Assembly: GCF_034119865.1 (NCBI RefSeq)
Contig: NZ_CP139421.1
Coordinates: 4,628,501 to 4,692,500 of the forward strand
Reading direction: 5' to 3'
Source of the DNA: Algoriphagus sp. NG3
GTDB lineage: Bacteria; Bacteroidota; Bacteroidia; Cytophagales; Cyclobacteriaceae
Length of the DNA stretch: 64,000 bases
This document shows, piece after piece, positions 1 through 64,000 of the stretch. A program made the position numbers and the translations under genes. The notes below the pieces were generated by a model. The model did no database searches and was not told where the DNA came from. It saw nothing but the letters and a program-made list of their open reading frames with translations. How positions within the stretch are numbered: position 1 is the first letter of the stretch; every line of letters begins with the position of its first letter.

Positions 1-627
1 GGCATCTTCCCCCGGCATTATTGCCCGGGTACATGGGGCACAGCCAATGCTGATGAAACCTTTGTCGTGAAGCGGATTGTAGGGGATTTTCTTTTCGGAT
101 ATGTAGGTGATCATCTCATCAAATGTCCAGTCCAGCAGAGGATTGAATTTTAAAATCTGGTTGCCTTCATCCCATTCTATTCTTTTCATCCCAGATCTAT
201 TAGCCGACTGCTCGGCACGAAGTCCGGTGACCCAGATCTCATTTCCTGCCAAAGCCCTTTTCAAAGGCTCAACCTTGCGCACAAAGCAGCAGGATTTCCG
301 GTTTTCTACTGACTCATAAAAGCCATTGATACCAACTTCCGACACCAGTTTTTCCACCGATGCAGTAGTAGGATAATAGACTTTGATATTTTGCTTGTAT
401 TTAGCTTCTGTTCTAGAGAGAAGGTCTAAAGTCTCTGGGAATAATCTTCCTGTATCCAAAGAAAATATAGAAATAGGCAGGTGAGCCTCAGCAATGAGCT
501 GTGTGATCACCTGATCCTCCTGTCCCAATGAAGTAGAGAACGTCACTTTACCCGGAAACAAATCCGCCACCAAAGCCAAGCCTTCCTGGGCACTGAGCTC
601 ACTCAACTGAGCCTCTAATTCATGCAT
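1..627 (-). CDS. cysH: Phosphoadenylyl/adenylyl-sulfate reductase CysH, 3' end cut off by the window
   Basis: Reduces activated sulfate (APS or PAPS) to sulfite in assimilatory cysteine synthesis; cytoplasmic. 209 codons are visible and the C-terminus lies beyond base 1. Seen: SLGQED (residues 33-38), the nucleotide-binding DTGRLFPET (58-66), Cys-Cys followed by FVRK (113-114), TGLRAEQS (135-141) and CAPC (196-199). The CC plus CxxC set is the [4Fe-4S] signature of APS-reductase-type enzymes (established family knowledge), so APS is the likelier substrate (inference). The ATG at 627 overlaps the stop codon of the upstream DUF2061 gene in the 8-nt string ATGCATGA, implying translational coupling. 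Probably controlled by the Rrf2 regulator at 969-1385. Confidence 0.93.
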   Translation of the reverse strand, partial: MHELEAQLSELSAQEGLALVADLFPGKVTFSTSLGQEDQVITQLIAEAHLPISIFSLDTGRLFPETLDLLSRTEAKYKQNIKVYYPTTASVEKLVSEVGINGFYESVENRKSCCFVRKVEPLKRALAGNEIWVTGLRAEQSANRSGMKRIEWDEGNQILKFNPLLDWTFDEMITYISEKKIPYNPLHDKGFISIGCAPCTRAIMPGEDA

Positions 628-892
628 ATTCTTCTTGAGTTTCATCTTCATTTACTTTAGGTACAGCTTCCCATATTCTCTCATGGAAATAAAAGAGGAT
701 GATCTTGGAGAAGACCTCCACAGAACCAATTGAAATTGCCATCACAAACTCCCCTGTCACGAAATAGGAAATAATAATCGTATCTATTGTACCTACAATC
801 CTCCAGGAGATAGACTTCAGCAAGCTTTTCGCATTGCTGTCTTTTCCGGGCTTGCTGGCAAATAGCCTTTTGAGTGCTTGGTCTAAAATCAT
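620..892 (-). CDS. DUF2061 two-helix membrane protein of the sulfate-assimilation operon
   Basis: Small inner-membrane protein of unknown biochemical function. The family signature is visible as SWRIVGTIDT near the first hydrophobic helix and the C-terminal FHERIW after the second. DUF2061 genes often sit with cysteine and sulfate assimilation genes, and here the stop overlaps the cysH start by 8 nt. An in-frame GTG at 919 would add nine residues, but a candidate -7 box (TACTTTTG, 919-926) overlaps that GTG, so the ATG at 892 (90 aa) is preferred; this start choice is inference. A role as accessory to sulfate or sulfite handling is a guess from context. Confidence 0.85.
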   Translation of the reverse strand: MILDQALKRLFASKPGKDSNAKSLLKSISWRIVGTIDTIIISYFVTGEFVMAISIGSVEVFSKIILFYFHERIWEAVPKVNEDETQEEYA

Positions 893-918
893 ACTAGGTT
901 TATTACGAGCGTAAAGCA

Positions 919-926
919 CAAAAGTA
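919..926 (-). promoter_or_regulatory. Candidate -7 promoter box for DUF2061-cysH
   Basis: The minus strand reads TACTTTTG here, an exact match to the Bacteroidota -7 consensus TANNTTTG, 26 nt before the ATG at 892. No convincing TTTG -33 box is seen at the usual spacing, which would fit a promoter controlled by a regulator bound at the adjacent palindrome. Confidence 0.5.
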
Positions 927-930
927 TATA

Positions 931-953
931 AACCCTATAAAATATATAGGGTT
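931..953. promoter_or_regulatory. Operator-like palindrome upstream of DUF2061-cysH
   Basis: Perfect 9-bp arms AACCCTATA and TATAGGGTT separated by 5 nt (23 bp in all), only 4 bp upstream of the candidate -7 box. Size and symmetry suit a dimeric winged-helix regulator; the Rrf2-family gene ending at 969 is the obvious candidate. Binding is inferred, not shown. Confidence 0.55.
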
Positions 954-968
954 AATGGTAAAAAAATT

Positions 969-1385
969 TTATTCTTCTCTTAAAATATCTTCTAAAGTCT
1001 TGTTCTCCAGTATTTTAAGAGTTTCGTCACGAACCTGGATCATAACCCGATTTATCCCACAAACTGCTTCGTTTTTACATTCTACACAGGGTTCGTAGTA
1101 ATTCAGACTCACACAGGGCAACAAGGCAATCGGCCCATCCAGCAGTCTGATCACCCTGGAGAGTGGGATATCCTTTGGTTCTTTGATCAGGTAATATCCT
1201 CCTCCTTTTCCCTTTTTGCTTCCCAGCATACCGGCCTTTTTCAGTTCCAATAAGATGTTCTCCAAAAACTTATGGGAAATCCCATGCTCTTCGGCGATCT
1301 CCTGAATCAGCACGGTCTTCTCATCTTTATGCTTGCCGAGATAAGTCAGGGCGTGTAGGGCATATTTGGTCTTTTTGGAAAGCAT
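969..1385 (-). CDS. Rrf2-family transcriptional regulator
   Basis: Winged-helix regulator of about 138 residues from the ATG at 1385 (a TTG two codons upstream is less likely). The N-terminus starts LSKKTKYALHAL, the usual Rrf2 opening, followed by the helix-turn-helix EIAEEHGISHKFLENIL and the wing GKGGGYYL. The C-terminal region has three clustered cysteines (CVECKNEAVC), which in IscR/NsrR-type members can hold an Fe-S cluster; in CymR-type members such a region senses cysteine metabolism. Which sensor type applies cannot be decided here. Its position just upstream of DUF2061-cysH suggests control of sulfate assimilation. Confidence 0.88.
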   Translation of the reverse strand: MLSKKTKYALHALTYLGKHKDEKTVLIQEIAEEHGISHKFLENILLELKKAGMLGSKKGKGGGYYLIKEPKDIPLSRVIRLLDGPIALLPCVSLNYYEPCVECKNEAVCGINRVMIQVRDETLKILENKTLEDILREE

Positions 1386-1476
1386 GGACAAAAATAAGCT
1401 TTTTCGGTGAATACCCTAGTACGGTAGTGGGCTTTAAACAATTGGGGGTTCGGAAAATCCATAGGATTAAAAATAA

Positions 1477-1509
1477 AAAACCATCGAAATCAAGTGACCT
1501 CAATGGTTT
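1477..1509 (-). terminator. Second hairpin downstream of htpG
   Basis: Minus strand: arms AAACCAT and ATGGTTT around a long loop, followed by a T-rich run. It lies about 20 nt beyond the stronger terminator hairpin and may be a backup. Confidence 0.4.
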
Positions 1510-1530
1510 AATAAGAATATAAAATTCAAA

Positions 1531-1561
1531 CCCTCGAGGTTTTAGAAACCTCAAGGGTTAA
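1531..1561 (-). terminator. Intrinsic terminator of htpG
   Basis: Minus strand: CCCTTGAGGTTT, a short loop, then AAACCTCGAGGG, a 12-bp stem with one G-T pair, starting about 8 nt after the htpG stop and followed by AT-rich sequence. Confidence 0.65.
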
Positions 1562-1568
1562 GTGCTTT

Positions 1569-3455
1569 TTACAGCAACTCCACACTTCTCTTCACGAAGG
1601 CAGTCAAGTCTTTACCGGTAAGTAAGCCTTGGGAAAGAAGCGCCAGATCAAATGACTGTTTAGCTATTTTGATCTTCTCTTCTTCAGTTTCAGCTTTTAG
1701 GACTTTATCTACAGCAGGGTGGTTTCCGTTGATGGCTACCTTGTAAGCATCAGGAAGCGATCCGTAGAAGCCCATTCCTCCGCCACCAGTGGCAGCCATT
1801 TCTTTCATTCTACGCATGAACTCCTCCATGGTGATGGTCACCGGAAGTTCTTCAGGACTTAAGCCTTCCACTTCTACTGTGTACGTCTTATTGTTGATCG
1901 CTTTCTCGAAGATTTCCTTCACTTCCTTGCTCTGCTCTTCAGTAAGCAAGTTGGCGTAAGTTTCCTCCTTTTCTATCAACTTCTCTGCCACATCCGCATC
2001 TACGCGCTTCAGGGAAGTTTTCTCCAGTTTGCTTTCAAGATTCTGGATAAAATGGCTGTCAATCGGTGAGTCCATCACCAAAACATCGTAGTCTTTCTTA
2101 TTGGCTGACTGGATAAATCCATCCTGCTTTTCCAAATCAGTTGCATACAGAATGACTGTTTGCTCATTCTTGTCTGTTTGGTTCGGCTTTACTTTAGACT
2201 GATATTCTTCGATAGTGAAGAACTCGCCATTCGTATTTTTCAGCAAAGCAAAGTCTTTCCCTTTTTCGTAGAATTTCTCCTCGGAGATCATTCCGTATTT
2301 CACGAAAAGGCCGATATCATCCCATTTTTGCTCGTAAGCAGTTCTGTCTTTTTTATAAAGCTCAGCCAGCTTATCCGCTACTTTCTTGGTGATGTAAGAA
2401 TTGATTTTCTTCACATTCCCATCTGCCTGCAAGAAGCTTCTAGATACGTTCAGCGGGATATCAGGAGAGTCAATCACGCCATGAAGCAACATCAAGAACT
2501 CAGGCACGATGTCTTTCACCTCATCAGTGATAAATACCTGACGGCTGAATAACTTGATTTTGTTTCGCTGAAGCTCGAATTCGTTTTTCACTTTAGGGAA
2601 GTACAACACTCCCGTCAGGTTGAACGGATAATCCACATTCAGGTGGATCCAGAAAAGTGGATCCTCAGACATAGGATAAAGCTCTTTGTAGAACTTCAGG
2701 TAATCCTCGTCCGTCAGATCACTTGGGGACTTAGTCCAGATAGGGGCAGTGGTATTGATGATGTTGTCCACTTCCACAGACTTCCATTTCTTCTCGCCTT
2801 TGTCATCCACCCCATCTTCTACAGATTCGGATTTAGTGCCAAACTTGATCGGCACAGGAAGGAATTTTGCGTATTTGTCCAGGATTCCCTGAAGCTTCCA
2901 TTTATCCAGGAATTCTTCGGAATCCTTATTGATATGAAGGATAATGTCTGTACCCCGATCTTTTCTCTTTCCTTTGGAAATCTCAAACGAAGTAGATCCG
3001 TCACAGGTCCATTTAGCGGCTTCTGCTCCTTCCTGGTAGGAAAGCGTGTTGATTTCTACCTTGTCAGCGACCATGAAAGCCGAGTAAAAACCAAGACCAA
3101 ACTTACCGATGATCTCATTGGCATCTTTGGCGTCTTTAAATTTCTCCACAAATTCCTCAGCTCCGGAGAAAGCTACTTGGTTGATGTACTTTTTAATCTC
3201 CTCAGCAGTCATCCCCAAACCTCGGTCAGAGATGGTGATGGTCTTCTTTTTCTCATCAAAACTCACTTCCACCGTAGTGTCACCAAGTTCACCGGTGTAC
3301 TGACCTAATGTCGCAAGTCTTTTGATTTTTTGTGTCGCATCAACTGCATTTGATACAAGTTCTCTTAGAAAAATCTCGTTATCAGAATAGAGAAACTTCT
3401 TGATAATCGGGAAAATGTTCTCGGTATGGATCGAGATCGTGCCTTTTTCCTGCAT
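1569..3455 (-). CDS. htpG: Molecular chaperone HtpG (Hsp90 family)
   Basis: ATP-dependent cytosolic chaperone acting as a dimer on late folding intermediates. 628 residues, matching the usual bacterial length (about 624). The N-terminal GHKL ATPase motifs are intact: ELVSNAVDA (Mg-ATP Asn), DRGLGMT, and the glycine-rich lid region ending GFYSAFMVAD, then GTDIILH. The middle domain and the C-terminal dimerisation segment are present. It has its own downstream hairpins and is divergent from ccmB, so it appears to be a single-gene transcript. No CIRCE element is seen upstream. Confidence 0.97.
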   Translation of the reverse strand: MQEKGTISIHTENIFPIIKKFLYSDNEIFLRELVSNAVDATQKIKRLATLGQYTGELGDTTVEVSFDEKKKTITISDRGLGMTAEEIKKYINQVAFSGAEEFVEKFKDAKDANEIIGKFGLGFYSAFMVADKVEINTLSYQEGAEAAKWTCDGSTSFEISKGKRKDRGTDIILHINKDSEEFLDKWKLQGILDKYAKFLPVPIKFGTKSESVEDGVDDKGEKKWKSVEVDNIINTTAPIWTKSPSDLTDEDYLKFYKELYPMSEDPLFWIHLNVDYPFNLTGVLYFPKVKNEFELQRNKIKLFSRQVFITDEVKDIVPEFLMLLHGVIDSPDIPLNVSRSFLQADGNVKKINSYITKKVADKLAELYKKDRTAYEQKWDDIGLFVKYGMISEEKFYEKGKDFALLKNTNGEFFTIEEYQSKVKPNQTDKNEQTVILYATDLEKQDGFIQSANKKDYDVLVMDSPIDSHFIQNLESKLEKTSLKRVDADVAEKLIEKEETYANLLTEEQSKEVKEIFEKAINNKTYTVEVEGLSPEELPVTITMEEFMRRMKEMAATGGGGMGFYGSLPDAYKVAINGNHPAVDKVLKAETEEEKIKIAKQSFDLALLSQGLLTGKDLTAFVKRSVELL

Positions 3456-3571
3456 GGCTATAAATTAGTTTAGTTAAACACTTGTTTGTCGGGCTCGGGA
3501 TTGCAACTGTTGTTCCAAAGGAGAATTGGTGTCATTTTGGCAGTGAATGAAATTCAGAAATCTAAATTGAA

Positions 3572-3599
3572 AAATCTGAAATTTCTTGGTTTCAGATTT
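3572..3599. repeat. Perfect inverted repeat between htpG and ccmB
   Basis: Arms AAATCTGAAA and TTTCAGATTT (10 bp, 8-nt loop) lie in the 176-bp divergent intergenic region, about 33 nt before ccmB. It could be an operator or a small hairpin in the ccmB leader. A looser half-site is at 3550-3562. Confidence 0.45.
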
Positions 3600-3631
3600 C
3601 TCACTTCATACTTCTGACTTACCTTTGGGTG

Positions 3632-4297
3632 ATGTGGAAAGAAATCTCAGTTCTGATCAGTAAGGAAGTCACACTGGAGTGGCGGCAGAAATTCGCGCTG
3701 AACGGGATTTTGCTTTATGTGGTTTCCGCTGTTTTTATCACTTACCTGAGTGTGGGAGCCAAGCAGGGAAATATTACCGCACCTACATGGAATGCGCTTT
3801 ATTGGATTATTATTCTTTTCTCGGCTGTGAATGCTGTGGCAAAAAGTTTCGTGCAGGAGCATCAAGGACGTCAACTCTATTATTACATGATTGCTTCACC
3901 CGAGGCGATTATTCTTTCGAAAATCATCTATAACACCGGACTCACTCTCATCTTGGCATTGCTGGGCTATGGAGTATTTTCAGTTATCCTTGGCAATCCA
4001 GTTCAGGATCAAGGACTATTTTTACTCAATTTGATTTTGGGAGCAATGGGTTTCTCGGCAAGTCTCACCATGGTTAGCGGCATTGCTTCCAAAGCAGGCA
4101 ATAACGCCACGCTGATGGCCATTCTGAGCTTTCCTGTAATTATCCCGATTTTGCTGATGGCTATTCGCATTTCCAAAAACGCCATGGACGGATTGGACTG
4201 GAGTGTAAGTGTAGACAAGCTTGTGACCCTTCTGGCTATCAATGCGATTGTGGCAGTAACGGGATATATTTTGTTCCCTTATTTATGGAGGTCTTGA
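3632..4297 (+). CDS. ccmB: Haem exporter membrane subunit CcmB
   Basis: Integral membrane subunit of the CcmABC ABC-type complex that, with CcmA, drives release of holo-CcmE during cytochrome c maturation. 221 residues, the normal size, with about six hydrophobic segments; the N-terminus WKEISVLISKEVTLEWRQK and the loop FVQEHQGRQLYYY are typical. ATG at 3632 is chosen over the preceding GTG at 3629. The partner ATPase CcmA is not in this window, and the rest of the ccm genes start 1.6 kb downstream past an opposite-strand serpin gene. Confidence 0.93.
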   Translation: MWKEISVLISKEVTLEWRQKFALNGILLYVVSAVFITYLSVGAKQGNITAPTWNALYWIIILFSAVNAVAKSFVQEHQGRQLYYYMIASPEAIILSKIIYNTGLTLILALLGYGVFSVILGNPVQDQGLFLLNLILGAMGFSASLTMVSGIASKAGNNATLMAILSFPVIIPILLMAIRISKNAMDGLDWSVSVDKLVTLLAINAIVAVTGYILFPYLWRS

Positions 4298-4328
4298 GAT
4301 TGGAAAATTGAAAGATTAGAAGAACTTG

Positions 4329-4342
4329 TCCGCCGTGGCGGA
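4329..4342. repeat. Short GC-rich palindrome
   Basis: TCCGCCGTGGCGGA: 6-bp arms and a 2-nt loop downstream of ccmB. It stands out from the AT-rich surroundings and is probably a small interspersed repeat. Confidence 0.4.
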
Positions 4343-4409
4343 TTGGAAGATTTCTCCAATTACACGTAATCGATGGCTTTATTTTAAATAATACACCTTA
4401 ATCCCAAAT

Positions 4410-4425
4410 GAGTCGCGAAAGACTC
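4410..4425. terminator. Weak hairpin between the convergent ccmB and serpin genes
   Basis: GAGTC, loop GCGAAA, GACTC. It lies 25 nt beyond the serpin stop and 113 nt beyond ccmB. There is no clear T-run on either strand, so a terminator role is tentative. Confidence 0.3.
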
Positions 4426-4450
4426 GAATTCCCCACTATTGTGTTATTAC

Positions 4451-5746
4451 TTAACTTTCCAAAGGATTCTCCAATTTCCCCATAAACAAAATCGCTCCAC
4501 TGTGTTTCTCCTGGATAAAAAAGATAAAAGGTCTGTCCAAGGTGAAAACAGCAGGGGTTCTATCAGGAGGTAGGCTTGTCACTCCGATTTCAACAATAGT
4601 GGCCGCTGCAGCTTCTGTACCCTTTTCATCTACTTCTATAAGCGCTTGGTGGATTACTCTGCTGATTTTTAAAGGATGGGTTGGGTTGGAGAATAATTGG
4701 GTGAAGTTGTCTCGATGGAAACTAAATGGCCTCACCAAGCCCATATCTTGTAAGTCGTTAGAAAGGTTCTCGATTTTATATTCAATCTTAAATTTCGGCA
4801 TTTTCAAAATCAGATTTACATCTCTTTGATTACTTCTCCAATCAGTCAAATTTGCCAAGGTGAAGTGAGGGTATAGCTCTGAAAGATTACCGCTTTCATT
4901 GATCAGAATCCCCATAGAATACTGTTCTGAACTATAGGGTATTTCCAAGTATGTATAGTCTGCTGCACCATAGGCTTTGAATCCCGCCGACTCACCCAAA
5001 TTCATCATATCTACCATGATTTCTTCACCATTTCGGAGTGTGAATTTTTCTTTGCGGGTATTTTCTTTTGGAAAATTATAAGTCCAGTCCCCTTTGAAGT
5101 AAATCGCATTGACTAAATACATCACAGCATCTTCCGGAATAAAATCCAGCATATCTTTGATGAGGTCGTTGGTCTGTTTTTCTATCCAGTGATTGATGAT
5201 GTCCACAGAATTTGGGTCATACACATCAATCGGAGCAATTTCAGCATTGAAATAGTGTTGGGCAGCGTCCTTGAAAGGGATTTTTACCTGATAGTCCTCT
5301 TTATACCAAATGCCATTGGCTATGCTTAATTTTACTTTGGGATCTACCTCAAGTAAGAATGAAGTAAGGTCTTTGACCGCCTGGTTTGCTTCTTCCTGGC
5401 TCATGCCCTCCATCTGCAACACTTGGATAAATTCTTCTAAAACCTCCCCATCATTGCCGTTCATCGCCATAGCCAATGCCTGGTGAACCGAATATGGGCT
5501 GAAAAATAGATTATTGGAGTCCCCATTGGCTGTTAGCTGTTGGAAAAGGTTGGTCGCAAACCGGGTATTTGCTTCTGAGAGTTTATTTTCATCCAAAGAC
5601 AACTCCCGCAAATTCGCTTCTACTTTTCCCGAAGGGGAGTTGTCCTCACCGGACATGCAGCCAATGCAGCATATACATGCTGAAACAATAAATAGGCTTG
5701 CGGCAATTTTAGTGCTTCTGTAAGTATTTATAAAGAATGGTTTCAT
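4451..5746 (-). CDS. Serpin-family protease inhibitor, probable lipoprotein
   Basis: Suicide inhibitor of serine (sometimes cysteine) proteases, predicted to be anchored at the cell surface or periplasm. The N-terminus has a hydrophobic segment ending in a lipobox-like CIGC (Cys30). The serpin core is complete: SPYSVHQALAMAMNG near residue 84, and near the C-terminus the reactive-loop hinge EKGTEAAAAT, followed by FIFFIQEKHSGAILFMGK. A hinge of small Ala residues is the mark of inhibitory serpins. Counting from the hinge Glu (P17) against alpha-1-antitrypsin puts Thr at P1 and Ser at P1' (VTSLPP), an elastase- or subtilisin-like preference; this is inference. It lies on the opposite strand between ccmB and ccmC. 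Confidence 0.93.
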   Translation of the reverse strand: MKPFFINTYRSTKIAASLFIVSACICCIGCMSGEDNSPSGKVEANLRELSLDENKLSEANTRFATNLFQQLTANGDSNNLFFSPYSVHQALAMAMNGNDGEVLEEFIQVLQMEGMSQEEANQAVKDLTSFLLEVDPKVKLSIANGIWYKEDYQVKIPFKDAAQHYFNAEIAPIDVYDPNSVDIINHWIEKQTNDLIKDMLDFIPEDAVMYLVNAIYFKGDWTYNFPKENTRKEKFTLRNGEEIMVDMMNLGESAGFKAYGAADYTYLEIPYSSEQYSMGILINESGNLSELYPHFTLANLTDWRSNQRDVNLILKMPKFKIEYKIENLSNDLQDMGLVRPFSFHRDNFTQLFSNPTHPLKISRVIHQALIEVDEKGTEAAAATIVEIGVTSLPPDRTPAVFTLDRPFIFFIQEKHSGAILFMGKLENPLES

Positions 5747-5873
5747 AGCTAGGATTTTTCATAAAGACGTAAGAGATCTTCAAAATGCTACAACTGGGCA
5801 ACCTCTACACTACTCTGTCACCTCCATGGTTAAAAGACTTCACAAAAAGCAGCGTTTTCAGGAACTTATGCCT

Positions 5874-5881
5874 TATTTTTG
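5874..5881 (+). promoter_or_regulatory. Candidate -7 box for ccmC-ccmD-ccmE-ccmF
   Basis: TATTTTTG, an exact TANNTTTG match, 24 nt before the ccmC ATG, with a partial T-rich -33 about 16-19 nt further up. This fits a promoter for the whole ccm operon. Confidence 0.45.
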
Positions 5882-5905
5882 CACTTGAATTAGCAAAAAT
5901 ACCCT

Positions 5906-6580
5906 ATGCGCCAATCCTGGTGGAAAATCCTTGCAATCGCCCTGCTGCTGTACACGCTAATCGCAGGCTTGCTGATGGAAGTACCGAGACTTCCCATTCT
6001 CAATGAAACAATCCGTGCCCTCCACTTTCACGTGACCATGTGGTTTGGAATGATCCTCATGCTGGTAATTGCTGTGTACTACAGCATCAAATACCTTCGT
6101 ACAAATGACATCAGAAATGATGATATGGCGATAGAATTCACCAATGCGGCTATTCTTTTTGGGGTGTTGGGAATAGTTACCGGTATGCTTTGGGCTAAAT
6201 TCACTTGGGGAGATTACTGGAGTGGAGATCCTAAGCAGAATGCCGCAGCTATAGGGATTTTGATGTATTTCGCTTATTTGATCCTTAGAAACTCACTTAC
6301 AGATTCCCAACAAAGAGCCCGAATCGGCGCAATTTACAACATCTTCGCCTTTGCGGCTTTTATTCCGCTTATCTTCGTATTACCAAGATTAACAGACAGT
6401 TTGCATCCCGGAAACGGTGGGAACCCTGGCTTTAATGCCTATGATCTAGACTCCAAGCTACGGGCAGTATTCTATCCCGCGATTATTGCATGGACATTAT
6501 TTGGCAGCTGGATCGCAACCGTACGCATTAGAATGCGTAGGGTGGAGAGGACAATTGAAGATAGAATGATTAATTCCTGA
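5906..6580 (+). CDS. ccmC: Haem-handling membrane protein CcmC
   Basis: Inner-membrane protein of the haem-handling family that presents haem to CcmE. 224 residues with about six membrane helices. The periplasmic Trp-rich (WWD-like) segment is WGDYWSGDP (101-109), a Bacteroidota-type variant of the E. coli motif. Candidate axial haem ligands are His42 (or His40) in ALHFHVT and His167 in SLHPGNGG. It starts the ccmC-D-E-F operon; ccmD follows after 3 nt. The first in-frame ATG with a membrane-insertion start (RQSWWKILAIALLLY) was chosen. Confidence 0.93.
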   Translation: MRQSWWKILAIALLLYTLIAGLLMEVPRLPILNETIRALHFHVTMWFGMILMLVIAVYYSIKYLRTNDIRNDDMAIEFTNAAILFGVLGIVTGMLWAKFTWGDYWSGDPKQNAAAIGILMYFAYLILRNSLTDSQQRARIGAIYNIFAFAAFIPLIFVLPRLTDSLHPGNGGNPGFNAYDLDSKLRAVFYPAIIAWTLFGSWIATVRIRMRRVERTIEDRMINS

Positions 6581-6583
6581 TCG

Positions 6584-6826
6584 ATGAAAAAATTACTTAC
6601 CATAGCACTCCTGGTTTTTAGTCTATCTGCACTGGCGCAGGATAAAATCCCAGTAACTGAAGCTGACTATTCCAACAGTTCAGTTGAAATGGCCGACACC
6701 ATGCGGGCAAACGGAAAAATTTATGTTTTGGTAGGAGTGATTGTACTCATTTTCGCCGGAATCACCGTTTACCTCATCAGTACAGATCGTAAGATCAGTA
6801 AACTTGAAAAAAATCTCCTCTCCTAA
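6584..6826 (+). CDS. ccmD: CcmD-family small membrane protein
   Basis: 80 residues: a cleavable signal peptide (MKKLLTIALLVFSLSALAQ), a short periplasmic stretch and one membrane helix (about 46-66) ending in a basic, coiled C-terminus (STDRKISKLEKN). CcmD helps CcmC and CcmE interact and release holo-CcmE. Sequence conservation in this family is weak, so the call rests on size, topology and position between ccmC and ccmE. Confidence 0.82.
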   Translation: MKKLLTIALLVFSLSALAQDKIPVTEADYSNSSVEMADTMRANGKIYVLVGVIVLIFAGITVYLISTDRKISKLEKNLLS

Positions 6827-6838
6827 CACTTCGCTGAA

Positions 6839-7255
6839 ATGAAAAAAGGACACCTTATCGGATTAGGCATAATAGCAGTTGCGATAGTAATCATCATGAC
6901 CTCTATAGGCGATGCAAGTAGCTACGAAAGCTTCAACACAGCCAAAGAAATGAAGAAAAAAGGCGATGATAAAGCCATACACGTCGTAGGGCAGCTGAAA
7001 AAAGACGCCAGCGGAGAGGTCACTGGACTAAATGTTCGTGAGGACAAAGTTTCATTCACCTTTATGCTTGTCGATAATGAAGGAGTGGAGCAAGAGGTAT
7101 TTTACAATGAGCCTGTCCCGGCAGATTTTACCCGATCAGAATCTGTGGTAGTGATCGGTTCTTATAAGAATGACGAAATATTTATAGCCGATAAAATCCT
7201 GATGAAATGCCCTTCAAAATATCAGGAAACTGAAGTGCAGACAGCGGGAATGTGA
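6839..7255 (+). CDS. ccmE: Haem chaperone CcmE, cysteine (CXXXY) variant
   Basis: Periplasmic, membrane-tethered OB-fold haem chaperone that carries haem from CcmC to CcmF. 138 residues with an N-terminal anchor (about 4-24). In E. coli the haem is bound covalently by a His in an HXXXY motif; here the equivalent site is CPSKY (Cys124, Tyr128), so the ligand is Cys. CXXXY CcmE proteins are known from the System I* variant described in archaea and some deltaproteobacteria. It sits between ccmD and ccmF with 12- and 26-nt gaps. Confidence 0.92.
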   Translation: MKKGHLIGLGIIAVAIVIIMTSIGDASSYESFNTAKEMKKKGDDKAIHVVGQLKKDASGEVTGLNVREDKVSFTFMLVDNEGVEQEVFYNEPVPADFTRSESVVVIGSYKNDEIFIADKILMKCPSKYQETEVQTAGM

Positions 7256-7281
7256 GTTAGGGCAGATACAATAAAAAATCC

Positions 7282-9804
7282 ATGATCAATACCTTTATCG
7301 GTAACCTTGGCCACCTGATGACCATAGTGGCCTTTGTCAGTGCGCTGACTACCGCATACGCCTACATCCAGTGCTTCCGCGCAAACGAATTAGAAAAAGC
7401 AAATTGGAGAAAATTTAGCAGGATAAGCTTCTCCATACATGCCGTCTCCAGCGTCATGATCGCTTTTTCGCTTTTTGAGATCATCTACAATCACCGCTTC
7501 GAATACTTTTACGCCTATTCCCACAGTTCCAAGGCACTCCCTGTCCACTACATGATTTCCAGTTTCTGGGAAGGACAAGAGGGTGCATTCATTCTATGGA
7601 TCTTTTGGAACGTGATTTTAGGAGCCATCCTGATCAAGACCAATAAATTCTGGGAAGCCCCGGTGATGGTTGTCTTTGCTTTGGTACAGGCGTTCTTGGT
7701 ATCTATGATTTTGGGCGTTGTTATAGGCGAATTGAAAATTGGCAGTTCTCCGTTTATTCTTCTTAGGGATGCTACGCAGGCTCCGATTTTCCAGATGAAT
7801 CCTGACTTCGTTCCTGAAGATGGTACGGGCTTAAATCCCCTCCTTCAAAATATATGGATGGTAATTCACCCTCCTACACTCTTCTTGGGCTATGCTTCTA
7901 CTTTGGTTCCATTCGCTTTTCTGATGGGAGGATTGGTGACCAAAAAGTATTCTGAATGGATCCGTCCGGCTTTGCCTTGGGCGATTTTCTCCGCTATGAT
8001 CCTTGGTATGGGAATCATCATGGGAGCTTATTGGGCCTATGTGACCCTGAATTTTGGGGGATATTGGAACTGGGATCCAGTGGAAAATGCAGTATATGTC
8101 CCGTGGCTGATTTTGGTAGCATCCATCCACACCATGATCACCTATAAGAAAAGTGCTACTGCGCTGAAGACCTCGATTGTATTAGTTGTCATGACTTTCA
8201 TCTTGGTTCTTTACGCTACTTTCCTTGTGAGGTCTGGGGTATTGGGAGATGCTTCTGTGCATTCATTCACCGATTTGGGTTTGTCGGGACAGCTGTTGAT
8301 CTATATGCTGTTCTTCTTGGTAGTAGCCGTAGTATTATGCGTGAGAGCCTGGAAGCATATCCCTACATCAGAAAAAGAAGCTTCTGTCTATTCCCGTGAG
8401 TTCTGGGTATTCATAGGGGCTACTACCTTGGCTTTGATGGCATTTCAGGTCATCTTACCGACTTCTATTCCAGCCTGGAATGCAGTGGTGGAAAGCTTTG
8501 GAGGAATCTCCAATATGGCTCCTCCTGCTGATCAGGTAGATTTCTATACCAAGTTTCAGCTGTGGTTTGCAGTGGCTTTAGCTATGCTCACTGCGGTAGG
8601 ACAATTTTTCTGGTGGCAAAAGATGGACAAAAAAGCCCTGAAAGATGCGCTTTTAACTCCATATATTATTTCAGTACTGTTATCAGCAGTGATTATTGTG
8701 CTTGCCAAAGTATATGACTGGAAGTATATGATCATCGTGCTGGCAGGCACTTTCACCATTACTGCCAATTCGGTTATTCTCTTCAAAATCCTGAAAAAGT
8801 CCACTTTCAAACTTGCCGGTGGGTCTTTGGCACATATCGGCTTGGGTATGATTCTGATTGGAATTATGTTCAGCTCAGGCTATTCTGATACTATTTCTAT
8901 CAATATGTCGGGACTGACATACAGCAATAGCTGGGAAGATGAATTGAACAAAGAACATGTGCTGCTTTGGATCAATAAGCCTACTCAGATGAAAGATTAC
9001 ACGGTGATCTATCGTGGCCGTCAGAAGAAGGTAAAAGGGATATCTGAATATGTTCCTGCCAAAATACTTCAGCCTACAGGCAATATCAACGAAGCTACCG
9101 CTTTGGAAGATTATAAGGATCACTTCCAAAAAGGTGACAAAGTAGATATCGTGCTTGAGGAAAATGACTACTTCGAGATCGAATATTACCAAAACGATGT
9201 GATGAAATTCTCACTCAGTCCTATGTCCCAGTTCAACGAGGGAATGGGAGGGTTGATTTCTTCCCCGGCTTCTAGGATTTTTATAGACAAGGATCTTTAT
9301 ACTTATGTAGCTGCTATGAATGATTCGGAAGATCCTGAGTGGAAAGAGGATGAGATCTATGAAGTAGCACCGGGTGAGCAATTCCACGTGGCGGATTTCG
9401 TGACTTATTTTGATGGGGCTGATGTACTTCAGGAGCTAGATGGCTATGTGCTGCAAGAAGGTGATGTCGCCGTACGGGCTAACCTGAGAATCCTAGATTA
9501 CGATGTAGAGAAACTACTTCAGCCCACTTTTATTATCCGCAACAATCAGGTAGGAAAACTTCCGGTGATTGACAATGAACTGGGCCTTAAAATAACACTA
9601 GAAAACATTTTACCGGAGGAAAACAAATTTGTCTTCAAAGTCAACCAGTACCAGAAAGACTATGTAGTAATGAAGGCGATCGTGAAACCCTATATCAATG
9701 TACTTTGGGTCGGCACCATTATCATGCTTATAGGCTTCACGGTAGCCATATTCAGAAGGTTTGATGAATTCAAAAAAATGAGGGATAAAGGTCTGGAAGT
9801 ATAA
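7282..9804 (+). CDS. ccmF: Cytochrome c haem lyase subunit CcmF
   Basis: Membrane protein that attaches haem from CcmE to apocytochrome CXXCH sites. 840 residues, longer than E. coli CcmF (about 650). The extra length is mostly a soluble, probably periplasmic region (about 540-800) before the last helix. Seen: FWEGQEGAFILW (95-106), the WWD haem-binding segment GGYWNWDPVENA (259-270), conserved His residues in IHPPTLFLGY and DASVHSFTDLG, and about 14 hydrophobic helices. It is the last gene of the operon and is followed by a strong terminator. Confidence 0.96.
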   Translation: MINTFIGNLGHLMTIVAFVSALTTAYAYIQCFRANELEKANWRKFSRISFSIHAVSSVMIAFSLFEIIYNHRFEYFYAYSHSSKALPVHYMISSFWEGQEGAFILWIFWNVILGAILIKTNKFWEAPVMVVFALVQAFLVSMILGVVIGELKIGSSPFILLRDATQAPIFQMNPDFVPEDGTGLNPLLQNIWMVIHPPTLFLGYASTLVPFAFLMGGLVTKKYSEWIRPALPWAIFSAMILGMGIIMGAYWAYVTLNFGGYWNWDPVENAVYVPWLILVASIHTMITYKKSATALKTSIVLVVMTFILVLYATFLVRSGVLGDASVHSFTDLGLSGQLLIYMLFFLVVAVVLCVRAWKHIPTSEKEASVYSREFWVFIGATTLALMAFQVILPTSIPAWNAVVESFGGISNMAPPADQVDFYTKFQLWFAVALAMLTAVGQFFWWQKMDKKALKDALLTPYIISVLLSAVIIVLAKVYDWKYMIIVLAGTFTITANSVILFKILKKSTFKLAGGSLAHIGLGMILIGIMFSSGYSDTISINMSGLTYSNSWEDELNKEHVLLWINKPTQMKDYTVIYRGRQKKVKGISEYVPAKILQPTGNINEATALEDYKDHFQKGDKVDIVLEENDYFEIEYYQNDVMKFSLSPMSQFNEGMGGLISSPASRIFIDKDLYTYVAAMNDSEDPEWKEDEIYEVAPGEQFHVADFVTYFDGADVLQELDGYVLQEGDVAVRANLRILDYDVEKLLQPTFIIRNNQVGKLPVIDNELGLKITLENILPEENKFVFKVNQYQKDYVVMKAIVKPYINVLWVGTIIMLIGFTVAIFRRFDEFKKMRDKGLEV

Positions 9805-9840
9805 GTTCAGAAGTATAAAATCTGAAATTAGTATTAGTAG

Positions 9841-9869
9841 CAAAGCCCGGCGTATTTCGTCGGGCTTTG
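9841..9869 (+). terminator. Intrinsic terminator after ccmF
   Basis: CAAAGCCCGGCG, loop TATTT, CGTCGGGCTTTG: a 12-bp stem with one G-T pair, then TCTTTTC on the plus strand. It lies between the convergent ccmF and GH3 genes and may also stop minus-strand transcription. Confidence 0.85.
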
Positions 9870-9875
9870 TCTTTT

Positions 9876-11420
9876 CTATACTGGATCTGAGGACTCTGAT
9901 TTTTGTAACATTCCTAAAATCTCATCCACGTACTCCCTGGAATTACATAGTCTAGGAACTTTATGCTGACCACCTAATTTTCCCCGCATACGCATCCAGT
10001 TTTCAAACAAACCTTGTGGAGCATGATGGATTATGGGCTCTATCAAAGCCAATCCTTTATGTCTTTTTGCATCATAATCGGAATTGATCTCCCGCAAATG
10101 CATATCCAGCAGCCGCTCGAACTCTTTGAAATCATCTGGATCCTTTTGGAACTCAATGATCCACTCATGGGCTCCTTTGGCACCGCTGCCATCAAAGTAA
10201 ACAGGAGCTGCTGTGAAATTGGCAATGCGGGCACCTGTCTGATCTGCGGCGAGCTGTATGGCCTTTTCAGCATTTTCCACGATCAATTCTTCGCCGAACG
10301 CATTGATAAATTGCTTAGTCCTTCCGGATATTCTAAACCGATACGGGGAAGTAGAAGTGAATTTAACCGTATCCCCGATTTTGTACCTCCAGAGCCCCCC
10401 ATTTGTCGTAATGACCAATGCGTAGTTTTTCCCCACCTCCACTTCAGACAAGGGAATTACAGCGGGATCTTCAGATTCCCACTCTTCCATGGAGATGAAC
10501 TCATAGAAAATCCCGTAATCCAAAAGCAGCAATAATTCATCAGAATCTTTCTGATCCTGAATGCCAAAGAATCCTTCGGAGGCATTATACGTCTCCATAT
10601 ATCGCATTTTTTCAGAAGGGATTAATTCTTTGAATAGGCTTTTATAAGGACCAAATGCAACTGCTCCATGGAAAAATATTTCCAGATTAGGCCACACTTC
10701 AAGAATATGCTTGGCCTTCTTTAATTCCAGTACTCTTTGCAAAAGTACAATCGTCCAAGTAGGCACTCCGGCCATGCATGTCACATCTTCATCCATGGTT
10801 TCCAGGGCCATTTTTTCGATTTTCGCCTCCCACTCCCCCATCAAAGCCGTTTCTTTGGAAGGAGTTCTGACGAAATATGCCCAAAAAGGAAGATTCTCCA
10901 TTATCACCGCAGAGATATCCCCTGCTCTGGCAGTTCCAAGGGGATTGAGCGGATTGTTTTCCAATGTTCCGCCTATGGTAAGGGTTTTGCCGGCAAAAAG
11001 CCTGGAATCCGGATAATTGGCCATATACAAGGCAACCATGTCCTTCCCTCCTTTATAATGGCATTCCTCCAGACTCTCATCAGTGACTGGGATGTATTTA
11101 CTTCTTCCTGCGGTGGTTCCGGATGATTTGGCAAACCATTCTATATCCCGGTTCCAGATTACGTTATCCCTTCCTTCCATCGCTTTATCGATGAATGGCT
11201 TAAACTTATCATAATTTCTTATAGGAACGCGGCTTATGAAATCAGTATAGGATTTAATATCTGCAAAGCCGTGTTCTTTACCAAATTCGGTGTTTTTCCC
11301 TGCTTCGATCAGCTCTTTAAAAATATTCTCTTGGACAGAAATCGGGTTTCTCTTAAAGTTTTCAATCTGACCTAAACGGCTCTTAAAGATCCAGGTCATA
11401 AAGGAATTTAGAACCGCCAT
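9876..11420 (-). CDS. GH3-family acyl-adenylating enzyme
   Basis: GH3 proteins belong to the adenylate-forming (ANL) superfamily; plant members join amino acids to acyl acids such as auxin, while the substrates of bacterial members are mostly unknown. 514 residues. The three ATP-binding motifs are present: SSGTTAGRSKYIP (about 99-111), YNASEGFFG and GLWRYKIGDTVKF. The start codon overlaps the lptB stop as TGATG, so it is translated with lptB. That coupling suggests, but does not prove, a link to envelope lipid or acyl metabolism. No signal peptide is seen, so it should be cytoplasmic. Confidence 0.88.
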   Translation of the reverse strand: MAVLNSFMTWIFKSRLGQIENFKRNPISVQENIFKELIEAGKNTEFGKEHGFADIKSYTDFISRVPIRNYDKFKPFIDKAMEGRDNVIWNRDIEWFAKSSGTTAGRSKYIPVTDESLEECHYKGGKDMVALYMANYPDSRLFAGKTLTIGGTLENNPLNPLGTARAGDISAVIMENLPFWAYFVRTPSKETALMGEWEAKIEKMALETMDEDVTCMAGVPTWTIVLLQRVLELKKAKHILEVWPNLEIFFHGAVAFGPYKSLFKELIPSEKMRYMETYNASEGFFGIQDQKDSDELLLLLDYGIFYEFISMEEWESEDPAVIPLSEVEVGKNYALVITTNGGLWRYKIGDTVKFTSTSPYRFRISGRTKQFINAFGEELIVENAEKAIQLAADQTGARIANFTAAPVYFDGSGAKGAHEWIIEFQKDPDDFKEFERLLDMHLREINSDYDAKRHKGLALIEPIIHHAPQGLFENWMRMRGKLGGQHKVPRLCNSREYVDEILGMLQKSESSDPV

Positions 11421-12157
11421 CAGTTAAAAACTTTTCGCTTTAATTCAAAATTAGAACCCAAGTAAACCTTCCGTACTTGTTCATCAGCCGCCAATTCTTC
11501 GGCTGTTCCCGCCTTAAGTAGCTTTCCTTCAAACATAAGGTACGCTCTGTCGGTAATAGAAAGCGTCTCATTTACATTGTGATCAGTGATCAGAATGCCG
11601 ATATTTTTTGTTTTAAGCTTCGCCACGATGGTCTGGATTTCTTCTACAGCGATAGGATCTACTCCTGCAAAAGGTTCGTCCAATAGGACGAACTTAGGAT
11701 CTACAGCCAATGCCCTGGCAATTTCAGTCCGCCGCCTTTCTCCACCAGATAACACCATGCCGAGATTTTTGCGCACATGGGTCAAGCTGAATTCCTCCAA
11801 TAAACTTTCTACCTTCTCTTTACGCTCTTGCTTAGTCATCTTGGTCATCTCCAGTACAGCCATGATATTCTCCTCTACAGAAAGCTTCCTAAAAACTGAT
11901 GCTTCCTGGGCCAGATAGCCTATTCCCAATTTGGCCCGTCGGTACATCGGTAGGCTGGTAATATCGTCGCTTTCCAAAAAAATCTTGCCCTCATTGGGTT
12001 GGATCAAACCTACAATCATGTAAAAAGAGGTGGTTTTCCCCGCTCCATTTGGTCCCAAAAGCCCTACTATCTCACCCTGACTTACCTCTACAGAGATGTC
12101 GTTTACTACACGGCGACCCTTATAGATTTTTACTAGATGTTCTGCTCGAAGAATCAT
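11420..12157 (-). CDS. lptB: Lipopolysaccharide export ATPase LptB
   Basis: Cytoplasmic ATPase of the LptB2FGC transporter that extracts LPS from the inner membrane. 245 residues from the ATG at 12157 (a TTG at 12166 is an unlikely start). Walker A GPNGAGKT (35-42), signature LSGGE (136-140), Walker B LLDEPFAG (158-165) and switch His193 in TDHN are all intact. The N-terminal [16 protein letters not shown] is typical of LptB and separates it from CcmA. The recJ stop precedes the ATG by one base, and its own stop overlaps the GH3 start by one base. Confidence 0.95.
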
Positions 12158-12158
12158 A

Positions 12159-13883
12159 TCAGTCAAATTTTATGTCTTTCACGTAGAGTTGCAAGCTACT
12201 CTTATCACGAAATACATTTTCTCTCATTTCTGCTACTATATCAAATCTCATTTTGCCCCGAAGCATATTCACGGTAGTCAAGTCGGGATCTTTGGTGCGG
12301 TCTGCCATCCCAAAACCCAGGCAAACCGGAGTAGTCACCTGACCGTCCTGTACGATCTTAAATCTCAGGTGCTTATCCTTCAAAACCGCCACATCTTCCG
12401 CATACACATTTGAAATCCGGAAAATCGGCTCAGTGTTTCCGGGACCAAACGGCGCCATTTGTCTCAATATATTATAAAACTTGTAATTTATCTGATCTAA
12501 CAGCAATTCATCATCAACTTCTATCACAGGTTTACGATGGACTTCCTCGATTCTGCTCTTCACCACTGACTCAAACTTCTCCTGAAAAGCGATCACATTC
12601 TCCACTGGAAGCGTCAGTCCAGCCGCATACATATGCCCTCCGAATTGATCCAATAGATCAGCACATTCTTCTATCGCCTCATATATATTGAAATCCACTA
12701 CCGACCGAGCACTACCTGTAGCCTTCCCATTTGACTCCGTCAAAATAATAGTAGGTCGATAATATTTCTCAATACAACGGCTCGCTACGATTCCGATCAC
12801 ACCTTTATGCCAGTCTTCCTTGAAAAGGACGGTAGAATTCCACACCGTCAATTCCTCCCTCAGGGCGATCATCTCAAAAGCTTCTTTGGTGATATTTTCA
12901 TCGAAATTCCTACGGGTGGCATTCACCTCATCAACCACCTTGGCCCGCTCCATGGCAGCTTCCAAGTCAGTGGAAATCAACAATTCCACAGATGCTTTGG
13001 CATGTTCCAATCTTCCGGAAGCGTTTATCCTTGGGCCTATTTTGAAAACCACATCCGAGATCCCGATATCCTTCTCCAAGTTGCTGCTCAGCATCAAGGC
13101 CTTCAATCCCGGTCTGGGAGTATTATTCAGACGGTCAAGTCCATAATAGGCAAGTATCCTGTTTTCCCCGGTAATGGGTACAATATCCGCAGCAATACTA
13201 ACTGCCACCAAATCCAGATAAGCATCCAACTGGGAAGAGTCTATTCCCCGCTTCAGCGCTATAGCCTGAATCAACTTAAAGCCCACTCCGGCACCACTAA
13301 GCTCCTTATAAGGGTAATCGCAATCATTTCTTTTGGCATCCAGCACTGCCACAGCAGCCGGGAGCCTGTCCCCTGGCGTGTGATGATCGCAGATAATAAA
13401 ATCCACCCCAAGTTCTGATGCCAAGGCCACTTTCTCTATTGCCTTGATCCCGCAATCCAACGCAATAATCAGTTTGATATCATTTTCAGCGGCAATTCGA
13501 ACTCCTTTTTCAGATATCCCATATCCTTCTTTGTAGCGGTCTGGGATATAAAAAACCACATCCGGGTAGAAAGTTTTCAAAAACCCGTACATCAGTGCCA
13601 CAGCCGTAGTCCCATCCACATCATAGTCTCCATAAACCATGATTTTCTCCCCTCCCGCTACCGCGGCCTGAATCCTATCTACGGCCTCAGCCATATCTTT
13701 CATCAGAAAAGGATCATGAAGCTGTACCAAAGAAGGACGGAAGTAGCTCTTGGCTTCCTCGAAGCTCTTTACCCCGCGATTAATCAGCATATTGGCCAAT
13801 GTCGGATTGACATTGATTTCTTTGCTCAGCTGATCTATGGCCGCTTGTGAGGTTTTGGGCTTTTGTTTCCAGAGATACTCCAT
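12159..13883 (-). CDS. recJ: Single-stranded-DNA exonuclease RecJ
   Basis: 5'-3' ssDNA exonuclease of recombination and mismatch repair. 574 residues, the usual length. DHH-family motifs: YGDYDVDGT (84-92), ALDCG, DHH (166-168), RINASGRL, and the DHHA1 motif [10 protein letters not shown], followed by the C-terminal OB-like domain (about 450-574). All metal-binding Asp and His residues appear intact. It lies upstream of lptB with only one base between the recJ stop and the lptB ATG. Confidence 0.95.
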
Positions 13884-13987
13884 TAAGCTAATTTAGTAAA
13901 CTTAGTTTCTTGTAATTTTTATTATAAAAAGTATTGGTACTATAATCGGCTATTGTAGCCCAAAAGTTTATTTGGAGGCAAAAAAAG

Positions 13988-14176
13988 CTAACCTTTTACC
14001 TTTTTATATTTTCCCCAAAAATAAACCGGGAAAATAAGTGCTTTGAGCTTCCAATCATTTCTCTCCGCCAAAGTTAAGCTAGTATCCTCATGAACAGCAC
14101 GATACATTTTGCCCGCAAAAAGACAGTGACCTATGAGCAAGACAAAAACGATAGCATAAATAATCAGTTCAGTCAT
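13988..14176 (-). CDS. Small single-helix membrane protein, function unknown
   Basis: 62 residues: an N-terminal hydrophobic helix (about 4-24), a short charged middle (AERNDWK) and a basic C-terminus (WGKYKKVKG). I recognise no family. It lies between prmA (55 nt upstream) and recJ (104 nt downstream) in the same direction and has a clean ATG, so it is probably a real gene. Confidence 0.6.
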   Translation of the reverse strand: MTELIIYAIVFVLLIGHCLFAGKMYRAVHEDTSLTLAERNDWKLKALIFPVYFWGKYKKVKG

Positions 14177-14231
14177 TAGAGTTGTAAATTGACAAAGTTG
14201 TAAAGTTATTTCCCCCCTTGATCTGTGAGAT

Positions 14232-15062
14232 TCAGGGTTTCTTCTGCAAAATCAACGCAGCCCAGTTGTCCTTGCTTTGTTGAGAAATCAGCTCAAGCCC
14301 AAATTCCTTTGCACAATCATTCAGATCTTCAATGTCTTCTGTATAAAAGCCGCTGAGCAACAAAAACCCTTCTTTTTCTAGCAGATCAGCATAAATACTC
14401 ATTTCATCCAGCAAAACGTTTTTGTTGATGTTGGCCAAGACAATGTCAAACTCTCCCTTGGGATTTACCTCACGGATAGTACCTAATTTCATTCGGGTTG
14501 ATAGACCATTGAGATCGAAATTCTCGTTGCCGTTATCCACACACCAGTCATCAATATCAAAAGCTTCTAACTGTTTTGCTCCAAGGAGATGCGCCATTAC
14601 AGCAAGTATTCCTGTTCCGGACCCAACATCGAGAACCCTTTTACCATGATGATCGATCTGTCCCTGATGGCGAAGCATCTGAAAAGTAGTCGCATGATGT
14701 CCTGTGCCAAAGGACATTTTGGGGTTGATCACTATTTCATGTTTGAACGTAGGCTGGCTTGGGTGAAAAGAAGCCCGTACATACACTAAATCGTCCACTG
14801 CAATAGGATCATAATTCTTTTCCCACTCCTCATTCCAGTTCACTTTGGGCATGATGCCCTCTTCGAGGCTGATTTGGGCGTCCTCCTGGTACTGGGCCAT
14901 CACTTCGTCGAAAGCGACTCGATCGAAATCTGACTCCAGTGTATAAGCATCGATTCCCTCCTCTGTTTCGAGGAAGGAATCAAAGCCTATCATGGATAGT
15001 TCTGCGATAAGGATTTCCCGGAATTGATCCAGGCATTTGATTTTAAACTCCAGGTAATCCAT
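14232..15062 (-). CDS. prmA: Ribosomal protein L11 methyltransferase PrmA
   Basis: Cytoplasmic SAM-dependent enzyme that trimethylates ribosomal protein L11. 276 residues. An N-terminal substrate-recognition domain (1-110) is followed by the methyltransferase core: SFGTGHHATT, the SAM-binding LDVGSGTGILAV, the acidic end of strand 2 (AFDIDDW) and the catalytic-region motif LANINKNVLL. It starts 6 nt after the tpiA stop, so the two are probably cotranscribed. Confidence 0.95.
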   Translation of the reverse strand: MDYLEFKIKCLDQFREILIAELSMIGFDSFLETEEGIDAYTLESDFDRVAFDEVMAQYQEDAQISLEEGIMPKVNWNEEWEKNYDPIAVDDLVYVRASFHPSQPTFKHEIVINPKMSFGTGHHATTFQMLRHQGQIDHHGKRVLDVGSGTGILAVMAHLLGAKQLEAFDIDDWCVDNGNENFDLNGLSTRMKLGTIREVNPKGEFDIVLANINKNVLLDEMSIYADLLEKEGFLLLSGFYTEDIEDLNDCAKEFGLELISQQSKDNWAALILQKKP

Positions 15063-15068
15063 TTCTTA

Positions 15069-15830
15069 TTAGAATGACTTAATAATATCTACGAAATCAC
15101 GGGATTTAAGGGAAGCTCCACCGATCAACCCTCCATCCACGTCAGGTTTGGCAAAAAGCTCCTGTGCATTTTTAGGATTACAGCTGCCTCCATATAGAAT
15201 GGATGTATTATCAGCGATGTCTTTGCCATACTTGGAAGCGATATGTCTTCTCAAAGCTTCATGCATATCCTGAGCCTCCTCAGAGCTGGCAGTTTTGCCA
15301 GTGCCTATCGCCCAAATCGGCTCATAAGCTATCACGATTTTGGAGAAATCTTCAGGGCTCAAGTCAAAAAGACTCTCGGTAAGCTGGAACTTCACATTTG
15401 CTTCATGTGTACCTGCAGTTCTGATCTCAAGCGATTCTCCACAACAGAAAATCGGAGTCAACCCATTTTCAAGGGCAATTTTCACCTTTTGGGCAAGTAA
15501 ATCATTCCCTTCCTTGAAATACTCACGGCGCTCACTATGACCGATGATTACATACTGAACACCAAATGAGGCAAGTATCTTCGCAGACACTTCCCCGGTG
15601 TAAGCCCCTGCATCCTTGTCAGAGCAATTCTGAGCCCCGATAAACACACCTTTTGCTTCTCCGGCTAGCTTTTTAACAGGGAAAATATGAGGAAATGGAG
15701 GATTAAGAATAGCGATTGCTTCGCCGTTATGTTCATCCTTGATCATGTTCAATATTTCGGAAGTAAGTGTCTGACCTTCTTCGAAAGTCATGTTCATTTT
15801 CCAGTTGCCGGCTACTATTTTCTTACGCAT
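15069..15830 (-). CDS. tpiA: Triosephosphate isomerase
   Basis: Glycolytic and gluconeogenic enzyme interconverting dihydroxyacetone phosphate and glyceraldehyde 3-phosphate. 253 residues from the ATG at 15830; an upstream in-frame ATG at 15878 would add 16 residues not expected in the family. Catalytic residues are visible: Lys11 in GNWKMN, His in IIGHSERRE, Glu in AYEPIWAIGTG (with the phosphate-gripping loop 6), and the phosphate-binding GGASL near the C-terminus. It heads the tpiA-prmA transcript and is divergent from recX (72 bp between the starts). Confidence 0.97.
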   Translation of the reverse strand: MRKKIVAGNWKMNMTFEEGQTLTSEILNMIKDEHNGEAIAILNPPFPHIFPVKKLAGEAKGVFIGAQNCSDKDAGAYTGEVSAKILASFGVQYVIIGHSERREYFKEGNDLLAQKVKIALENGLTPIFCCGESLEIRTAGTHEANVKFQLTESLFDLSPEDFSKIVIAYEPIWAIGTGKTASSEEAQDMHEALRRHIASKYGKDIADNTSILYGGSCNPKNAQELFAKPDVDGGLIGGASLKSRDFVDIIKSF

Positions 15831-15902
15831 AATGTGTTTTGAAAATTTAATAAGGTTTGATAAAAAAGGGATTCCCAATAATTTGGTCTAAAATTACGGA
15901 AA

Positions 15903-16418
15903 ATGTCCAGTTGGGGAAAATATAAGGCAAATGAGTCAGGAAAAAACTCCTGGTCGCAGGAAGAGGCTTTCGAGAAGCTTACCACCTTCTGTGCCTATCA
16001 GGATCGTTGTGCCTGGGAGGTTCGGCGCAAACTTTACGAAAAAGGGATCACTGATGACAAAGCTGAACAATTGATTTCAGAATTGATCGCTGAGGAATTT
16101 GTAGACGAGGAGCGCTATGCCAGATCCTTTGCCCGTGGCAAATTCAGACTAAAAAAATGGGGTAAAAACAGAATCCGGATGGAGCTCAAGATGCGGGAAA
16201 TTCCTGAAAACCTCATCCGTAAGGGGCTTTCCGAAATCGATCCTGAGGAATACTACGATACGCTTTTAACACAAACTGAGAAAAAGTGGGAAAGCACGCA
16301 GGAATCCGATGGTTACAAAAAAAAGTTCAAAGTCACCCAATACCTGGTAAGTAAAGGCTATGAAATGGATCTGGTGAAGGAAGCGGTTGAGGGTTTGATT
16401 AGTGAGAAGTCGCAGTAG
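15903..16418 (+). CDS. recX: Regulatory protein RecX
   Basis: Inhibits RecA filament extension and recombinase activity. 171 residues made of three tandem helical repeats, starting with the family pattern EEAFEKLTTFCAYQDRCAWEVRRKL, continued by the second-repeat motif FVDEERYARSFARGKFRLKKWGKNRI and a shorter third repeat. recA is not next to it here. It stands alone on the plus strand between tpiA and the DUF3365 gene. Confidence 0.92.
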   Translation: MSSWGKYKANESGKNSWSQEEAFEKLTTFCAYQDRCAWEVRRKLYEKGITDDKAEQLISELIAEEFVDEERYARSFARGKFRLKKWGKNRIRMELKMREIPENLIRKGLSEIDPEEYYDTLLTQTEKKWESTQESDGYKKKFKVTQYLVSKGYEMDLVKEAVEGLISEKSQ

Positions 16419-16562
16419 CCAATCGACAGATTCAATCTCTACCGCAGTAATCAGCACTGACTTTTCCCATTCAACCATTGCCAACTTATTCAGGATATTG
16501 AAATAACCAGCTGAATCCAAGCGATGATTCGTAATTTTATCTATTCCTAAATACGCATCCTT

Positions 16563-17216
16563 ATGAAGTACGTCATCAGTTTTCTCATCCCAGCCCTTCT
16601 AATTATAGCTTGCGGGCCTCAAGAACGGGTATCCAAGGATGTCTTTGATAAGGTAAACAGTTCTATGGAGGCCAAGAGACTTTCTGAAGCACAGATTATA
16701 CAAGAGGCTATGATCTGGGGAGACTCCATTAGCAATGAAGCACAGCAACAATTAATGACCAACCTGCACCAGGCGGTGGAAGAAGACGGATTTTCAAGCG
16801 CACTGGATTTTTGCAATGTGAACGCTACTCCTATAATAAAGGCATTGAGTGACCGCTATAATATCTCCATAAGGCGAACCTCTTTCCGTGCCAGAAATCA
16901 GGATAATTTACCTACAGAGGAAGAAAGCCAGATTTTGGAAGCCTACCAGTACAATGTAGAGAATGGGATAGCCAGCGAGCCAAATATCCAGAAAATTGAT
17001 AATGGAGAGATTTTACTTTATACTAAAGCTATTATTATTCCTTCAGAATTTTGCTTGAATTGTCACGGAAATCCAGAAACTCGGATTGATAAATCAGTCT
17101 TAGAAAAGGTGGATTCTTTATATGCCGGAGATTTGGCAAGGGATTTTGAGGTGGGGGATCTGAGAGGAATGTGGTCTTTGAAAATCCCTAAGAAAGCAGT
17201 GGTCAATCGGCTATAA
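16563..17216 (+). CDS. DUF3365 (Tll0287-like) c-haem lipoprotein
   Basis: 217 residues. Lipoprotein signal with Cys17 (LIIAC), a helical N-terminal half, and one CXXCH haem-attachment motif CLNCH (164-168) followed by the domain's conserved C-terminal region with RGMWSLKIP. Tll0287-like domains bind a single c-type haem and are thought to act as redox or gas sensors or small electron carriers; here it is a stand-alone secreted version. It would need the Ccm machinery encoded at 3.6-9.8 kb. No operon partner is apparent. Confidence 0.85.
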   Translation: MKYVISFLIPALLIIACGPQERVSKDVFDKVNSSMEAKRLSEAQIIQEAMIWGDSISNEAQQQLMTNLHQAVEEDGFSSALDFCNVNATPIIKALSDRYNISIRRTSFRARNQDNLPTEEESQILEAYQYNVENGIASEPNIQKIDNGEILLYTKAIIIPSEFCLNCHGNPETRIDKSVLEKVDSLYAGDLARDFEVGDLRGMWSLKIPKKAVVNRL

Positions 17217-17456
17217 CAATCGTTTGAAAAGCCTTCTGAGAGGGGTTCTATTGGAAATTATCTCACAAAATATTATTTTGCAAATCTTTTTTACATCCAA
17301 TTTTTCTTTGAATAATTCAATATTAATCAGTTAAAAACCTAGTTGTAGGGCATTTGCATCAAAATTCAGTCAATATTTGGCAATAAACAGTTTGGTTTTG
17401 CAAAAGCATCGGAGGACATTAGATTGTTAAATTTTATTAATTAATAGTAAACCCCT

Positions 17457-20400
17457 ATGCCGATGAGAAACTTTACTCATTTAAGGCTATTCAGCATGAC
17501 AATACTATTTTGTCTGGGACTGATTAGCACCGCATTCACACAGACCCGGGAGGTGTCTGGTGTGGTCATTTCAGGAGAGGACAATCTGCCTCTGCCTGGT
17601 GCCTCTGTACTTGTGAAAGGCACCACTAATGGAACCGTCACCGATATTGACGGTAAATTCACTCTAAGCATCTCTGGGCCTTCTGATGTCTTGGTATTAT
17701 CCTTTATAGGTTTTACCCAGATGGAAGTTCCTGTAGGTGATCGTTCAATGTTTGAACTCACACTTGTTCCTGACACAAAATCCCTCGAAGAAGTCATTGT
17801 GGTAGGTTATGGTGAGCAGAAAAAAGAGACTATCACAGGTGCAGTTGCTACCGTGAAAGGTAAGGAACTGACCAAGTCACCTGCCATGAACCTGTCCAAC
17901 TCTATCGCAGGCCGTATGGCAGGGGTAGTTGCGGTTAACAGAGGTGGTGAACCTGGCTATGATGGATCTAGTATCCGTATCCGGGGTTCCAATACCTTAG
18001 GAAACAATGATGCGCTAGTTGTAATCGATGGAATCCCGGCAAGAGCAGGAGGTTTAGAGCGTTTGAATCCGAATGACATTGAAAACATCTCCGTATTGAA
18101 AGATGCCTCTGCTGCGATCTATGGATCAAGAGCTGCTAATGGTGTAATACTTGTAACTACCAAACGAGGATCAACCGGTGCTCCAGAGCTGACCTTTCAA
18201 GTGAATCAGGGATTTGCCCAACCGGCGGTAATACCAGCCTTGGCAAACGCAGCTGAGTATGCCAATGCGCTTAATGAAATTAATATCTATGAACTTCCTA
18301 CCTCAGAGTGGGCTGCAGCCAACGAGGCCTATAAAGTAAACGGACAATATACCAGGCCAGATGGTCAGGTGAGAACAGCCCCCTACAGCCCTGATGAGAT
18401 AGAGCTGTACAGAAATGGATCCGATCCATGGAACTATCCTGATACGGACTGGTATGGAGAAACACTAAAAAACTGGTCTCCTCAGAGCATGTACAATTTA
18501 CAGCTAGTAGGAGGTAGTGAGAATGTAAAATATCTAACCTCACTAGGCTATCAGAATCAAGACGGCTATTATAAAAACTCCGCAACGGGCTATAAGCAAT
18601 ATGACCTGCGAATTAATGTAGATGCAAACGTAAATAAATATGTAAAAGTAGGGTTGGGTATTCTGGCGAGAGAAGAAGTTAGAACTTTTCCTACTAGAGG
18701 AGCAGGGGCTATTTTCCGTATGCAGATGAGAGGTAAGCCTAATCAACCAGCATATTGGCCTAATGGGCTACCAGGCCCAGATATTGAAAATGGAGAAAAT
18801 CCAGTGGTAATCACTACAGATCAGACTGGCTACAATAACGACAAAAGAGATTATATCCAGACCACCGGTAATATTGAAATTAAGATTCCCGGTGTAGAAG
18901 GTTTGAAATTTACAGGTACAGCAGCTATTGATAAGTATATTCAGTTGACTAAAAACTGGCAAATCCCTTGGACATTATATGAAAGAGGAAATGGTTTTGA
19001 GGAAGATGGAGTAACTCCAGTATTGGTACCAAGTCAAAGAGGTCCCGCTGATCCAAGCCTGTCTGAAGGAACAACACAAACTTTAAACATTCTTTTAGGA
19101 GGTGTTTTAAATTACGACAAGACATTTAACGATGTCCATACACTGAATGTAGTTGCTGGTGTGAACAGAGAAACCATCGAAAGTAATAATTTTAATGCCT
19201 TCAGAAGGTACTTTATCTCCACTGCTATTGACCAGATGTTTGCCGGAGGTGATTTAGAAAGAAATAACGGAGGAGGGGCTTATGAAAGAGCACGCTTGAA
19301 TTATTTCGGTAGAGTAGCCTATAACTACAAAGAGAAGTATTTGGCAGAGTTTCTATGGAGAAACGATGGTTCCTATATTTTTCCTGAGGAGACTAGATTT
19401 GGTTTCTTTCCAGGTATTATGCTAGGCTGGGTAGTTTCTGAAGAGAACTTCTGGAAAAATTCCTTGGGCAAGACATTTGATTTCTTCAAAATCAGAGGCT
19501 CTTGGGGACAGCTAGGTAATGATCAGATCTTTTTTGATAGTAATGGTGATGGAACACAAACTCTTCAAGAATATCAGTTCTTATCTACTTATGGATTTAG
19601 CTCATACATCATAGATGGAACTGAGACTAAAACACTTTTCGAAACAAGGATTCCTAATACTTCAATTGCTTGGGAAATCGCCAACAACTCTAATTTAGGT
19701 TTCGAGGGGCAGTTCCTTCAGGGAAAGTTGTTCTTCGAGTTTGACTTGTTTTATAACAAGCGAACTAATATTCTTTGGAGAAAAAATGCTTCCGTACCAC
19801 AATCCACGGGACTTACGCTTCCAGCTGAGAATATAGGTGAGGTAGAGAATAAAGGATTTGATTTAAATCTAGGGATTCGAGGAGGCAAAGGTGAATTCCA
19901 ATATTCCGCTAGCGTGAATGGAGGATATGCCAAAAACAATATTTTGTTCTGGGATGAATCTCCGGGAGCCCCTGAATGGCAGATGTCAACTGGCAAACCT
20001 ATGAATACGAACTTAGTGTACCAGTATGATGGAGTATTCCGTGATCAGCAGGAAATTGATGCAGAGACCCTGGATTATTCTGCCATCACAAATAACCTGC
20101 GCCCAGGAGATATGAAGTACAGGGATTATGACGGTGATGGTAAAATCACTCCTGACGACAGGGTGCGTATGGACAATAATAATATCCCGCTTTTTCAAGG
20201 AGGCGTTAATTTAACTGCTAACTGGAAAGGTTTTGACCTTGCTGTTTTAATACAAGGTGCCGCTGGAGCCAGGCAATTTATCAGTGCAGGTGAATCTGGA
20301 AATATCGGTAACTACCTATCCGATATCTATGACAACAGATGGACGATTGATAACCCGAGCAGTACTGATCCAAGACTTGCAAACCGATCTGACCAATACT

Positions 20401-20651
20401 GGTCAAGTAATAACACCTACTGGTTTAGAAGTTCTGATTACGTGAGATTAAAGAATGTGGAGCTTGGTTATAATATCCCGGCACATCTCACTGAGAAAAT
20501 CGGGGTTAGAAATGCCCGCTTCTATGTAAATGGATTAAACCTGATCACATTGAGCAAGAACAAAGTGTATGATCCAGAATCAGATAATTCACTTGGACAA
20601 TATTATCCTCAGGCGCGGGTGATCAACACTGGTCTTTCTGTTTCATTTTAA
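17457..20651 (+). CDS. SusC/RagA-family TonB-linked outer-membrane transporter
   Basis: TonB-dependent channel that imports oligomeric substrates together with its SusD lid. 1064 residues. Signal peptide (about 1-30), CarboxypepD-reg-like domain (about 32-105, GVVISGEDNLPLPGASV), the SusC linker LEEVIVVGYGEQKKETITGAV, plug domain with IRIRGSNTLGNNDALVVIDG, then the beta-barrel ending in VSF. There is no FecR-type signalling domain, so it is probably not anti-sigma controlled. The susD partner follows 13 nt later. The substrate cannot be read from the sequence. Confidence 0.95.
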   Translation: MPMRNFTHLRLFSMTILFCLGLISTAFTQTREVSGVVISGEDNLPLPGASVLVKGTTNGTVTDIDGKFTLSISGPSDVLVLSFIGFTQMEVPVGDRSMFELTLVPDTKSLEEVIVVGYGEQKKETITGAVATVKGKELTKSPAMNLSNSIAGRMAGVVAVNRGGEPGYDGSSIRIRGSNTLGNNDALVVIDGIPARAGGLERLNPNDIENISVLKDASAAIYGSRAANGVILVTTKRGSTGAPELTFQVNQGFAQPAVIPALANAAEYANALNEINIYELPTSEWAAANEAYKVNGQYTRPDGQVRTAPYSPDEIELYRNGSDPWNYPDTDWYGETLKNWSPQSMYNLQLVGGSENVKYLTSLGYQNQDGYYKNSATGYKQYDLRINVDANVNKYVKVGLGILAREEVRTFPTRGAGAIFRMQMRGKPNQPAYWPNGLPGPDIENGENPVVITTDQTGYNNDKRDYIQTTGNIEIKIPGVEGLKFTGTAAIDKYIQLTKNWQIPWTLYERGNGFEEDGVTPVLVPSQRGPADPSLSEGTTQTLNILLGGVLNYDKTFNDVHTLNVVAGVNRETIESNNFNAFRRYFISTAIDQMFAGGDLERNNGGGAYERARLNYFGRVAYNYKEKYLAEFLWRNDGSYIFPEETRFGFFPGIMLGWVVSEENFWKNSLGKTFDFFKIRGSWGQLGNDQIFFDSNGDGTQTLQEYQFLSTYGFSSYIIDGTETKTLFETRIPNTSIAWEIANNSNLGFEGQFLQGKLFFEFDLFYNKRTNILWRKNASVPQSTGLTLPAENIGEVENKGFDLNLGIRGGKGEFQYSASVNGGYAKNNILFWDESPGAPEWQMSTGKPMNTNLVYQYDGVFRDQQEIDAETLDYSAITNNLRPGDMKYRDYDGDGKITPDDRVRMDNNNIPLFQGGVNLTANWKGFDLAVLIQGAAGARQFISAGESGNIGNYLSDIYDNRWTIDNPSSTDPRLANRSDQYWSSNNTYWFRSSDYVRLKNVELGYNIPAHLTEKIGVRNARFYVNGLNLITLSKNKVYDPESDNSLGQYYPQARVINTGLSVSF

Positions 20652-20664
20652 TTAAGCTGAACCA

Positions 20665-22533
20665 ATGAAAAGAAATATAAAATACTTAACAATAGCATTC
20701 GCAGCCAGCTTGACCATAGCCAGCTGTAACAGCGACTTCTTGAACACTGATCCACTTGGTGAAGTGTCAGAATCAGCAGTGTGGACTGATCCAGCTTTGG
20801 CAGAAGCATTTGTAACTGGTATATATCAGGGATTTGGGAATGGAGGCTTCAATGAAGAAATGCTTGCATCATTAACTGATGAAGCAATTTTCACGCATCC
20901 TGGACGAGGTCTTACCACCATCACAGAGGCTAGAGTAAATTCTGCCGACGTAGGCTGGAACAATGCAGGCAACAGAACCTATAACTGGCAACGATTGTAC
21001 AGCTACATTCGTAGGACAAATATTGCTATAGCTGAGCTTTCCGAGCCACAATTTGGAAATGATGGAGGTATAGTGGATAGGTTATTGGGAGAAGCTAAAT
21101 TTATGAGAGCTTTCTATTATCATGACCTCGCCAGATATTATGGTGGAGTTCCCTTGATTGATCGTCCATACGAATTAGGAGAGGAAACTTACGAGGAATC
21201 CAGAGCTACATGGGAAGAGACAATAAACTTCATATTAGCCGATTTGGATGATGCGGCAACTTTACTTGCTGGAAAGAGTATGGCAAATGGACGTACCAGT
21301 GAATTGGCTGCCCTAGCACTAAAATCTCGGGTTTTGCTCTATGCCGCAAGTGATCTTCATGATGGACCTACTGCTTCAGGTAATTCGGCTACTATAGCGA
21401 GCTTTAGCGATTTGGAATTACTTGCCTATAGTGGAGGAAATAGAACTGAAAGATGGCAAAAAGCCCAGGCTGCTGCCAAAGCAGTACTTGATCAGACTAC
21501 CGGTAATTTATTTGGTCTTTCTGAACCAGTATCGCATGAAGAAGGTATACAAAACTATATCAACAATTCCCTTTCGAGAAATGGGGGCGAAAAAGAATTA
21601 ATTCTTGCAAGATACTTTATCAATATGAAGCAGGAAGACGGCGGTCGTCAAGGTTTATTTAATGGCCCCAATGGCTATAATAACTGGGCAGGAAATAGCC
21701 CCGTACAATTGCTTGTGGATGATTACGAAATGATGGACGGAACCGAATTTGACTGGTCAAATTCTGCCCATGCTTCTGCTCCGTATGATAATAGAGATGC
21801 ACGCTTCTATGGATCTATCCTCTATGACGGAGCTCAGTGGAAGCCAAGAGCTACTGCCAACCAACCTAGAGATCCACTCGGACAGATCCAAACAGGGACT
21901 TATGAAGTGACTAATTCCTCTGGGGCGAAGGATACTCATTTCGGATTGGATACCAGAAACAGCCCAATCGAGGACTGGAATGGAAGCTATACCGGCTATT
22001 ATGTGAGAAAATTCATTGATCCGGATCCGGCCATCGTAGATCAAAATACCTGGCAGGAGGTGCCTTGGCCTTTCATCAGATATACCGAAGTGGTATTGAA
22101 TTATGTGGAAGCATCTCTTGAATTAGGACAGGAAGACGAGGCCCGAAACTGGTTGAATCAGATTAGATTCAGAGTTGGTCAGCCTGCTGTCACTGAAAGT
22201 GGTGATGCATTGGTAGAGCGCTATAGAAATGAGAGACGTATAGAGATGGCTTATGAAGAGCAAAGATTCCATGACGTTCGTCGTTGGATGATTGCCGAGG
22301 AGACTATTGGTCGTCAAGCTAATACCATCAACATCACCGGAACGCTGAAATCAGGTCAAACGCTCTCTGTCTACCGCTATGATCCTGAGATTTACAATTA
22401 TGTGTACACTGTACAGCCTATAGACCCGGGTAAAGAAAACCGAACTTGGCTCGATAAAATGTATTTCATGCCTTTTCATAGAGATGAGCTCAATAGAAAT
22501 GCAAACCTAATCCAGAATCCTGGATTCGATTAA
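20665..22533 (+). CDS. SusD/RagB-family nutrient-binding lipoprotein
   Basis: Surface lipoprotein that caps the SusC channel and binds the glycan or peptide substrate. 622 residues with lipobox IASC (Cys21), the family opening FLNTDPLGEVSESAVW, TPR-like helices (LLGEAKFMRAFYYHDLARYYGGVPL), and the C-terminal signature NQIRFRVGQP ... YRNERRIEMAYEEQRFHDVRRW. It is cotranscribed with SusC and followed by a strong hairpin (22558-22585). Confidence 0.95.
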   Translation: MKRNIKYLTIAFAASLTIASCNSDFLNTDPLGEVSESAVWTDPALAEAFVTGIYQGFGNGGFNEEMLASLTDEAIFTHPGRGLTTITEARVNSADVGWNNAGNRTYNWQRLYSYIRRTNIAIAELSEPQFGNDGGIVDRLLGEAKFMRAFYYHDLARYYGGVPLIDRPYELGEETYEESRATWEETINFILADLDDAATLLAGKSMANGRTSELAALALKSRVLLYAASDLHDGPTASGNSATIASFSDLELLAYSGGNRTERWQKAQAAAKAVLDQTTGNLFGLSEPVSHEEGIQNYINNSLSRNGGEKELILARYFINMKQEDGGRQGLFNGPNGYNNWAGNSPVQLLVDDYEMMDGTEFDWSNSAHASAPYDNRDARFYGSILYDGAQWKPRATANQPRDPLGQIQTGTYEVTNSSGAKDTHFGLDTRNSPIEDWNGSYTGYYVRKFIDPDPAIVDQNTWQEVPWPFIRYTEVVLNYVEASLELGQEDEARNWLNQIRFRVGQPAVTESGDALVERYRNERRIEMAYEEQRFHDVRRWMIAEETIGRQANTINITGTLKSGQTLSVYRYDPEIYNYVYTVQPIDPGKENRTWLDKMYFMPFHRDELNRNANLIQNPGFD

Positions 22534-22557
22534 TCACACTATTCTATTATTTTTAAA

Positions 22558-22585
22558 CTAAGCCACTCCGTCTGGGGTGGCTTAG
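22558..22585 (+). terminator. Intercistronic hairpin after susD
   Basis: CTAAGCCACTCC, loop GTCT, GGGGTGGCTTAG: a 12-bp stem with one T-G pair, followed by CTTATTTT. It ends 13 nt before the next start codon. It is a terminator or attenuator separating susCD from the downstream genes, or an mRNA-stabilising structure for susCD. Confidence 0.7.
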
Positions 22586-22598
22586 CTTATTTTAAATC

Positions 22599-25500
22599 AT
22601 GACGAAAAGAACCCTAATTACTGCATTTACACTTGGTTTTTGGATAATTTCCTGTTCAGAATCAGACAAGGTAGATCAAGCTGATCTTTCTTCGGTTTCC
22701 AATACTCCTCCTCTATTTGCTTTATTGACTCCTGACCAAACCGGAATCACTTTTTCCAATAGAATAGAAGAAACCCTCAATCTCAATGTACTCATGTACG
22801 AGTATCTATATAATGGCGGAGGTGTGGCTGTGGGTGACTTGAATGGAGATGGGCTAGATGATATCTATTTCTCTGCCAATGTCAGCGGAAACCAACTGTA
22901 TATCAATGAAGGTGAGTTAAAATTTAAGGAAACTGCAGAACGCTCAGGGGTAATAGGAAGATCTGGCCCCTGGAAAACAGGGGTAGTATTCGTGGACATC
23001 AACGGGGATAACCGACTGGACATCTACCTCTGCTATTCCGGTAATATGCCCTCAGATAAGCGTAGGAATGAGCTTTTTGTAAATCAGGGAAATGATGGTA
23101 ACGGAATCCCGGTATTTAAAGAAATGGCTGCCGAATATGGCATAGATTCCAGCGCTCCCTCTACTTCTGCAAGTTTTTTTGATTTTGACCTGGATGGGGA
23201 TCTGGATCTCTTTTTACTAAACCATAATACCCAGTCCATCCAGAACCAGGATGTGAATCTGACAAAAAAAATGCTTCAGGAGAAGCACGAGGCCGGCTCA
23301 CAGCTCTTCGAGAACCGGAATGGAAAATTTGTGGAGATAACAGAACAGGCAGGTATTTCCAGCTCTAGCCTTTCCTATGGATTGGGAGTAGCAGTGGCAG
23401 ATATCAATCAAGATGGCTGGCCGGATATATACATCGGCAATGACTACTCCATGCCGGATTACCTGTATATCAATCAGAAAGACGGCACCTTCAAAGATGA
23501 AATCCATGAACGCATGGGACACACCTCCCATTTTTCTATGGGAAATGATATTGCAGATTACAACAATGATGGCTTACCGGATATATTCACTCTGGACATG
23601 CTTCCTGAGGGGAATGAGAGACAAAAACTCCTGCTTTCCCCGGATAATTTCGAACTCTTTGAACTGAATGTGGCGAGAGGTTTCCATCACCAATACATGA
23701 GAAATATGCTGCATGTGAATTCAGGTGACGGCACTTTTCAGGAGATCGGTCAGTTGGCAGGCGTTTCCAATACAGATTGGAGCTGGGCTTCTCTTTTTGC
23801 GGATTTTGACAATGACGGGTGGAAAGATCTCTTTATTACCAACGGCTACCTGAGAGATTACAACAATCAGGACTTTCTGAAATACATGGACAATTACGTG
23901 CGAACTTCCGGCGGAAAGCTCAAGCGGGAAGATCTGCTGAACATGGTGAAGAACATGCCTTCTTCCAACCTTACCAACTATATTTTTCGAAACAACAAGG
24001 ATCTGACTTTCACTAATCTGACAGATCCCTGGGGCATCGGGCACCCTGCAAATAGTAACGGAGCCGCTTACAGCGATCTGGACAATGATGGGGATCTTGA
24101 CCTGATTGTCAATAATATTAATTCCCCGGCCTTTATCTACGAGAACCTATCCTCCAATATTGACAGTTCAAATTACCTAAAGATTCAGCTCCAAGGCCAA
24201 AACCAAAACACTGCGGCTATAGGAGCCAAAGTGATTCTGAACATAGAGGGAAGCCAGCAAGTATTGGAACAGAATCCTTACCGAGGATATCAATCCTCTG
24301 TCTCACCAATACTCCATTTTGGGATAGGAAATCACGAGCGGATAGATTCCTTGACTGTAGTATGGCCAGGTGGACAAATCAGTAAAACATACGACCTGCC
24401 TGCAAATCAGCTGCTACGGCTAGACCAAAAGGAAAGTACTGCCAATACCGACAGGAAACCAACGCCTTTTACTCCCTATTTGACAGAACTGGCGACTGTG
24501 CAAAATAATGCTCCACGCTCCATAAATGATTACAAACGCCAGCCACTTTTGATCAATCCTATTTCAGGAAATGGTAAAGCAATGGTGTTGGCAGATTTTA
24601 ACGGTAACGGCAAGATGGATCTCTTTCTCGGTGCCGGGGCAGGTGCAAGTGCCACTATGCGGTTTCAGGATTCGAGAAACAACTTTTCCAGACCGGATTC
24701 TTCAGCCTTTATCTCTGCCCGCCTTTCAGAGGACTCAGATGCTCTGGCTTTTGATGCCAATGGAGATGGACATGTGGATCTCTATGTGGGGAGTGGTGGT
24801 GTGTATGATTTTAACCTGGGAGAAGATGTACTTGCGGATCGTTTATATTTAAATGATGGCAAAGGAAATTTTTCCTTGAAAGAGGGGGCTATCCCATCTG
24901 AGAATTTCCCTACGGGCACGGTGGTTTCGGGAGATTTTAATTTTGACGGACACCCTGATTTGTTTATTGGAGGCAGAGTCAATCCCGGCCAATTCCCAAC
25001 TTCCCCGGGAGGCAGAATACTGATCAATGATGGTATGGGCAATTTCTCAGATCAGACCAAGGAACTTGCCCCAACACTGGTGAATCTAGGCATGTTGACA
25101 GACTCAGGAGTATATGATTTGGATGGCGATGGCACTCCAGAGTTGATTGTAGTAGGCGAAGCTATGCCTATCCAGATATTTGCTTACGGGAATGGGCAAT
25201 GGAATGAGGCTACACTCCGCTTTTTTGAAAAGCATGAGTTCGGGCTTTGGTATGATCTCCATCTGGCGGATTGGGATGGGGACGGGCAGGTAGAACTGAT
25301 GGTAGGCAATCTGGGCTTGAATTCCCAAATCAAAGCCAGCAGTACAGAACCTGCGGAGATACTTTATAAGGATTTCGATTCCAATGGCTCCATTGATGCA
25401 TTTTTGGGATATTATGTGCAGGGCAAAAAATACCCAGCAGCCAGCCGGGATGAGATTCTGGGACAGGTTATTTTTCTAAAAAAGAGATACTTAGACTTCA

Positions 25501-25958
25501 AGTCCTTTGCTAATGTAACGATGGATGAACTGTTTACTTCCGCAGAGCGGAAAGATTCCAAAAGTATTCCAATCACTAATTTGGAGACCATATATTTTGT
25601 CAAAAACAAAGCGGGGAAATTTCAACCGAAATCTCTGCCCATTCAGGCTCAAATGTCCCCCGTCTATGCCGTAGAGGCAGTAGATGTCAATGGTGACGGG
25701 CATTTGGATGTACTAATGGGAGGAAACACGAGCTATGGCAAGCTGTACTTTGGTAAATATGATGCTAATCAGGGTTTCGTGTTGCTAGGTGATGGGAAGG
25801 GAGGATTTTCATATTCTCCAAAAACCATCACAGGTCTTAACCAACCTGATAATGTGCGTAAAATTTCTCATTCGGCAGATAGAATATATGTCTATTCCCC
25901 GAGTGATCAGGTAATAATCTACACGCTCCACCCATCAAAAAAGATCGGGGAAAATTAA
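22599..25958 (+). CDS. VCBS/FG-GAP repeat lipoprotein with ASPIC/UnbV domain
   Basis: 1119 residues. Lipoprotein signal with Cys19 (WIISC). Two sets of calcium-loop FG-GAP repeats of the D-x-N/D-x-D-G type (for example DLNGDGLDD, DINQDGWPD, DFDNDGWKD) form beta-propellers, about seven repeats on each side of an ASPIC/UnbV domain near residues 525-605 (GAKVILNI ... VVWPGG). Such proteins commonly sit beside SusCD pairs in Bacteroidota; they are assumed to bind ligands or partner proteins outside the cell, but no reaction is known. The second propeller set (DANGDGHVD, DFNFDGHPD, DVNGDGHLD) is as well kept as the first. Confidence 0.9.
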   Translation: MTKRTLITAFTLGFWIISCSESDKVDQADLSSVSNTPPLFALLTPDQTGITFSNRIEETLNLNVLMYEYLYNGGGVAVGDLNGDGLDDIYFSANVSGNQLYINEGELKFKETAERSGVIGRSGPWKTGVVFVDINGDNRLDIYLCYSGNMPSDKRRNELFVNQGNDGNGIPVFKEMAAEYGIDSSAPSTSASFFDFDLDGDLDLFLLNHNTQSIQNQDVNLTKKMLQEKHEAGSQLFENRNGKFVEITEQAGISSSSLSYGLGVAVADINQDGWPDIYIGNDYSMPDYLYINQKDGTFKDEIHERMGHTSHFSMGNDIADYNNDGLPDIFTLDMLPEGNERQKLLLSPDNFELFELNVARGFHHQYMRNMLHVNSGDGTFQEIGQLAGVSNTDWSWASLFADFDNDGWKDLFITNGYLRDYNNQDFLKYMDNYVRTSGGKLKREDLLNMVKNMPSSNLTNYIFRNNKDLTFTNLTDPWGIGHPANSNGAAYSDLDNDGDLDLIVNNINSPAFIYENLSSNIDSSNYLKIQLQGQNQNTAAIGAKVILNIEGSQQVLEQNPYRGYQSSVSPILHFGIGNHERIDSLTVVWPGGQISKTYDLPANQLLRLDQKESTANTDRKPTPFTPYLTELATVQNNAPRSINDYKRQPLLINPISGNGKAMVLADFNGNGKMDLFLGAGAGASATMRFQDSRNNFSRPDSSAFISARLSEDSDALAFDANGDGHVDLYVGSGGVYDFNLGEDVLADRLYLNDGKGNFSLKEGAIPSENFPTGTVVSGDFNFDGHPDLFIGGRVNPGQFPTSPGGRILINDGMGNFSDQTKELAPTLVNLGMLTDSGVYDLDGDGTPELIVVGEAMPIQIFAYGNGQWNEATLRFFEKHEFGLWYDLHLADWDGDGQVELMVGNLGLNSQIKASSTEPAEILYKDFDSNGSIDAFLGYYVQGKKYPAASRDEILGQVIFLKKRYLDFKSFANVTMDELFTSAERKDSKSIPITNLETIYFVKNKAGKFQPKSLPIQAQMSPVYAVEAVDVNGDGHLDVLMGGNTSYGKLYFGKYDANQGFVLLGDGKGGFSYSPKTITGLNQPDNVRKISHSADRIYVYSPSDQVIIYTLHPSKKIGEN

Positions 25959-26004
25959 CGGTTCGGAGTATATTAACAATTTGAAATAAACCTATAGAAT
26001 ACCT

Positions 26005-26958
26005 ATGACATTGAAGTATATAGCTGCGGGCTTGCTTATGCTCATCAGCTTTGATTCCAGCAAAGATCTCGCTTTTGAAGCCTATACCCAAGATATCCCC
26101 GGAACAGCTGTTTCATTCGGGATGGTGCCTATTCCTGCCGGATCGTTTCGTATGGGTTCAGATCTGGATGAGGATTCCAAGCCGATTCACGAAGTAGAAA
26201 TCGACGCATTTTGGATGGGTACGCACGAAGTCACTTGGGACTCCTTTGAAATGTTTTTAGATAAGAATTATGAATTGGCAATTTCAGAGGGACCATTAGG
26301 AGAGGTAGTGGATGGATTGTCCCGCCCAAGTATTCCTTATTTGGATATGACATTTGGTATGGGGAAAGAAAACAAACCCGCTATAGGAATGACACAGTAT
26401 GGTGCTATACAGTACTGTTACTGGTTATACCTGAAAACAGGGATTTTCTATAGACTTCCTACAGAAGCAGAGTGGGAATATGCTGCCAGGGCGGGCACAG
26501 ATACAGAATATTTTTTTGGAGACAATCCTGAGCAGCTTTCTGACTATGCCTGGATCAAAGAAAACTCCGGAGAATCTACCCACCCTATCGGCAAAAAGAA
26601 ACCAAACCCTTGGGGGTTATATGACATCTATGGTAATGTGCTGGAATGGACTTCAGATCAGTACGACCCGGAGTTCTACGCCAACTCTCCAAAAGAAAAC
26701 CCCATGAACCCAGCTTCTAAACTCTATCCTAGAGTGGTGAGAGGAGGCAGCTATGATAGCTCCCCAGAGGAAATAAACTCCGCAAAGCGCTTTGTGAGTA
26801 CGGCGGACTGGAAGAGAATAGATCCACAGATACCCAAAAGCCAATGGTGGTTTCCTGAAGCACCTTTCCTAGGCATGAGACTAGTCCGACCTTTTACCCC
26901 CCCTAGTGAACAGGAGATTTTAGCCTACTACCGAGCTAAACCCATTACCGATTATTAA
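26005..26958 (+). CDS. FGE-sulfatase (SUMF1)-fold protein lacking the catalytic cysteines
   Basis: 317 residues with a probable N-terminal export signal. The formylglycine-generating-enzyme fold is clear: VPIPAGSFRMGSD, FWMGTHEVTWDSFEMFL, YRLPTEAEWEYAARAG, WGLYDIYGNVLEWTSD, VVRGGSYD and the closing GMRLVRPF. True FGEs need a cysteine pair just before the C-terminal GFR motif; here that stretch has none, and the only Cys in the protein is in IQYCYW. It is therefore unlikely to make formylglycine and is better read as a binding or otherwise repurposed member. It follows the VCBS gene by 46 nt, and no sulfatase gene is present. Confidence 0.88.
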   Translation: MTLKYIAAGLLMLISFDSSKDLAFEAYTQDIPGTAVSFGMVPIPAGSFRMGSDLDEDSKPIHEVEIDAFWMGTHEVTWDSFEMFLDKNYELAISEGPLGEVVDGLSRPSIPYLDMTFGMGKENKPAIGMTQYGAIQYCYWLYLKTGIFYRLPTEAEWEYAARAGTDTEYFFGDNPEQLSDYAWIKENSGESTHPIGKKKPNPWGLYDIYGNVLEWTSDQYDPEFYANSPKENPMNPASKLYPRVVRGGSYDSSPEEINSAKRFVSTADWKRIDPQIPKSQWWFPEAPFLGMRLVRPFTPPSEQEILAYYRAKPITDY

Positions 26959-26977
26959 ACCTTAAATAACCATATTT

Positions 26978-28291
26978 ATGAAACTCGAAAACTCCCGCCG
27001 GGATTTTATCAAAACCTCCGCCCTGGTCACAGGCGGATTGATCACCTCCCCATTTATATTGCCTGGTGCCTATGCCGCACCTGCAAATGAACTGAAGCTT
27101 GCACTGATCGGCTGTGGTGGCCGTGGGACTGGTGCTGCTTTTCAAGCATTTGAAACAGGCCACAACATCAAACTGGTGGCCATGGTAGATGCGTTCCGCG
27201 ATCGCCTGGACAATAGCTACGATGCCCTTTCAGGAAAATACGGTGCGGAGAAAATCGCAGTTTCGGAAGAAATGAAGTTCACCGGTTTTGATGGGTACAA
27301 GGAAGCGATTGCAGCTGCTGATGTCGTGATTTTGGCCACACCTCCAGGCTTCCGCCCTATGCATTTCGAAGAAGCAGTGAAGCAGGGCAAGCAGGTATTT
27401 ATGGAAAAACCTGTAGCAGTAGACGCAGCCGGAATAAGAAAAGTATTAAAAGCTGCCGAAGAAGCAAAGGCTAAAAAACTGAATGTAGTCGTAGGCCTTC
27501 AGAGACATTATCAGCCAAATTATATAGAAACCATCAAGCGTATCCATGACGGAGAAATTGGTGACATTATAAACGGTCAGGTATATTGGAACGACGGAGG
27601 TGTATGGGTGCGTGAGCGCCAGCCGGGCCAGACAGAGATGGAGTACCAAATGCGCAACTGGTACTACTTCAACTGGCTATGCGGGGATCATATCAATGAG
27701 CAACACGTACACAACATCGATATTGCCAATTGGGTAAAAAAAGGCTATCCGGTGAAAGCTGAAGGCACTGGAGGGCGTCTGGTGAGAACCGGAAAAGAAC
27801 ATGGGGAGATTTATGACCATCATGTATTAACCTTCACCTATGAAGATGGTTCTGTGATCCACAGCGAATGCCGTCACTTTCCAGGCGCACAGAACAGAGT
27901 GGATGAAAGCTTCCAGGGAACTAAGGGAACCGCATTCTTAAGTGCTGGTAACCACGGTATCCTAAAAGACTGGAAAGGAAATATGCTCTATGATCATGAC
28001 CGGAAAAACCAGCCGAATCCTTACCAGGTAGAACACGATCTGCTTTGGGAAGCTATAGTCAATGGGGATTACAAATATGCTGATGCTGAAAATGCTGCCA
28101 AAAGTACCATGACGGCTATTATGGGAAGGTACGCCACGTATTCCGGCAAACCACTAACATGGGACGAAGCCCTGAATGGACAGATTGACCTGATGCCGGA
28201 CACGTTGGCTTGGGACGCCATGCCTAAAGTACTGCCTGGTGACGACGGCTACTATCCACATGCTATTCCTGGCAAAACCAAAGTGATCTAA
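26978..28291 (+). CDS. Tat-exported Gfo/Idh/MocA-family sugar dehydrogenase
   Basis: 437 residues. Twin-arginine signal SRRDFIKTSALVTGG ending AYA shows export with a bound cofactor. The Rossmann fold follows (LKLALIGCGGRGTGAA), with FMEKPVAVDA (the family EKP motif) and the C-terminal GFO_IDH_MocA_C region (YFNWLCGDHINEQHVHNIDIANW). Secreted members of this family oxidise or epimerise sugars, cyclitols or glycosides with tightly held NAD(P). It is paired with the next gene by a 2-nt gap, which suggests successive steps on one sugar. Confidence 0.92.
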   Translation: MKLENSRRDFIKTSALVTGGLITSPFILPGAYAAPANELKLALIGCGGRGTGAAFQAFETGHNIKLVAMVDAFRDRLDNSYDALSGKYGAEKIAVSEEMKFTGFDGYKEAIAAADVVILATPPGFRPMHFEEAVKQGKQVFMEKPVAVDAAGIRKVLKAAEEAKAKKLNVVVGLQRHYQPNYIETIKRIHDGEIGDIINGQVYWNDGGVWVRERQPGQTEMEYQMRNWYYFNWLCGDHINEQHVHNIDIANWVKKGYPVKAEGTGGRLVRTGKEHGEIYDHHVLTFTYEDGSVIHSECRHFPGAQNRVDESFQGTKGTAFLSAGNHGILKDWKGNMLYDHDRKNQPNPYQVEHDLLWEAIVNGDYKYADAENAAKSTMTAIMGRYATYSGKPLTWDEALNGQIDLMPDTLAWDAMPKVLPGDDGYYPHAIPGKTKVI

Positions 28292-28293
28292 TT

Positions 28294-29205
28294 ATGGAGA
28301 GAAGAGGATTTATCAAGAAAGTCGGCTTAGGAAGCACCCTATTGGGAGTTTCAGGAGCTATGAGTATGCCTTCATTTGCAGCAGGCAAAGCTGAAGCTAC
28401 CTTCAACATGGATTTCGCCCCGCATTTCGGCATGTTTAGAAATTCAGCTCCGGGAGGTATCGTGGATGAGCTGAAGTTTATGGCCGATCAGGGATTTAGG
28501 TCTCTGGAGGACAACGGGATGCTCGGCAGATCAGTAGAAGAACAGACCCTCATCGGCAAAACCCTTGAGTCGCTAGGCATGAGAATGGGCGTTTTTGTCA
28601 TAGATGGAGGAGAAAACTGGAAAACTTCCCTCACTACTGGCAAGAAGGAGCATGCAGATCTTTTTGTGGATACCTGCAAAAAATCCGTGGAAGTGGCCAA
28701 GCGTGTCGGTGCAAAATGGATGACGGTAGTTCCCGGGTATTTCGAGAGAAACCTTCCCATGGGAGTGCAGACTGGAAATGTGATTGAAGCGTATAAGCGT
28801 GGGGCAGAGATATTTGAAAAAGAAGGATTGGTCATGGTCATGGAGCCGCTAAGCGACAATCCTGATCTTTTCCTTCGTCATGCGGATCAGTCGTACATGA
28901 TCTGTAAGGCAGTAGATAGCCCTGCCTGTAAGATCCTGTACGATATCTACCATATGCAGCGCAATGAAGGAAATCTGATTGCCACCATGGAAAAAACCTG
29001 GGGTGAGATCGCTTACATTCAAATCGGCGATAATCCGGGGAGAAAGGAACCTGGAACTGGAGAAATCAATTATAGCAATGTATTCAAATACATCCATGAC
29101 AAAGGCTTCAAGGGCGTCATGGGTATGGAGCATGGAAACGCCTCCCCTGGAATAGATGGGGAAAAGGCACTAATCCAGGCTTATAGAAAAGTTGATATAA
29201 TTTGA
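28294..29205 (+). CDS. Exported xylose-isomerase-like TIM-barrel (hydroxypyruvate-isomerase family)
   Basis: 303 residues with a twin-arginine-like leader (ERRGFIKKVGLGST ... SFAAG). AP-endonuclease-2 / sugar-isomerase barrel: AKWMTVVPGYFERN, the metal-ligand Glu in MEPLSDN, KILYDIYHMQRNEGN, and EPGTGEINYSNVF near the C-terminus. Members isomerise or epimerise small sugars and hydroxy-keto acids with a divalent metal. The 2-nt gap after the Gfo/Idh/MocA gene and a matching export signal point to joint action in the periplasm. The substrate is unknown. Confidence 0.9.
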   Translation: MERRGFIKKVGLGSTLLGVSGAMSMPSFAAGKAEATFNMDFAPHFGMFRNSAPGGIVDELKFMADQGFRSLEDNGMLGRSVEEQTLIGKTLESLGMRMGVFVIDGGENWKTSLTTGKKEHADLFVDTCKKSVEVAKRVGAKWMTVVPGYFERNLPMGVQTGNVIEAYKRGAEIFEKEGLVMVMEPLSDNPDLFLRHADQSYMICKAVDSPACKILYDIYHMQRNEGNLIATMEKTWGEIAYIQIGDNPGRKEPGTGEINYSNVFKYIHDKGFKGVMGMEHGNASPGIDGEKALIQAYRKVDII

Positions 29206-29258
29206 TTTAAGTAAAAAATGTATTTCCGCTCCTCTGCCAGTATAATAAAAAAAGCATC

Positions 29259-29347
29259 ATTGGATTCGAAAGACACTAGCGCCAAGGCCTCTTCGGTCAC
29301 TTGTACTGAGCGAGGTCGAAGTATCGGTCTCCTGTCTTTCATCCAAT
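29259..29347. repeat. 89-bp imperfect palindromic element
   Basis: The ends ATTGGAT plus GAAAGACA (29259-29275, 2-nt bulge) pair exactly with TGTCTTTC plus ATCCAAT (29333-29347). The middle carries an ACTGAGCGAGGTCGAAGTA-type core of the kind seen in small Bacteroidota repeats. It lies in the 196-bp gap before the propeller gene and probably ends the preceding operon. Confidence 0.5.
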
Positions 29348-29401
29348 AAAGCAAAGAAAATATGACTACTGGCATCATTTCGGATAATCACTAAGTATAA
29401 T

Positions 29402-30436
29402 ATGTTCAAAAGTAAATTACTGGCGCTATCAATTTTGGTAGCGCTTTTTTCCTGCAAAAATTCCGAGGAGAGCCTCTCCGAAAAGCCACTTGGCTGGGAA
29501 ATTCTTGAAACCCCTGTAGCTGCTTCCCTAAGGGGACTGTCCCCAGTTACAGATGAAATCGCTTGGGCAAGCGGAAGCAATGGAACCTGGCTTCGGACTA
29601 TTGACTCTGGCAAAACTTGGGATCACGGTGTTATAGATGGGCTGGACACAGTGGATTTTAGATCTATACATGCTTTTGATGCGCTCACAGCCCTGGCTGT
29701 TTCTGCGGGTCAACCTGCGGTAATTTACAAAACCAATGACGGGGGAAGGACTTGGGAGCTGAAGCACCAAGAAAATGAACTTGCTTTTTTGGATGGAATC
29801 AGCTTTCCCTCCCAAAACCACGGATTTGTCATTGGTGATCCTTTTGAAGGCAAGTGGACAATTCTCCAGACTGTAAATCAAGGGGAAAGCTGGTATTCTG
29901 TGGATTCTCTTCCCGGAGCTGTGGAAGGGGAGGCAGCTTTTGCGGCCAGCGCAACTTCACTACTCGCTATAGGTAATGAGCTCTGGCTGGCAACCGGCGG
30001 CACAGAGTCAAATCTTCATTTTTCCAATGACATGGGCACTACTTGGGAAAAATTCAGAGCGCCTCTTATCCAAGCAGAATCCTCCCAAGGTATATTTTCC
30101 ATTACAAGCATGGGAAATGGGGAAATTGTGGCAGTAGGAGGAGATTACCTTCAGGAAGAGCTTCAGGAAGGTAATTCAGGAATATTTATTTTAGGCAAAA
30201 AGGAATGGACAAAACCCCAGACGGAACCGGGAGGATATCGATCCGGCACCGTTTACTTTCCGCAGCAAAAATGGCTGCTAGCAGTAGGTCCTTCAGGCTC
30301 GGATTTCTCCAAGGATGGCGGTATCACCTGGCTCCCCTTTTCAGAAGAAGGATTCCACGCAGTGCGTCTAGGCCATGCAGGTGGGTCTGTCTGGGCATCT
30401 GGTACTAAAGGAAAAATAGCTAAATTGAAGTATTGA
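29402..30436 (+). CDS. BNR/YCF48-like beta-propeller lipoprotein
   Basis: 344 residues. Probable lipoprotein (LFSC, Cys18). Five Asp-box/BNR motifs of the S-x-D-x-G-x-T-W type are visible: TIDSGKTWDHG, TNDGGRTWEL, VNQGESWYS, SNDMGTTWEKF and SKDGGITWLPF, one per blade. This resembles YCF48/HCF136 assembly factors and sialidase-type propellers, but no catalytic set is recognised, so it is read as a periplasmic binding or assembly protein. It is separated from the SusCD group by the 89-bp palindrome and may be a separate unit. Confidence 0.82.
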   Translation: MFKSKLLALSILVALFSCKNSEESLSEKPLGWEILETPVAASLRGLSPVTDEIAWASGSNGTWLRTIDSGKTWDHGVIDGLDTVDFRSIHAFDALTALAVSAGQPAVIYKTNDGGRTWELKHQENELAFLDGISFPSQNHGFVIGDPFEGKWTILQTVNQGESWYSVDSLPGAVEGEAAFAASATSLLAIGNELWLATGGTESNLHFSNDMGTTWEKFRAPLIQAESSQGIFSITSMGNGEIVAVGGDYLQEELQEGNSGIFILGKKEWTKPQTEPGGYRSGTVYFPQQKWLLAVGPSGSDFSKDGGITWLPFSEEGFHAVRLGHAGGSVWASGTKGKIAKLKY

Positions 30437-30577
30437 AATTACTATGTTGGCACTTTTACCCATCGTCAAAAGTAGTCAGTTTAGTAAAAGATTTGCATAT
30501 TGGTAAAGCTTTGGTGAGATACCAAGTATTTTCACAAGCTGAACCACAAGTCAAAATATTTAACAAGAAATTAAGTG

Positions 30578-31312
30578 ATGTTTGAAATTATTCCTTCTAT
30601 CTGGCTGATCAATGGCAAATGTGTCCGACTAAAAAGAGGTGATTTTGCTACGGAGGAAGTTATTTCCAATAATCCATTGGAAATTGCCCAGGCTTTTGAA
30701 TCCATCGGGATTAAAAGGTTGCATCTCGTGGATCTGGATGGCGCGCGCAGAGGAGAGCCCAAAAATTACCATATCCTAGAAGCTATTACAGGCTATACCA
30801 CCTTGAAAGTTGATTTTACCGGTGGGGTATCTACAGACGGCGATGTGATCAAATGCTTTGAATTCGGAGCGGCTACGGTTACTGCAGGTTCTGTTGCTGC
30901 CAACCATCCAGAGCGATTTGCCCAGTTCCTTCTTTCCTATGGTCGTGAAAAAGTTAATCTAGCTGCAGATATCAATCCCGTTGACAATAAAATAAAAATA
31001 AAGGGATGGCTTAAAAAAACAGAGATTGACCTGTTTGACCATATTGACTTCTTCTACCAACGGGGATTGAAATATCTGAAATGTTCAGACATCTCCAGAG
31101 ATGGGGTTATGGAAGGGCCGAACTTTGCTTTATTCCAGTCTATAAGAAATAGGTTTCCTGATATCAACCTAGCCGCAAGCGGGGGTGTTCGAGGCATAGA
31201 TGATTTCCGTAGGCTAAAAGATATGGGCGTATCAGCCGCGGTATTTGGCAGAGCCTATTACGAAGGAATGATCACTCTTAAGGATTTAAAGGGATTTCTA
31301 GCAGAAGCCTGA
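30578..31312 (+). CDS. Divergent HisA-like (beta/alpha)8 barrel protein
   Basis: 244 residues, the full HisA length. HisA features kept: IIPS at strand 1, GKCVRLKRGDF, HLVDLDGARRGEP, the Asp in NLAADI before KGW, CSDISRDGVMEGPN, and both phosphate loops (TGGVST, ASGGVR) with GRAYYEG. The first catalytic Asp (Asp8 of T. maritima HisA, in PAID) is Trp9 here (PSIW), and the first phosphate loop lacks its Arg. It is not in a histidine operon. It may be a paralogue with another substrate or no isomerase activity. The ATG at 30578 is used rather than the GTG one codon upstream. Confidence 0.85.
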   Translation: MFEIIPSIWLINGKCVRLKRGDFATEEVISNNPLEIAQAFESIGIKRLHLVDLDGARRGEPKNYHILEAITGYTTLKVDFTGGVSTDGDVIKCFEFGAATVTAGSVAANHPERFAQFLLSYGREKVNLAADINPVDNKIKIKGWLKKTEIDLFDHIDFFYQRGLKYLKCSDISRDGVMEGPNFALFQSIRNRFPDINLAASGGVRGIDDFRRLKDMGVSAAVFGRAYYEGMITLKDLKGFLAEA

Positions 31313-31350
31313 CCAAAAAAAAAGGTGGATGCACCTCTTTTTTTGGTTTT
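31313..31350 (+). terminator. Intrinsic terminator after the HisA-like gene
   Basis: An A-run, AGGTG, loop GATG, CACCT, then a run of seven T. The A and T runs extend the stem. It starts just after the stop codon and could act in both directions. Confidence 0.8.
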
Positions 31351-31363
31351 GATTGCTTAGTTA

Positions 31364-31626
31364 GGGCTTGCTGAAAAAGTCTCAGCTATACCAGGTTCAA
31401 GGCGGCCGAGTGAAGATGTATGCTTATACTTCGAATGAGTCCAACGTAGAAGATGGTATGGCTGAGGCTAGCATGAAAATCACGATTTTGGCATTTTTTG
31501 GAGCATGGATAAAGACCTCTTTTCGTCAAAAAGCTTGCATTTGCTGAAAAATCCGCATGCATAAAAAATGAGCTAATCAGTCAAAATAATAGCTTTTAAT
31601 CTATTATTGGGTTTTTCAGCATGCCC
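31364..31626. mobile_element. 263-bp MITE-like element with TAGTTA target duplication
   Basis: The left end GGGCTTGCTGAAAAA and the reverse complement of the right end, GGGCATGCTGAAAAA, match 14/15. Immediately outside both ends is the 6-bp direct repeat TAGTTA (31358-31363 and 31627-31632), a typical target-site duplication. There is no ORF. The left part holds an internal inverted repeat (TCAGCTATACCA at 31382 and TGGTATGGCTGA at 31454). A further copy of the left end is at 42852-42878. Together with the terminator this fills the 317-bp gap between genes. Confidence 0.8.
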
Positions 31627-31629
31627 TAG

Positions 31630-31983
31630 TTAATCAGCTTTGAACTTATCCACGATATAGAGGAAAATATTAAAAGACAGCGTCGAAGTATTCGGCTCCG
31701 TTTTTTTTCCTTCGCCTGCTACCTGCGGCACCTTTTTCTGGGGGATAGGTTTAGCAGATGGGGCAATTGCTGTACTTCCTGGAGTGGTTAGATCTTGGCT
31801 TGGCACATCATGAAAATCAGAGGTGCCTTCTATCAAAGGCTTATCAGAGGGCAATTCATGTTCCATTTCAGATTCTTCGTGCTCGCTCTGAGCCATAGAG
31901 TTTCCTGCCCATAGACATAAGCCAAGGACAGCAATGCTGAAAACAATGAGTTTTCTAAACGAAAAGCTAGTTTGTAAAATCAT
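31630..31983 (-). CDS. Small secreted protein, function unknown
   Basis: 117 residues. A signal peptide (about 1-31, ending NSMAQ) is followed by an acidic, His-containing stretch, a Pro/Lys-rich linker, and a hydrophobic C-terminal tail FNIFLYIVDKFKAD that looks like a conserved motif. I recognise no domain. The stop codon TAA lies inside the right-hand TAGTTA duplication of the MITE-like element, so the element inserted at the very end of the gene without lengthening the protein. It is divergent from csaA (76 bp between the starts). Confidence 0.7.
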   Translation of the reverse strand: MILQTSFSFRKLIVFSIAVLGLCLWAGNSMAQSEHEESEMEHELPSDKPLIEGTSDFHDVPSQDLTTPGSTAIAPSAKPIPQKKVPQVAGEGKKTEPNTSTLSFNIFLYIVDKFKAD

Positions 31984-32059
31984 GGTAGAAATAGAATACC
32001 TTTAATCCTTTACGTCAGGGTTTTGTAAAAGATTCCTAAAATTAAGAAAAAATTCTTCT

Positions 32060-32398
32060 ATGCAAACGATTGATTACAAAGATTTCGACAAAATAGAATT
32101 GCGTGCAGGGACAATAATAAAGGCTGAACCGTTCGAAAAAGCCCGTAAACCGGCCTATAAAATTTGGGTTGACCTAGGAAAAGCTTTAGGTGTGAAAAAG
32201 TCCTCGGCACAGCTCACTGTACTTTATCAACCCGAGGAGTTAATTGGTAGGCAAGTAATCTGCGTATGTAATTTTGCACCACGTCAGATTGCTGATTTTA
32301 TGTCAGAGATTTTGATCACAGGATTCGAATCCAAAGAGGGAGGGATTGTCCTTGCAACGGTGGAAAAACCTGTACCCAATGGAGCAAAATTACACTGA
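32060..32398 (+). CDS. csaA: CsaA-type tRNA-binding-domain protein
   Basis: 112 residues forming one EMAP-II/tRNA-binding OB fold. Visible pattern: DKIELRAGTIIKAEPFEKARKPAYKI, GVKKSSAQLT, the loop VICVCNFAPRQIADFMSEILITG and the closing EKPVPNGAKLH. CsaA binds tRNA and was first described as a secretion-related chaperone in Bacillus. Its last 9 bp overlap the convergent gene on the minus strand. Confidence 0.9.
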   Translation: MQTIDYKDFDKIELRAGTIIKAEPFEKARKPAYKIWVDLGKALGVKKSSAQLTVLYQPEELIGRQVICVCNFAPRQIADFMSEILITGFESKEGGIVLATVEKPVPNGAKLH

Positions 32399-33217
32399 CT
32401 CAGCAAGAGAATAGGGGAAATCAAGTGGATCCGGAAAGTCAAACCGAAAACCTGTTTGACAGATTTTATCGCCCGAAATCAGGCGATTTACTTCCTCTTT
32501 CACAGGCGCATAGCTTGCCGGAGGTTGTAGACCTAAGTCTGCCGCATTTTTCTCATAAATATCCTTTCTGAGAGTGTGGATAGGCGCTATCCCATTGAAC
32601 GTCTCATTCCATAGCTCCTTTTTAATTATCCAATGCAGAAGTCTGGCCGCATCATTCCGATAAATGAAATTTACGCGGGTATGTCCGGCCACACCTTCTT
32701 TCCCTGCCACATACTTTCCCGGTATCCTGTTATCGCCCAGCAACCCTCCAAAACGGACAATTGTCAGGTCCTTTAATCCGCGGAATGTTCCTTCTCCTTT
32801 AAATTGTATGATATTTCCGGTGTTTTCCTCAGTTACCACATCATCTTCACGATATGCTTCATCATGAGCTACCTCCGGATATACCCCTGTACTGGATACA
32901 AAGATTACTTTTTGGATTCCAGACTGCTCCACCATGCTTTGGAGAAATTTGAGCTGCTCCAGATAGAATCTACCATCTGTAGATTTGCTGCGTGGCGGGA
33001 TATTGACAACCAAAACCTCACTGGAAAACAATTCCTGAAATCCTTTTCCCTGTGGAAATGGCATCAAAGAAAAATGGAGGGCATTGATGCCTTCCTCCTT
33101 CAGCTTTGCTACTTTATTTGAAGAGGTGGTACTTCCTACGACTTTGTACCCGTCTTCCTGAAGTAGCCTTGCCAAAGGCAAACCGATCCATCCTAAACCT
33201 ATAATTGATACTTTCAT
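32390..33217 (-). CDS. NAD(P)-binding epimerase/dehydratase-like protein
   Basis: 275 residues of the atypical extended SDR type (YeeZ-like). Rossmann start VSIIGLGWIGLPLARLL, substrate-region motif VIFVSSTGVYPEV with the expected Ser and Tyr near residue 110, and VRFGGLLGDNRIPGKYVAG. The reaction is unknown; relatives are annotated as NAD-dependent epimerases. It ends convergently with csaA, overlapping 9 bp. Confidence 0.82.
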   Translation of the reverse strand: MKVSIIGLGWIGLPLARLLQEDGYKVVGSTTSSNKVAKLKEEGINALHFSLMPFPQGKGFQELFSSEVLVVNIPPRSKSTDGRFYLEQLKFLQSMVEQSGIQKVIFVSSTGVYPEVAHDEAYREDDVVTEENTGNIIQFKGEGTFRGLKDLTIVRFGGLLGDNRIPGKYVAGKEGVAGHTRVNFIYRNDAARLLHWIIKKELWNETFNGIAPIHTLRKDIYEKNAADLGLQPPASYAPVKEEVNRLISGDKICQTGFRFDFPDPLDFPYSLAESV

Positions 33218-33353
33218 GGGGGTATAATTGTTTTTCTTTATTCACACATGCATTTCAGGCAAGTTCAATATCATACGGTTTAGCCTGATTTCTACATTTC
33301 CCTTCAAATCTGCTTCTATAGAATGAACAAGTATGAAGTAAACCAAATACTAG

Positions 33354-33381
33354 AAAAAAACCTCCTGGATTTCAGAAGGTT
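33354..33381 (-). terminator. Intrinsic terminator of the fatty-acid hydroxylase gene
   Basis: Minus strand: AACCTTCTG, a short loop, CAGGAGGTT, then seven T. The stem has 9 pairs with one G-T. It begins 7 nt after the hydroxylase stop. Confidence 0.85.
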
Positions 33382-33387
33382 AATTGA

Positions 33388-34014
33388 TTAATCTCGTTTT
33401 GGTACTGTTCCCAATATGTAATCCCACAGTGGCGTACTGACACCGAATGCCACATCAGGATCTTTGTAATGGTGAATGGCATGATGAACCCAAAGAACTT
33501 TCATGAAGTTCTTAGGAGGCTGTAGTGCATGTACCAAGTAGTGGATTCCCAAATACAACGCATAGCCAAACAAAAACCCAGGAAGGAAATAAAAGGCCAA
33601 ATCTCCCATGATCAGTTTAAAGATCAAATAGAGAATAGCGGCATAGGCGGCACTCACAAATGGAGGCATGGCCAGTCTATCCTTATCTTTTGGGTAATCA
33701 TGGTGTACGCCATGCACAGTATATTGCAACTTGTCTTTGATGGGAGTGTTAGGTTCCATGTGGAAAAAGTGCTTATGCATCATGTATTCCACGAAGGTAA
33801 ATCCTATATAACCTGTCACAAATAATAAGATCGCCGTACCAATACCCACGTCAGTTTTCTGTATCCCAAAATATACTGAAGTGCATCCCAAAATGATAAA
33901 CATTGCGATGGGCATCCAGATAGGCGTGCGCGTAATTCTTTCCAGAATAGGGTTGGAGAACATTTGGGCTGTGCCAAAATTGTCCGGCTTATCCAATCTT
34001 CCAATCTTTTTCAT
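33388..34014 (-). CDS. Fatty-acid hydroxylase superfamily (FA2H-like) membrane di-iron enzyme
   Basis: 208 residues, about four membrane helices. The histidine clusters of the sterol desaturase/fatty acid hydroxylase family are present in order: HKHFFH, HGVHHDYP, HYLVHA and HHAIHHYKD, giving the two-metal centre. The closest type is the fatty-acid 2-hydroxylase that modifies sphingolipid acyl chains; Cytophagales make sphingolipids, so this role is plausible but inferred. The start codon follows a conserved leader element (34036-34114) by 21 nt, and a terminator follows the stop. Confidence 0.9.
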   Translation of the reverse strand: MKKIGRLDKPDNFGTAQMFSNPILERITRTPIWMPIAMFIILGCTSVYFGIQKTDVGIGTAILLFVTGYIGFTFVEYMMHKHFFHMEPNTPIKDKLQYTVHGVHHDYPKDKDRLAMPPFVSAAYAAILYLIFKLIMGDLAFYFLPGFLFGYALYLGIHYLVHALQPPKNFMKVLWVHHAIHHYKDPDVAFGVSTPLWDYILGTVPKRD

Positions 34015-34035
34015 GTGTTGATATTTTGTTTTTAG

Positions 34036-34114
34036 TGGTCACATGGAATCTCGCATTGCTGATAATCATCTCAGTGTGTGATCCCGCAGGTACGGGATTC
34101 TGCTCGATTTCATA
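34036..34114 (-). promoter_or_regulatory. Leader element copy 1, upstream of the fatty-acid hydroxylase gene
   Basis: Read on the minus strand it holds, in order, TATGAAATCGAGCA, CACACACTG, ATGATTAT, TGCGAGATTCCA and TGTGACCA, all identical to copy 2 at 40215-40301. The first variable region forms the hairpin ATCCCG/CGGGAT. It ends 21 nt before the start codon. Nothing else recognisable is seen in the AT-rich remainder of this 316-bp gap (34115-34330). Confidence 0.65.
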
Positions 34115-34330
34115 TGATTATAATTTGTCTTTTGTAGGCCTTATGAATCTTTGAGAATTAAAAAAATCACTATCCCCTAAGTTTTAATGATGTTTTTTAA
34201 CCGTGTCGATTCTTAAGCTACTTAATAAAACTCTATTTCATCCTCCGGTTCTAATCCGGCATTATTTTACAAAGATAATCCAAAACTGTGTTTTGTCTCT
34301 GAGAATTTAATGACAATAATCAGGCAAGGA

Positions 34331-35467
34331 TCAAATCTGTGCCATTGTAGATTCAATAGTCTTTTGATAATAAGATACATAAAGTGGTAAAATTTCCGAA
34401 ATATCAAACTCCTTAGCTCTTTCCAGTGCATTTGTTTTGAATTTCGGCAGATTGGCTTCATCCAAAATATAAAGTGCTTTTTCCTTCATACTTTGTATAT
34501 CTCCTATCTGACATACATACCCGGTCACACCATCAATGTTAAGTTCCGGTATGCCTCCTGCATTGGAGGATAGTATAGGCACTTCGCAGGCCATTGCTTC
34601 CAAGGCGGCCAGCCCAAAGCTTTCCTTCTCAGAGGGCATCAAAAATAGATCCGCAACTGAAAGGACTTCTTCCACAGCATCCAGTTTGCCCAGGAAGCGA
34701 ACATCATCGCAAGTTCCCAGTTCTCTACATAGCCTCTCCATTTTATCCCGCTCGGGACCATCTCCCACCAAAAGCAATTTTGCGGGGATCTCTTTTCTCA
34801 CCTCGTAGAAAACACGGATGACATCTTCTACCCGCTTGACTTTCCTGAAATTGGAAGTATGCACCAAAAGCTTCTCACCATTTGGACAGATAGCCAGTTT
34901 GAAATGCTCCTTTTTCTGACGCTTAAACCGCTCCAGATCTATAAAATTTGGAATAACTTCGATTTCACGCTGTATGTCAAAAAAGGCAAAGGTTTCTTTT
35001 CTCAGGTCTTGAGAGACGGCAGTGACACCGTCCGATTGATTGATACTGAAAGTCACTACAGGCTCATAACTGGGGTCTTTGCCCACCAATGTAATGTCAG
35101 TTCCATGAAGTGTCGTCACTACAGGTATTTGTATTCCTTCAGTTTTCAGGATCTGCTTGGCCATATATGCCGCAGAAGCATGAGGAATGGCGTAATGGAC
35201 ATGGAGGAGATCCAGTTGTTCGTACTTGACCACGCTCACCATTTTACTAGCCAGAGCCAGTTCATAAGGCGCATGCTCAAATAGCGGGTAGCTTTTGATA
35301 TCCACCTCATGATAAAAAAGATTCTCGCTGAAAAAATCCAATCGGGTAGGTTGCTTGTAGGTAATGAAGTGTACTTCATGTCCGTTTTTAGCAAGACCTT
35401 TACCGAGTTCTGTCGCTACTACTCCACTACCACCAAAGGTCGGGTAGCAAACAATACCTATTTTCAT
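34331..35467 (-). CDS. bshA: N-acetyl-alpha-D-glucosaminyl L-malate synthase BshA
   Basis: First enzyme of bacillithiol synthesis; transfers GlcNAc from UDP-GlcNAc to L-malate. 378 residues from the ATG at 35467 (an upstream in-frame ATG at 35506 precedes the conserved N-terminus). GT4/GT-B fold with the BshA-typical opening KIGIVCYPTFGGSGVVATELG, HVHYAIPHASAAY, TLHGTDITLVG, and the donor-site motif PSEKESFGLAALEAMACEVPI. The other bacillithiol genes are not in the window. It indicates that this organism uses bacillithiol as its low-molecular-weight thiol. Confidence 0.93.
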   Translation of the reverse strand: MKIGIVCYPTFGGSGVVATELGKGLAKNGHEVHFITYKQPTRLDFFSENLFYHEVDIKSYPLFEHAPYELALASKMVSVVKYEQLDLLHVHYAIPHASAAYMAKQILKTEGIQIPVVTTLHGTDITLVGKDPSYEPVVTFSINQSDGVTAVSQDLRKETFAFFDIQREIEVIPNFIDLERFKRQKKEHFKLAICPNGEKLLVHTSNFRKVKRVEDVIRVFYEVRKEIPAKLLLVGDGPERDKMERLCRELGTCDDVRFLGKLDAVEEVLSVADLFLMPSEKESFGLAALEAMACEVPILSSNAGGIPELNIDGVTGYVCQIGDIQSMKEKALYILDEANLPKFKTNALERAKEFDISEILPLYVSYYQKTIESTMAQI

Positions 35468-35621
35468 AATTTCGTTGGGCTGGTTTATTAACCTGACTTT
35501 TAACACGCATTAACACGAAAATTGTTCATTTCCCGGGATTTAAATACTCCAATTGTGCAGTAATTAGGTAAATCAATTGAAAATCAGAGCGGTTATAAAA
35601 TCGGAATATAATTATATTCAA

Positions 35622-35657
35622 TAAAAAACCCTTGGGAAAGCTCTTCCCCAAGGGTTT
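35622..35657 (-). terminator. Intrinsic terminator of the GMC oxidoreductase operon
   Basis: Minus strand: AAACCCTTGGG, a short loop, CCCAAGGGTTT, then TTTATT. It has perfect 11-bp arms and lies about 25 nt after the stop codon. Confidence 0.85.
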
Positions 35658-35681
35658 CGTTAACTGCGTTGTACCAATAAG

Positions 35682-37400
35682 CTATCCTTTTTTACTCTCA
35701 CTTACCGCATGGTGAGCGGCTCTAGCAGCAAAGGCCATATAGGTCAGGGTAGGATTTTGTGTAGCAGTAGAAGTCATACAAGCTCCATCAGTCACATACA
35801 CATTGGGCACAGCATGAAGTTGGTGATCCCCATTGAGCATGGAAGTTTTAGGATCTCTGCCCATACGCACGCCTCCCATTTCATGGATATCCAGCCCCGG
35901 AACCCGGTGGTCGTCACGAACTGAAATATCTGTAAATCCTGCTTTCTCAAACATTTCAGAAATCTGCTCCTGATAGTCAATGATCATTTTTTCATCATTG
36001 TCGTCATAGGACACATCGAATTTTAAGGTAGGAAGCCCATAGGGGTCAAGCTTATCTTTGTCCAAAGCGATGTAATTCGACTCTTTTGGGATAGTCTCTC
36101 CCATCATATGCGACCCTACTCTCCAAGGCCCATCCGGTGGAGAAGGGTTCAACATGTTGTTTTTCAATTCCATTCCTACCCTTGCATCTGCCACATAGCC
36201 ACCGCCCCGGTAGGCACTGAAGCCTCCGGCATACCCTCGAAGGAAGTCGGTTTCCTGTTTTTTCACATTCCTGAATCTAGGAATATAGCCACTTGTAGGT
36301 CTTCCTCCAGAAGTGGTGTACTCCATAAACCCATCATAAGATGCACTTACTCCAGCTCTATAATTGTGGAACGCAAAATATTTGCCCAACACTCCACTGT
36401 CATTCCCAAGACCATTTGGGAATCGGGTGGAGGTAGAGTTCATCAAGATAGCGTTGGAATTGGTCGCAGCGGCATTGACAAAAATGACATCAGCGTAAAA
36501 CTCTTCCATTTCCTTGGTGTGCGCATCGATTACTCTTACGCCAGTGGCTTTTCCTAATTCATCATCATAAATAATGGAATGCACTACTGCATCCGGTCTT
36601 AGGGTGACATTTCCACTTTTTAAGGCCCATGGAATCGTAGAAGCATTGCTGCTGAAGTATCCCCCAAAAGGACATCCCCGCTGGCATAGATTTCTGTTTT
36701 GGCAGAAAGCCCGCCCTTGGGCAGTAAACTGCTCATGCGGCCCATTGATGTGAGCACATCTGGAAGAGATCATGTGCCGATCCCCACCATACGTTTCCTT
36801 CAGCTTTTGGGCAAAATGCTTTTCCACAATATTAAGATCATAACCTGGGAGAAATTCCCCATCTGGCAGTACATCCAACCCATCCTTATTCCCGGATACT
36901 CCGGCAAATTTCTCCACATGGCTGTACCAGGGAGCAATGTCCTTATATCTGATGGGCCAATCCACGGCAAATCCGTCCCTGGCCGGGCCTTCAAAATCAT
37001 AGTCTGACCAGCGCTGCACCTGCCTTGCCCAAAGCAATGATTTACCGCCCACCTGATAGCCTCTGATCCAATCGAAGGGCTTCTCCTGAATGTAAGGCTG
37101 CTCAGCATCTTTTACAAAAAAGTGCTCGGAATCTTCCCCAAATGCATAGCACTTAGCTACTATTGGGTTTTCGTCCAATACTTTCTGCGGCAGTTTACCT
37201 CTATGCTTAAATTCATAGGGTAGCATATTTGTGGTGGGGTAATCCTTGACGTGCTCTACATTTCTGCCTCGCTCTAATACAAGTGTCTTCACTCCGAGAT
37301 CACCAAACTCCTTGGCTGCCCATCCTCCACTCGCTCCCGAACCAATAACAATCGCTTGGTAAGTTCTTTCTTGTTTGCTACGGATATTGAGATTAGCCAT
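35682..37400 (-). CDS. GMC-family FAD-dependent oxidoreductase
   Basis: 572 residues. N-terminal FAD-binding VIGSGASGGWAAKE (18-31) and LVLERG, a central substrate domain with a cysteine-rich stretch (FCQNRNLCQRGCPFGG), and the C-terminal catalytic His/Asn region HEMGGVRMGRDP ... TQNPTLTYMAFAARAA. It resembles the large subunit of gluconate 2-dehydrogenase-type complexes that oxidise sugars or sugar acids and pass electrons to a cytochrome or quinone. It has no signal of its own and probably hitch-hikes through Tat with the small subunit, whose stop overlaps its start by 8 nt. Confidence 0.92.
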   Translation of the reverse strand: MANLNIRSKQERTYQAIVIGSGASGGWAAKEFGDLGVKTLVLERGRNVEHVKDYPTTNMLPYEFKHRGKLPQKVLDENPIVAKCYAFGEDSEHFFVKDAEQPYIQEKPFDWIRGYQVGGKSLLWARQVQRWSDYDFEGPARDGFAVDWPIRYKDIAPWYSHVEKFAGVSGNKDGLDVLPDGEFLPGYDLNIVEKHFAQKLKETYGGDRHMISSRCAHINGPHEQFTAQGRAFCQNRNLCQRGCPFGGYFSSNASTIPWALKSGNVTLRPDAVVHSIIYDDELGKATGVRVIDAHTKEMEEFYADVIFVNAAATNSNAILMNSTSTRFPNGLGNDSGVLGKYFAFHNYRAGVSASYDGFMEYTTSGGRPTSGYIPRFRNVKKQETDFLRGYAGGFSAYRGGGYVADARVGMELKNNMLNPSPPDGPWRVGSHMMGETIPKESNYIALDKDKLDPYGLPTLKFDVSYDDNDEKMIIDYQEQISEMFEKAGFTDISVRDDHRVPGLDIHEMGGVRMGRDPKTSMLNGDHQLHAVPNVYVTDGACMTSTATQNPTLTYMAFAARAAHHAVSESKKG

Positions 37401-37947
37401 TAATTCGAGGTTTTTGAATATCAGAAATCAGCACAGCTCCATTGTAAGTGCCTGGAATAAGAGAATAGGGAATTACATCAGTCTGAATATATTCTGATGC
37501 CATATACCCCTGCATAGTAAGCCGCTTGGTGGTATTCAGAAAATAAGAAAGGGCTTTGTTTTTTTCTTCTTCCCGTATCAGTCCTTGTTGGATAAGGTCT
37601 TCTTTCTCCTTGGTATCCAGTTTCTCAAACTTGCCTCCTCCTGATTCCTTGGCATAGGCCGGAAATGCAGCTAAGCCTTGGGTGAAAAGCTCCTGATCTT
37701 CCTTTTGAAGGCAATCATTGACCATGACCAATATAAAATCCGGTACTTCTAGATCCAATGCTCCCTTCAGTTCCCCAGCCGGGATGATGCTGTTTGATAT
37801 TTCTCCCAAAAGTTGTTTTTGGGTATTGGTGATTTTCAGGTTTTCATAGGCCTCCAGGATATCATCGTTGCTGAAATCACAGGAAGGTATTAAGGCAAGC
37901 CCTCCCGATATCAGTGCCAAATGCCTGAGCGCAATTCGTCTGTTCAT
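37393..37947 (-). CDS. Gluconate 2-dehydrogenase subunit 3 family protein
   Basis: 184 residues. The N-terminus MNRRIALRHLALISGG has the twin-arginine pair and ends in a lipobox-like IPSC (Cys23), so it may be a Tat-exported lipoprotein. The subunit-3 domain follows (NTQKQLLGEISNSIIPAG ... FILVMVNDC, and the C-terminal GYMASEYIQTDVIPYSLIPG). These small subunits escort and anchor the GMC flavoprotein encoded just downstream (ATGGCTAA overlap). Confidence 0.88.
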   Translation of the reverse strand: MNRRIALRHLALISGGLALIPSCDFSNDDILEAYENLKITNTQKQLLGEISNSIIPAGELKGALDLEVPDFILVMVNDCLQKEDQELFTQGLAAFPAYAKESGGGKFEKLDTKEKEDLIQQGLIREEEKNKALSYFLNTTKRLTMQGYMASEYIQTDVIPYSLIPGTYNGAVLISDIQKPRING

Positions 37948-38041
37948 AGGTTTTTAGAGTTGGGTTATTTAAATCGAGCGCCCAATGTAGCCATAATGCC
38001 TATTAATTGCCATCATTTTTTATACCCAAATAACAAATCAG

Positions 38042-40084
38042 CTATTTGGAAAGAACTCCCACCTCAGCAAATGTCGCATCATTGCCATCGGCCGTTTTAC
38101 TGGCTTTTAGACGGATGAATTTGGCTTTGACTTCGTCAAATCGGATTATCTGCTCAATTGGGCTATTGACGATATTGGAGAATTCGCCCGAAGCCACAGA
38201 ACGGAAGCTTTCGCCATCGGAACTCACTTCAAAAACGTAATTCGTAATAAATCCACTTGGATAGCGTGCCTGCATCGGCATATAGGTAAATCCTCTGAGC
38301 GCTACTTCCTCCCCCAGGTTGATGGTAACGCTGTTATCCTTGCTGGCTACGTAAGTCTGGGGATTTTCATCTATCAGCTTTTCTCCCTGCGGAGATGTCC
38401 ATTTAGTTTTTGCCAAATCTACTTCTACAGTGATCGCTTCACTTATTTTGCCAGTGGCGGGATTTAGGGAAATGGCTTGAAGTGTAACGGGATTTTCTAA
38501 CTGGAAGGGAGAAGAGTACTTTTTGCTCTCTTTGGAAGGCTTCGATCCATCTAGTGCGTAATAAACTTCCAGGCCTTCTTCTGGACTTTCCAAAGTGATT
38601 TCCCCCGCTTTGTTTCTGGAGAAAGTAGGAGGCAGCAGGAGTTTGGGAGCATTGTAAATCCCGATTTCTGAAATTACAGGGATGTCTTTGCCATCGGTAA
38701 ACCGTATGCGGACCGAGCTGGCTTTTACATCAGGGAACCTTAGAATTCTCTTGTAACCTATTGTAGTGGCTTCGGCGATTTTTTCCCAATTTCCATCCGT
38801 TTTCTTTTCCAACACAAAGCTTTTCACCCGCTGGCCGAGAGGTGTATATTCTTGCAAAAGCAATCTATTGAACGTGATCTCATCACCAAAGTCCAAGGTG
38901 ATTTCACCAGAATTGGCACCGTCTTTAGTAGTCCAATACGTTCCATAATCACCGTCCAGAACATTTTCCACTTCATATCCTGCACCTCTCTCGTCATTTG
39001 CCATTGCCCTAGCTTGAGGAGCCAAATTATTGGCAAAGTCTTCTTTGATCTTTTCTGAAAATTTCAGGATCGCCTCCACATCGTTTTCATGGATCAGACC
39101 CCGTGTATCTACCGGGAAATTGATAAGTAGGGAACTGTTTCTTCCTATACTTTTATAGTAGATTTCAAGTAAGTCCGGCAATGAGCGTACTTTGTGATCC
39201 TCATACTTGTGATAATACCAGCCTGGGCGTATGGAAACGTCAGCCTCCGCAGGCACCCAATGTGTACCGTCTTCCTGTCCGGAAGCGTATTTTTCCGGGT
39301 ACTCAGGCATTCCGGCATAGACCGAATCACGCATCAGATTGGACCAAGTGGTTTCGTAGGCAAAGCCATGTTCATTTCCTACCCATCTCACATCTGGTCC
39401 TCCGTCCGAGAACATCATCGCTCCCGGCTGTAGATCGCGGACAAGTTTATATGTGTTAGGCCAATCGTAATAGGTAAGCTTGTCCACCTTTCTGGTTTCA
39501 TTTGCTCCTCCATAGTATCCATCACCTCCATTTGCCCCATCAAACCAAACTTCAAACACATCCCCGTAGTTGCTGAGTAACTCGGTCAGCTGGTTACGCA
39601 TGTAAGTAATATATTCAGGCTTGCCATAGTCTGGGTGATTTCTATCCCAAGGGGAATAATAAATCCCGAACTTCAATCCATATTCCTTGCATGCTTCGGC
39701 CAATTCCTTGATCAAATCACCCTTTCCATCCTTCCATGGACTGTTTTTAATAGAATGTTCCGTATAGGCTGAAGGCCAAAGTACAAAGCCATCATGATGC
39801 TTGGCCGTGATGATCAGCCCCTTCATACCAGCCTCCGAAGCGACTTGCGCCCATTGTCTGGGTTGCAGATCAGAGGGATCGAACATCTCAGGTTTTTCAT
39901 CTCCAAAGCCCCATTCCCTATCGGAGAACGTGTTCATATTGAAATGGACAAAGCCATAGAATTCCAGTTCCTGCCAAGCTATCTGGCGAGCTTCAGGTAC
40001 AGGTAAAACCGGGATAGGAGGCGCAGCTTTTTCAGTGCAGTAGGTAAAGGAAAGCAATACAGCAAACCAAAGCGTTTTTCTCAT
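38042..40084 (-). CDS. GH29 alpha-L-fucosidase with discoidin-type carbohydrate-binding modules
   Basis: 680 residues from the ATG at 40084, which starts a lipoprotein-like signal (LLSFTYC); the longer reading frame upstream has no such signal. GH29 catalytic barrel (about 30-345): FVHFNMNTF, LIITAKHHDGFVLWPS, FGIYYSPWDRNHPDYG, and the probable nucleophile Asp in VFEVWFDGANGG. It is followed by a first F5/8-type C module (about 370-480), a chitobiase-like/Fn3 insert (YYALDGSKPSKESKKY) and a second F5/8-type C module at the C-terminus. It releases fucose from glycans outside or in the periplasm. Confidence 0.93.
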   Translation of the reverse strand: MRKTLWFAVLLSFTYCTEKAAPPIPVLPVPEARQIAWQELEFYGFVHFNMNTFSDREWGFGDEKPEMFDPSDLQPRQWAQVASEAGMKGLIITAKHHDGFVLWPSAYTEHSIKNSPWKDGKGDLIKELAEACKEYGLKFGIYYSPWDRNHPDYGKPEYITYMRNQLTELLSNYGDVFEVWFDGANGGDGYYGGANETRKVDKLTYYDWPNTYKLVRDLQPGAMMFSDGGPDVRWVGNEHGFAYETTWSNLMRDSVYAGMPEYPEKYASGQEDGTHWVPAEADVSIRPGWYYHKYEDHKVRSLPDLLEIYYKSIGRNSSLLINFPVDTRGLIHENDVEAILKFSEKIKEDFANNLAPQARAMANDERGAGYEVENVLDGDYGTYWTTKDGANSGEITLDFGDEITFNRLLLQEYTPLGQRVKSFVLEKKTDGNWEKIAEATTIGYKRILRFPDVKASSVRIRFTDGKDIPVISEIGIYNAPKLLLPPTFSRNKAGEITLESPEEGLEVYYALDGSKPSKESKKYSSPFQLENPVTLQAISLNPATGKISEAITVEVDLAKTKWTSPQGEKLIDENPQTYVASKDNSVTINLGEEVALRGFTYMPMQARYPSGFITNYVFEVSSDGESFRSVASGEFSNIVNSPIEQIIRFDEVKAKFIRLKASKTADGNDATFAEVGVLSK

Positions 40085-40214
40085 TGTGAAGGATTTAGCG
40101 AGTAAATTAGGGCTTTTGCCTGAATTTTGGAAATGGATTATGATAATGGTATTCAAAAATGAACTTTGAAGGAAAGAGTTTACGATGTTGAGGTGAAAGC
40201 CATTAATTTGCCGG

Positions 40215-40301
40215 TATGAAATCGAGCATGTCGATACGGACACACACTGGCATGATTATAAACGCTGCGAGATTCCACCTGCCGGCAGGCGGGTGTGACC
40301 A
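40215..40301 (+). promoter_or_regulatory. Leader element copy 2, upstream of the TonB-dependent receptor gene
   Basis: Same five conserved blocks as 34036-34114 in the same order (51 identical bases), with different inserts: a short GTC/GAC hairpin in the first gap and a GC-rich palindrome (CCTGCCGGCAGG) before TGTGACCA. It ends 22 nt before the start codon at 40324. Confidence 0.65.
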
Positions 40302-40323
40302 TTAAAAAAAGAATTACAAACAC

Positions 40324-42567
40324 ATGAATAAAACTTTCACTCTTCTCTGCCTATTATTTTCCACTTGGGCTCATGCCCAGATATCTGTTAAAATTGTGGA
40401 TTCAGAAAGCCGCCAACCCTTGGAAAATGTGCGGGCTAGCGTCAATGGAGAATTTATGGCCAGCAGCAATCAGAGTGGAGAGATCAAAATTACGAATACT
40501 GAGAAGTTGCTTATTCGCTTCGAGGTAGAAGGATATGAACCTATAAATAAAGAGGTCAGCCCTGGAAAAGAGCTGGTAGTCTATATGACTAAAAAATTTA
40601 TGAATCTTTCAGAAATAACTGTCTCTGCATTTGAATCCGAGCGGGGAATCCTTGAGCAATCGGCCTCCATAGCAGTAGTTTCGGAGCAGGATTTCAACCG
40701 GTTCAATGAGACCTCACTCGTTAATTCCTTCAACACCAAACCCGGAATCCGTATAGAAGAGCGTGCCCCCGCAAGTTATAGAATATCAATCCGTGGCAGT
40801 TCTCTTCGTGCGCCCTTTGGTGTCAGAAATGTGAAGGTTTATTGGAACGATGTGCCATTTACTTCACCTGATGGCACGACTGCTTTAAACCTTCTGGATC
40901 TTTCCAATATCAGAACCGCTGAAGTAATCAAAGGGCCATCTGGAAGTATTTATGGGGCAGGAAATGGTGGAGTGGTAAACCTATATAGCCCAGCAAATCC
41001 GGCAGGCGGGAGAGTTTCTGCGGATTTTATGGTTGGTGACTTCGGAATGACACGCTATAAACTGGGGATTTCCCAGCAAGTGGGAAATGGCGGGTTTGAG
41101 GCTTCTTACGTCAGCCAGAAGGCAGATGGTTATCGAGAGCATTCGGCGATGGACAGGCAGGTATTTCAGCTAGGGGGTTTTTTCAATGTGTCTGAGAAAC
41201 AGGAAATCCGTACACAATTGCTCATTTCCGACCTGAACTACCAAATCCCCGGTGCTTTGAATGCCGATCAGCTGGCAGAAGATCCTACCCAGGCAAGACC
41301 CGGTTCTGCAGCACAAAACAGTTCTATAGCCCAGCAATCAGTTTTTGCTTCAATAGGCCATTTATACAGGTTTACACCTAAACTTAAAAACTCCACAACG
41401 CTCTATCTCAATACCAATGATTTTGAAAACCCTTTCATTTTGGATTACAAAAAAGAACTGGGTTTTGGATATGGGGGAAGGACGGCATTTACTTTTGATG
41501 GGAAACTGGCAGGAAAAGACCTGAGGATCATTGCCGGGGGAGAGTACCAAAGCAGCGTGACGGATGCGCAGAATTTCGGAAATAGAGCAGGAGTAGCAGA
41601 TACCGTGCGTTTTGCGGATAAACTTGGTGCCAAGCAGGGCTTTCTGTTTCAGCAGGCCGAATGGGATTTGATGGAAAATTTTATGGTGACTTTCGCTCTC
41701 AGTGAAAATTTCAGCAGCTTGGAGGTCGACCGACAAATAGACGCATCGGGCGGAGCTACTGGCCTGCAGACCAGAAAATTTGATCCGGTTGTAGTTCCCC
41801 GATTTGCACTCAATTATCAATTCAATGACTACTCTGGAATTTACGGGAGTATCAGCAGCGGTTTTTCACCTCCTACCATCGATGAAGTACGGACAAATGA
41901 AGGCAGTCTGAATCTAGATTTGGAAGCGGAAAAAGGGTTGAATTATGAAGTGGGCTATAGAATGGGGAAAGGGAAGCTGAATCTGGATGTGACTGCATTT
42001 TACTTCAAGCTGGACCAGACCATCACTACGTATACCAACACCCAGGGAGTTGTGCTTTTTAGAAATGCCGGCTCCACGGACCAGAAAGGTATAGAAACAG
42101 CGATTGATTATGCGTTGATCCAAAGCCAAACAACATTTGTCAGAGATCTTAAAATCGGGACAGCGTTTACCGGGCATTATTTCACATTCAAGAATTACCA
42201 GCAAGGGGACAACGATTACTCGGGCAATGACCTCACAGGGGTTTCGCCCAATACCTTGGTCAGCCGACTGGATCTTCGCACTTCACCGGGTTTTTATCTG
42301 AATTTCACCCATCAATTTGTGGATGAAATCCCGCTGAATGATGGTAATACTGTTTATCAAGATGCTTACAATCTCGTGAATATGCGTTTTGGCTGGGCAA
42401 GAAGCTTTGCAGGCAAGTGGGAATTGGAAGCCTTTGCCGGGGTGGACAACCTGACTGATGAAGTGTACTCTCTGGGTAACGATCTTAATCCCTTTGGCGG
42501 AAGATATTATCAGCCTGCTCCAGAGAGGAATTGGTATGGTGGAGTGAAAGTGGCGTTTGTCTATTAG
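40324..42567 (+). CDS. TonB-dependent outer-membrane receptor
   Basis: 747 residues. Signal peptide (about 1-18, ending AHA), a short CarboxypepD-reg-like domain (about 20-85, VDSESRQPLENVRASVNG), then plug domain (VVSEQDFNRFNETSLVNSFN, IRIEERAPASYRISIRGSS, GPSGSIYGAGNGGVVNLYS) and beta-barrel ending VKVAFVY. It lacks a SusD partner and is of the size seen for siderophore/haem/cobalamin-type receptors; the ligand is unknown. The leader element 40215-40301 precedes it. Confidence 0.92.
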   Translation: MNKTFTLLCLLFSTWAHAQISVKIVDSESRQPLENVRASVNGEFMASSNQSGEIKITNTEKLLIRFEVEGYEPINKEVSPGKELVVYMTKKFMNLSEITVSAFESERGILEQSASIAVVSEQDFNRFNETSLVNSFNTKPGIRIEERAPASYRISIRGSSLRAPFGVRNVKVYWNDVPFTSPDGTTALNLLDLSNIRTAEVIKGPSGSIYGAGNGGVVNLYSPANPAGGRVSADFMVGDFGMTRYKLGISQQVGNGGFEASYVSQKADGYREHSAMDRQVFQLGGFFNVSEKQEIRTQLLISDLNYQIPGALNADQLAEDPTQARPGSAAQNSSIAQQSVFASIGHLYRFTPKLKNSTTLYLNTNDFENPFILDYKKELGFGYGGRTAFTFDGKLAGKDLRIIAGGEYQSSVTDAQNFGNRAGVADTVRFADKLGAKQGFLFQQAEWDLMENFMVTFALSENFSSLEVDRQIDASGGATGLQTRKFDPVVVPRFALNYQFNDYSGIYGSISSGFSPPTIDEVRTNEGSLNLDLEAEKGLNYEVGYRMGKGKLNLDVTAFYFKLDQTITTYTNTQGVVLFRNAGSTDQKGIETAIDYALIQSQTTFVRDLKIGTAFTGHYFTFKNYQQGDNDYSGNDLTGVSPNTLVSRLDLRTSPGFYLNFTHQFVDEIPLNDGNTVYQDAYNLVNMRFGWARSFAGKWELEAFAGVDNLTDEVYSLGNDLNPFGGRYYQPAPERNWYGGVKVAFVY

Positions 42568-42595
42568 AAAAATATACTCATCGCAGAAGGAATTA

Positions 42596-42690
42596 GAGGC
42601 CTGAAGGGACGAAATATAGTAGTCCAGTCCGCTAGGGCTGGGAAAAAACATAGACAAATCAACCCCTAGCTCTGAAGGAGCGTAATCCAG
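42596..42690. repeat. Degenerate REP-like unit pair
   Basis: Two related units 71 nt apart: CTGAAGGGACGAAATAT (42601) and CTGAAGGAGCGTAATCC (42672), with CTAGGGCTGGG and CCCCTAGCTC between them pairing partly. It looks like an old interspersed repeat just downstream of the TonB receptor gene. Confidence 0.45.
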
Positions 42691-42727
42691 TTTGCCTTGA
42701 TTTTGTATCAGGGATCAATCGGAAGCC

Positions 42728-42756
42728 AAAAAAACCGTTCGTGTGACACGAACGGT
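42728..42756 (-). terminator. Intrinsic terminator, minus strand
   Basis: Perfect 10-bp arms ACCGTTCGTG and CACGAACGGT with a 3-nt loop, followed on the minus strand by seven T. The only minus-strand gene that could use it is osmC, whose stop is 175 nt upstream on that strand, beyond several repeats. Confidence 0.7.
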
Positions 42757-42781
42757 GGCAAAGTTTTAATATAACAACAAA

Positions 42782-42812
42782 GCCCACAAAGATTCTCCAA
42801 AGGACGCAGCTG
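42782..42812. repeat. CACAAAG/AAAGG-CGCAG interspersed repeat, copy 1
   Basis: This stretch aligns with 58725-58755 (shared blocks CCACAAAGA, CAAAGG, CGCAGC), with differences in between. Neither copy has an ORF. Confidence 0.45.
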
Positions 42813-42821
42813 CTATATGCA

Positions 42822-42851
42822 CTAGAAAATCCCAAAACTCGGATTTTCTAG
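42822..42851. repeat. Perfect 11-bp inverted repeat
   Basis: CTAGAAAATCC, 8-nt loop, GGATTTTCTAG. It directly abuts the transposon-end copy at 42852, so it may be part of the same decayed element. Confidence 0.5.
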
Positions 42852-42878
42852 CATACCTGAGGCTTTTTCAACAAGCCC
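42852..42878 (-). mobile_element. Solitary end of the MITE family
   Basis: The reverse complement begins GGGCTTGTTGAAAAAG and matches the left end of the 31364-31626 element at 23 of 27 positions. No partner end or target duplication is visible nearby, so this is a remnant. It lies in the 363-bp gap between the TonB receptor and osmC genes. Confidence 0.6.
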
Positions 42879-42930
42879 TAATTAAATTCTTGGGGCTGCC
42901 ATCTTGATTCCAGATTATAAAAACTTGAAT

Positions 42931-43344
42931 TTAAGCGTTCAAGGTGCTTTCTACACTGATTTCCAAATCCAAAACTCTTGAAATAGGGCAGTTTTCCTCC
43001 GCATCCTTCACCAGCTCATCAAACTTGTCCTGGGCTATACCCTCTACTTTTGCCTTAAGTACCAAGTGTGATTTCTTCAATGTTCCTTCTTCAAAAGTGA
43101 TATTCGCAGTTACATCCAGTTCATCGGCAGTGTATCCGGCTTCCTGAAGGTTAAAGCTCAGTTTCATTGCAAAGCATCCTGAATGTGCAGCTGCGATCAA
43201 TTCTTCAGGATTGGTTCCTACTCCGCTTTCAAATCTGGAGCCGAAAGAATACTGGGTTTTGTCTAGGACAGTGCTTGGTGTGGTCAGTGTTCCTTTTCCG
43301 TCTTTTCCTGTTCCTTGCCATACGGCAGTTGCTTTTCTGATCAT
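42931..43344 (-). CDS. osmC: OsmC/Ohr-family peroxidase
   Basis: 137 residues from the ATG at 43344. Thiol-dependent peroxidase reducing organic hydroperoxides in the cytoplasm. Both redox cysteines are present: Cys in AAHSGCFAM and Cys in EENCPISR; GVGTNPEELIAAAHSGC is typical of the OsmC branch. It is transcribed alone after the polysaccharide cluster; bacillithiol made through BshA could be its reductant (inference). Confidence 0.92.
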   Translation of the reverse strand: MIRKATAVWQGTGKDGKGTLTTPSTVLDKTQYSFGSRFESGVGTNPEELIAAAHSGCFAMKLSFNLQEAGYTADELDVTANITFEEGTLKKSHLVLKAKVEGIAQDKFDELVKDAEENCPISRVLDLEISVESTLNA

Positions 43345-43397
43345 GGTCAATCTATTTTTTAGGGTTAAAAGTTTATATCACAGAAAGGAGTTTTTTA

Positions 43398-43421
43398 GTA
43401 GGAAAGTTCAGCGGGTCCTAC
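43398..43421. terminator. Hairpin between the polysaccharide cluster and osmC
   Basis: GTAGGA and TCCTAC arms with a 12-nt loop. A run of six T follows on the plus strand only, so its use for the minus-strand cluster is uncertain. Confidence 0.3.
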
Positions 43422-43427
43422 CCTTTT

Positions 43428-44603
43428 TTATCGCTCCACTTCTTCAAATTTAGGAGTTTCAGGCGGGTTTTTCAGGACTTTCTTTCCGGACAATTGTTCG
43501 AAAACCTCCAAGTACTGATCCGTCACATAATCCCAGTTGTACCGCTGAATCAACCCTTCACGGGCCGTTTTTCTGAAATAGGCCATTCTTTCAGTACTGC
43601 TTTCCGCAGCTTCTACGATGTCTTTTACAGAGGCTGTGGTTTTCTTGAAATACCAACCATGTTTTCCATTTTGCAGCATTTCCTGATTGAATGGCGTGTC
43701 CAAAGCCAGGATCGCACATCCAAAACCAAGTGCTTTCAGCATAGCAGGATTGGTACCACCGTATTCGTGTCCATGAAAATAGGCAAAGCAGTGTGAATAC
43801 CAGGCCGCTAATTCATTGGGGTCAGTGACATAGCCTAGGAAAAGCACCCGTTCATCTTCTTTTTGCTTAAGGACCGTAGCGTAGTCATCGTCAAAGGGCA
43901 CATCCCCTACGACGACCAGTTTTCGACGACTGTCCGATTTCAAAAAACCTTCGATAATCAGGTCGGCATTGTTGTCCGGAATAAGCCTGCCCACGATGAG
44001 AAAGTACTGCTGGGATTTGAACCCCCACTTTTCGATAGGTGCGGAATCAACATCCACCTGGGGATTAGCCCCATAGGCAATCACTTTGGAATCTGCATTG
44101 AACAATTCCTTATAGACCCGCTGCATTTCATCCGAATCATTGATCAGCTGATCGTAGTATTTAGTGGACATCTTTGAAGCCCAGAAGAAATATTTTGATG
44201 CGATCCCATGCCATTTTGGTCTTAACCATTCCAGCCCATCCACGTTGATAACTGTTTTTTTCCTAAAAAACCTAGCTATTGCCCCGAAAGGACCATTTGC
44301 GCTGTTTACGACCAAAATCACATCTATATCGGAAAAACAGGCATGCATCATGGAAAAAAAACTGTGCGAGAGTTGGGTCAGTTTTTTTGATTCTATTGCT
44401 ATGGTGTAGATGCATTCTATGCCGTTGACATAGCGAGGCTTTACAGGAAAAAGAGCTCTGTGATTATACACCCGAACATGTACCCCTTTTTTCACCAGGC
44501 GCTCCCCGAGTTCACGGATCATGGTATCGTATCCACCATAGACATAGGGATACCCTTTTGCTCCCATTATGGCTATTTTTAGTTTTTTCTTACCTGTTGC
44601 CAT
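43428..44603 (-). CDS. GT4 glycosyltransferase with DUF1972 domain
   Basis: 391 residues, GT-B fold. The DUF1972 N-terminal domain starts KIAIMGAKGYPYVYGGYDTMIREL, and the C-terminal donor domain has FLIVGRLIPDNNADLIIEGF and the acidic EYGGTNPAMLKALGFGCAI (E-x7-E-type region). Relatives are rhamnosyl- or related transferases of capsule and O-antigen loci. It is the last gene of the minus-strand polysaccharide cluster and overlaps the preceding GT4 gene by 25 nt. Confidence 0.9.
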   Translation of the reverse strand: MATGKKKLKIAIMGAKGYPYVYGGYDTMIRELGERLVKKGVHVRVYNHRALFPVKPRYVNGIECIYTIAIESKKLTQLSHSFFSMMHACFSDIDVILVVNSANGPFGAIARFFRKKTVINVDGLEWLRPKWHGIASKYFFWASKMSTKYYDQLINDSDEMQRVYKELFNADSKVIAYGANPQVDVDSAPIEKWGFKSQQYFLIVGRLIPDNNADLIIEGFLKSDSRRKLVVVGDVPFDDDYATVLKQKEDERVLFLGYVTDPNELAAWYSHCFAYFHGHEYGGTNPAMLKALGFGCAILALDTPFNQEMLQNGKHGWYFKKTTASVKDIVEAAESSTERMAYFRKTAREGLIQRYNWDYVTDQYLEVFEQLSGKKVLKNPPETPKFEEVER

Positions 44604-45727
44604 AAATGGTCCGTGATATTTTCCTTAAAACTTTCCAAACTGAAGTGCTCCAGTACATGTTTTCTGCCAGCTTCGCCAAAAGTCTCCCGAAGCTTTGGGT
44701 CCAAAATTAACTTAATTAACGCATTTTCCCCTTGTTCCAGATCGTTTATCGGAATTAAATATCCAGTTTGATTGTCTAATACCATTTCAGAGGATCCTCC
44801 TGAACGGGTAGCTACCACGGGACACCCGGAGGCCATTGCTTCCAGAATTACCGTGGGTAGCGAGTCGGGGAGCACTGAGGGCATCATAAATATATCTGTA
44901 GCTGCCAGAATCCTGGGAATGTCTTTTCGGAATCCGAGATCGACGATGTTGTCATTTAGCTTATGCTGGATTATAAACTCATTGATCTGCTCACCTATAG
45001 CTTCGTAACCGGGATATGCATCACCCACCATGACGAATTTTAACTGTGGATAGGAAATACACAGTCTTCTGGCGAGCTCAAGAAAAAACAGTTGTCCTTT
45101 GCCTGGATTGATCCTGCCAATCATAGTAATCACCAAGCCATCTTCGGGAATATGAAGTTCTGATTTAGCCTTAGGATAAGGCACTAGAAAAGCATCATAG
45201 GGGATACCGTTATGGATGGTCAGTGGACGGGAAAAACGTAATTTCCGCTGCCAAAAATCCCCTACGGATTCAGAAACGGTGATGGGCTGTGGCGTGGAGC
45301 TGTCCATGAGTTTACACATAAGTCTGACAAGCATTTCCGGGTTTTCCAGAATCTCATGAATGTGCCAAATGTGCGGAAGATTGTTTTTTTTAGCCCAAAA
45401 AGCACCGACTAAGACTCCAAGAGTATTGGTGTAAACCAGGTCAAACTTATATTCCCTGTGCAGGGAACTCAGGAAAAGATAGCTTTTTAAAATCTTGCCC
45501 AGCCTATTTATCAGTCCGAGGGGCGAGTTGTATTTGCGTCTGAGCACCCCCAGGTTCCGGATCTTTACAGGTATGTTGTTTTCACGCAATGCATCCGCCA
45601 GCGGTCCTTCCCCGGAAATCACTACAACCGGATTCAACCCTAAGGAACTGTATATTTTGGTTACTTCGAGAAAAATCCTTGCAGATCCATATAGATCCGA
45701 AGTACTGTGGAGAAAGAGAACGTTCAC
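44579..45727 (-). CDS. GT4 glycosyltransferase (polysaccharide cluster, 2nd)
   Basis: 382 residues, GT-B fold. The N-terminal acceptor domain starts NVLFLHSTSDLYGSARIFLEV. The donor domain holds ITMIGRINPGKGQLFFLELA and PSVLPDSLPTVILEAMASGCPVVAT, with the catalytic-region Glu followed by the usual GGSSEMV nucleotide-sugar loop. It adds a sugar to the lipid-linked repeat unit at the cytoplasmic face. It starts 7 nt after the next gene upstream and overlaps the downstream GT gene. Confidence 0.92.
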   Translation of the reverse strand: MNVLFLHSTSDLYGSARIFLEVTKIYSSLGLNPVVVISGEGPLADALRENNIPVKIRNLGVLRRKYNSPLGLINRLGKILKSYLFLSSLHREYKFDLVYTNTLGVLVGAFWAKKNNLPHIWHIHEILENPEMLVRLMCKLMDSSTPQPITVSESVGDFWQRKLRFSRPLTIHNGIPYDAFLVPYPKAKSELHIPEDGLVITMIGRINPGKGQLFFLELARRLCISYPQLKFVMVGDAYPGYEAIGEQINEFIIQHKLNDNIVDLGFRKDIPRILAATDIFMMPSVLPDSLPTVILEAMASGCPVVATRSGGSSEMVLDNQTGYLIPINDLEQGENALIKLILDPKLRETFGEAGRKHVLEHFSLESFKENITDHLWQQVRKN

Positions 45728-45734
45728 TTGTGTG

Positions 45735-46853
45735 TTAATTTGAAAGCAGTACTTGGTGAAAAGCCTCTATGAATTTTTTGGAAGAAAAATCCTTGGAGCG
45801 GGCAAAGCCTTTTTGGAGTAATGAAGATCTTAGGTCAAAATCACTGCTCAAAAGTATCATTTTTTCAGTTAGGTCTTGCTGATTCCCGGTGTTGAAAGAA
45901 AGTCCGGCATCTCCGGCCACTTCCAATAAGGCAGGCTGATCGGAATGGATGACAGGCACGCCAAAGGTCATGGCTTCTACGATGGGAATACCGAAGCCTT
46001 CATTCTCCGAAGGAAAAACATAGGCAAAAGCGCCTTCATATAACGTTCGTACCTGCGCATCGGAGACATATCCGGGCAAAATTACGCTGTCCTGAAGCCC
46101 AAGCTCAGCTACAAGAGCATCCACGACTGGTTTGTCATTCATCTGTACACTTTGACCTGCGCCACCGGCCAATACCAATTTAAATTCAGCGTTCGCCTTT
46201 TTTAGAAAATCCCCGAATGCCCTGACTAATAGTGGCAGATGTTTTCTTTTGTCAAACGTGCCGATATGAAGGAGGTATTTATGGTTTTCCAAGGAATGCT
46301 TTTCCAAAAAAGCAGTATCTACCCCATTTGCCAGTTTTTTGGGAACCTGATGGATAACGGTCATCGGGTAGATTTTCTTCAGGTGTTTGTATAGGGACTT
46401 ACGGGAGTATTCGGTAGTGGTAATGATTTCAGTGTTTTCCTTCAGGCCTTTTTTTATCAGGCGGAGAAAGTAGGTTCTCCACCACTTTGGGTAGTTTTGG
46501 GGCATTTGCCAGAAAAATGCGTCATGGATCACCGTAAGCCGGCGACAGGGCAGACTGGCTGCCGGAGAGACAAAATCAGGACAGATCAGCACATCCGGCT
46601 GGTGTTTTTTGATGAGATCGGGAAGCTGAAATTCCTTCCATCTGAAGTAATCCAGATGGTAATTCAACCGCTGGATTTTGGATTTGGGGTCTTTAAAAGT
46701 CTGATCCGCACTTTGGGTCTCGGGGTCGTGCGAGAAAATCCATACAATATCAGGATGGGGATAGGACATTGCCGCACGGGCAAGTTCCATCATGTAGGTC
46801 TTGATACCGGTGGTGGCGACATTGAGGTATTGCAGGTCGAGGAGTACTTTCAT
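45735..46853 (-). CDS. GT4 glycosyltransferase (polysaccharide cluster, 1st of the trio)
   Basis: 372 residues, GT-B fold, mannosyltransferase-like. N-terminus KVLLDLQYLNVATTGIKTYMMELA; donor domain YLLHIGTFDKRKHLPLLVRAF, VILPGYVSDAQVRTLYEGA and FPSENEGFGIPIVEAMTFGVPVI. It is separated from the upstream oxygenase gene by 279 bp in which I see only a 7-bp palindrome (AAACCTG/CAGGTTT near 46984) and no gene. Confidence 0.92.
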   Translation of the reverse strand: MKVLLDLQYLNVATTGIKTYMMELARAAMSYPHPDIVWIFSHDPETQSADQTFKDPKSKIQRLNYHLDYFRWKEFQLPDLIKKHQPDVLICPDFVSPAASLPCRRLTVIHDAFFWQMPQNYPKWWRTYFLRLIKKGLKENTEIITTTEYSRKSLYKHLKKIYPMTVIHQVPKKLANGVDTAFLEKHSLENHKYLLHIGTFDKRKHLPLLVRAFGDFLKKANAEFKLVLAGGAGQSVQMNDKPVVDALVAELGLQDSVILPGYVSDAQVRTLYEGAFAYVFPSENEGFGIPIVEAMTFGVPVIHSDQPALLEVAGDAGLSFNTGNQQDLTEKMILLSSDFDLRSSLLQKGFARSKDFSSKKFIEAFHQVLLSN

Positions 46854-47132
46854 TCGTGCTGGTATGCTTCAGGCTGGTCAGGCAGGCAAAAATCAGTGTT
46901 CTTTATCATTTACTTATCCTTTCCCGCAAATTCAGTACCATGAAGGCTGAATATAGCAGGGGGCTAGTGTACTACTGGCCAAAACCTGTCAGGTTTATAT
47001 CATCGGTTTTTGATGACAACAGGTCTTTATCCATGCCCAATTCTTGCGGTGGACTGCTGTCATTTGTCTGTGGACGATTATCCGCCACGAATCCGGGTTA
47101 GTGAGACCTGCTGATAAGATTGCGGATAATCA

Positions 47133-47909
47133 TTATTGGTTTTTTGCCGTTCCGCTTCCAAACAATCTGTTCTTGGTGGATACCAGAAAATTATAATTTT
47201 TTGCCAATAGTTTTTTGAAGAGATTGGAGTCCTGATTGGGGTGCCAGTCTGTAGTTCTGGGTTTCTCTATCAGGTGCTTGTGTTTTTGATAGGCGTAGGT
47301 AGCGATAGAAGTCCTATACTTTCCTTCAGGGAATGCGGTCATCTCATATCCATGCAGGGTATAGGGAGCGCACTGCTGTATGATGAGTCTATTAAAAGGA
47401 ACTTCCAGCTCCGCCTCTTTGTCAGTTCTAAGATCTAAAATCTTCAGGTTACCCTTATATTCCGGTTTCCAGTCTTTGTTCAGATACAGAAGCAGATTTA
47501 GTTCACGGTACCAGTTTTTATGGAGAGGATGATAGTTGAAATCAAGGTGCATATCGAGAAAACTGTTCTTTTTGCCCTGATGCAATCCACCTCCGTGGTT
47601 TTTGGGATCTACGAATATCTCCTTGGAAGTAATGAAGGAGAGGATTTTATTGAAACGCTCGGAAGTAAGGTCCTCATAAAGCTCATGTAACTCAGGACAA
47701 AGCTCCTTATAATTTGACTTCTCAAATTTATTGTTGGCAAAAACGTAGTCTCTGCTTTTGTTGTTCAGTTCAGGGATAGCGTCGTAGGCGGCACTCAGCC
47801 TGGCCTCATCACAAAAATTGTCAATTATCAAATGAGGAAAGGGTTGGGCAACATGGTATGCCAGTCTGAATTTCTCCAGATTCTCCTCAATCTCAATAAA
47901 ATTAATCAT
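47133..47909 (-). CDS. 2-oxoglutarate/Fe(II)-dependent oxygenase (prolyl-4-hydroxylase fold)
   Basis: 258 residues. The double-stranded beta-helix motif is visible: HLD (His and Asp iron ligands) in DMHLDFNYHP, RELNLLLYLNKDW, distal His in PYTLHGYE and the 2-oxoglutarate Arg in KYRTSIATYAY. Such enzymes in glycan loci hydroxylate or oxidise a sugar or an attached acyl/amino group; the target is unknown. It is bounded by a 279-bp gap below and a 670-bp gap above that carries a palindromic element and a decayed ORF. Confidence 0.85.
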   Translation of the reverse strand: MINFIEIEENLEKFRLAYHVAQPFPHLIIDNFCDEARLSAAYDAIPELNNKSRDYVFANNKFEKSNYKELCPELHELYEDLTSERFNKILSFITSKEIFVDPKNHGGGLHQGKKNSFLDMHLDFNYHPLHKNWYRELNLLLYLNKDWKPEYKGNLKILDLRTDKEAELEVPFNRLIIQQCAPYTLHGYEMTAFPEGKYRTSIATYAYQKHKHLIEKPRTTDWHPNQDSNLFKKLLAKNYNFLVSTKNRLFGSGTAKNQ

Positions 47910-48100
47910 AAAATCATTAATCTGTTAGTTTACTTCTGTCGGCCCAAAAGCCATAAGCTCTCATTTAAAATCCAAAAATAGCACAAATTGTTAACCTAAG
48001 CCTCTTCCCCAGATTTATAAGCCACTAACTGTTACATTATTGCCAATAACCACCTTAGAAGCTGAATTTGACGCTGTTTCAGCAGAAATTAATTTTTCAC

Positions 48101-48297
48101 TTAAACCCGGATTTTGCATTAGGTTTCGTAATGGCCTGTCCCGATTTTAATCGGGAAGGGCTGTAATTGCAAGAAATCAGACTGTTTGGAGACTGAGGCA
48201 TAGCACCGCTATGATGAAGTCGAAAACAGTAACCTAGTGGCTGATTTGAAGCAATTAAAGGCCGTAATAGAATGGATAATGCATATTCCGGGGTTAA
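48101..48297. repeat. 197-bp imperfect palindromic element
   Basis: The outer arms TTAAACCCGG and CCGGGGTTAAA pair approximately. Nested pairs follow inward: GCATTA/TAATGC, GTAATGGCC/GGCCGTAAT (imperfect), AATTGC/GCAATT, AAATCAG/CTGATTT, and the core CATAGC-ACC-GCTATG; a side hairpin CCCGATT/AATCGGG sits in the left arm. The whole element could fold as one long hairpin. There is no ORF. With the remnant at 48301-48507 it accounts for most of the 670-bp gap between the oxygenase and methyltransferase genes; 47910-48100 shows nothing recognisable. Confidence 0.65.
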
Positions 48298-48300
48298 ACC

Positions 48301-48507
48301 TTAATCGACCTTGTAGAATTCCGAGTCGGCAAATTTAAGTGTGATTTCAACCTCTTTATCGGGATTCAAAACTTTATAGGATGATCGATAAACATCTTTA
48401 TTCACGGTAACCGCCTCTGCCTTTTTTAGATTACTGAGCTTGACCTGCTGCTTTTCTCTATCGTATCAATAATTAATCAGTAGAAGAGTGGTTTTGTTGA
48501 GGGGCAT
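48301..48507 (-). pseudogene. Remnant ORF with an internal stop
   Basis: From the ATG at 48507 the minus strand reads 13 codons (MPLNKTTLLLINY), an in-frame TGA at 48466-48468, then 54 further codons (YDREKQQVKLSNLKKA ... LKFADSEFYKVD) to a TAA at 48301. The amino-acid make-up is protein-like, with alternating hydrophobic residues as in a beta-sandwich. It looks like the 3' end of a gene whose upper part was lost; no family recognised. Confidence 0.4.
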
Positions 48508-48579
48508 TTAATGGTGGGCTACTTGTTTAGTAATTCAGATGAGCATACTAAACCTTAGTTTTGTAGCAAAGGTTCTCTA

Positions 48580-49398
48580 CTAATACTCCGGCTCATGAAC
48601 TCCCCACCTTTTCTTCTTTTTTAAACTGACTATTACTTCCAGATCCTCGGCAAAGGTATTGGTCATATTTCCGAGTTTGGCAAGCAGTTTAAATAGCATT
48701 TGGGGTGGTTTAAAGTCATAGACCTTATAGCTGTATGGATTCACTTCTACCTCAAAGTCCGGAGATAATACACCGAAATACCTTTTAACTTCCTTTGCCG
48801 AATACTCCTTCCAGTGGTGTCCATAAGTGACTTTGGACATAATGTCATCTACCGTAATCCCGATTGATTTCAGTAGTACCGTATTTTTAAAACTTCGAAC
48901 TAAACTTGGAAGTGCAAAGGCATTGGGAGTGGAGATATAGATTAGTCCACCGGGCTTCAGAATCTGATAGACCAACTTCCAAAATTGTATAGGATTAAAT
49001 GTGATATGCTCTAAAATCTCTGTAAATACTACCAGATCATATTTATCATATACATCCGTAAATGAGTTAAGTCTTGAAATATCATTTTCTATGATAGGAT
49101 TCAGCCCATATCTTTCTGCTCTTTCCTTTACGAAATCAAGCTGCCAAAATTCCTCCACGTCCATGGCATCGACCTGAAAACCTCTGCTGGATAACAAAAT
49201 AGAGGTGTGCAGATAATGGCTCCCTATTTCCAAAACTTTGATATCCGTCGAAGAATTGGGCATCCTCTGGGGAAGCGTATCAAGAAATTGATCAAACCTC
49301 TTAAACCTGTTCTTATGAAAGCCGAAATACACCTGGTCATTAGACCCGTTAATTGAGTGCTGATTGATCTCGCTTTCAAGTTTATTAAAATATTCCAT
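48580..49398 (-). CDS. Class I SAM-dependent methyltransferase
   Basis: 272 residues. SAM-binding motif I is VLEIGSHYLHTSILL, the acidic strand-2 end is AMDVEEFW, then LVVFTEILEHI and LKPGGLIYISTPN. It probably methylates a sugar or lipid-linked glycan precursor given its place in the polysaccharide cluster. Visibly AT-richer than the polymerase and export genes. It starts 1 nt after the neighbouring methyltransferase stop. Confidence 0.88.
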   Translation of the reverse strand: MEYFNKLESEINQHSINGSNDQVYFGFHKNRFKRFDQFLDTLPQRMPNSSTDIKVLEIGSHYLHTSILLSSRGFQVDAMDVEEFWQLDFVKERAERYGLNPIIENDISRLNSFTDVYDKYDLVVFTEILEHITFNPIQFWKLVYQILKPGGLIYISTPNAFALPSLVRSFKNTVLLKSIGITVDDIMSKVTYGHHWKEYSAKEVKRYFGVLSPDFEVEVNPYSYKVYDFKPPQMLFKLLAKLGNMTNTFAEDLEVIVSLKKKKRWGVHEPEY

Positions 49399-49399
49399 T

Positions 49400-50305
49400 T
49401 TACTTTTTCCTTAAATAAAAACAAGCTTGATCACCACAGTTTAATTTATTGTACTGTCCAGCCTTTTCTTTGAAATCGGTTAATTCGTCTTTTGTAAATT
49501 CTTTAGTAATATCAGTGCCCATGTAGGGCTTACCTTTCTTATAAAGTTCCGTCCCCCAAAATTGGCTATCCAAACTATCAAATGAAATATGGAAGAGATC
49601 AAGTCCATATCTTTCTGCCAGTATTTTCATGGATTGGGTATGGGGAATAAACAGATGTCTCGGGGCATCGAGTTGAAACCAATATTCTCTATGTTCCTTC
49701 CAAACTTTGCCGTCTGTAACAGGTACTCTGATCAAAGCCTCTCCGCTGGGATTTAAAATTTTGGATAACTTTTTGAAAACTTCACTAGGATGGGGTAAAT
49801 GCTCCAGCGAATGATGAAACATGACCAAATCATACTTCTCCTCAATATCAAAAAAATCCATTTTCCTTAATGAAAAGCCTTCAGAAATAGCTGCTTTAGC
49901 CAGAAAAGGATCATAACCATGAAGCGACTTAAACCCACAGTAAGATAGCTCCGCCAAAAGTTGCCCATTGCCACAACCAATATCTGCAATTTTGCTATCT
50001 TTATTTACATTTAAATGGGTAAGCCAATCAAAATAATTCGGAGGTCTTATTTCAATTCTCAATTGAAATGCCTTGTATCTTAGCCTTTTCAGTGCCTTGG
50101 ACAGGAAATTGCTTTTCACAAATTTTCCAAAGGAGTAATAATTAGCTGGATAATATTTGCCCAGATTTTCCGGGATATTCTGCAAAAACAAGCCCTTGCA
50201 AGAGTTGCATTCAAGGTAAACAAAGGGATCATTGAGGCCGAACATTCTTTCCTTGGCTTGAATTTTTGAAAAATCCCGAGCTCCGCAAACTTCACATTCT
50301 TTCAT
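49400..50305 (-). CDS. Class I SAM methyltransferase with N-terminal zinc-binding cysteines
   Basis: 301 residues. Two CxxC pairs at the start (CEVC and CNSC) form a small zinc-ribbon-like head, followed by the methyltransferase core KIADIGCGNGQLLAEL, DLVMFHHSLEHLPHP and SGEALIRVPV. This layout is common in sugar-methylating enzymes of surface-glycan loci. Nearly abuts the next methyltransferase gene. AT-rich like its neighbours. Confidence 0.88.
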   Translation of the reverse strand: MKECEVCGARDFSKIQAKERMFGLNDPFVYLECNSCKGLFLQNIPENLGKYYPANYYSFGKFVKSNFLSKALKRLRYKAFQLRIEIRPPNYFDWLTHLNVNKDSKIADIGCGNGQLLAELSYCGFKSLHGYDPFLAKAAISEGFSLRKMDFFDIEEKYDLVMFHHSLEHLPHPSEVFKKLSKILNPSGEALIRVPVTDGKVWKEHREYWFQLDAPRHLFIPHTQSMKILAERYGLDLFHISFDSLDSQFWGTELYKKGKPYMGTDITKEFTKDELTDFKEKAGQYNKLNCGDQACFYLRKK

Positions 50306-50410
50306 CGATTTTTATAAAATTCCCCTAGTTGCTATAGGAGATTAAGAAAAACTAAAGCTTAAAATTTTTAGATGGTACCTTCATCTGTATAAACTGGTTT
50401 TCATTCTTCT

Positions 50411-51286
50411 CTATTTCTGACAAACAATCCACTGGTTTACCTTAAAGGCATTCTGGACGAGTCGATTAAGTTTTTTCTTTAAGGGCATTTTATAGCGCAT
50501 TAATCTGCCAAATTTCTCTCCTAAATTATGTGTATAGTGATCGCTTACTGTCAATCCATGTTCTTCACAGAGTTTTCTTAATAGTGGCTTTGGAAATATA
50601 AAGGTATGCTCCAGCCCATCGATGATATCGGGAACCTGTAAACGGAGCAGTTTGGACCACCTATGAAATCGATATAAGTTACTTGACATATTAGGTGTAC
50701 CTATCGCAATATATCCTCCGGGCTTTACGATTCTCTTCATCTCCGCTATATAGGCTTTGGGATCCAGCACATGCTCGATCACATGCGAGATATGGATAAA
50801 ATCAAAATACTCATCAGGATAGCCGGCATCCCAGATATCTCCCTGAAAAGTCTTGACAGGAAAATTTTCTTTTACAAATTCCAGCGCCCCTGTGTCAAAC
50901 TCCGTAGCATATAAATCACAGTTTAGTTTATTGGCATAAGCCAATCCCAAGCCCAATCCGCAACCCACGTCTAAGAATTTGGTACCCTCCTCCAACATTT
51001 TAAGATATCTTGCTTCCTTTGGGATTTCAGTCTTGTCCATTTTCGCAATCCTGCCAAAGTGATCCAGGATTATATTTGTATAGCTGAATGCCTCAAAATA
51101 ATCTCTTTCATAGTAACGGGTATAGTGCAATGCCAATTCCTGACTATCCGCCATGGGGTTGGCAAACACCAGTTTACAGGTATTACACTGTACTCTGGAT
51201 ATATGCGGTCCGGTTCGCACTGTATCTATTGCGTATCCCTTTAAGCTCGTGCTATTGCACAGGGGACATTTGTTATATAAAATCAT
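50411..51286 (-). CDS. Class I SAM methyltransferase with N-terminal zinc-binding cysteines (second)
   Basis: 291 residues. The head has CPLC and CNTC followed by LVFANPM; the core has KFLDVGCGLGLGLAYA, FDFIHISHVIEHV and VKPGGYIAIGTPNM. It is related in layout, but not closely in sequence, to the gene at 49400. Its start overlaps the stop of the Wzy-like gene by 4 nt (ATGA), so it belongs to the same operon. Confidence 0.88.
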   Translation of the reverse strand: MILYNKCPLCNSTSLKGYAIDTVRTGPHISRVQCNTCKLVFANPMADSQELALHYTRYYERDYFEAFSYTNIILDHFGRIAKMDKTEIPKEARYLKMLEEGTKFLDVGCGLGLGLAYANKLNCDLYATEFDTGALEFVKENFPVKTFQGDIWDAGYPDEYFDFIHISHVIEHVLDPKAYIAEMKRIVKPGGYIAIGTPNMSSNLYRFHRWSKLLRLQVPDIIDGLEHTFIFPKPLLRKLCEEHGLTVSDHYTHNLGEKFGRLMRYKMPLKKKLNRLVQNAFKVNQWIVCQK

Positions 51287-52692
51287 CTAACTATCTCGTG
51301 TGTATGTTTCTTTACTTTGATTCTGGAATACTCGCTTATACTTATCCCCACCATCCACCAGGAAACCCAGGATACATAGGTGTAAATCTCTACATTTGCG
51401 GTAAACAGTGGGAGCAATAGGCCTGCCTTCACCGTACCGGCCACAAAGGCCATTCTGGCTAAATTCAGCTTATCCGAATTATTGAAAACATAAATGGAAT
51501 TTCTGATTCCTGTGACCAATGTGGCTATGTATAGCACCATCCCGATCCAGCCCAGCTGCACCCCATAGATCAAAAACTGATTTTCTCCCCCTACCCGTAG
51601 CTCATCCGATACGCTTCCAAAATTCCCACTCATCGCCAGCCCGATTCCCAGTGGATTTGTAACCATGGAATCCAAAGCCAGTCCCCATTCTATCACATGT
51701 CCTAGGCTGGAAGTATTCGCAAAGGTAAGTGTATCCACTACAAAGTAATAGAAATCCTCGGGAGCGAGGAACAACACATAGAGCACAAACAGCAGCAAAG
51801 CCAGGAACCCAAAGGAGATCAGTTTATATAGCCTAAAAACCAGAGCTATAAAGAAAACCATCAGGAAAAACGCGGCGAATGAAGCTCTGGAAGAAGCAAA
51901 TATCAGACTGCCAATACAGCAGAGCATTATCGGAAGATAGTTCCATTGCCGGTTCTTGTCGGTTGTCAAAAACCAGATCAATCCTGCGGCAAAGCCCATC
52001 AATACCGAACTTGCCAGCTCCAGTGGATCCGCGAAAAAACTCCCCAGACGCTTCATGGCATTGGTAGTCTCGAAGGTCCAGGTCAGATTGTAATGACCCA
52101 CCGGATCGATGTCGTTTATGGCCATATTGAACAGGGCATAGCCTGTAAACTGCTGCAGATGGGCATGGAGAACAAAGTGCTCGATCAGGTTCACCAGAAA
52201 CGCAGCTATGGCGATGAAGAAAATGATCCGGAATATCCGCTTCAGTTCGAGGTCTCCGAAGTCAGTATTTCTGCCCAGCATATAAACCAGACTTGGAATC
52301 AAGATGCTTTTGAAATACAGTACCTTATTGATAAAGCTGGCCTGTCCTATGGGGAAGATTAAAAAAAGTACCGTCAGACCTATAAAAGCCAGCATAAACC
52401 AGTCAGTGGACTGCAATCTAAAGGGATAATTGAAGATATTCCTATGGTAGAGAACAAATACTACTCCCGCAATAATAACAATGATTTCTTTGCTTATCTG
52501 AAATAAACTGACCAGAAGAGGAGAGTGGGTGGCCAGATAAACCACACTGAGTGAGGTAATATAAAAAGGGAGAAATGCGGCAAGGAAGAAGATAAAGTAC
52601 TCCCATTTTCCATGAAATACCATCTGCTGAACTGTCCAGAAGAAGCCGGCAGCCACTGCAAGGGAGATGATTATGAAAAAGATCAACTCCAT
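51283..52692 (-). CDS. O-antigen polymerase/ligase-like membrane protein (Wzy candidate)
   Basis: 469 residues with about ten to twelve membrane helices and one larger periplasmic loop (around residues 170-215). The second half holds the family pattern ASSRASFAAFFLMVFF and GLALDSMVTNPLGIGLAMSG, as in O-antigen ligase/polymerase (Wzy_C-type) proteins. It would join repeat units at the periplasmic face after Wzx flipping. It overlaps the GT2 gene upstream by 10 nt. Confidence 0.85.
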   Translation of the reverse strand: MELIFFIIISLAVAAGFFWTVQQMVFHGKWEYFIFFLAAFLPFYITSLSVVYLATHSPLLVSLFQISKEIIVIIAGVVFVLYHRNIFNYPFRLQSTDWFMLAFIGLTVLFLIFPIGQASFINKVLYFKSILIPSLVYMLGRNTDFGDLELKRIFRIIFFIAIAAFLVNLIEHFVLHAHLQQFTGYALFNMAINDIDPVGHYNLTWTFETTNAMKRLGSFFADPLELASSVLMGFAAGLIWFLTTDKNRQWNYLPIMLCCIGSLIFASSRASFAAFFLMVFFIALVFRLYKLISFGFLALLLFVLYVLFLAPEDFYYFVVDTLTFANTSSLGHVIEWGLALDSMVTNPLGIGLAMSGNFGSVSDELRVGGENQFLIYGVQLGWIGMVLYIATLVTGIRNSIYVFNNSDKLNLARMAFVAGTVKAGLLLPLFTANVEIYTYVSWVSWWMVGISISEYSRIKVKKHTHEIVR

Positions 52693-53618
52693 GCTTTAGC
52701 TTTTTGAAGTGGCAATGTCCAACCATGTTTGATTCCTCGGGCCACGGCTCTGAGCTTTTGGAATCTACCTCTCAGGCCAAAATAAGCCATCCACAAGGTA
52801 AAACGGGATAGATGATAAGAGGCAGCAAAGAGGACTTGTATGCCGTGGGACTTTGCCCGTACCAGGTAAAATTGGTTCCGCACATGGTAATAAAATACGG
52901 AGGCACTCAGTGTTCCTTCGGAATGCTTCTTCTTGGAAGATGCGCCAGCCTCGTGGTAGATCACCGCATCCGAAGCTAATTCAATTTCGAAGCCCTTTTC
53001 CTTAAAACGTAGGGACCATTCCACATCTTCAAAATAGGCAAAATAGTTTTCATTGAGCAACCCGGTATCCAGAAGCGCCTTTCTTCCGATCAGCATGCAG
53101 CATCCCGTAGCCCAATCTAAATCCCTGTCCTTGACTATAAAATCACCGATATACCTTCTATCCCCACGTGTAATAGATCTGCACCATAGCTGCTGCCACT
53201 TCCCTCCTGCACTCCAGATTTTTTTCCGATCATGAAGGAAAAAAATCAGGGGCTGTACCACTCCTACATTCGGTTTTTTGCGGAATTCTTGCAACATAAA
53301 CCCAAGAAAATCAGGGGCTACTACCGTATCGTTGTTCAGTAGCATTACATGTGAATACCCTGCTGCCAAGGCCATTTTAATGCCCACATTATTTCCTCCG
53401 GCAAAGCCCAGGTTCTTAGTGTTCTCTACCAGCTCTATTTCAGGAAATTCAGCCTTTAGTTTTTTTCCTTCCTGGTCTTTTGACGCATTATCAACCAGAA
53501 TAACCTGAAAGTACTGGAAATCTACTTTACGTAGGGATCTCAGGCAGTCTGCGGTAAAAGCATACCCATTCCAATTGACCAGAATGATAGCGACGGAGGG
53601 ATCAGGAGTAGAAGGCAT
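52683..53618 (-). CDS. GT2 glycosyltransferase (WbbL-like)
   Basis: 311 residues, GT-A fold. N-terminus VAIILVNWNGYAFTADCLRSL, donor-site Asp in VILVDNASKD, the metal-binding LLNNDTVVAP, and the acceptor-side FAYFEDVEWSLRFKEKGF. This pattern is typical of rhamnosyltransferases of the WbbL type. It works on the cytoplasmic side on the lipid-linked unit and overlaps the flippase gene by 17 nt. Confidence 0.92.
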   Translation of the reverse strand: MPSTPDPSVAIILVNWNGYAFTADCLRSLRKVDFQYFQVILVDNASKDQEGKKLKAEFPEIELVENTKNLGFAGGNNVGIKMALAAGYSHVMLLNNDTVVAPDFLGFMLQEFRKKPNVGVVQPLIFFLHDRKKIWSAGGKWQQLWCRSITRGDRRYIGDFIVKDRDLDWATGCCMLIGRKALLDTGLLNENYFAYFEDVEWSLRFKEKGFEIELASDAVIYHEAGASSKKKHSEGTLSASVFYYHVRNQFYLVRAKSHGIQVLFAASYHLSRFTLWMAYFGLRGRFQKLRAVARGIKHGWTLPLQKAKAWS

Positions 53619-54891
53619 GGAAAAGATTGGGATTTCGCTTGTACAAAAGAAGCATACAAATGATGTAGGCTACTATTTCTGTGGATAAAATACCGTAACA
53701 GAGCCCCACACCTCCATAAAAATAGGTCAAAATAGATGCGGTGATGATCATGTATAGGCACATCATCCAGCTTGCCTTGAAAAGGACCTGCTTCAGATCC
53801 GCTACCAGCATCATGGTGATATTAGGGATGTTAAGACAGGAAAGAAATAAAAGGGGAGACAAAAGCTGAAGGTAAGTGACCGATTCACCTAACTCCGATC
53901 TAGAGAGCACACGAATAATCCAAGGGGCGGCGAGATAAGTCAGAGCTGCGATAATAGCCCCACAAATAAGAACCCGTATATATATCACTTTCATAAAGCG
54001 ATGAAAGGACTGTTCGTCTTTCTTATAAAGTTTGGAGGCATTTGGGAATATCGCCTGAACGATTATAGCGGGAAAAAGCCGTAAAACCATCACCACCCGT
54101 TCGGCCAGACTGTACATGCCTAAGGTCTCTGCATTGGCGAAAAAACTAAAGATAATTAGCCCCCCATTCACTGATATATATCCGCTAAGATTGCTGAAAA
54201 AGAATAGAACATTCTCCTTCATGCTTGCCCATATTGCTGTAAACTGGGGTCTATAGAATTTTATCTCCAGGAAGTTATGTACATATATCAGCAAGAAGAG
54301 GTTAACCGTCAGCCCTGAAAACCCCATCATAAAATTTACCCATTTACTCATCTCTGGGCTATGGATAAATAACACAATACCCATCAGAAAAAGTAATTTG
54401 CTGAAAATATTGGCAATGCTGATGAGCTTCATTTTTTCCATTCCCTGGAAAAACCAGAGTGGTAAAGTCGCCTCCGAAAAAAGTAGCAATACAGAGTACA
54501 CCAGGATTATTTGATATTCCTTGAAAAGGTTGAGCCCGAAGATTCCTGTCAAAATCAGAAAAGTAGCGAAGCTGGCAAGTAGGATCTTAGCCGAAAATAC
54601 ATTGGATACTACATGCGATAGTTCCTCCTTATTCTGTTGGTTGATAGCTACCTCACGTGGGGCACTGAGGTTGTAGCCAAATCCCACCATGATATTGAGC
54701 AGGACAATGACCGAAAGGGACAGATTAACCAGTCCAAATTGATCCACACCTATTCCTTGTATCAGCAGGGGCATGGATATAATCGTAATCAGCACATTAG
54801 AGGACTGGATAATCGCCAGAAAAATAAAGTTCTGTAAGGATTTATTCTTGATGATTTCGCTGATAGGAATAAGACCCAATTTTTCTAGCAT
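53602..54891 (-). CDS. Polysaccharide flippase (Wzx/RfbX family)
   Basis: 429 residues with about twelve membrane helices and no large soluble domain. The N-terminal SLQNFIFLAIIQSSNVLITI, LPLWFFQGMEKMKLI and the following hydrophobic pairs are typical of MOP-superfamily Wzx proteins. It moves undecaprenyl-linked repeat units across the inner membrane. It lies between the Wzz and GT2 genes, as usual for Wzx/Wzy loci. Confidence 0.92.
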   Translation of the reverse strand: MLEKLGLIPISEIIKNKSLQNFIFLAIIQSSNVLITIISMPLLIQGIGVDQFGLVNLSLSVIVLLNIMVGFGYNLSAPREVAINQQNKEELSHVVSNVFSAKILLASFATFLILTGIFGLNLFKEYQIILVYSVLLLFSEATLPLWFFQGMEKMKLISIANIFSKLLFLMGIVLFIHSPEMSKWVNFMMGFSGLTVNLFLLIYVHNFLEIKFYRPQFTAIWASMKENVLFFFSNLSGYISVNGGLIIFSFFANAETLGMYSLAERVVMVLRLFPAIIVQAIFPNASKLYKKDEQSFHRFMKVIYIRVLICGAIIAALTYLAAPWIIRVLSRSELGESVTYLQLLSPLLFLSCLNIPNITMMLVADLKQVLFKASWMMCLYMIITASILTYFYGGVGLCYGILSTEIVAYIICMLLLYKRNPNLFHAFYS

Positions 54892-54904
54892 ACCGGCTTA
54901 TGGT

Positions 54905-55975
54905 TTAGCTTTCCTGCACATGCAGACGGTAAATGCGTCTGAAATACAGCCAGATGACAGTGAGCAAACCTAGGATCACCCCACCAAAGAACATCCCTTT
55001 GACCAAGCGGATTTCGTTTCGCTCCAGTGGGAATCTTGGTGAGTCGATGATCTGGATCAGAGGAGAATTGTTTCGATGGTTGACCTTGGCGATTTCCAGG
55101 TTTTTGACCACTTCCTCATATACCGCTCCTGTGGCCTGCACATCTATCTGACGCTTTCGGGTATCTATGGTAGCAGAAGATAGCAGAGGGTTTGCATTGG
55201 GCACACGATCTGTAGCTGAGGCAAAGGCACCTATACTTTCATCCAGAATTTTGCGTACGCTGTCAGCCTGGGACTGAAGTATGGCGAGATTTTCTCCTGT
55301 CTTTTTGGTTTTGGTCTCCCGATAGAATTCATTCACATTTTCTACCAGGATTTCATTGAAGGCTTTTGCATAAGCTTCATCTTTGGAATGTATAGCTACC
55401 TGGATTATCGTCAGTTTCCGGTCGGGTTTGGCCACGGAGAGCTGATTCTCACGGATCAATTTGGCGACCTCCTTCACCACCGAATCCTGGGAGACGGTGA
55501 AATTTTGACGTGGGACAGAAAAATCCATATCGTCTATAGTTACTTTGGAGGCCCACTTTTTGTCTATTTTTTCAAAAGAGATAAAACGGTCTATCAGCAG
55601 CTGGTCTTCATCAAAAGGACTTAGTAAAGCTTCCCCCAGCATGCGGTCCGAGCGGTAAAGCTCCATGATATTGTCTCCTTGGAAAAGCCCGCTCGTGCCA
55701 CCCATAGATCCCAGGTTCACGCCTACCAGAGAAGCCAATCCTGACATCTGTCCCATGCCCCCTGAATCACCATCTTCCAATACAAAAGAAGTGGAGGCGA
55801 TGAATACTGGCTTCTTGAAAATGGAGACCAGTGCCCCTAGTGCCATCCCCAATATCCCGGCCAACAGCAAAACCTTCCATTTGGAAGTGAAATAGGCCAT
55901 CCACCCGGAGAAGTTCTGTATAACTTCCCTGATCGTAAACTGATTGTCAGTAAAATGCTTAGATGATCCAGCCAT
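54905..55975 (-). CDS. Wzz-type chain-length determinant / polysaccharide co-polymerase
   Basis: 356 residues: membrane helix (about 33-52), a large periplasmic helical region (about 55-320), and a second helix (about 327-345) with the short cytoplasmic end FRRIYRLHVQES. There is no C-terminal tyrosine-kinase domain, so it is a PCP without BY-kinase. It sets chain length with the Wzy polymerase and contacts the outer-membrane Wza. Its ATG overlaps the Wza stop as TAATG. Confidence 0.9.
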   Translation of the reverse strand: MAGSSKHFTDNQFTIREVIQNFSGWMAYFTSKWKVLLLAGILGMALGALVSIFKKPVFIASTSFVLEDGDSGGMGQMSGLASLVGVNLGSMGGTSGLFQGDNIMELYRSDRMLGEALLSPFDEDQLLIDRFISFEKIDKKWASKVTIDDMDFSVPRQNFTVSQDSVVKEVAKLIRENQLSVAKPDRKLTIIQVAIHSKDEAYAKAFNEILVENVNEFYRETKTKKTGENLAILQSQADSVRKILDESIGAFASATDRVPNANPLLSSATIDTRKRQIDVQATGAVYEEVVKNLEIAKVNHRNNSPLIQIIDSPRFPLERNEIRLVKGMFFGGVILGLLTVIWLYFRRIYRLHVQES

Positions 55976-58557
55976 TATTGCCAGTTGATTTGTGATATGA
56001 CTAGTCCAAGTGTAGCCAATCCTGTTGTTATTCCCACAATCTCTCCTAGCCTAAGCGGGACTTTTGGCCCTTTGGTAGGCACTATCACTTCTGCTCCGGG
56101 CTCTACGGGCGGGTAATTTTTGATGCCCAAAAATCCTTTGGTGCGCTTTACCGCTCCATTGGCATAGACTACGTAGGTTTGCTTTCTGTTTGCCCGGCGT
56201 TGGAATCCTCCGGAAGCATTGATGTAGTGTTTCAGACTTCTTCCAGATTCATGGCGAAGGGTAGTGGGATATACGACGTCTCCGCGCATCCGCACAGTCT
56301 GGAGGAGTTTGGGAACGGATATAATATCTCCTTCCTCCAGCAGAAGGTCATTCTCCGAGCCTGGATTTTTGAGGATTTCTTCCAGATTAATGGCCACTGC
56401 CTCTGTTTCTTTAAGCTTCACCGCAAATCCTGGAGTCTCTGAGGCGATCTGGTCCAAAGACTCTTTTTTGTTCTGTGCCAGCTGGTTGTCAACTGGGGAG
56501 AGAGCTGAAGGAGAATCGGTGAGCAGGCGTCTAAGCAATTCTGCCTGGGCTTCTGAGTTGCTGGGGTCTTCAGCGAGTTTCATCTGCAGGCCTTCAAGGT
56601 TTCGCTGGCGGCGGAGTTGCTCGGATTCTGTATTGAAAAATTCAGTTCTACGGATGAGTGTAGCGCCTTTTGCATAGGCAAATTGGTTGATTCCTCCGGC
56701 TCGGCTGATCAAATCCGAGATCCGCTCACCGCTACTTCTTATGGCGAATATCCCGGGTGAATTCACTTGTCCCTCTACAGCAGTGAGCCTCTGCATGGTG
56801 AAACTGGCTCTTTTTCTGACAATGACCTGGTCAAAGGGTACCAGTGAAGGAGAGCTTGGGTTGTATCCCAGATCTGGATCTACCTGAGTAGGGATGATGT
56901 CAGCCAGGGTACCCAAGTCAGTATCCTCCAGCCTTCTGGCGATTTCTATATCCTGGGAATTGGCCGATTCCTGAAAACCGCCGGCCATCACGATCAAATC
57001 CTCCACCTTCATCTCCTTGGAGTAGGGATAGACACCTGGTCTTTTCACTTCGCCCAGGATCTGCACATATTGCTCATTGTTGATGTCATAAATACTCGCT
57101 ATCCGCACCACATCTTCACGCTGAAGTGGGATGTCTGGGACAGTACCATCGAGGATACCGCGTAAGTTCACTTGGATCATTTCCGTACTGAGATCATCTC
57201 TGGTGCGTAAAATGCTGGCCTGGGTAGTATAGGCATCCCCGCGAAGGCCTTCAGCGTTTTTTACCAGTTTGGAAAGGGTAAGCCCTTCCTCCAAGGCAAA
57301 GACCCCTTCTCGGAATACCGCGCCTTTGATCTGTACGCGGTTTGAATACCTGTCTAGAATACGCTGGACTGTGATTTCATCCCCTCCTTTGAGGATGAAC
57401 ATATCAAATTGGTTTTGATATACATCAGAGACAGATCGTTGGTTTCCTGTGATTCTGGAGATTGCCACACGGTCTTTAAAGGCTTCATCGGTAAAGCCTC
57501 CTGCATAGCCAAGCAAGTCTGAAAAATTATCTTCTTCCAGCACTTCAAATGTCATCGGGCGTTTCACCTCTCCCTTTACTTTTACACGGGAAACAAATGG
57601 TGGAACCAGAATCACGTCCTGATCCTGGAGTTTCAAGTCTAATTGTGCAGTGCCATTGATCAATAAATCATAGACGTCTATTTCTGCGACTTGCTTATTA
57701 TTTCGTACTAGTTTGATTTTCCGCATGGAGCCATTTTCATTAGGACCACCTGCAGCATACAGCGCATTGAACACAGAAGAGAAAGCACTAAGTGTAAAAG
57801 TACCAGGCAGTCGGACTTCGCCCAGAATATTCACTTTTATAGAGCCTACATTTCCTAATGTCACCTGAAGAAATGTGTTGGGATTGCTTCCAAGCAGCCC
57901 TGTGTAATACTTCCCTATTCTATTCTTCAGTATGCTTGTTGCTTCTTCGATTGTTTTGCCTGCTATATTCACTGGGCCGATGTTGTCCAGCAATACAAAA
58001 CCGTCAGGGTTGACAGTCGCCTCATAGTACTGCTCTGACTGTCCATAGATATCAACATAAATAAGATCTCCTGCGCCAAGGATATAGCTTTTAGGGGTAG
58101 CTTGATTCATGCTAGGCTCAAAACTTAAGCGCCTGTTTGCTTGGTAAAATAGAGAGGAACCAAAAATTTCATTTTCGTTTGACACCAAAGGGGTTGCGGA
58201 AGGGGATTGATACATACCACTTGTTATTTCATTCTGATCTAACTGCTCCCGGGAATCCCGTTTTGAAACTTTGGTGTTTCTGCCTGTCCGGGAGGAATCT
58301 TCCTCATCGACTCTTTTACGCATTTTTGCCAACTCTTCGGCAGGCATTCCCTGTACTTCCAAGGCTTTGATGAATTCTGATTTCGTCAAACCTGCCGAAT
58401 AGGCTCTTTCTAAAAGGTCTTGCACTTCCTTGTCGGAAAGTTCATCTACTTTGATGGTGCTGGCATCGTTGATTTCTTGTGCAATAGACTGCGGAATACT
58501 GAGTGCAAAGCAGGCTACGAAGACAAAAAAATACCAGAATCGATTTGTGTTATTCAT
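55975..58557 (-). CDS. Multi-SLBB polysaccharide export protein (Wza family)
   Basis: 860 residues, more than twice E. coli Wza (379). Signal peptide (about 1-26, ending SIAQ) without an obvious lipobox. A helical N-terminal region (about 30-100) is followed by the polysaccharide-export domain (YILGAGDLIYVDIYGQSEQYYEATV) and several SLBB domains (INILGEVRLPGTFTLS-like units: VRLPGTF, VKRPMTF, VFREGVF, VKRPGVY, VNSPGIF and a late VVYPTTL), then a C-terminal hydrophobic segment. It forms the outer-membrane exit pore and is the first gene of the minus-strand cluster. Confidence 0.92.
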   Translation of the reverse strand: MNNTNRFWYFFVFVACFALSIPQSIAQEINDASTIKVDELSDKEVQDLLERAYSAGLTKSEFIKALEVQGMPAEELAKMRKRVDEEDSSRTGRNTKVSKRDSREQLDQNEITSGMYQSPSATPLVSNENEIFGSSLFYQANRRLSFEPSMNQATPKSYILGAGDLIYVDIYGQSEQYYEATVNPDGFVLLDNIGPVNIAGKTIEEATSILKNRIGKYYTGLLGSNPNTFLQVTLGNVGSIKVNILGEVRLPGTFTLSAFSSVFNALYAAGGPNENGSMRKIKLVRNNKQVAEIDVYDLLINGTAQLDLKLQDQDVILVPPFVSRVKVKGEVKRPMTFEVLEEDNFSDLLGYAGGFTDEAFKDRVAISRITGNQRSVSDVYQNQFDMFILKGGDEITVQRILDRYSNRVQIKGAVFREGVFALEEGLTLSKLVKNAEGLRGDAYTTQASILRTRDDLSTEMIQVNLRGILDGTVPDIPLQREDVVRIASIYDINNEQYVQILGEVKRPGVYPYSKEMKVEDLIVMAGGFQESANSQDIEIARRLEDTDLGTLADIIPTQVDPDLGYNPSSPSLVPFDQVIVRKRASFTMQRLTAVEGQVNSPGIFAIRSSGERISDLISRAGGINQFAYAKGATLIRRTEFFNTESEQLRRQRNLEGLQMKLAEDPSNSEAQAELLRRLLTDSPSALSPVDNQLAQNKKESLDQIASETPGFAVKLKETEAVAINLEEILKNPGSENDLLLEEGDIISVPKLLQTVRMRGDVVYPTTLRHESGRSLKHYINASGGFQRRANRKQTYVVYANGAVKRTKGFLGIKNYPPVEPGAEVIVPTKGPKVPLRLGEIVGITTGLATLGLVISQINWQ

Positions 58558-58629
58558 ATGGAAAAGGAAGTCCCGGGTAATTCAAGAACAAATATGGAGA
58601 TTAAAAATCCATGAATTTCTTAATTCTAC

Positions 58630-58637
58630 CAAATATA
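58630..58637 (-). promoter_or_regulatory. Candidate -7 box for the polysaccharide cluster
   Basis: The minus strand reads TATATTTG (TANNTTTG match) about 72 nt before the Wza-like start codon. No clear -33 box is seen, so it is tentative. Confidence 0.3.
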
Positions 58638-58724
58638 GTTCCAAAAACCTATTGAAGCTCGTCCAGGAATCATGCAAAGTCGGCGACAAAAGTGTGATTG
58701 AAAGGAGGTTTTTTCACCACAGAG

Positions 58725-58755
58725 GCCACAAAGAATTACGCAAAGGGCGCAGCAG
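58725..58755. repeat. CACAAAG/AAAGG-CGCAG interspersed repeat, copy 2
   Basis: Aligns with 42782-42812. It lies in the 391-bp gap upstream of the polysaccharide cluster. Confidence 0.45.
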
Positions 58756-58789
58756 TATTTGCTTCAGCTGTTTGGAATGGGCTTAGTTG

Positions 58790-58900
58790 GCGCAAGTCTC
58801 ATGACTTGTGCCTTCTTTAATGCAGTCTTCAGACTGCCATGGTGTGAAATTGCAATGAAAGTCGGGAGACTTCATTATCGTGGATTCAAGTCTGAAGACT
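58790..58900. repeat. Array of four short hairpins with AGTC/GACT arms
   Basis: GCGCAAGTC/GACTTGTGC (58790-58811), GCAGTCT/AGACTGC (58822-58837), AAGTC/GACTT (58859-58872) and AGTCT/AGACT (58889-58900). Each is nearly perfect with a 2-4 nt loop, all within 111 bp. No ORF. It may be a REP cluster or a structured RNA. Confidence 0.6.
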
Positions 58901-58948
58901 CATATCTTTAAATTGAACCAAAAAGATCTTAAAAAATTACTTTTGTTT

Positions 58949-59953
58949 TCACTCCGTACAATTCCTGCAGATTTCAATCTGCTTTCTATCGCTGAGCAGT
59001 TGTTTCCTAAAAGCCTGATAGGGAAGAGATGACCAGATGGTGGCCAGCGATTGGTTCTTTAATTCACCCATCACGTACTCGGCATCCTTGTCAAAGCAGC
59101 AGGGGACGATTTTTCCGTCCCAGGTAGAAACTGCTCCCTGCCACATTCTCCAGCACCTGTTTTCCATTTTCTTCTTTAGCTTCCACTTGCCATTTCCTAC
59201 AGGGATATAGCGGGAGTAGCCCAGATCAGAAGGTATCAGCTCGGAGCCGTTCTCGAAGTTGTAGATCTGTGTGGTTTTCAACTGCAATTCATCTACTCCT
59301 GTTTCCTGAGCCCAGGTTTTCAGGCGGTGGAGTTGATGTTCGTTTTGCCCGGTTACCAGGAATTGTAAGATTACCCGGGGGAAATATTGACGCTCTTTAT
59401 ATCTTTCGCTCAAAAGCAGTTTTATTCCTTCTTGTACCTTTTTCAGGTTTCCGCCAATGCGGTATTGTTCATAGATCTCTTGGGAAATCCCATCCATGGA
59501 TACGATGAGTTGCTTGAGTCCGCTTTGTAGGACTTCGGCAACTTGCGCTTCCTGCAAGTAATGCCCATTGGTAGAGGTGGATGTAAAAATATCCTTGGAA
59601 TCTGCATACCTGACCATGTCCAGAAAACGTGGGTTGAGGAAGGGTTCTCCTTGAAAATATAGATGAAGCCAGGTCAGATGATCTTTTACCTGATCTATGG
59701 TGTTCTTGAACAGCCGCTCTTGAAGCATTCCTGTAGGCCGGGTAAAAGCCCGTAATCCGGAAGGGCATTCGGGACAGCGCAAGTTGCAGCTGGTGGTAGG
59801 TTCTATGGAAAGGCTGGTGGGCTTTCCCCATAGTATAGGTCTGCCCAGAATCCTGGAAAACTGAAATGAGGCAGCTAAAAGCGCATAGTTGATTATTTTC
59901 TGAAAAGTCAGAAGACGGATGAATGCTGCTGCCGTGACCAGTTTGTTTTTCAC
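58949..59953 (-). CDS. Radical SAM/SPASM-domain protein
   Basis: 334 residues. The radical SAM cluster motif is CNLRCPEC near residue 56 (CxxxCxxC), with barrel motifs GEPFLNPRF and TSTNGHYL. The C-terminal SPASM part carries CWRMWQGAVSTWDGKIVPCCFDKD and CRNC, able to hold an extra Fe-S cluster. SPASM enzymes modify peptides, proteins or sugars; no precursor peptide gene is visible beside it. It is the last gene of a minus-strand group with the histidine kinase and regulators (45-nt gap). Confidence 0.9.
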   Translation of the reverse strand: MKNKLVTAAAFIRLLTFQKIINYALLAASFQFSRILGRPILWGKPTSLSIEPTTSCNLRCPECPSGLRAFTRPTGMLQERLFKNTIDQVKDHLTWLHLYFQGEPFLNPRFLDMVRYADSKDIFTSTSTNGHYLQEAQVAEVLQSGLKQLIVSMDGISQEIYEQYRIGGNLKKVQEGIKLLLSERYKERQYFPRVILQFLVTGQNEHQLHRLKTWAQETGVDELQLKTTQIYNFENGSELIPSDLGYSRYIPVGNGKWKLKKKMENRCWRMWQGAVSTWDGKIVPCCFDKDAEYVMGELKNQSLATIWSSLPYQAFRKQLLSDRKQIEICRNCTE

Positions 59954-59998
59954 GAGGTCAAGTAAAGGATAGTTCGGGGAAGAAGCAATTTGGTAGAA

Positions 59999-61039
59999 TT
60001 ATTCCACTACTTCCAAAACCGATACTGGCCGGGCTTTATTTTTCAAGGCAATCTCTCCCAGATTTTGGAAAGTAAATAGTCCCGGGATTCCTTGGGTACA
60101 TTTTTCCAATATCAATATCTGACCAGGAGAGGCAATACTTTGAAGCCTTGAGGCCACGTTTACGGCATCACCAATTACAGTATAGTCCAGCCTTTTTAGT
60201 GAGTGTGAACCTATATTGCCGGATACCATCTCTCCGGAATTTACCCCGATGGAGACTTTAGGGCTGAAGTTGGTTTTTTCAGAAAACTTGGGCATAGCGT
60301 TCATTTTGTCGCGAATAGCTATACAGGCTCGCAGGGCTCTTTCCACCTGGTCTGGTCCCTTGAAAACAGCCATTACTGCATCTCCAATGAATTTGTCCAC
60401 GGCTCCTTTTTGCTCGATGATCTCACGTACCATTAGGTCAAAGTACTCATTGAGTAAGGTTACGACTACATTTGGCTCTTCATTTTCAGAGACTTTGGTA
60501 AACCCGCTGAGATCCACAAATGCCACAGTTGCTTCGACTGTTTCATTTTCCCTAAGGGAAGTTTCGGATTCCTTTCCCACCATGAAATTCAAGACAGTCT
60601 CGTCCACATACATTTTCAGGATATTGTTTTCCCGCACCGCAGTAATTGTTGATTTGATCTGATGTATATGTTGCAGGGTTTTTTCTATGGTGATTTCCAG
60701 ATCCTTAAAATCAACTGGCTTGGTAATGAAGTCAAAGGCGCCTCTGTTCATTGCAGTCCGTATATTTTCGAGATCTCCATAGGCAGAGATAATCACTGAC
60801 TTCAGCAGAGGATGTTGTTCTTTTACCTTGCTGAGCAGAGTCAGCCCATCCATTTCCGGCATGTTGATATCGCTCAGGATCATATCTATATCCGGCTGGT
60901 CGAGCAGCAGGTCTAAGGCTTCACGTCCATTGAGGGCAAAAACAAACTTATATTCCCCAGTTTTGATCTTACGCCTGAACTTCTGGGTAATAAGTACTTC
61001 TAAGTCTGCCTCATCATCTACTACAAGTATCTTATGCAT
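59999..61039 (-). CDS. Response regulator fused to class III adenylate/guanylate cyclase
   Basis: 346 residues. Receiver domain 1-122 with acidic pocket VVDDE, phospho-acceptor Asp57 ([10 protein letters not shown]) and TKPVDF; then a short helical linker (about 123-165) and a class III cyclase domain. The metal Asp residues are in VAFVDLSGF and IGDAVMAVF, the transition-state pair in [12 protein letters not shown]. The purine-selecting Lys (DKFIGD) and Thr (DYTVIGD) fit ATP rather than GTP, so cAMP is the likelier product (inference). Phosphorylation by the kinase at 61475 would control it. Confidence 0.92.
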
Positions 61040-61050
61040 AGGTTTATGAT

Positions 61051-61434
61051 CTACTGCTGGTTGATTATGTCTCCTATCTCTTTACGTAGTGAATCAAAAT
61101 CTATAGGCTTGGTGAAAAAATCCTTCGCTCCAGAATCCATGGCTTTTTTAAAGTTCTCTGAATCTCCGTAGGCAGAGATCATACTCACATTTATTGAGGG
61201 AAACTGTAGTTTTATTTTTTCCAATAGCTCCAGCCCGGTCATGCCAGGCATATTGATGTCCGAAAAGACATAAACTACTTCGGGGGGATTTTCGCTGCCT
61301 AATAATTCTAGCGCCTCATCCCCTGAAAAGGCAAATGCCAGCTCCAATAAGCCGCTTCTGACTTCTTTTCTAAACTTCTGCCGGAAAAGCAGCTCTACAT
61401 CTTGCTCATCATCTACTATCAATATTTTGGTCAT
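61051..61434 (-). CDS. Single-domain response regulator
   Basis: 127 residues, one receiver domain: IVDDEQD, Asp59 in [16 protein letters not shown] and the conserved Lys in FTKPIDF. It has no output domain, so it may act by protein contact or as a phosphate sink or relay. Its sequence is close in style to the receiver of the cyclase downstream (11-nt gap), suggesting duplication. Confidence 0.93.
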
Positions 61435-61474
61435 TATGTTTCTGAATTGGGTGGTAGTGTAATTTTAAAATATG

Positions 61475-62860
61475 TTATTTCTCCGGAATAGATATCACGA
61501 ATTCTGTCCAGGATTCATCTGCTGTTTCTGTACCTCCTACTCTACTTTCTACTTTTAATTCACCACCATGCACTTTCACGATATCGTAGCTTAGTGACAG
61601 CCCCAGCCCAGTACCCAGTCCTGTAGGTTTGGTGGTGAAAAATGGCTGGAATATTTTTTCTTTGACCGAATCCGGCATTCCTGTACCATTATCCTTTACA
61701 CGGATTTCTATTCCGTTTTCCTTCTTTGCGGTTTTCAGCCAAACCGTGGGTTTATATTTTTCAGATAATTCTGGATTCCCTAGCCCCTCCACCTGCTTTT
61801 TCTTTTCTGACACTGCGTAAAAAGCATTGTTCACCAAGTTGAGGATAACTCTGCCGATCTCTTGTGAAACCACGTTGATGACGCCTACTGATTCATCGTA
61901 TTCAGTCAGCATAGTGGCATTGAAGGACTTATCTTTTGCCCGTAAGCCATGATAGGAGAGCCGAAGGTACTCATCAGCAAGTTCATTGATGTCGGTGGGT
62001 TCTTTTATCCCGGAGCTACTGCGGCTATGTTGCAGCATTCCTTTCACTATCGCATCAGCGCGTTTTCCATGATGTGTTATTTTGGCCTCATTACCTTCTA
62101 TATCATTTACGATCAATTTGATTTCTTCCAGGTCTCCCTTCTCCAATTCAGCTTTTAGTTCTTCGAGAAGCTCTTTGTTCAACTCAGAAAAGTTGGTGAC
62201 AAAATTCAAAGGATTCTGTATTTCATGGGCTATTCCGGCCGTGAGTTCACCTAGGGAAGCCATTTTTTCAGACTGTATAAGTTGGGATTGGGCGGCCTTG
62301 AGCTCATGAAGCGTAAGCTCCAACGCTTCTTTCTGAGCAGTGATCTCGGCAGTCCGCTCTGCCACCTGTATCTCCAATTCGTCCTTTAGTTTCTGCGATT
62401 GCTTATATTGAAGTTCTTGTTGGGCGGCTTTTATCCGCTCTATTTCTAGCGCTTTTCGTTGCTTTCGATTGATTATAAACTGTGCCACCAGCCAGATCCA
62501 TGCAAAAATCGCTGCCGTGCCAAATAATTTCTCCCAAGTATCATAAAAGCCTGGAGCGACCAACTCGGTAAAGTCCTCCAAAACATTTATCACTATGATC
62601 GGGAAAAATGCATACACGTAGGGTTTGAGCGGTGAAAAAACATCTCTGTTATAGGCTGCATAGATCAGGTATAGGTTGATGGAATGAGCCAGCCATCGCA
62701 AGATCGGCTCAGTACTCGAAAACGAAATCTGTATTACTAAAAAACACCATGCGGCTATAAAACCTTTAAGGAATATGCCTTTCCATTGGGGATAGTGCTG
62801 TTTGGTTTGTTCGTTAGTTTGAAGAAATCTAAAAGCAATGATCAGTAGTATATAATCCAT
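61475..62860 (-). CDS. Membrane sensor histidine kinase
   Basis: 461 residues. The N-terminal part has about four membrane helices (to about residue 130) with no large periplasmic sensor, then a coiled-coil (about 135-200), the phospho-acceptor His212 in [12 protein letters not shown], and the ATPase with N box [12 protein letters not shown]1 [11 protein letters not shown] box IFQPFFTT and G2 [11 protein letters not shown]. It lies upstream of both regulator genes and is probably cotranscribed with them. Confidence 0.93.
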
Positions 62861-63129
62861 AGATGCAGGCTGAAGTAAAAAAGGCTAAGCTCATGGCAAA
62901 ATAACAATAATTTCAGTTTCAATGGTAATGTGGCTTTCGCCTCCAAAAAAAATTGGCTGATCAATGTGGAAATTTCATGATTTAAAGTTAGAATGGAATA
63001 CCTCTTAGTTATTCTTGCTTTACGCCATCCGATAGACAGGATAGTACCTGATGCCTTTTGATTTTTCTTTAGCTAGCTTGTAAACTGATAGCAACATTGC
63101 AACAAGCTATTTACCTAATTCAATATTAG

Positions 63130-64000
63130 ATGCGTACTCTGATTATGGCATGTTTTTGTGCCCTACTTCTCTTTCAGCCAGCTTTTTCCCAACAAGAATC
63201 GGAAGAATTCTGGCCTGATGGATCTCCCATCTCCCCCTGGTTCCATGATTATTCAAAAGTCAAGCTGGAAGATTTGGGAAAGCAGTATTTGCTTACTGAC
63301 TTTGGTGTGAAAAATGACAGTACTTTGCTTCAGACTAAGCAAATCCAAGCTGTGATAGACCATGCCTCAGCAGATGGTGGAGGGGTAGTGATTGTCCCAA
63401 GGGGTACTTTCCTTAGCGGGGCGTTGTTTTTTAAGCCAGAAACCCACCTCCACTTGGAGCATGGGGCGGTACTGAAGGGCTCAGATGTTATAGAGGACTA
63501 CCCACTACTACCCTCACGTATGGAAGGGCAAAATCTGGATTATTACGCAGCCCTTGTAAATGCCTACGGGGTCGATGGGTTTACCATTTCCGGCTCTGGC
63601 ACCATAGATGGAAATGGATTGAAGTTTTGGGAGGCTTTTTGGCAGCGGAGAGAAGAGGATCCAAACTGTACCAATCTGGAAGTGTCCAGACCACGTTTAG
63701 TATTTGTCTGGAAAAGTAATGACGTGCAGGTGCAGGATGTCAATCTGATCAATGCGGGTTTTTGGAGCAGCCATTATTATCAATGTAGAAATATTAAGAT
63801 CCTAGATGTACGGATCACTTCACCGCACGAACCTGTGAAGGCACCAAGTACGGATGCCATTGATCTCGACGTAGTGTCCAATGTGCTGATCAAGGGCTGC
63901 TATCTGGCAGTAAATGATGATGCTATTGCGCTGAAGGGAGGAAAAGGCCCTTGGGCGGATGAAGATCCTAATAATGGGGAAAACACTAATATTCTCATAG
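63130..64000 (+). CDS. GH28 polygalacturonase-like enzyme, 3' end cut off by the window
   Basis: 290 codons are visible from the ATG at 63130. Signal peptide (about 1-20, ending PAFSQ). Right-handed parallel beta-helix of the pectin-lyase fold: TDFGVKNDSTLLQTKQIQAV, ISGSGTIDGNG, then the GH28 catalytic carboxylates in STDAIDLD and NDDAIALKGG. The later GHG and RIK motifs would lie beyond the edge. It would cleave galacturonan or related pectic chains. It is divergent from the histidine kinase; the 269-bp gap between them shows no further gene. Confidence 0.9.
   Translation, partial: MRTLIMACFCALLLFQPAFSQQESEEFWPDGSPISPWFHDYSKVKLEDLGKQYLLTDFGVKNDSTLLQTKQIQAVIDHASADGGGVVIVPRGTFLSGALFFKPETHLHLEHGAVLKGSDVIEDYPLLPSRMEGQNLDYYAALVNAYGVDGFTISGSGTIDGNGLKFWEAFWQRREEDPNCTNLEVSRPRLVFVWKSNDVQVQDVNLINAGFWSSHYYQCRNIKILDVRITSPHEPVKAPSTDAIDLDVVSNVLIKGCYLAVNDDAIALKGGKGPWADEDPNNGENTNILI

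What the first reader, a model, noticed from the sequence alone, without database searches (positions are those of the whole stretch)
34036..34114. Conserved leader element in front of two unrelated genes (copy 1 of 2)
Five blocks totalling 51 identical bases (including TATGAAATCGAGCA, TGCGAGATTCCA and TGTGACCA) occur in the same order here and at 40215-40301. Each copy points into a gene and ends 21 or 22 nt before the start codon (fatty-acid hydroxylase here, TonB receptor there). Blocks 1 and 4 can pair as AATC-GA-GCA with TGC-GA-GATT, giving a helix with a tandem G-A mismatch in both copies, while the variable gaps hold different hairpins. That pattern suits a structured RNA or cis-regulator; a target-selective mobile repeat is the alternative. 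Both neighbours could relate to iron (di-iron enzyme, TonB uptake), which is speculation.
Basis: partly seen in the sequence, partly recalled or inferred. Interest (0 to 1): 0.72.

Follow-up and report, generated by a model that had tools for sequence, protein, structure and literature searches.

The report
Start-codon-inserting mobile DNA repeat
A roughly 97-letter folded DNA repeat has spread through a group of marine bacteria by slotting itself exactly into the start codons of genes, including housekeeping ones, while leaving each gene a usable start codon; an IS110-type recombinase is the best candidate for what moves it.

Summary
The two blocks are real: two of at least 129 copies in this genome. 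The true unit is about 97 nt, from one ATGAAA to the next (window 34009-34113 - and 40216-40329 +); its 3' end IS the gene's start codon. It is not a riboswitch. Orthologues in relatives mostly lack it, and the empty flanks meet at the ATG. One relative has eleven identical copies, so it moved recently. In 1.2 Mb, 25 of 32 arrays end at the start of a long ORF, against 150 of 498 non-coding ATGAAA sites being called starts. The strand folds with strong covariation. An internal stretch, TGCGAGATTCCATNTG, is antisense to the element's own tandem joint, CAN'ATGAAATCGAGCA, like a splint for its two ends. Two genomes carry an IS110-family recombinase gene inside such arrays, behind an element-like left end. 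IS110 genes occur in 13 of 18 element-rich but 1 of 10 element-poor genomes. Y1 and reverse-transcriptase genes are not universal. Best reading: a non-autonomous, start-codon-targeted mobile repeat, probably moved by an IS110 recombinase; no Rfam match, not found in our paper searches.

The parts
34009..34113 (-). copy 1 of the element (subfamily A), ATGAAATCGAGC... to ...CACATGAAA; its terminal ATG (34014-34012) is the FA-hydroxylase start codon
   Evidence: covariance model hit 87.2 bits, positions 1-98 of 98; sequence
34040..34045 (-). 5' strand of helix P3 (CATGTG), pairs with CACATG at 34012-34017, which contains the start codon
   Evidence: fold of the copy; N-N' pair GC 39, CG 24, AU 23, GU 2, other 14 of 102 in A2
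34114..34215 (-). older, decayed copy of sister subfamily B directly 5' of copy 1 (boundaries approximate, read by eye)
   Evidence: alignment with G019 and G044; G044 keeps the intact ATGAAATCGACACG left end at the same place
33388..34014 (-). fatty-acid hydroxylase domain protein, gene behind copy 1
   Evidence: Pfam PF04116, 2.4e-20; element seen by eye in 3 of 30 orthologous loci
40216..40329 (+). copy 2 of the element (subfamily A); its terminal ATG (40324-40326) is the TonB receptor start codon
   Evidence: covariance model hit 96.0 bits, 1-98 of 98; empty site in G019
40278..40293 (+). extra GC-rich hairpin inserted between CCA and TGTG of P3 in copy 2
   Evidence: alignment A1, fold; other copies carry different hairpins near this place
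40324..42567 (+). TonB-dependent receptor, gene behind copy 2
   Evidence: Pfam PF00593 3e-33 and PF07715 1e-15

Best explanation
A non-autonomous mobile repeat of about 97 nt (longer where hairpins were added) that inserts at ATGAA(A), mostly a gene's start codon, in the gene's direction. Shown: an empty site X-ATGAAA-gene corresponds to X-ATGAAATCGAGC...AAACAN'-ATGAAA-gene, so the gene keeps a start codon and gains a new A/T-rich leader; further copies add in tandem. Shown: an internal stretch TGCGAGATTCCATNTG is complementary to the joint CAN'ATGAAATCGAGCA that forms when the two ends meet. Inferred: this stretch is a splint or guide that holds both ends (or the circular joint) for recombination. 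Inferred: the mover is an IS110-family recombinase acting in trans, because IS110 elements move through a circle, without inverted repeats, guided by an RNA from their own end. I put that mover at about 0.4; mobility and start-codon insertion at about 0.9. Insertions survive because the element supplies a usable translation start (inferred).
For: Empty sites: TonB in G019 joins at the ATG, the last four bases before it differing; four other sites whose left flank aligns to 0 nt from both element and ATG. FA hydroxylase: G009 lacks everything, G044 has three layered copies, and G000 and G019 share an old copy (241/248 identical upstream) but carry different proximal copies (75/91 aligned). Eleven identical copies in G050. 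Copies in 49 of 52 Algoriphagus genomes. Start enrichment 25 of 32 versus 150 of 498, p=3e-8. Right flank ATGAAA in 223 of 231, but in 150 of 283 called ATGAA starts. Covariation: 114 both-side-changed cells versus 33 in shuffles, 0 of 500 reaching it. Splint: at least 12 of 16 complementary in 136 of 219 distinct copies, 0 of 219 for shuffled joints. IS110: recombinase (PF01548 and PF02371) inside arrays at unrelated loci in G025 and G052 with a shared element-like left end; 13 of 18 rich versus 1 of 10 poor genomes, p=0.004.
Against: Five of 18 element-rich genomes (G009, G056, G016, G019, G033) have no PF01548 match. The embedded recombinase type was seen in only two genomes, one of them with a broken frame, and an IS110 of another type sits inside an element in G040, so IS110s may merely use the repeat as a target. 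The splint is one continuous stretch, unlike the split donor guides described for bridge RNA. Start-codon bias could partly be selection on a plain ATGAAA target: if 45% of non-coding sites were true starts, p is 1.4e-4. Of 263 scorable copies, 42 end at an ATG with a short ORF and 9 at no ATG. Of the 11 young copies, 4 have no long ORF behind them. The base before the target ATG does not match N'. 15 of 65 arrays have the best copy at the 5' end.
Confidence: 0.8

Rival explanations
1. IS110 elements merely use the repeat as a landing site, as IS110s do with other repeats; the repeat is moved by something else.
For: IS621 targets REP repeats (PMC11208160, passages); in G040 an IS110 of another type lies, in antisense, between a 5' piece and a 3' piece of elements; most IS110 loci fetched show no element end at the gene.
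Against: In G025 and G052 the same element-like left end, with 54 of 58 aligned bases identical, leads into the recombinase at unrelated loci, and I did not see by eye a matching right half of an interrupted element behind it.
Confidence: 0.25
2. Plain ATGAAA-specific insertion anywhere, with purifying selection leaving mainly start codons (compatible with any mover).
For: Copies not at genes exist; tandem joints are also hit.
Against: No empty junction of the 11 young copies is spanned by an ORF of 150 aa or more other than the gene's own (L333, 10 codons earlier), while 1245 of 1743 ATGAAA sites are coding; at least 6 of the 11 landed 3' of another copy and none 5'.
Confidence: 0.25
3. A REP/REPIN-type repeat moved in trans by a Y1 (HUH, RAYT/IS200-like) transposase acting on single-stranded DNA.
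For: Small, folded, no terminal inverted repeats, guide-like pairing to both junctions; 50 of 52 genomes have Y1 matches.
Against: G014 has at least 76 copies and no Y1 match, G033 34 copies and none; three of the four Y1 genes of the window's genome lie between direct repeats of their own and none lies near this element; strand bias along the chromosome is weak (65% co-oriented, 20 of 300 shuffles reach it).
Confidence: 0.1
4. The element moves through RNA by reverse splicing or reverse transcription at the accessible start region of mRNA.
For: Junctions lie at start codons; a splint-like internal guide; tandem G-A pairs.
Against: 5 of 18 element-rich genomes (G044, G054, G056, G036, G055) have no RVT_1 match; no Rfam match.
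Confidence: 0.08
5. A riboswitch or protein-binding leader that regulates a regulon, spread by duplication.
For: Covarying structure over the start codon, conserved loop words CACACTG and GATGATTAT.
Against: Unrelated genes; absent from most orthologues; eleven identical copies in one genome; 0 to 79 or more copies within one genus; no G-U preference; no Rfam match.
Confidence: 0.05

Closest known systems
IS110-family elements with bridge RNA (IS621; PMC11208160, abstract and passages read)
   Same: No inverted repeats, short core shared by both junctions, structured RNA from the element's own end that covaries with the element's ends, specific targets; a PF01548/PF02371 recombinase gene stands inside two element arrays.
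   Different: No gene in the 97-nt unit; 5-6 shared junction letters (ATGAA, mostly ATGAAA) instead of a dinucleotide; one continuous antisense stretch to the joint instead of separate left and right donor guides; start codons as targets.
REP / REPIN elements with RAYT (Y1) transposases (recalled)
   Same: Short folded non-autonomous repeats in many extragenic copies.
   Different: Element-rich genomes without a Y1 match exist; the Y1 genes here have other repeats.
MITEs of DDE transposons (recalled)
   Same: Small, non-autonomous, high copy number, recent bursts.
   Different: No terminal inverted repeats seen by eye; both junctions carry ATGAA(A), which could be a target duplication or a shared core.
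TAACTGA direct repeats of Beggiatoaceae, Cyanobacteria and some Bacteroidetes (PMC4679880; abstract and passages read)
   Same: Multi-copy repeats lying just upstream of start codons of unrelated genes.
   Different: Seven-base tandem units; here a 97-nt folded unit that contains the start codon and has empty sites.
Integron attC cassettes (recalled)
   Same: Single-strand fold with a variable hairpin, same-direction arrays, short core shared by both junctions.
   Different: Dispersed over the chromosome, no gene in the unit; integrase not tested.

Membership tests
riboswitch / cis-regulatory RNA | matches a described RNA family | tested here: not met
   0 gathering-level Rfam matches in the window; only sub-threshold matches around both copies
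riboswitch / cis-regulatory RNA | conserved association with orthologous or functionally related genes | tested here: not met
   TonB 1 of 30 and FA hydroxylase 3 of 30 orthologous loci; downstream genes unrelated
riboswitch / cis-regulatory RNA | ligand-dependent control | not testable with these tools
   needs experiment
mobile repeat | polymorphic presence with empty sites | tested here: met
   TonB site and four sites aligned to the ATG
mobile repeat | identical copies at unlinked places | tested here: met
   eleven identical copies in G050
IS110 (bridge-RNA) derivative | shares an end with a recombinase-bearing element | tested here: inconclusive
   element-like left end leads into a PF01548/PF02371 gene in G025 and G052; right end not settled; insertion of an IS110 into a repeat not excluded (G040)
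IS110 (bridge-RNA) derivative | an IS110 recombinase in every carrier genome | tested here: not met
   13 of 18 element-rich genomes have a PF01548 match, 5 do not; past loss or divergence not excluded
IS110 (bridge-RNA) derivative | circular form and RNA bound by the recombinase | not testable with these tools
   needs experiment
REP/RAYT | Y1 transposase flanked by the same repeat | tested here: not met
   no element near the four Y1 genes of G000; other repeats at three of them; of the 29 Y1 loci fetched from relatives (L357-L385), one (L371) holds an element, not examined further
REP/RAYT | a Y1 gene in every carrier genome | tested here: not met
   G014 and G033 have copies and no match
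classical MITE | terminal inverted repeats | tested here: not met
   ends in A1, inspected by eye
group II intron / retroelement | reverse transcriptase in carrier genomes | tested here: not met
   5 of 18 element-rich genomes without RVT_1 match
integron attC | IntI-type integrase and conserved core boxes | not tested
   no search run

The most novel reading that the evidence does not exclude
The smallest guided mobile element known: a 97-nt unit that carries its own guide, uses translation start codons as its genome-wide address, and borrows an IS110 recombinase, so that it can enter even essential genes without breaking them.
Probability: 0.32. Interest if true: 0.94.

Novelty: new variant of a known kind. 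Interest (0 to 1): 0.82.

Why it matters
Scores of genes in one genome, among them LytB/IspH here and dUTPase, GatC and peptidyl-tRNA hydrolase in relatives, have had their start codon split by an insertion and supplied again by it. That is a natural experiment on how translation starts in Bacteroidota, a possible lead to a natural insertion system aimed at start codons, and a warning that gene starts and leaders in these genomes may be misannotated.

Tried and rejected
Riboswitch/regulon: rejected on orthologue and gene-content grounds. Iron link: no support; downstream genes are unrelated. Y1/RAYT partner: four Y1 genes of G000 and 52 genomes; not supported. RT: 28 genomes; not universal. 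Replication-strand bias: weak. Phage or plasmid carriage: no match in either collection; the 8 viral-contig pattern hits hold no element by the model. Conserved leader peptide: the subfamily A mini-ORF ends at or just before the gene's ATG in 143 of 231 and earlier in 84, and by reading subfamilies B and C stop early, so not adopted as the function. A fourth helix between ATGATTATAA and the tail TTATAATCAT was dropped because the changes I looked at by eye in A1 do not match. N' copied from the target: no relation with the base before the target ATG. Paper searches: nine listings; none of the first eight listed a description of this repeat. Only listings were seen, apart from PMC4679880 and PMC11208160 (abstract and passages of each).

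Looking again I saw an IS110 gene directly behind two elements in G025, fetched the IS110 loci and changed the favoured mover; the odds of Y1, RNA and riboswitch readings were lowered for that reason. Earlier searches for a neighbour or split element were negative on what was held then: among the 25 protein clusters shown for 76 loci none is a transposase; no split element in 2.77 Mb by my filter.

Rows dropped before counts: one search showed 18 of 30 TonB loci (my start filter); all 30 were later scanned by HMM. One search leaves out 7 copies at locus edges and copies without a 3' end. One search uses 231 copies with both ends, 219 distinct ones. Loci were chosen by pattern or model, so counts on them favour intact copies; the 1.2 Mb are not chosen by element, but lie around this window's region; some of their 32 arrays are weak hits. 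My gene calls are simple longest-ORF calls.

Full report
What was claimed. Two 79-87-nt stretches with five shared blocks in front of a fatty-acid hydroxylase gene and a TonB receptor gene. Reading the window confirms the blocks (14+9+8+12+8 = 51 bases), order, direction and the AATC-GA-GCA / TGC-GA-GATT pairing. Pfam confirms both genes. No Rfam family matches.

The unit is larger and repeated. A pattern from the block has 13 exact matches in the 5,891,454-base genome and none in the reversed control. Alignment of 43 copies from this genome and seven congeners shows a unit that begins ATGAAATCGAGCA and ends ...AAATTATAAACAN'ATGAAA, most often 97 or 98 nt counting both ATGAAA. In the window the copies are 34009-34113 (-) and 40216-40329 (+). 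The model finds 129 copies in G000 at E<=0.01, a lower bound because 150 of 2774 candidates were scored. Of 52 Algoriphagus genomes 49 have matches at E<=1e-6; counts run from 0 to 79, with 79 candidates scored per genome at most. The genus of the window is inferred from congeners whose contigs coincide with named Algoriphagus records.

It is an insertion at the start codon. G019 has the TonB gene without the element...attaatttgcccacATGAATAAAACT against ...attaatttgccggtATGAAATCG[...]AAACACATGAATAAAACT in G000. As the gene reads ATGAAT while the left junction reads ATGAAATCG, the shared letters are ATGAA. An HMM scan finds the element at the gene in 1 of 30 TonB loci (G000; another hit, in L271, lies far upstream). 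Across 1.2 Mb from G000, G009 and G050, four further sites align right up to the ATG on both sides with an empty counterpart: MKKIYLFLL, MKKTCFLII and MKILIIEDE in G050, MKTAFPSLA in G000. In three of these the empty orthologue reads ATGCAA, ATGAGG or ATGAGC, so the target in the carrier lineage must have differed or changed since. Other pairs do not align up to the ATG and say nothing.

The FA-hydroxylase site is layered. G009 reads ...agaagcttATGAAAAAG with nothing inserted. G044 has, from the same point, a subfamily-B copy and two A copies. G000 and G019 share a decayed B copy (upstream 250 nt: 241 of 248 aligned identical) followed by A copies that differ (75 of 91 aligned identical, different hairpins), while the first 300 nt of the gene are 274 of 300 identical. 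So copies were added on the gene-proximal side, and the two species carry different ones.

It moved recently. G050 has eleven identical copies. Seven open a long ORF; four (L319, L324, L332, L334) do not. With the flanks joined, no ORF of 150 aa or more spans the junction except the gene's own frame in L333; L327 has a 141-aa antisense frame that ends 10 codons beyond. Six of the eleven lie directly 3' of another copy (L319, L321, L327, L329, L331, L334); three more have a left flank that reads like an element tail (by eye); none lies 5' of another copy. Over 65 tandem arrays the best-scoring copy is 3'-most in 42, 5'-most in 15, in the middle in 8 (p=0.012 against one half): a bias, not a rule.

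Start codons beyond chance. In the 1.2 Mb, 25 of 32 arrays have an ORF of at least 60 aa at the terminal ATG (26 with LytB/IspH, whose start is another ATG close by). The same sequence has 1743 ATGAAA sites: 1245 coding, 150 at called starts, 348 elsewhere non-coding. Against 150 of 498, p=3e-8; if 45% of non-coding sites were true starts, p=1.4e-4. On all loci then held, 139 of 263 scorable copies open such an ORF, 73 lead into the next element, 42 have a short ORF (some run into sister subfamilies) and 9 have no ATG. Genes hit include dUTPase, GatC, peptidyl-tRNA hydrolase, DHDPS and QueA.

Structure and splint. Three helices are supported: P1 (with tandem G-A), P2 (the variable hairpin) and P3 (CATNTG/CAN'ATG). 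On 103 distinct rows 93.6% of cells pair and 114 cells change on both sides against 33 in shuffles (0 of 500 reach it); N-N' is GC 39, CG 24, AU 23, GU 2, other 14. A2 was fitted to the model; the MAFFT alignment A1 gives 41 against 16, 0 of 500, though there the number of pairs with a both-side change, 4, is reached by 201 of 500 shuffles. Of seven subfamily-C copies, which begin ATGAAATGCCC, five carry the matching GGGCATT. P1 and P3 use one continuous stretch: TGCGAGATTCCATNTG is antisense to the tandem or circular joint CAN'ATGAAATCGAGCA, with mismatches at the two G-A positions and one A-C. At least 12 of 16 positions are complementary in 136 of 219 distinct copies and in 0 of 219 with shuffled joints. 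Single-sequence folding energies are modest (z 0.0 to -3.1 in seven copies). Imperfect pairs show 30 G-T and 36 A-C: no sign that the mRNA strand is under selection after landing.

What moves it. Y1 matches are absent from G014 and G033, RVT_1 from five of 18 element-rich genomes. IS110 (PF01548) is found in 13 of 18 element-rich and 1 of 10 element-poor genomes (Fisher p=0.004; genome size is not controlled). In G025 and G052 an IS110 recombinase gene (PF01548 and PF02371) stands inside an array...CAGATGAAATACCCATGACGGG...GGGGGATGATTATATCC..., then the gene, then ...CCCCG(T/C)AGATGAAATTGACATCA.... The two proteins are 88% identical over the first 309 residues; G025's frame is broken. The array flanks are unrelated (local score 24) while the unit is alike from its left ATGAAAT to past the gene. 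So this recombinase-bearing unit, too, lies between ATGAAA joints. By published work IS110 elements excise as circles, recombine at a short core and are guided by an RNA from their own end that covaries with donor and target (PMC11208160, passages). That fits the repeat well. Against it: five carriers lack a PF01548 match; the other IS110 types fetched have no element end at the gene; in G040 an IS110 lies inside element pieces, so IS110s may just land in the repeat; in G050 a truncated IS110 follows an element-like 5' piece, but its intact relative elsewhere does not. I put the IS110 mover at about 0.4.

Effect on the gene. In subfamily A the old start codon opens a short frame that stops at or just before the new ATG in 143 of 231 copies, which could couple translation; 84 stop earlier, 4 read on into the gene, and by reading sister subfamilies stop after a few codons. 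Function for the host is not shown.

Known kinds. It works like the small folded mobile repeats of bacteria, and its anatomy points to IS110, but membership is unproven. The nearest printed analogue by position is a family of heptamer repeats upstream of start codons (PMC4679880, abstract and passages). Eight paper searches listed nothing describing this repeat; the library lacks most subscription journals.

Verdict.

Noticed in passing
L071, L080, L054, L040, L142 (about L071:1593-1685): Sister subfamily C of the element (ATGAAATGCCC...GGGCATTCCATCTGACC...CAGATGAA), in tandem with subfamily A in several loci (7 copies by pattern, 5 with GGGCATT).
   Followed up: partly
L323:1670-1768, L331, L100: Sister subfamily B (ATGAAATCGACACGATTAAAATCATC...CGTCAAAGATTCCAT...) with a longer internal arm.
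   Followed up: partly
L401:2919-2995 and L397: Behind the IS110 gene of G052 and G025 lies another unit (ATGAAATTGACATCA...CTTAGCGT) with ATGAAA at both joints and a GACGCTAAG/CTTAGCGTC arm in G052.
   Followed up: no
L413:1769-3162 (G040): An IS110 gene of another type lies in antisense between a 5' piece and a 3' piece of elements, in front of a gene start.
   Followed up: no
L371:1933-2030: One Y1 transposase locus of a relative (G009) holds an intact element.
   Followed up: no
L057:1109-1390 and 1891-2172: A Y1 transposase gene of the window's genome flanked by two 282-nt direct repeats 89% alike, a different repeat family.
   Followed up: no
window:40278-40293; L035, L042: GC-rich hairpins (TCCCG...CGGGA, CCTGCCGGCAGG) are inserted at a few recurring places inside many copies, as if a second small hairpin repeat lands there.
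   Followed up: no
window:38042-40243 (-): The listed alpha-L-fucosidase ORF begins with a GTG inside copy 2; its real start is probably the ATG near 40084, so ORF calling is misled by the element.
   Followed up: no
L168:150-191: A copy with an internal deletion that keeps both ends and the start codon.
   Followed up: no
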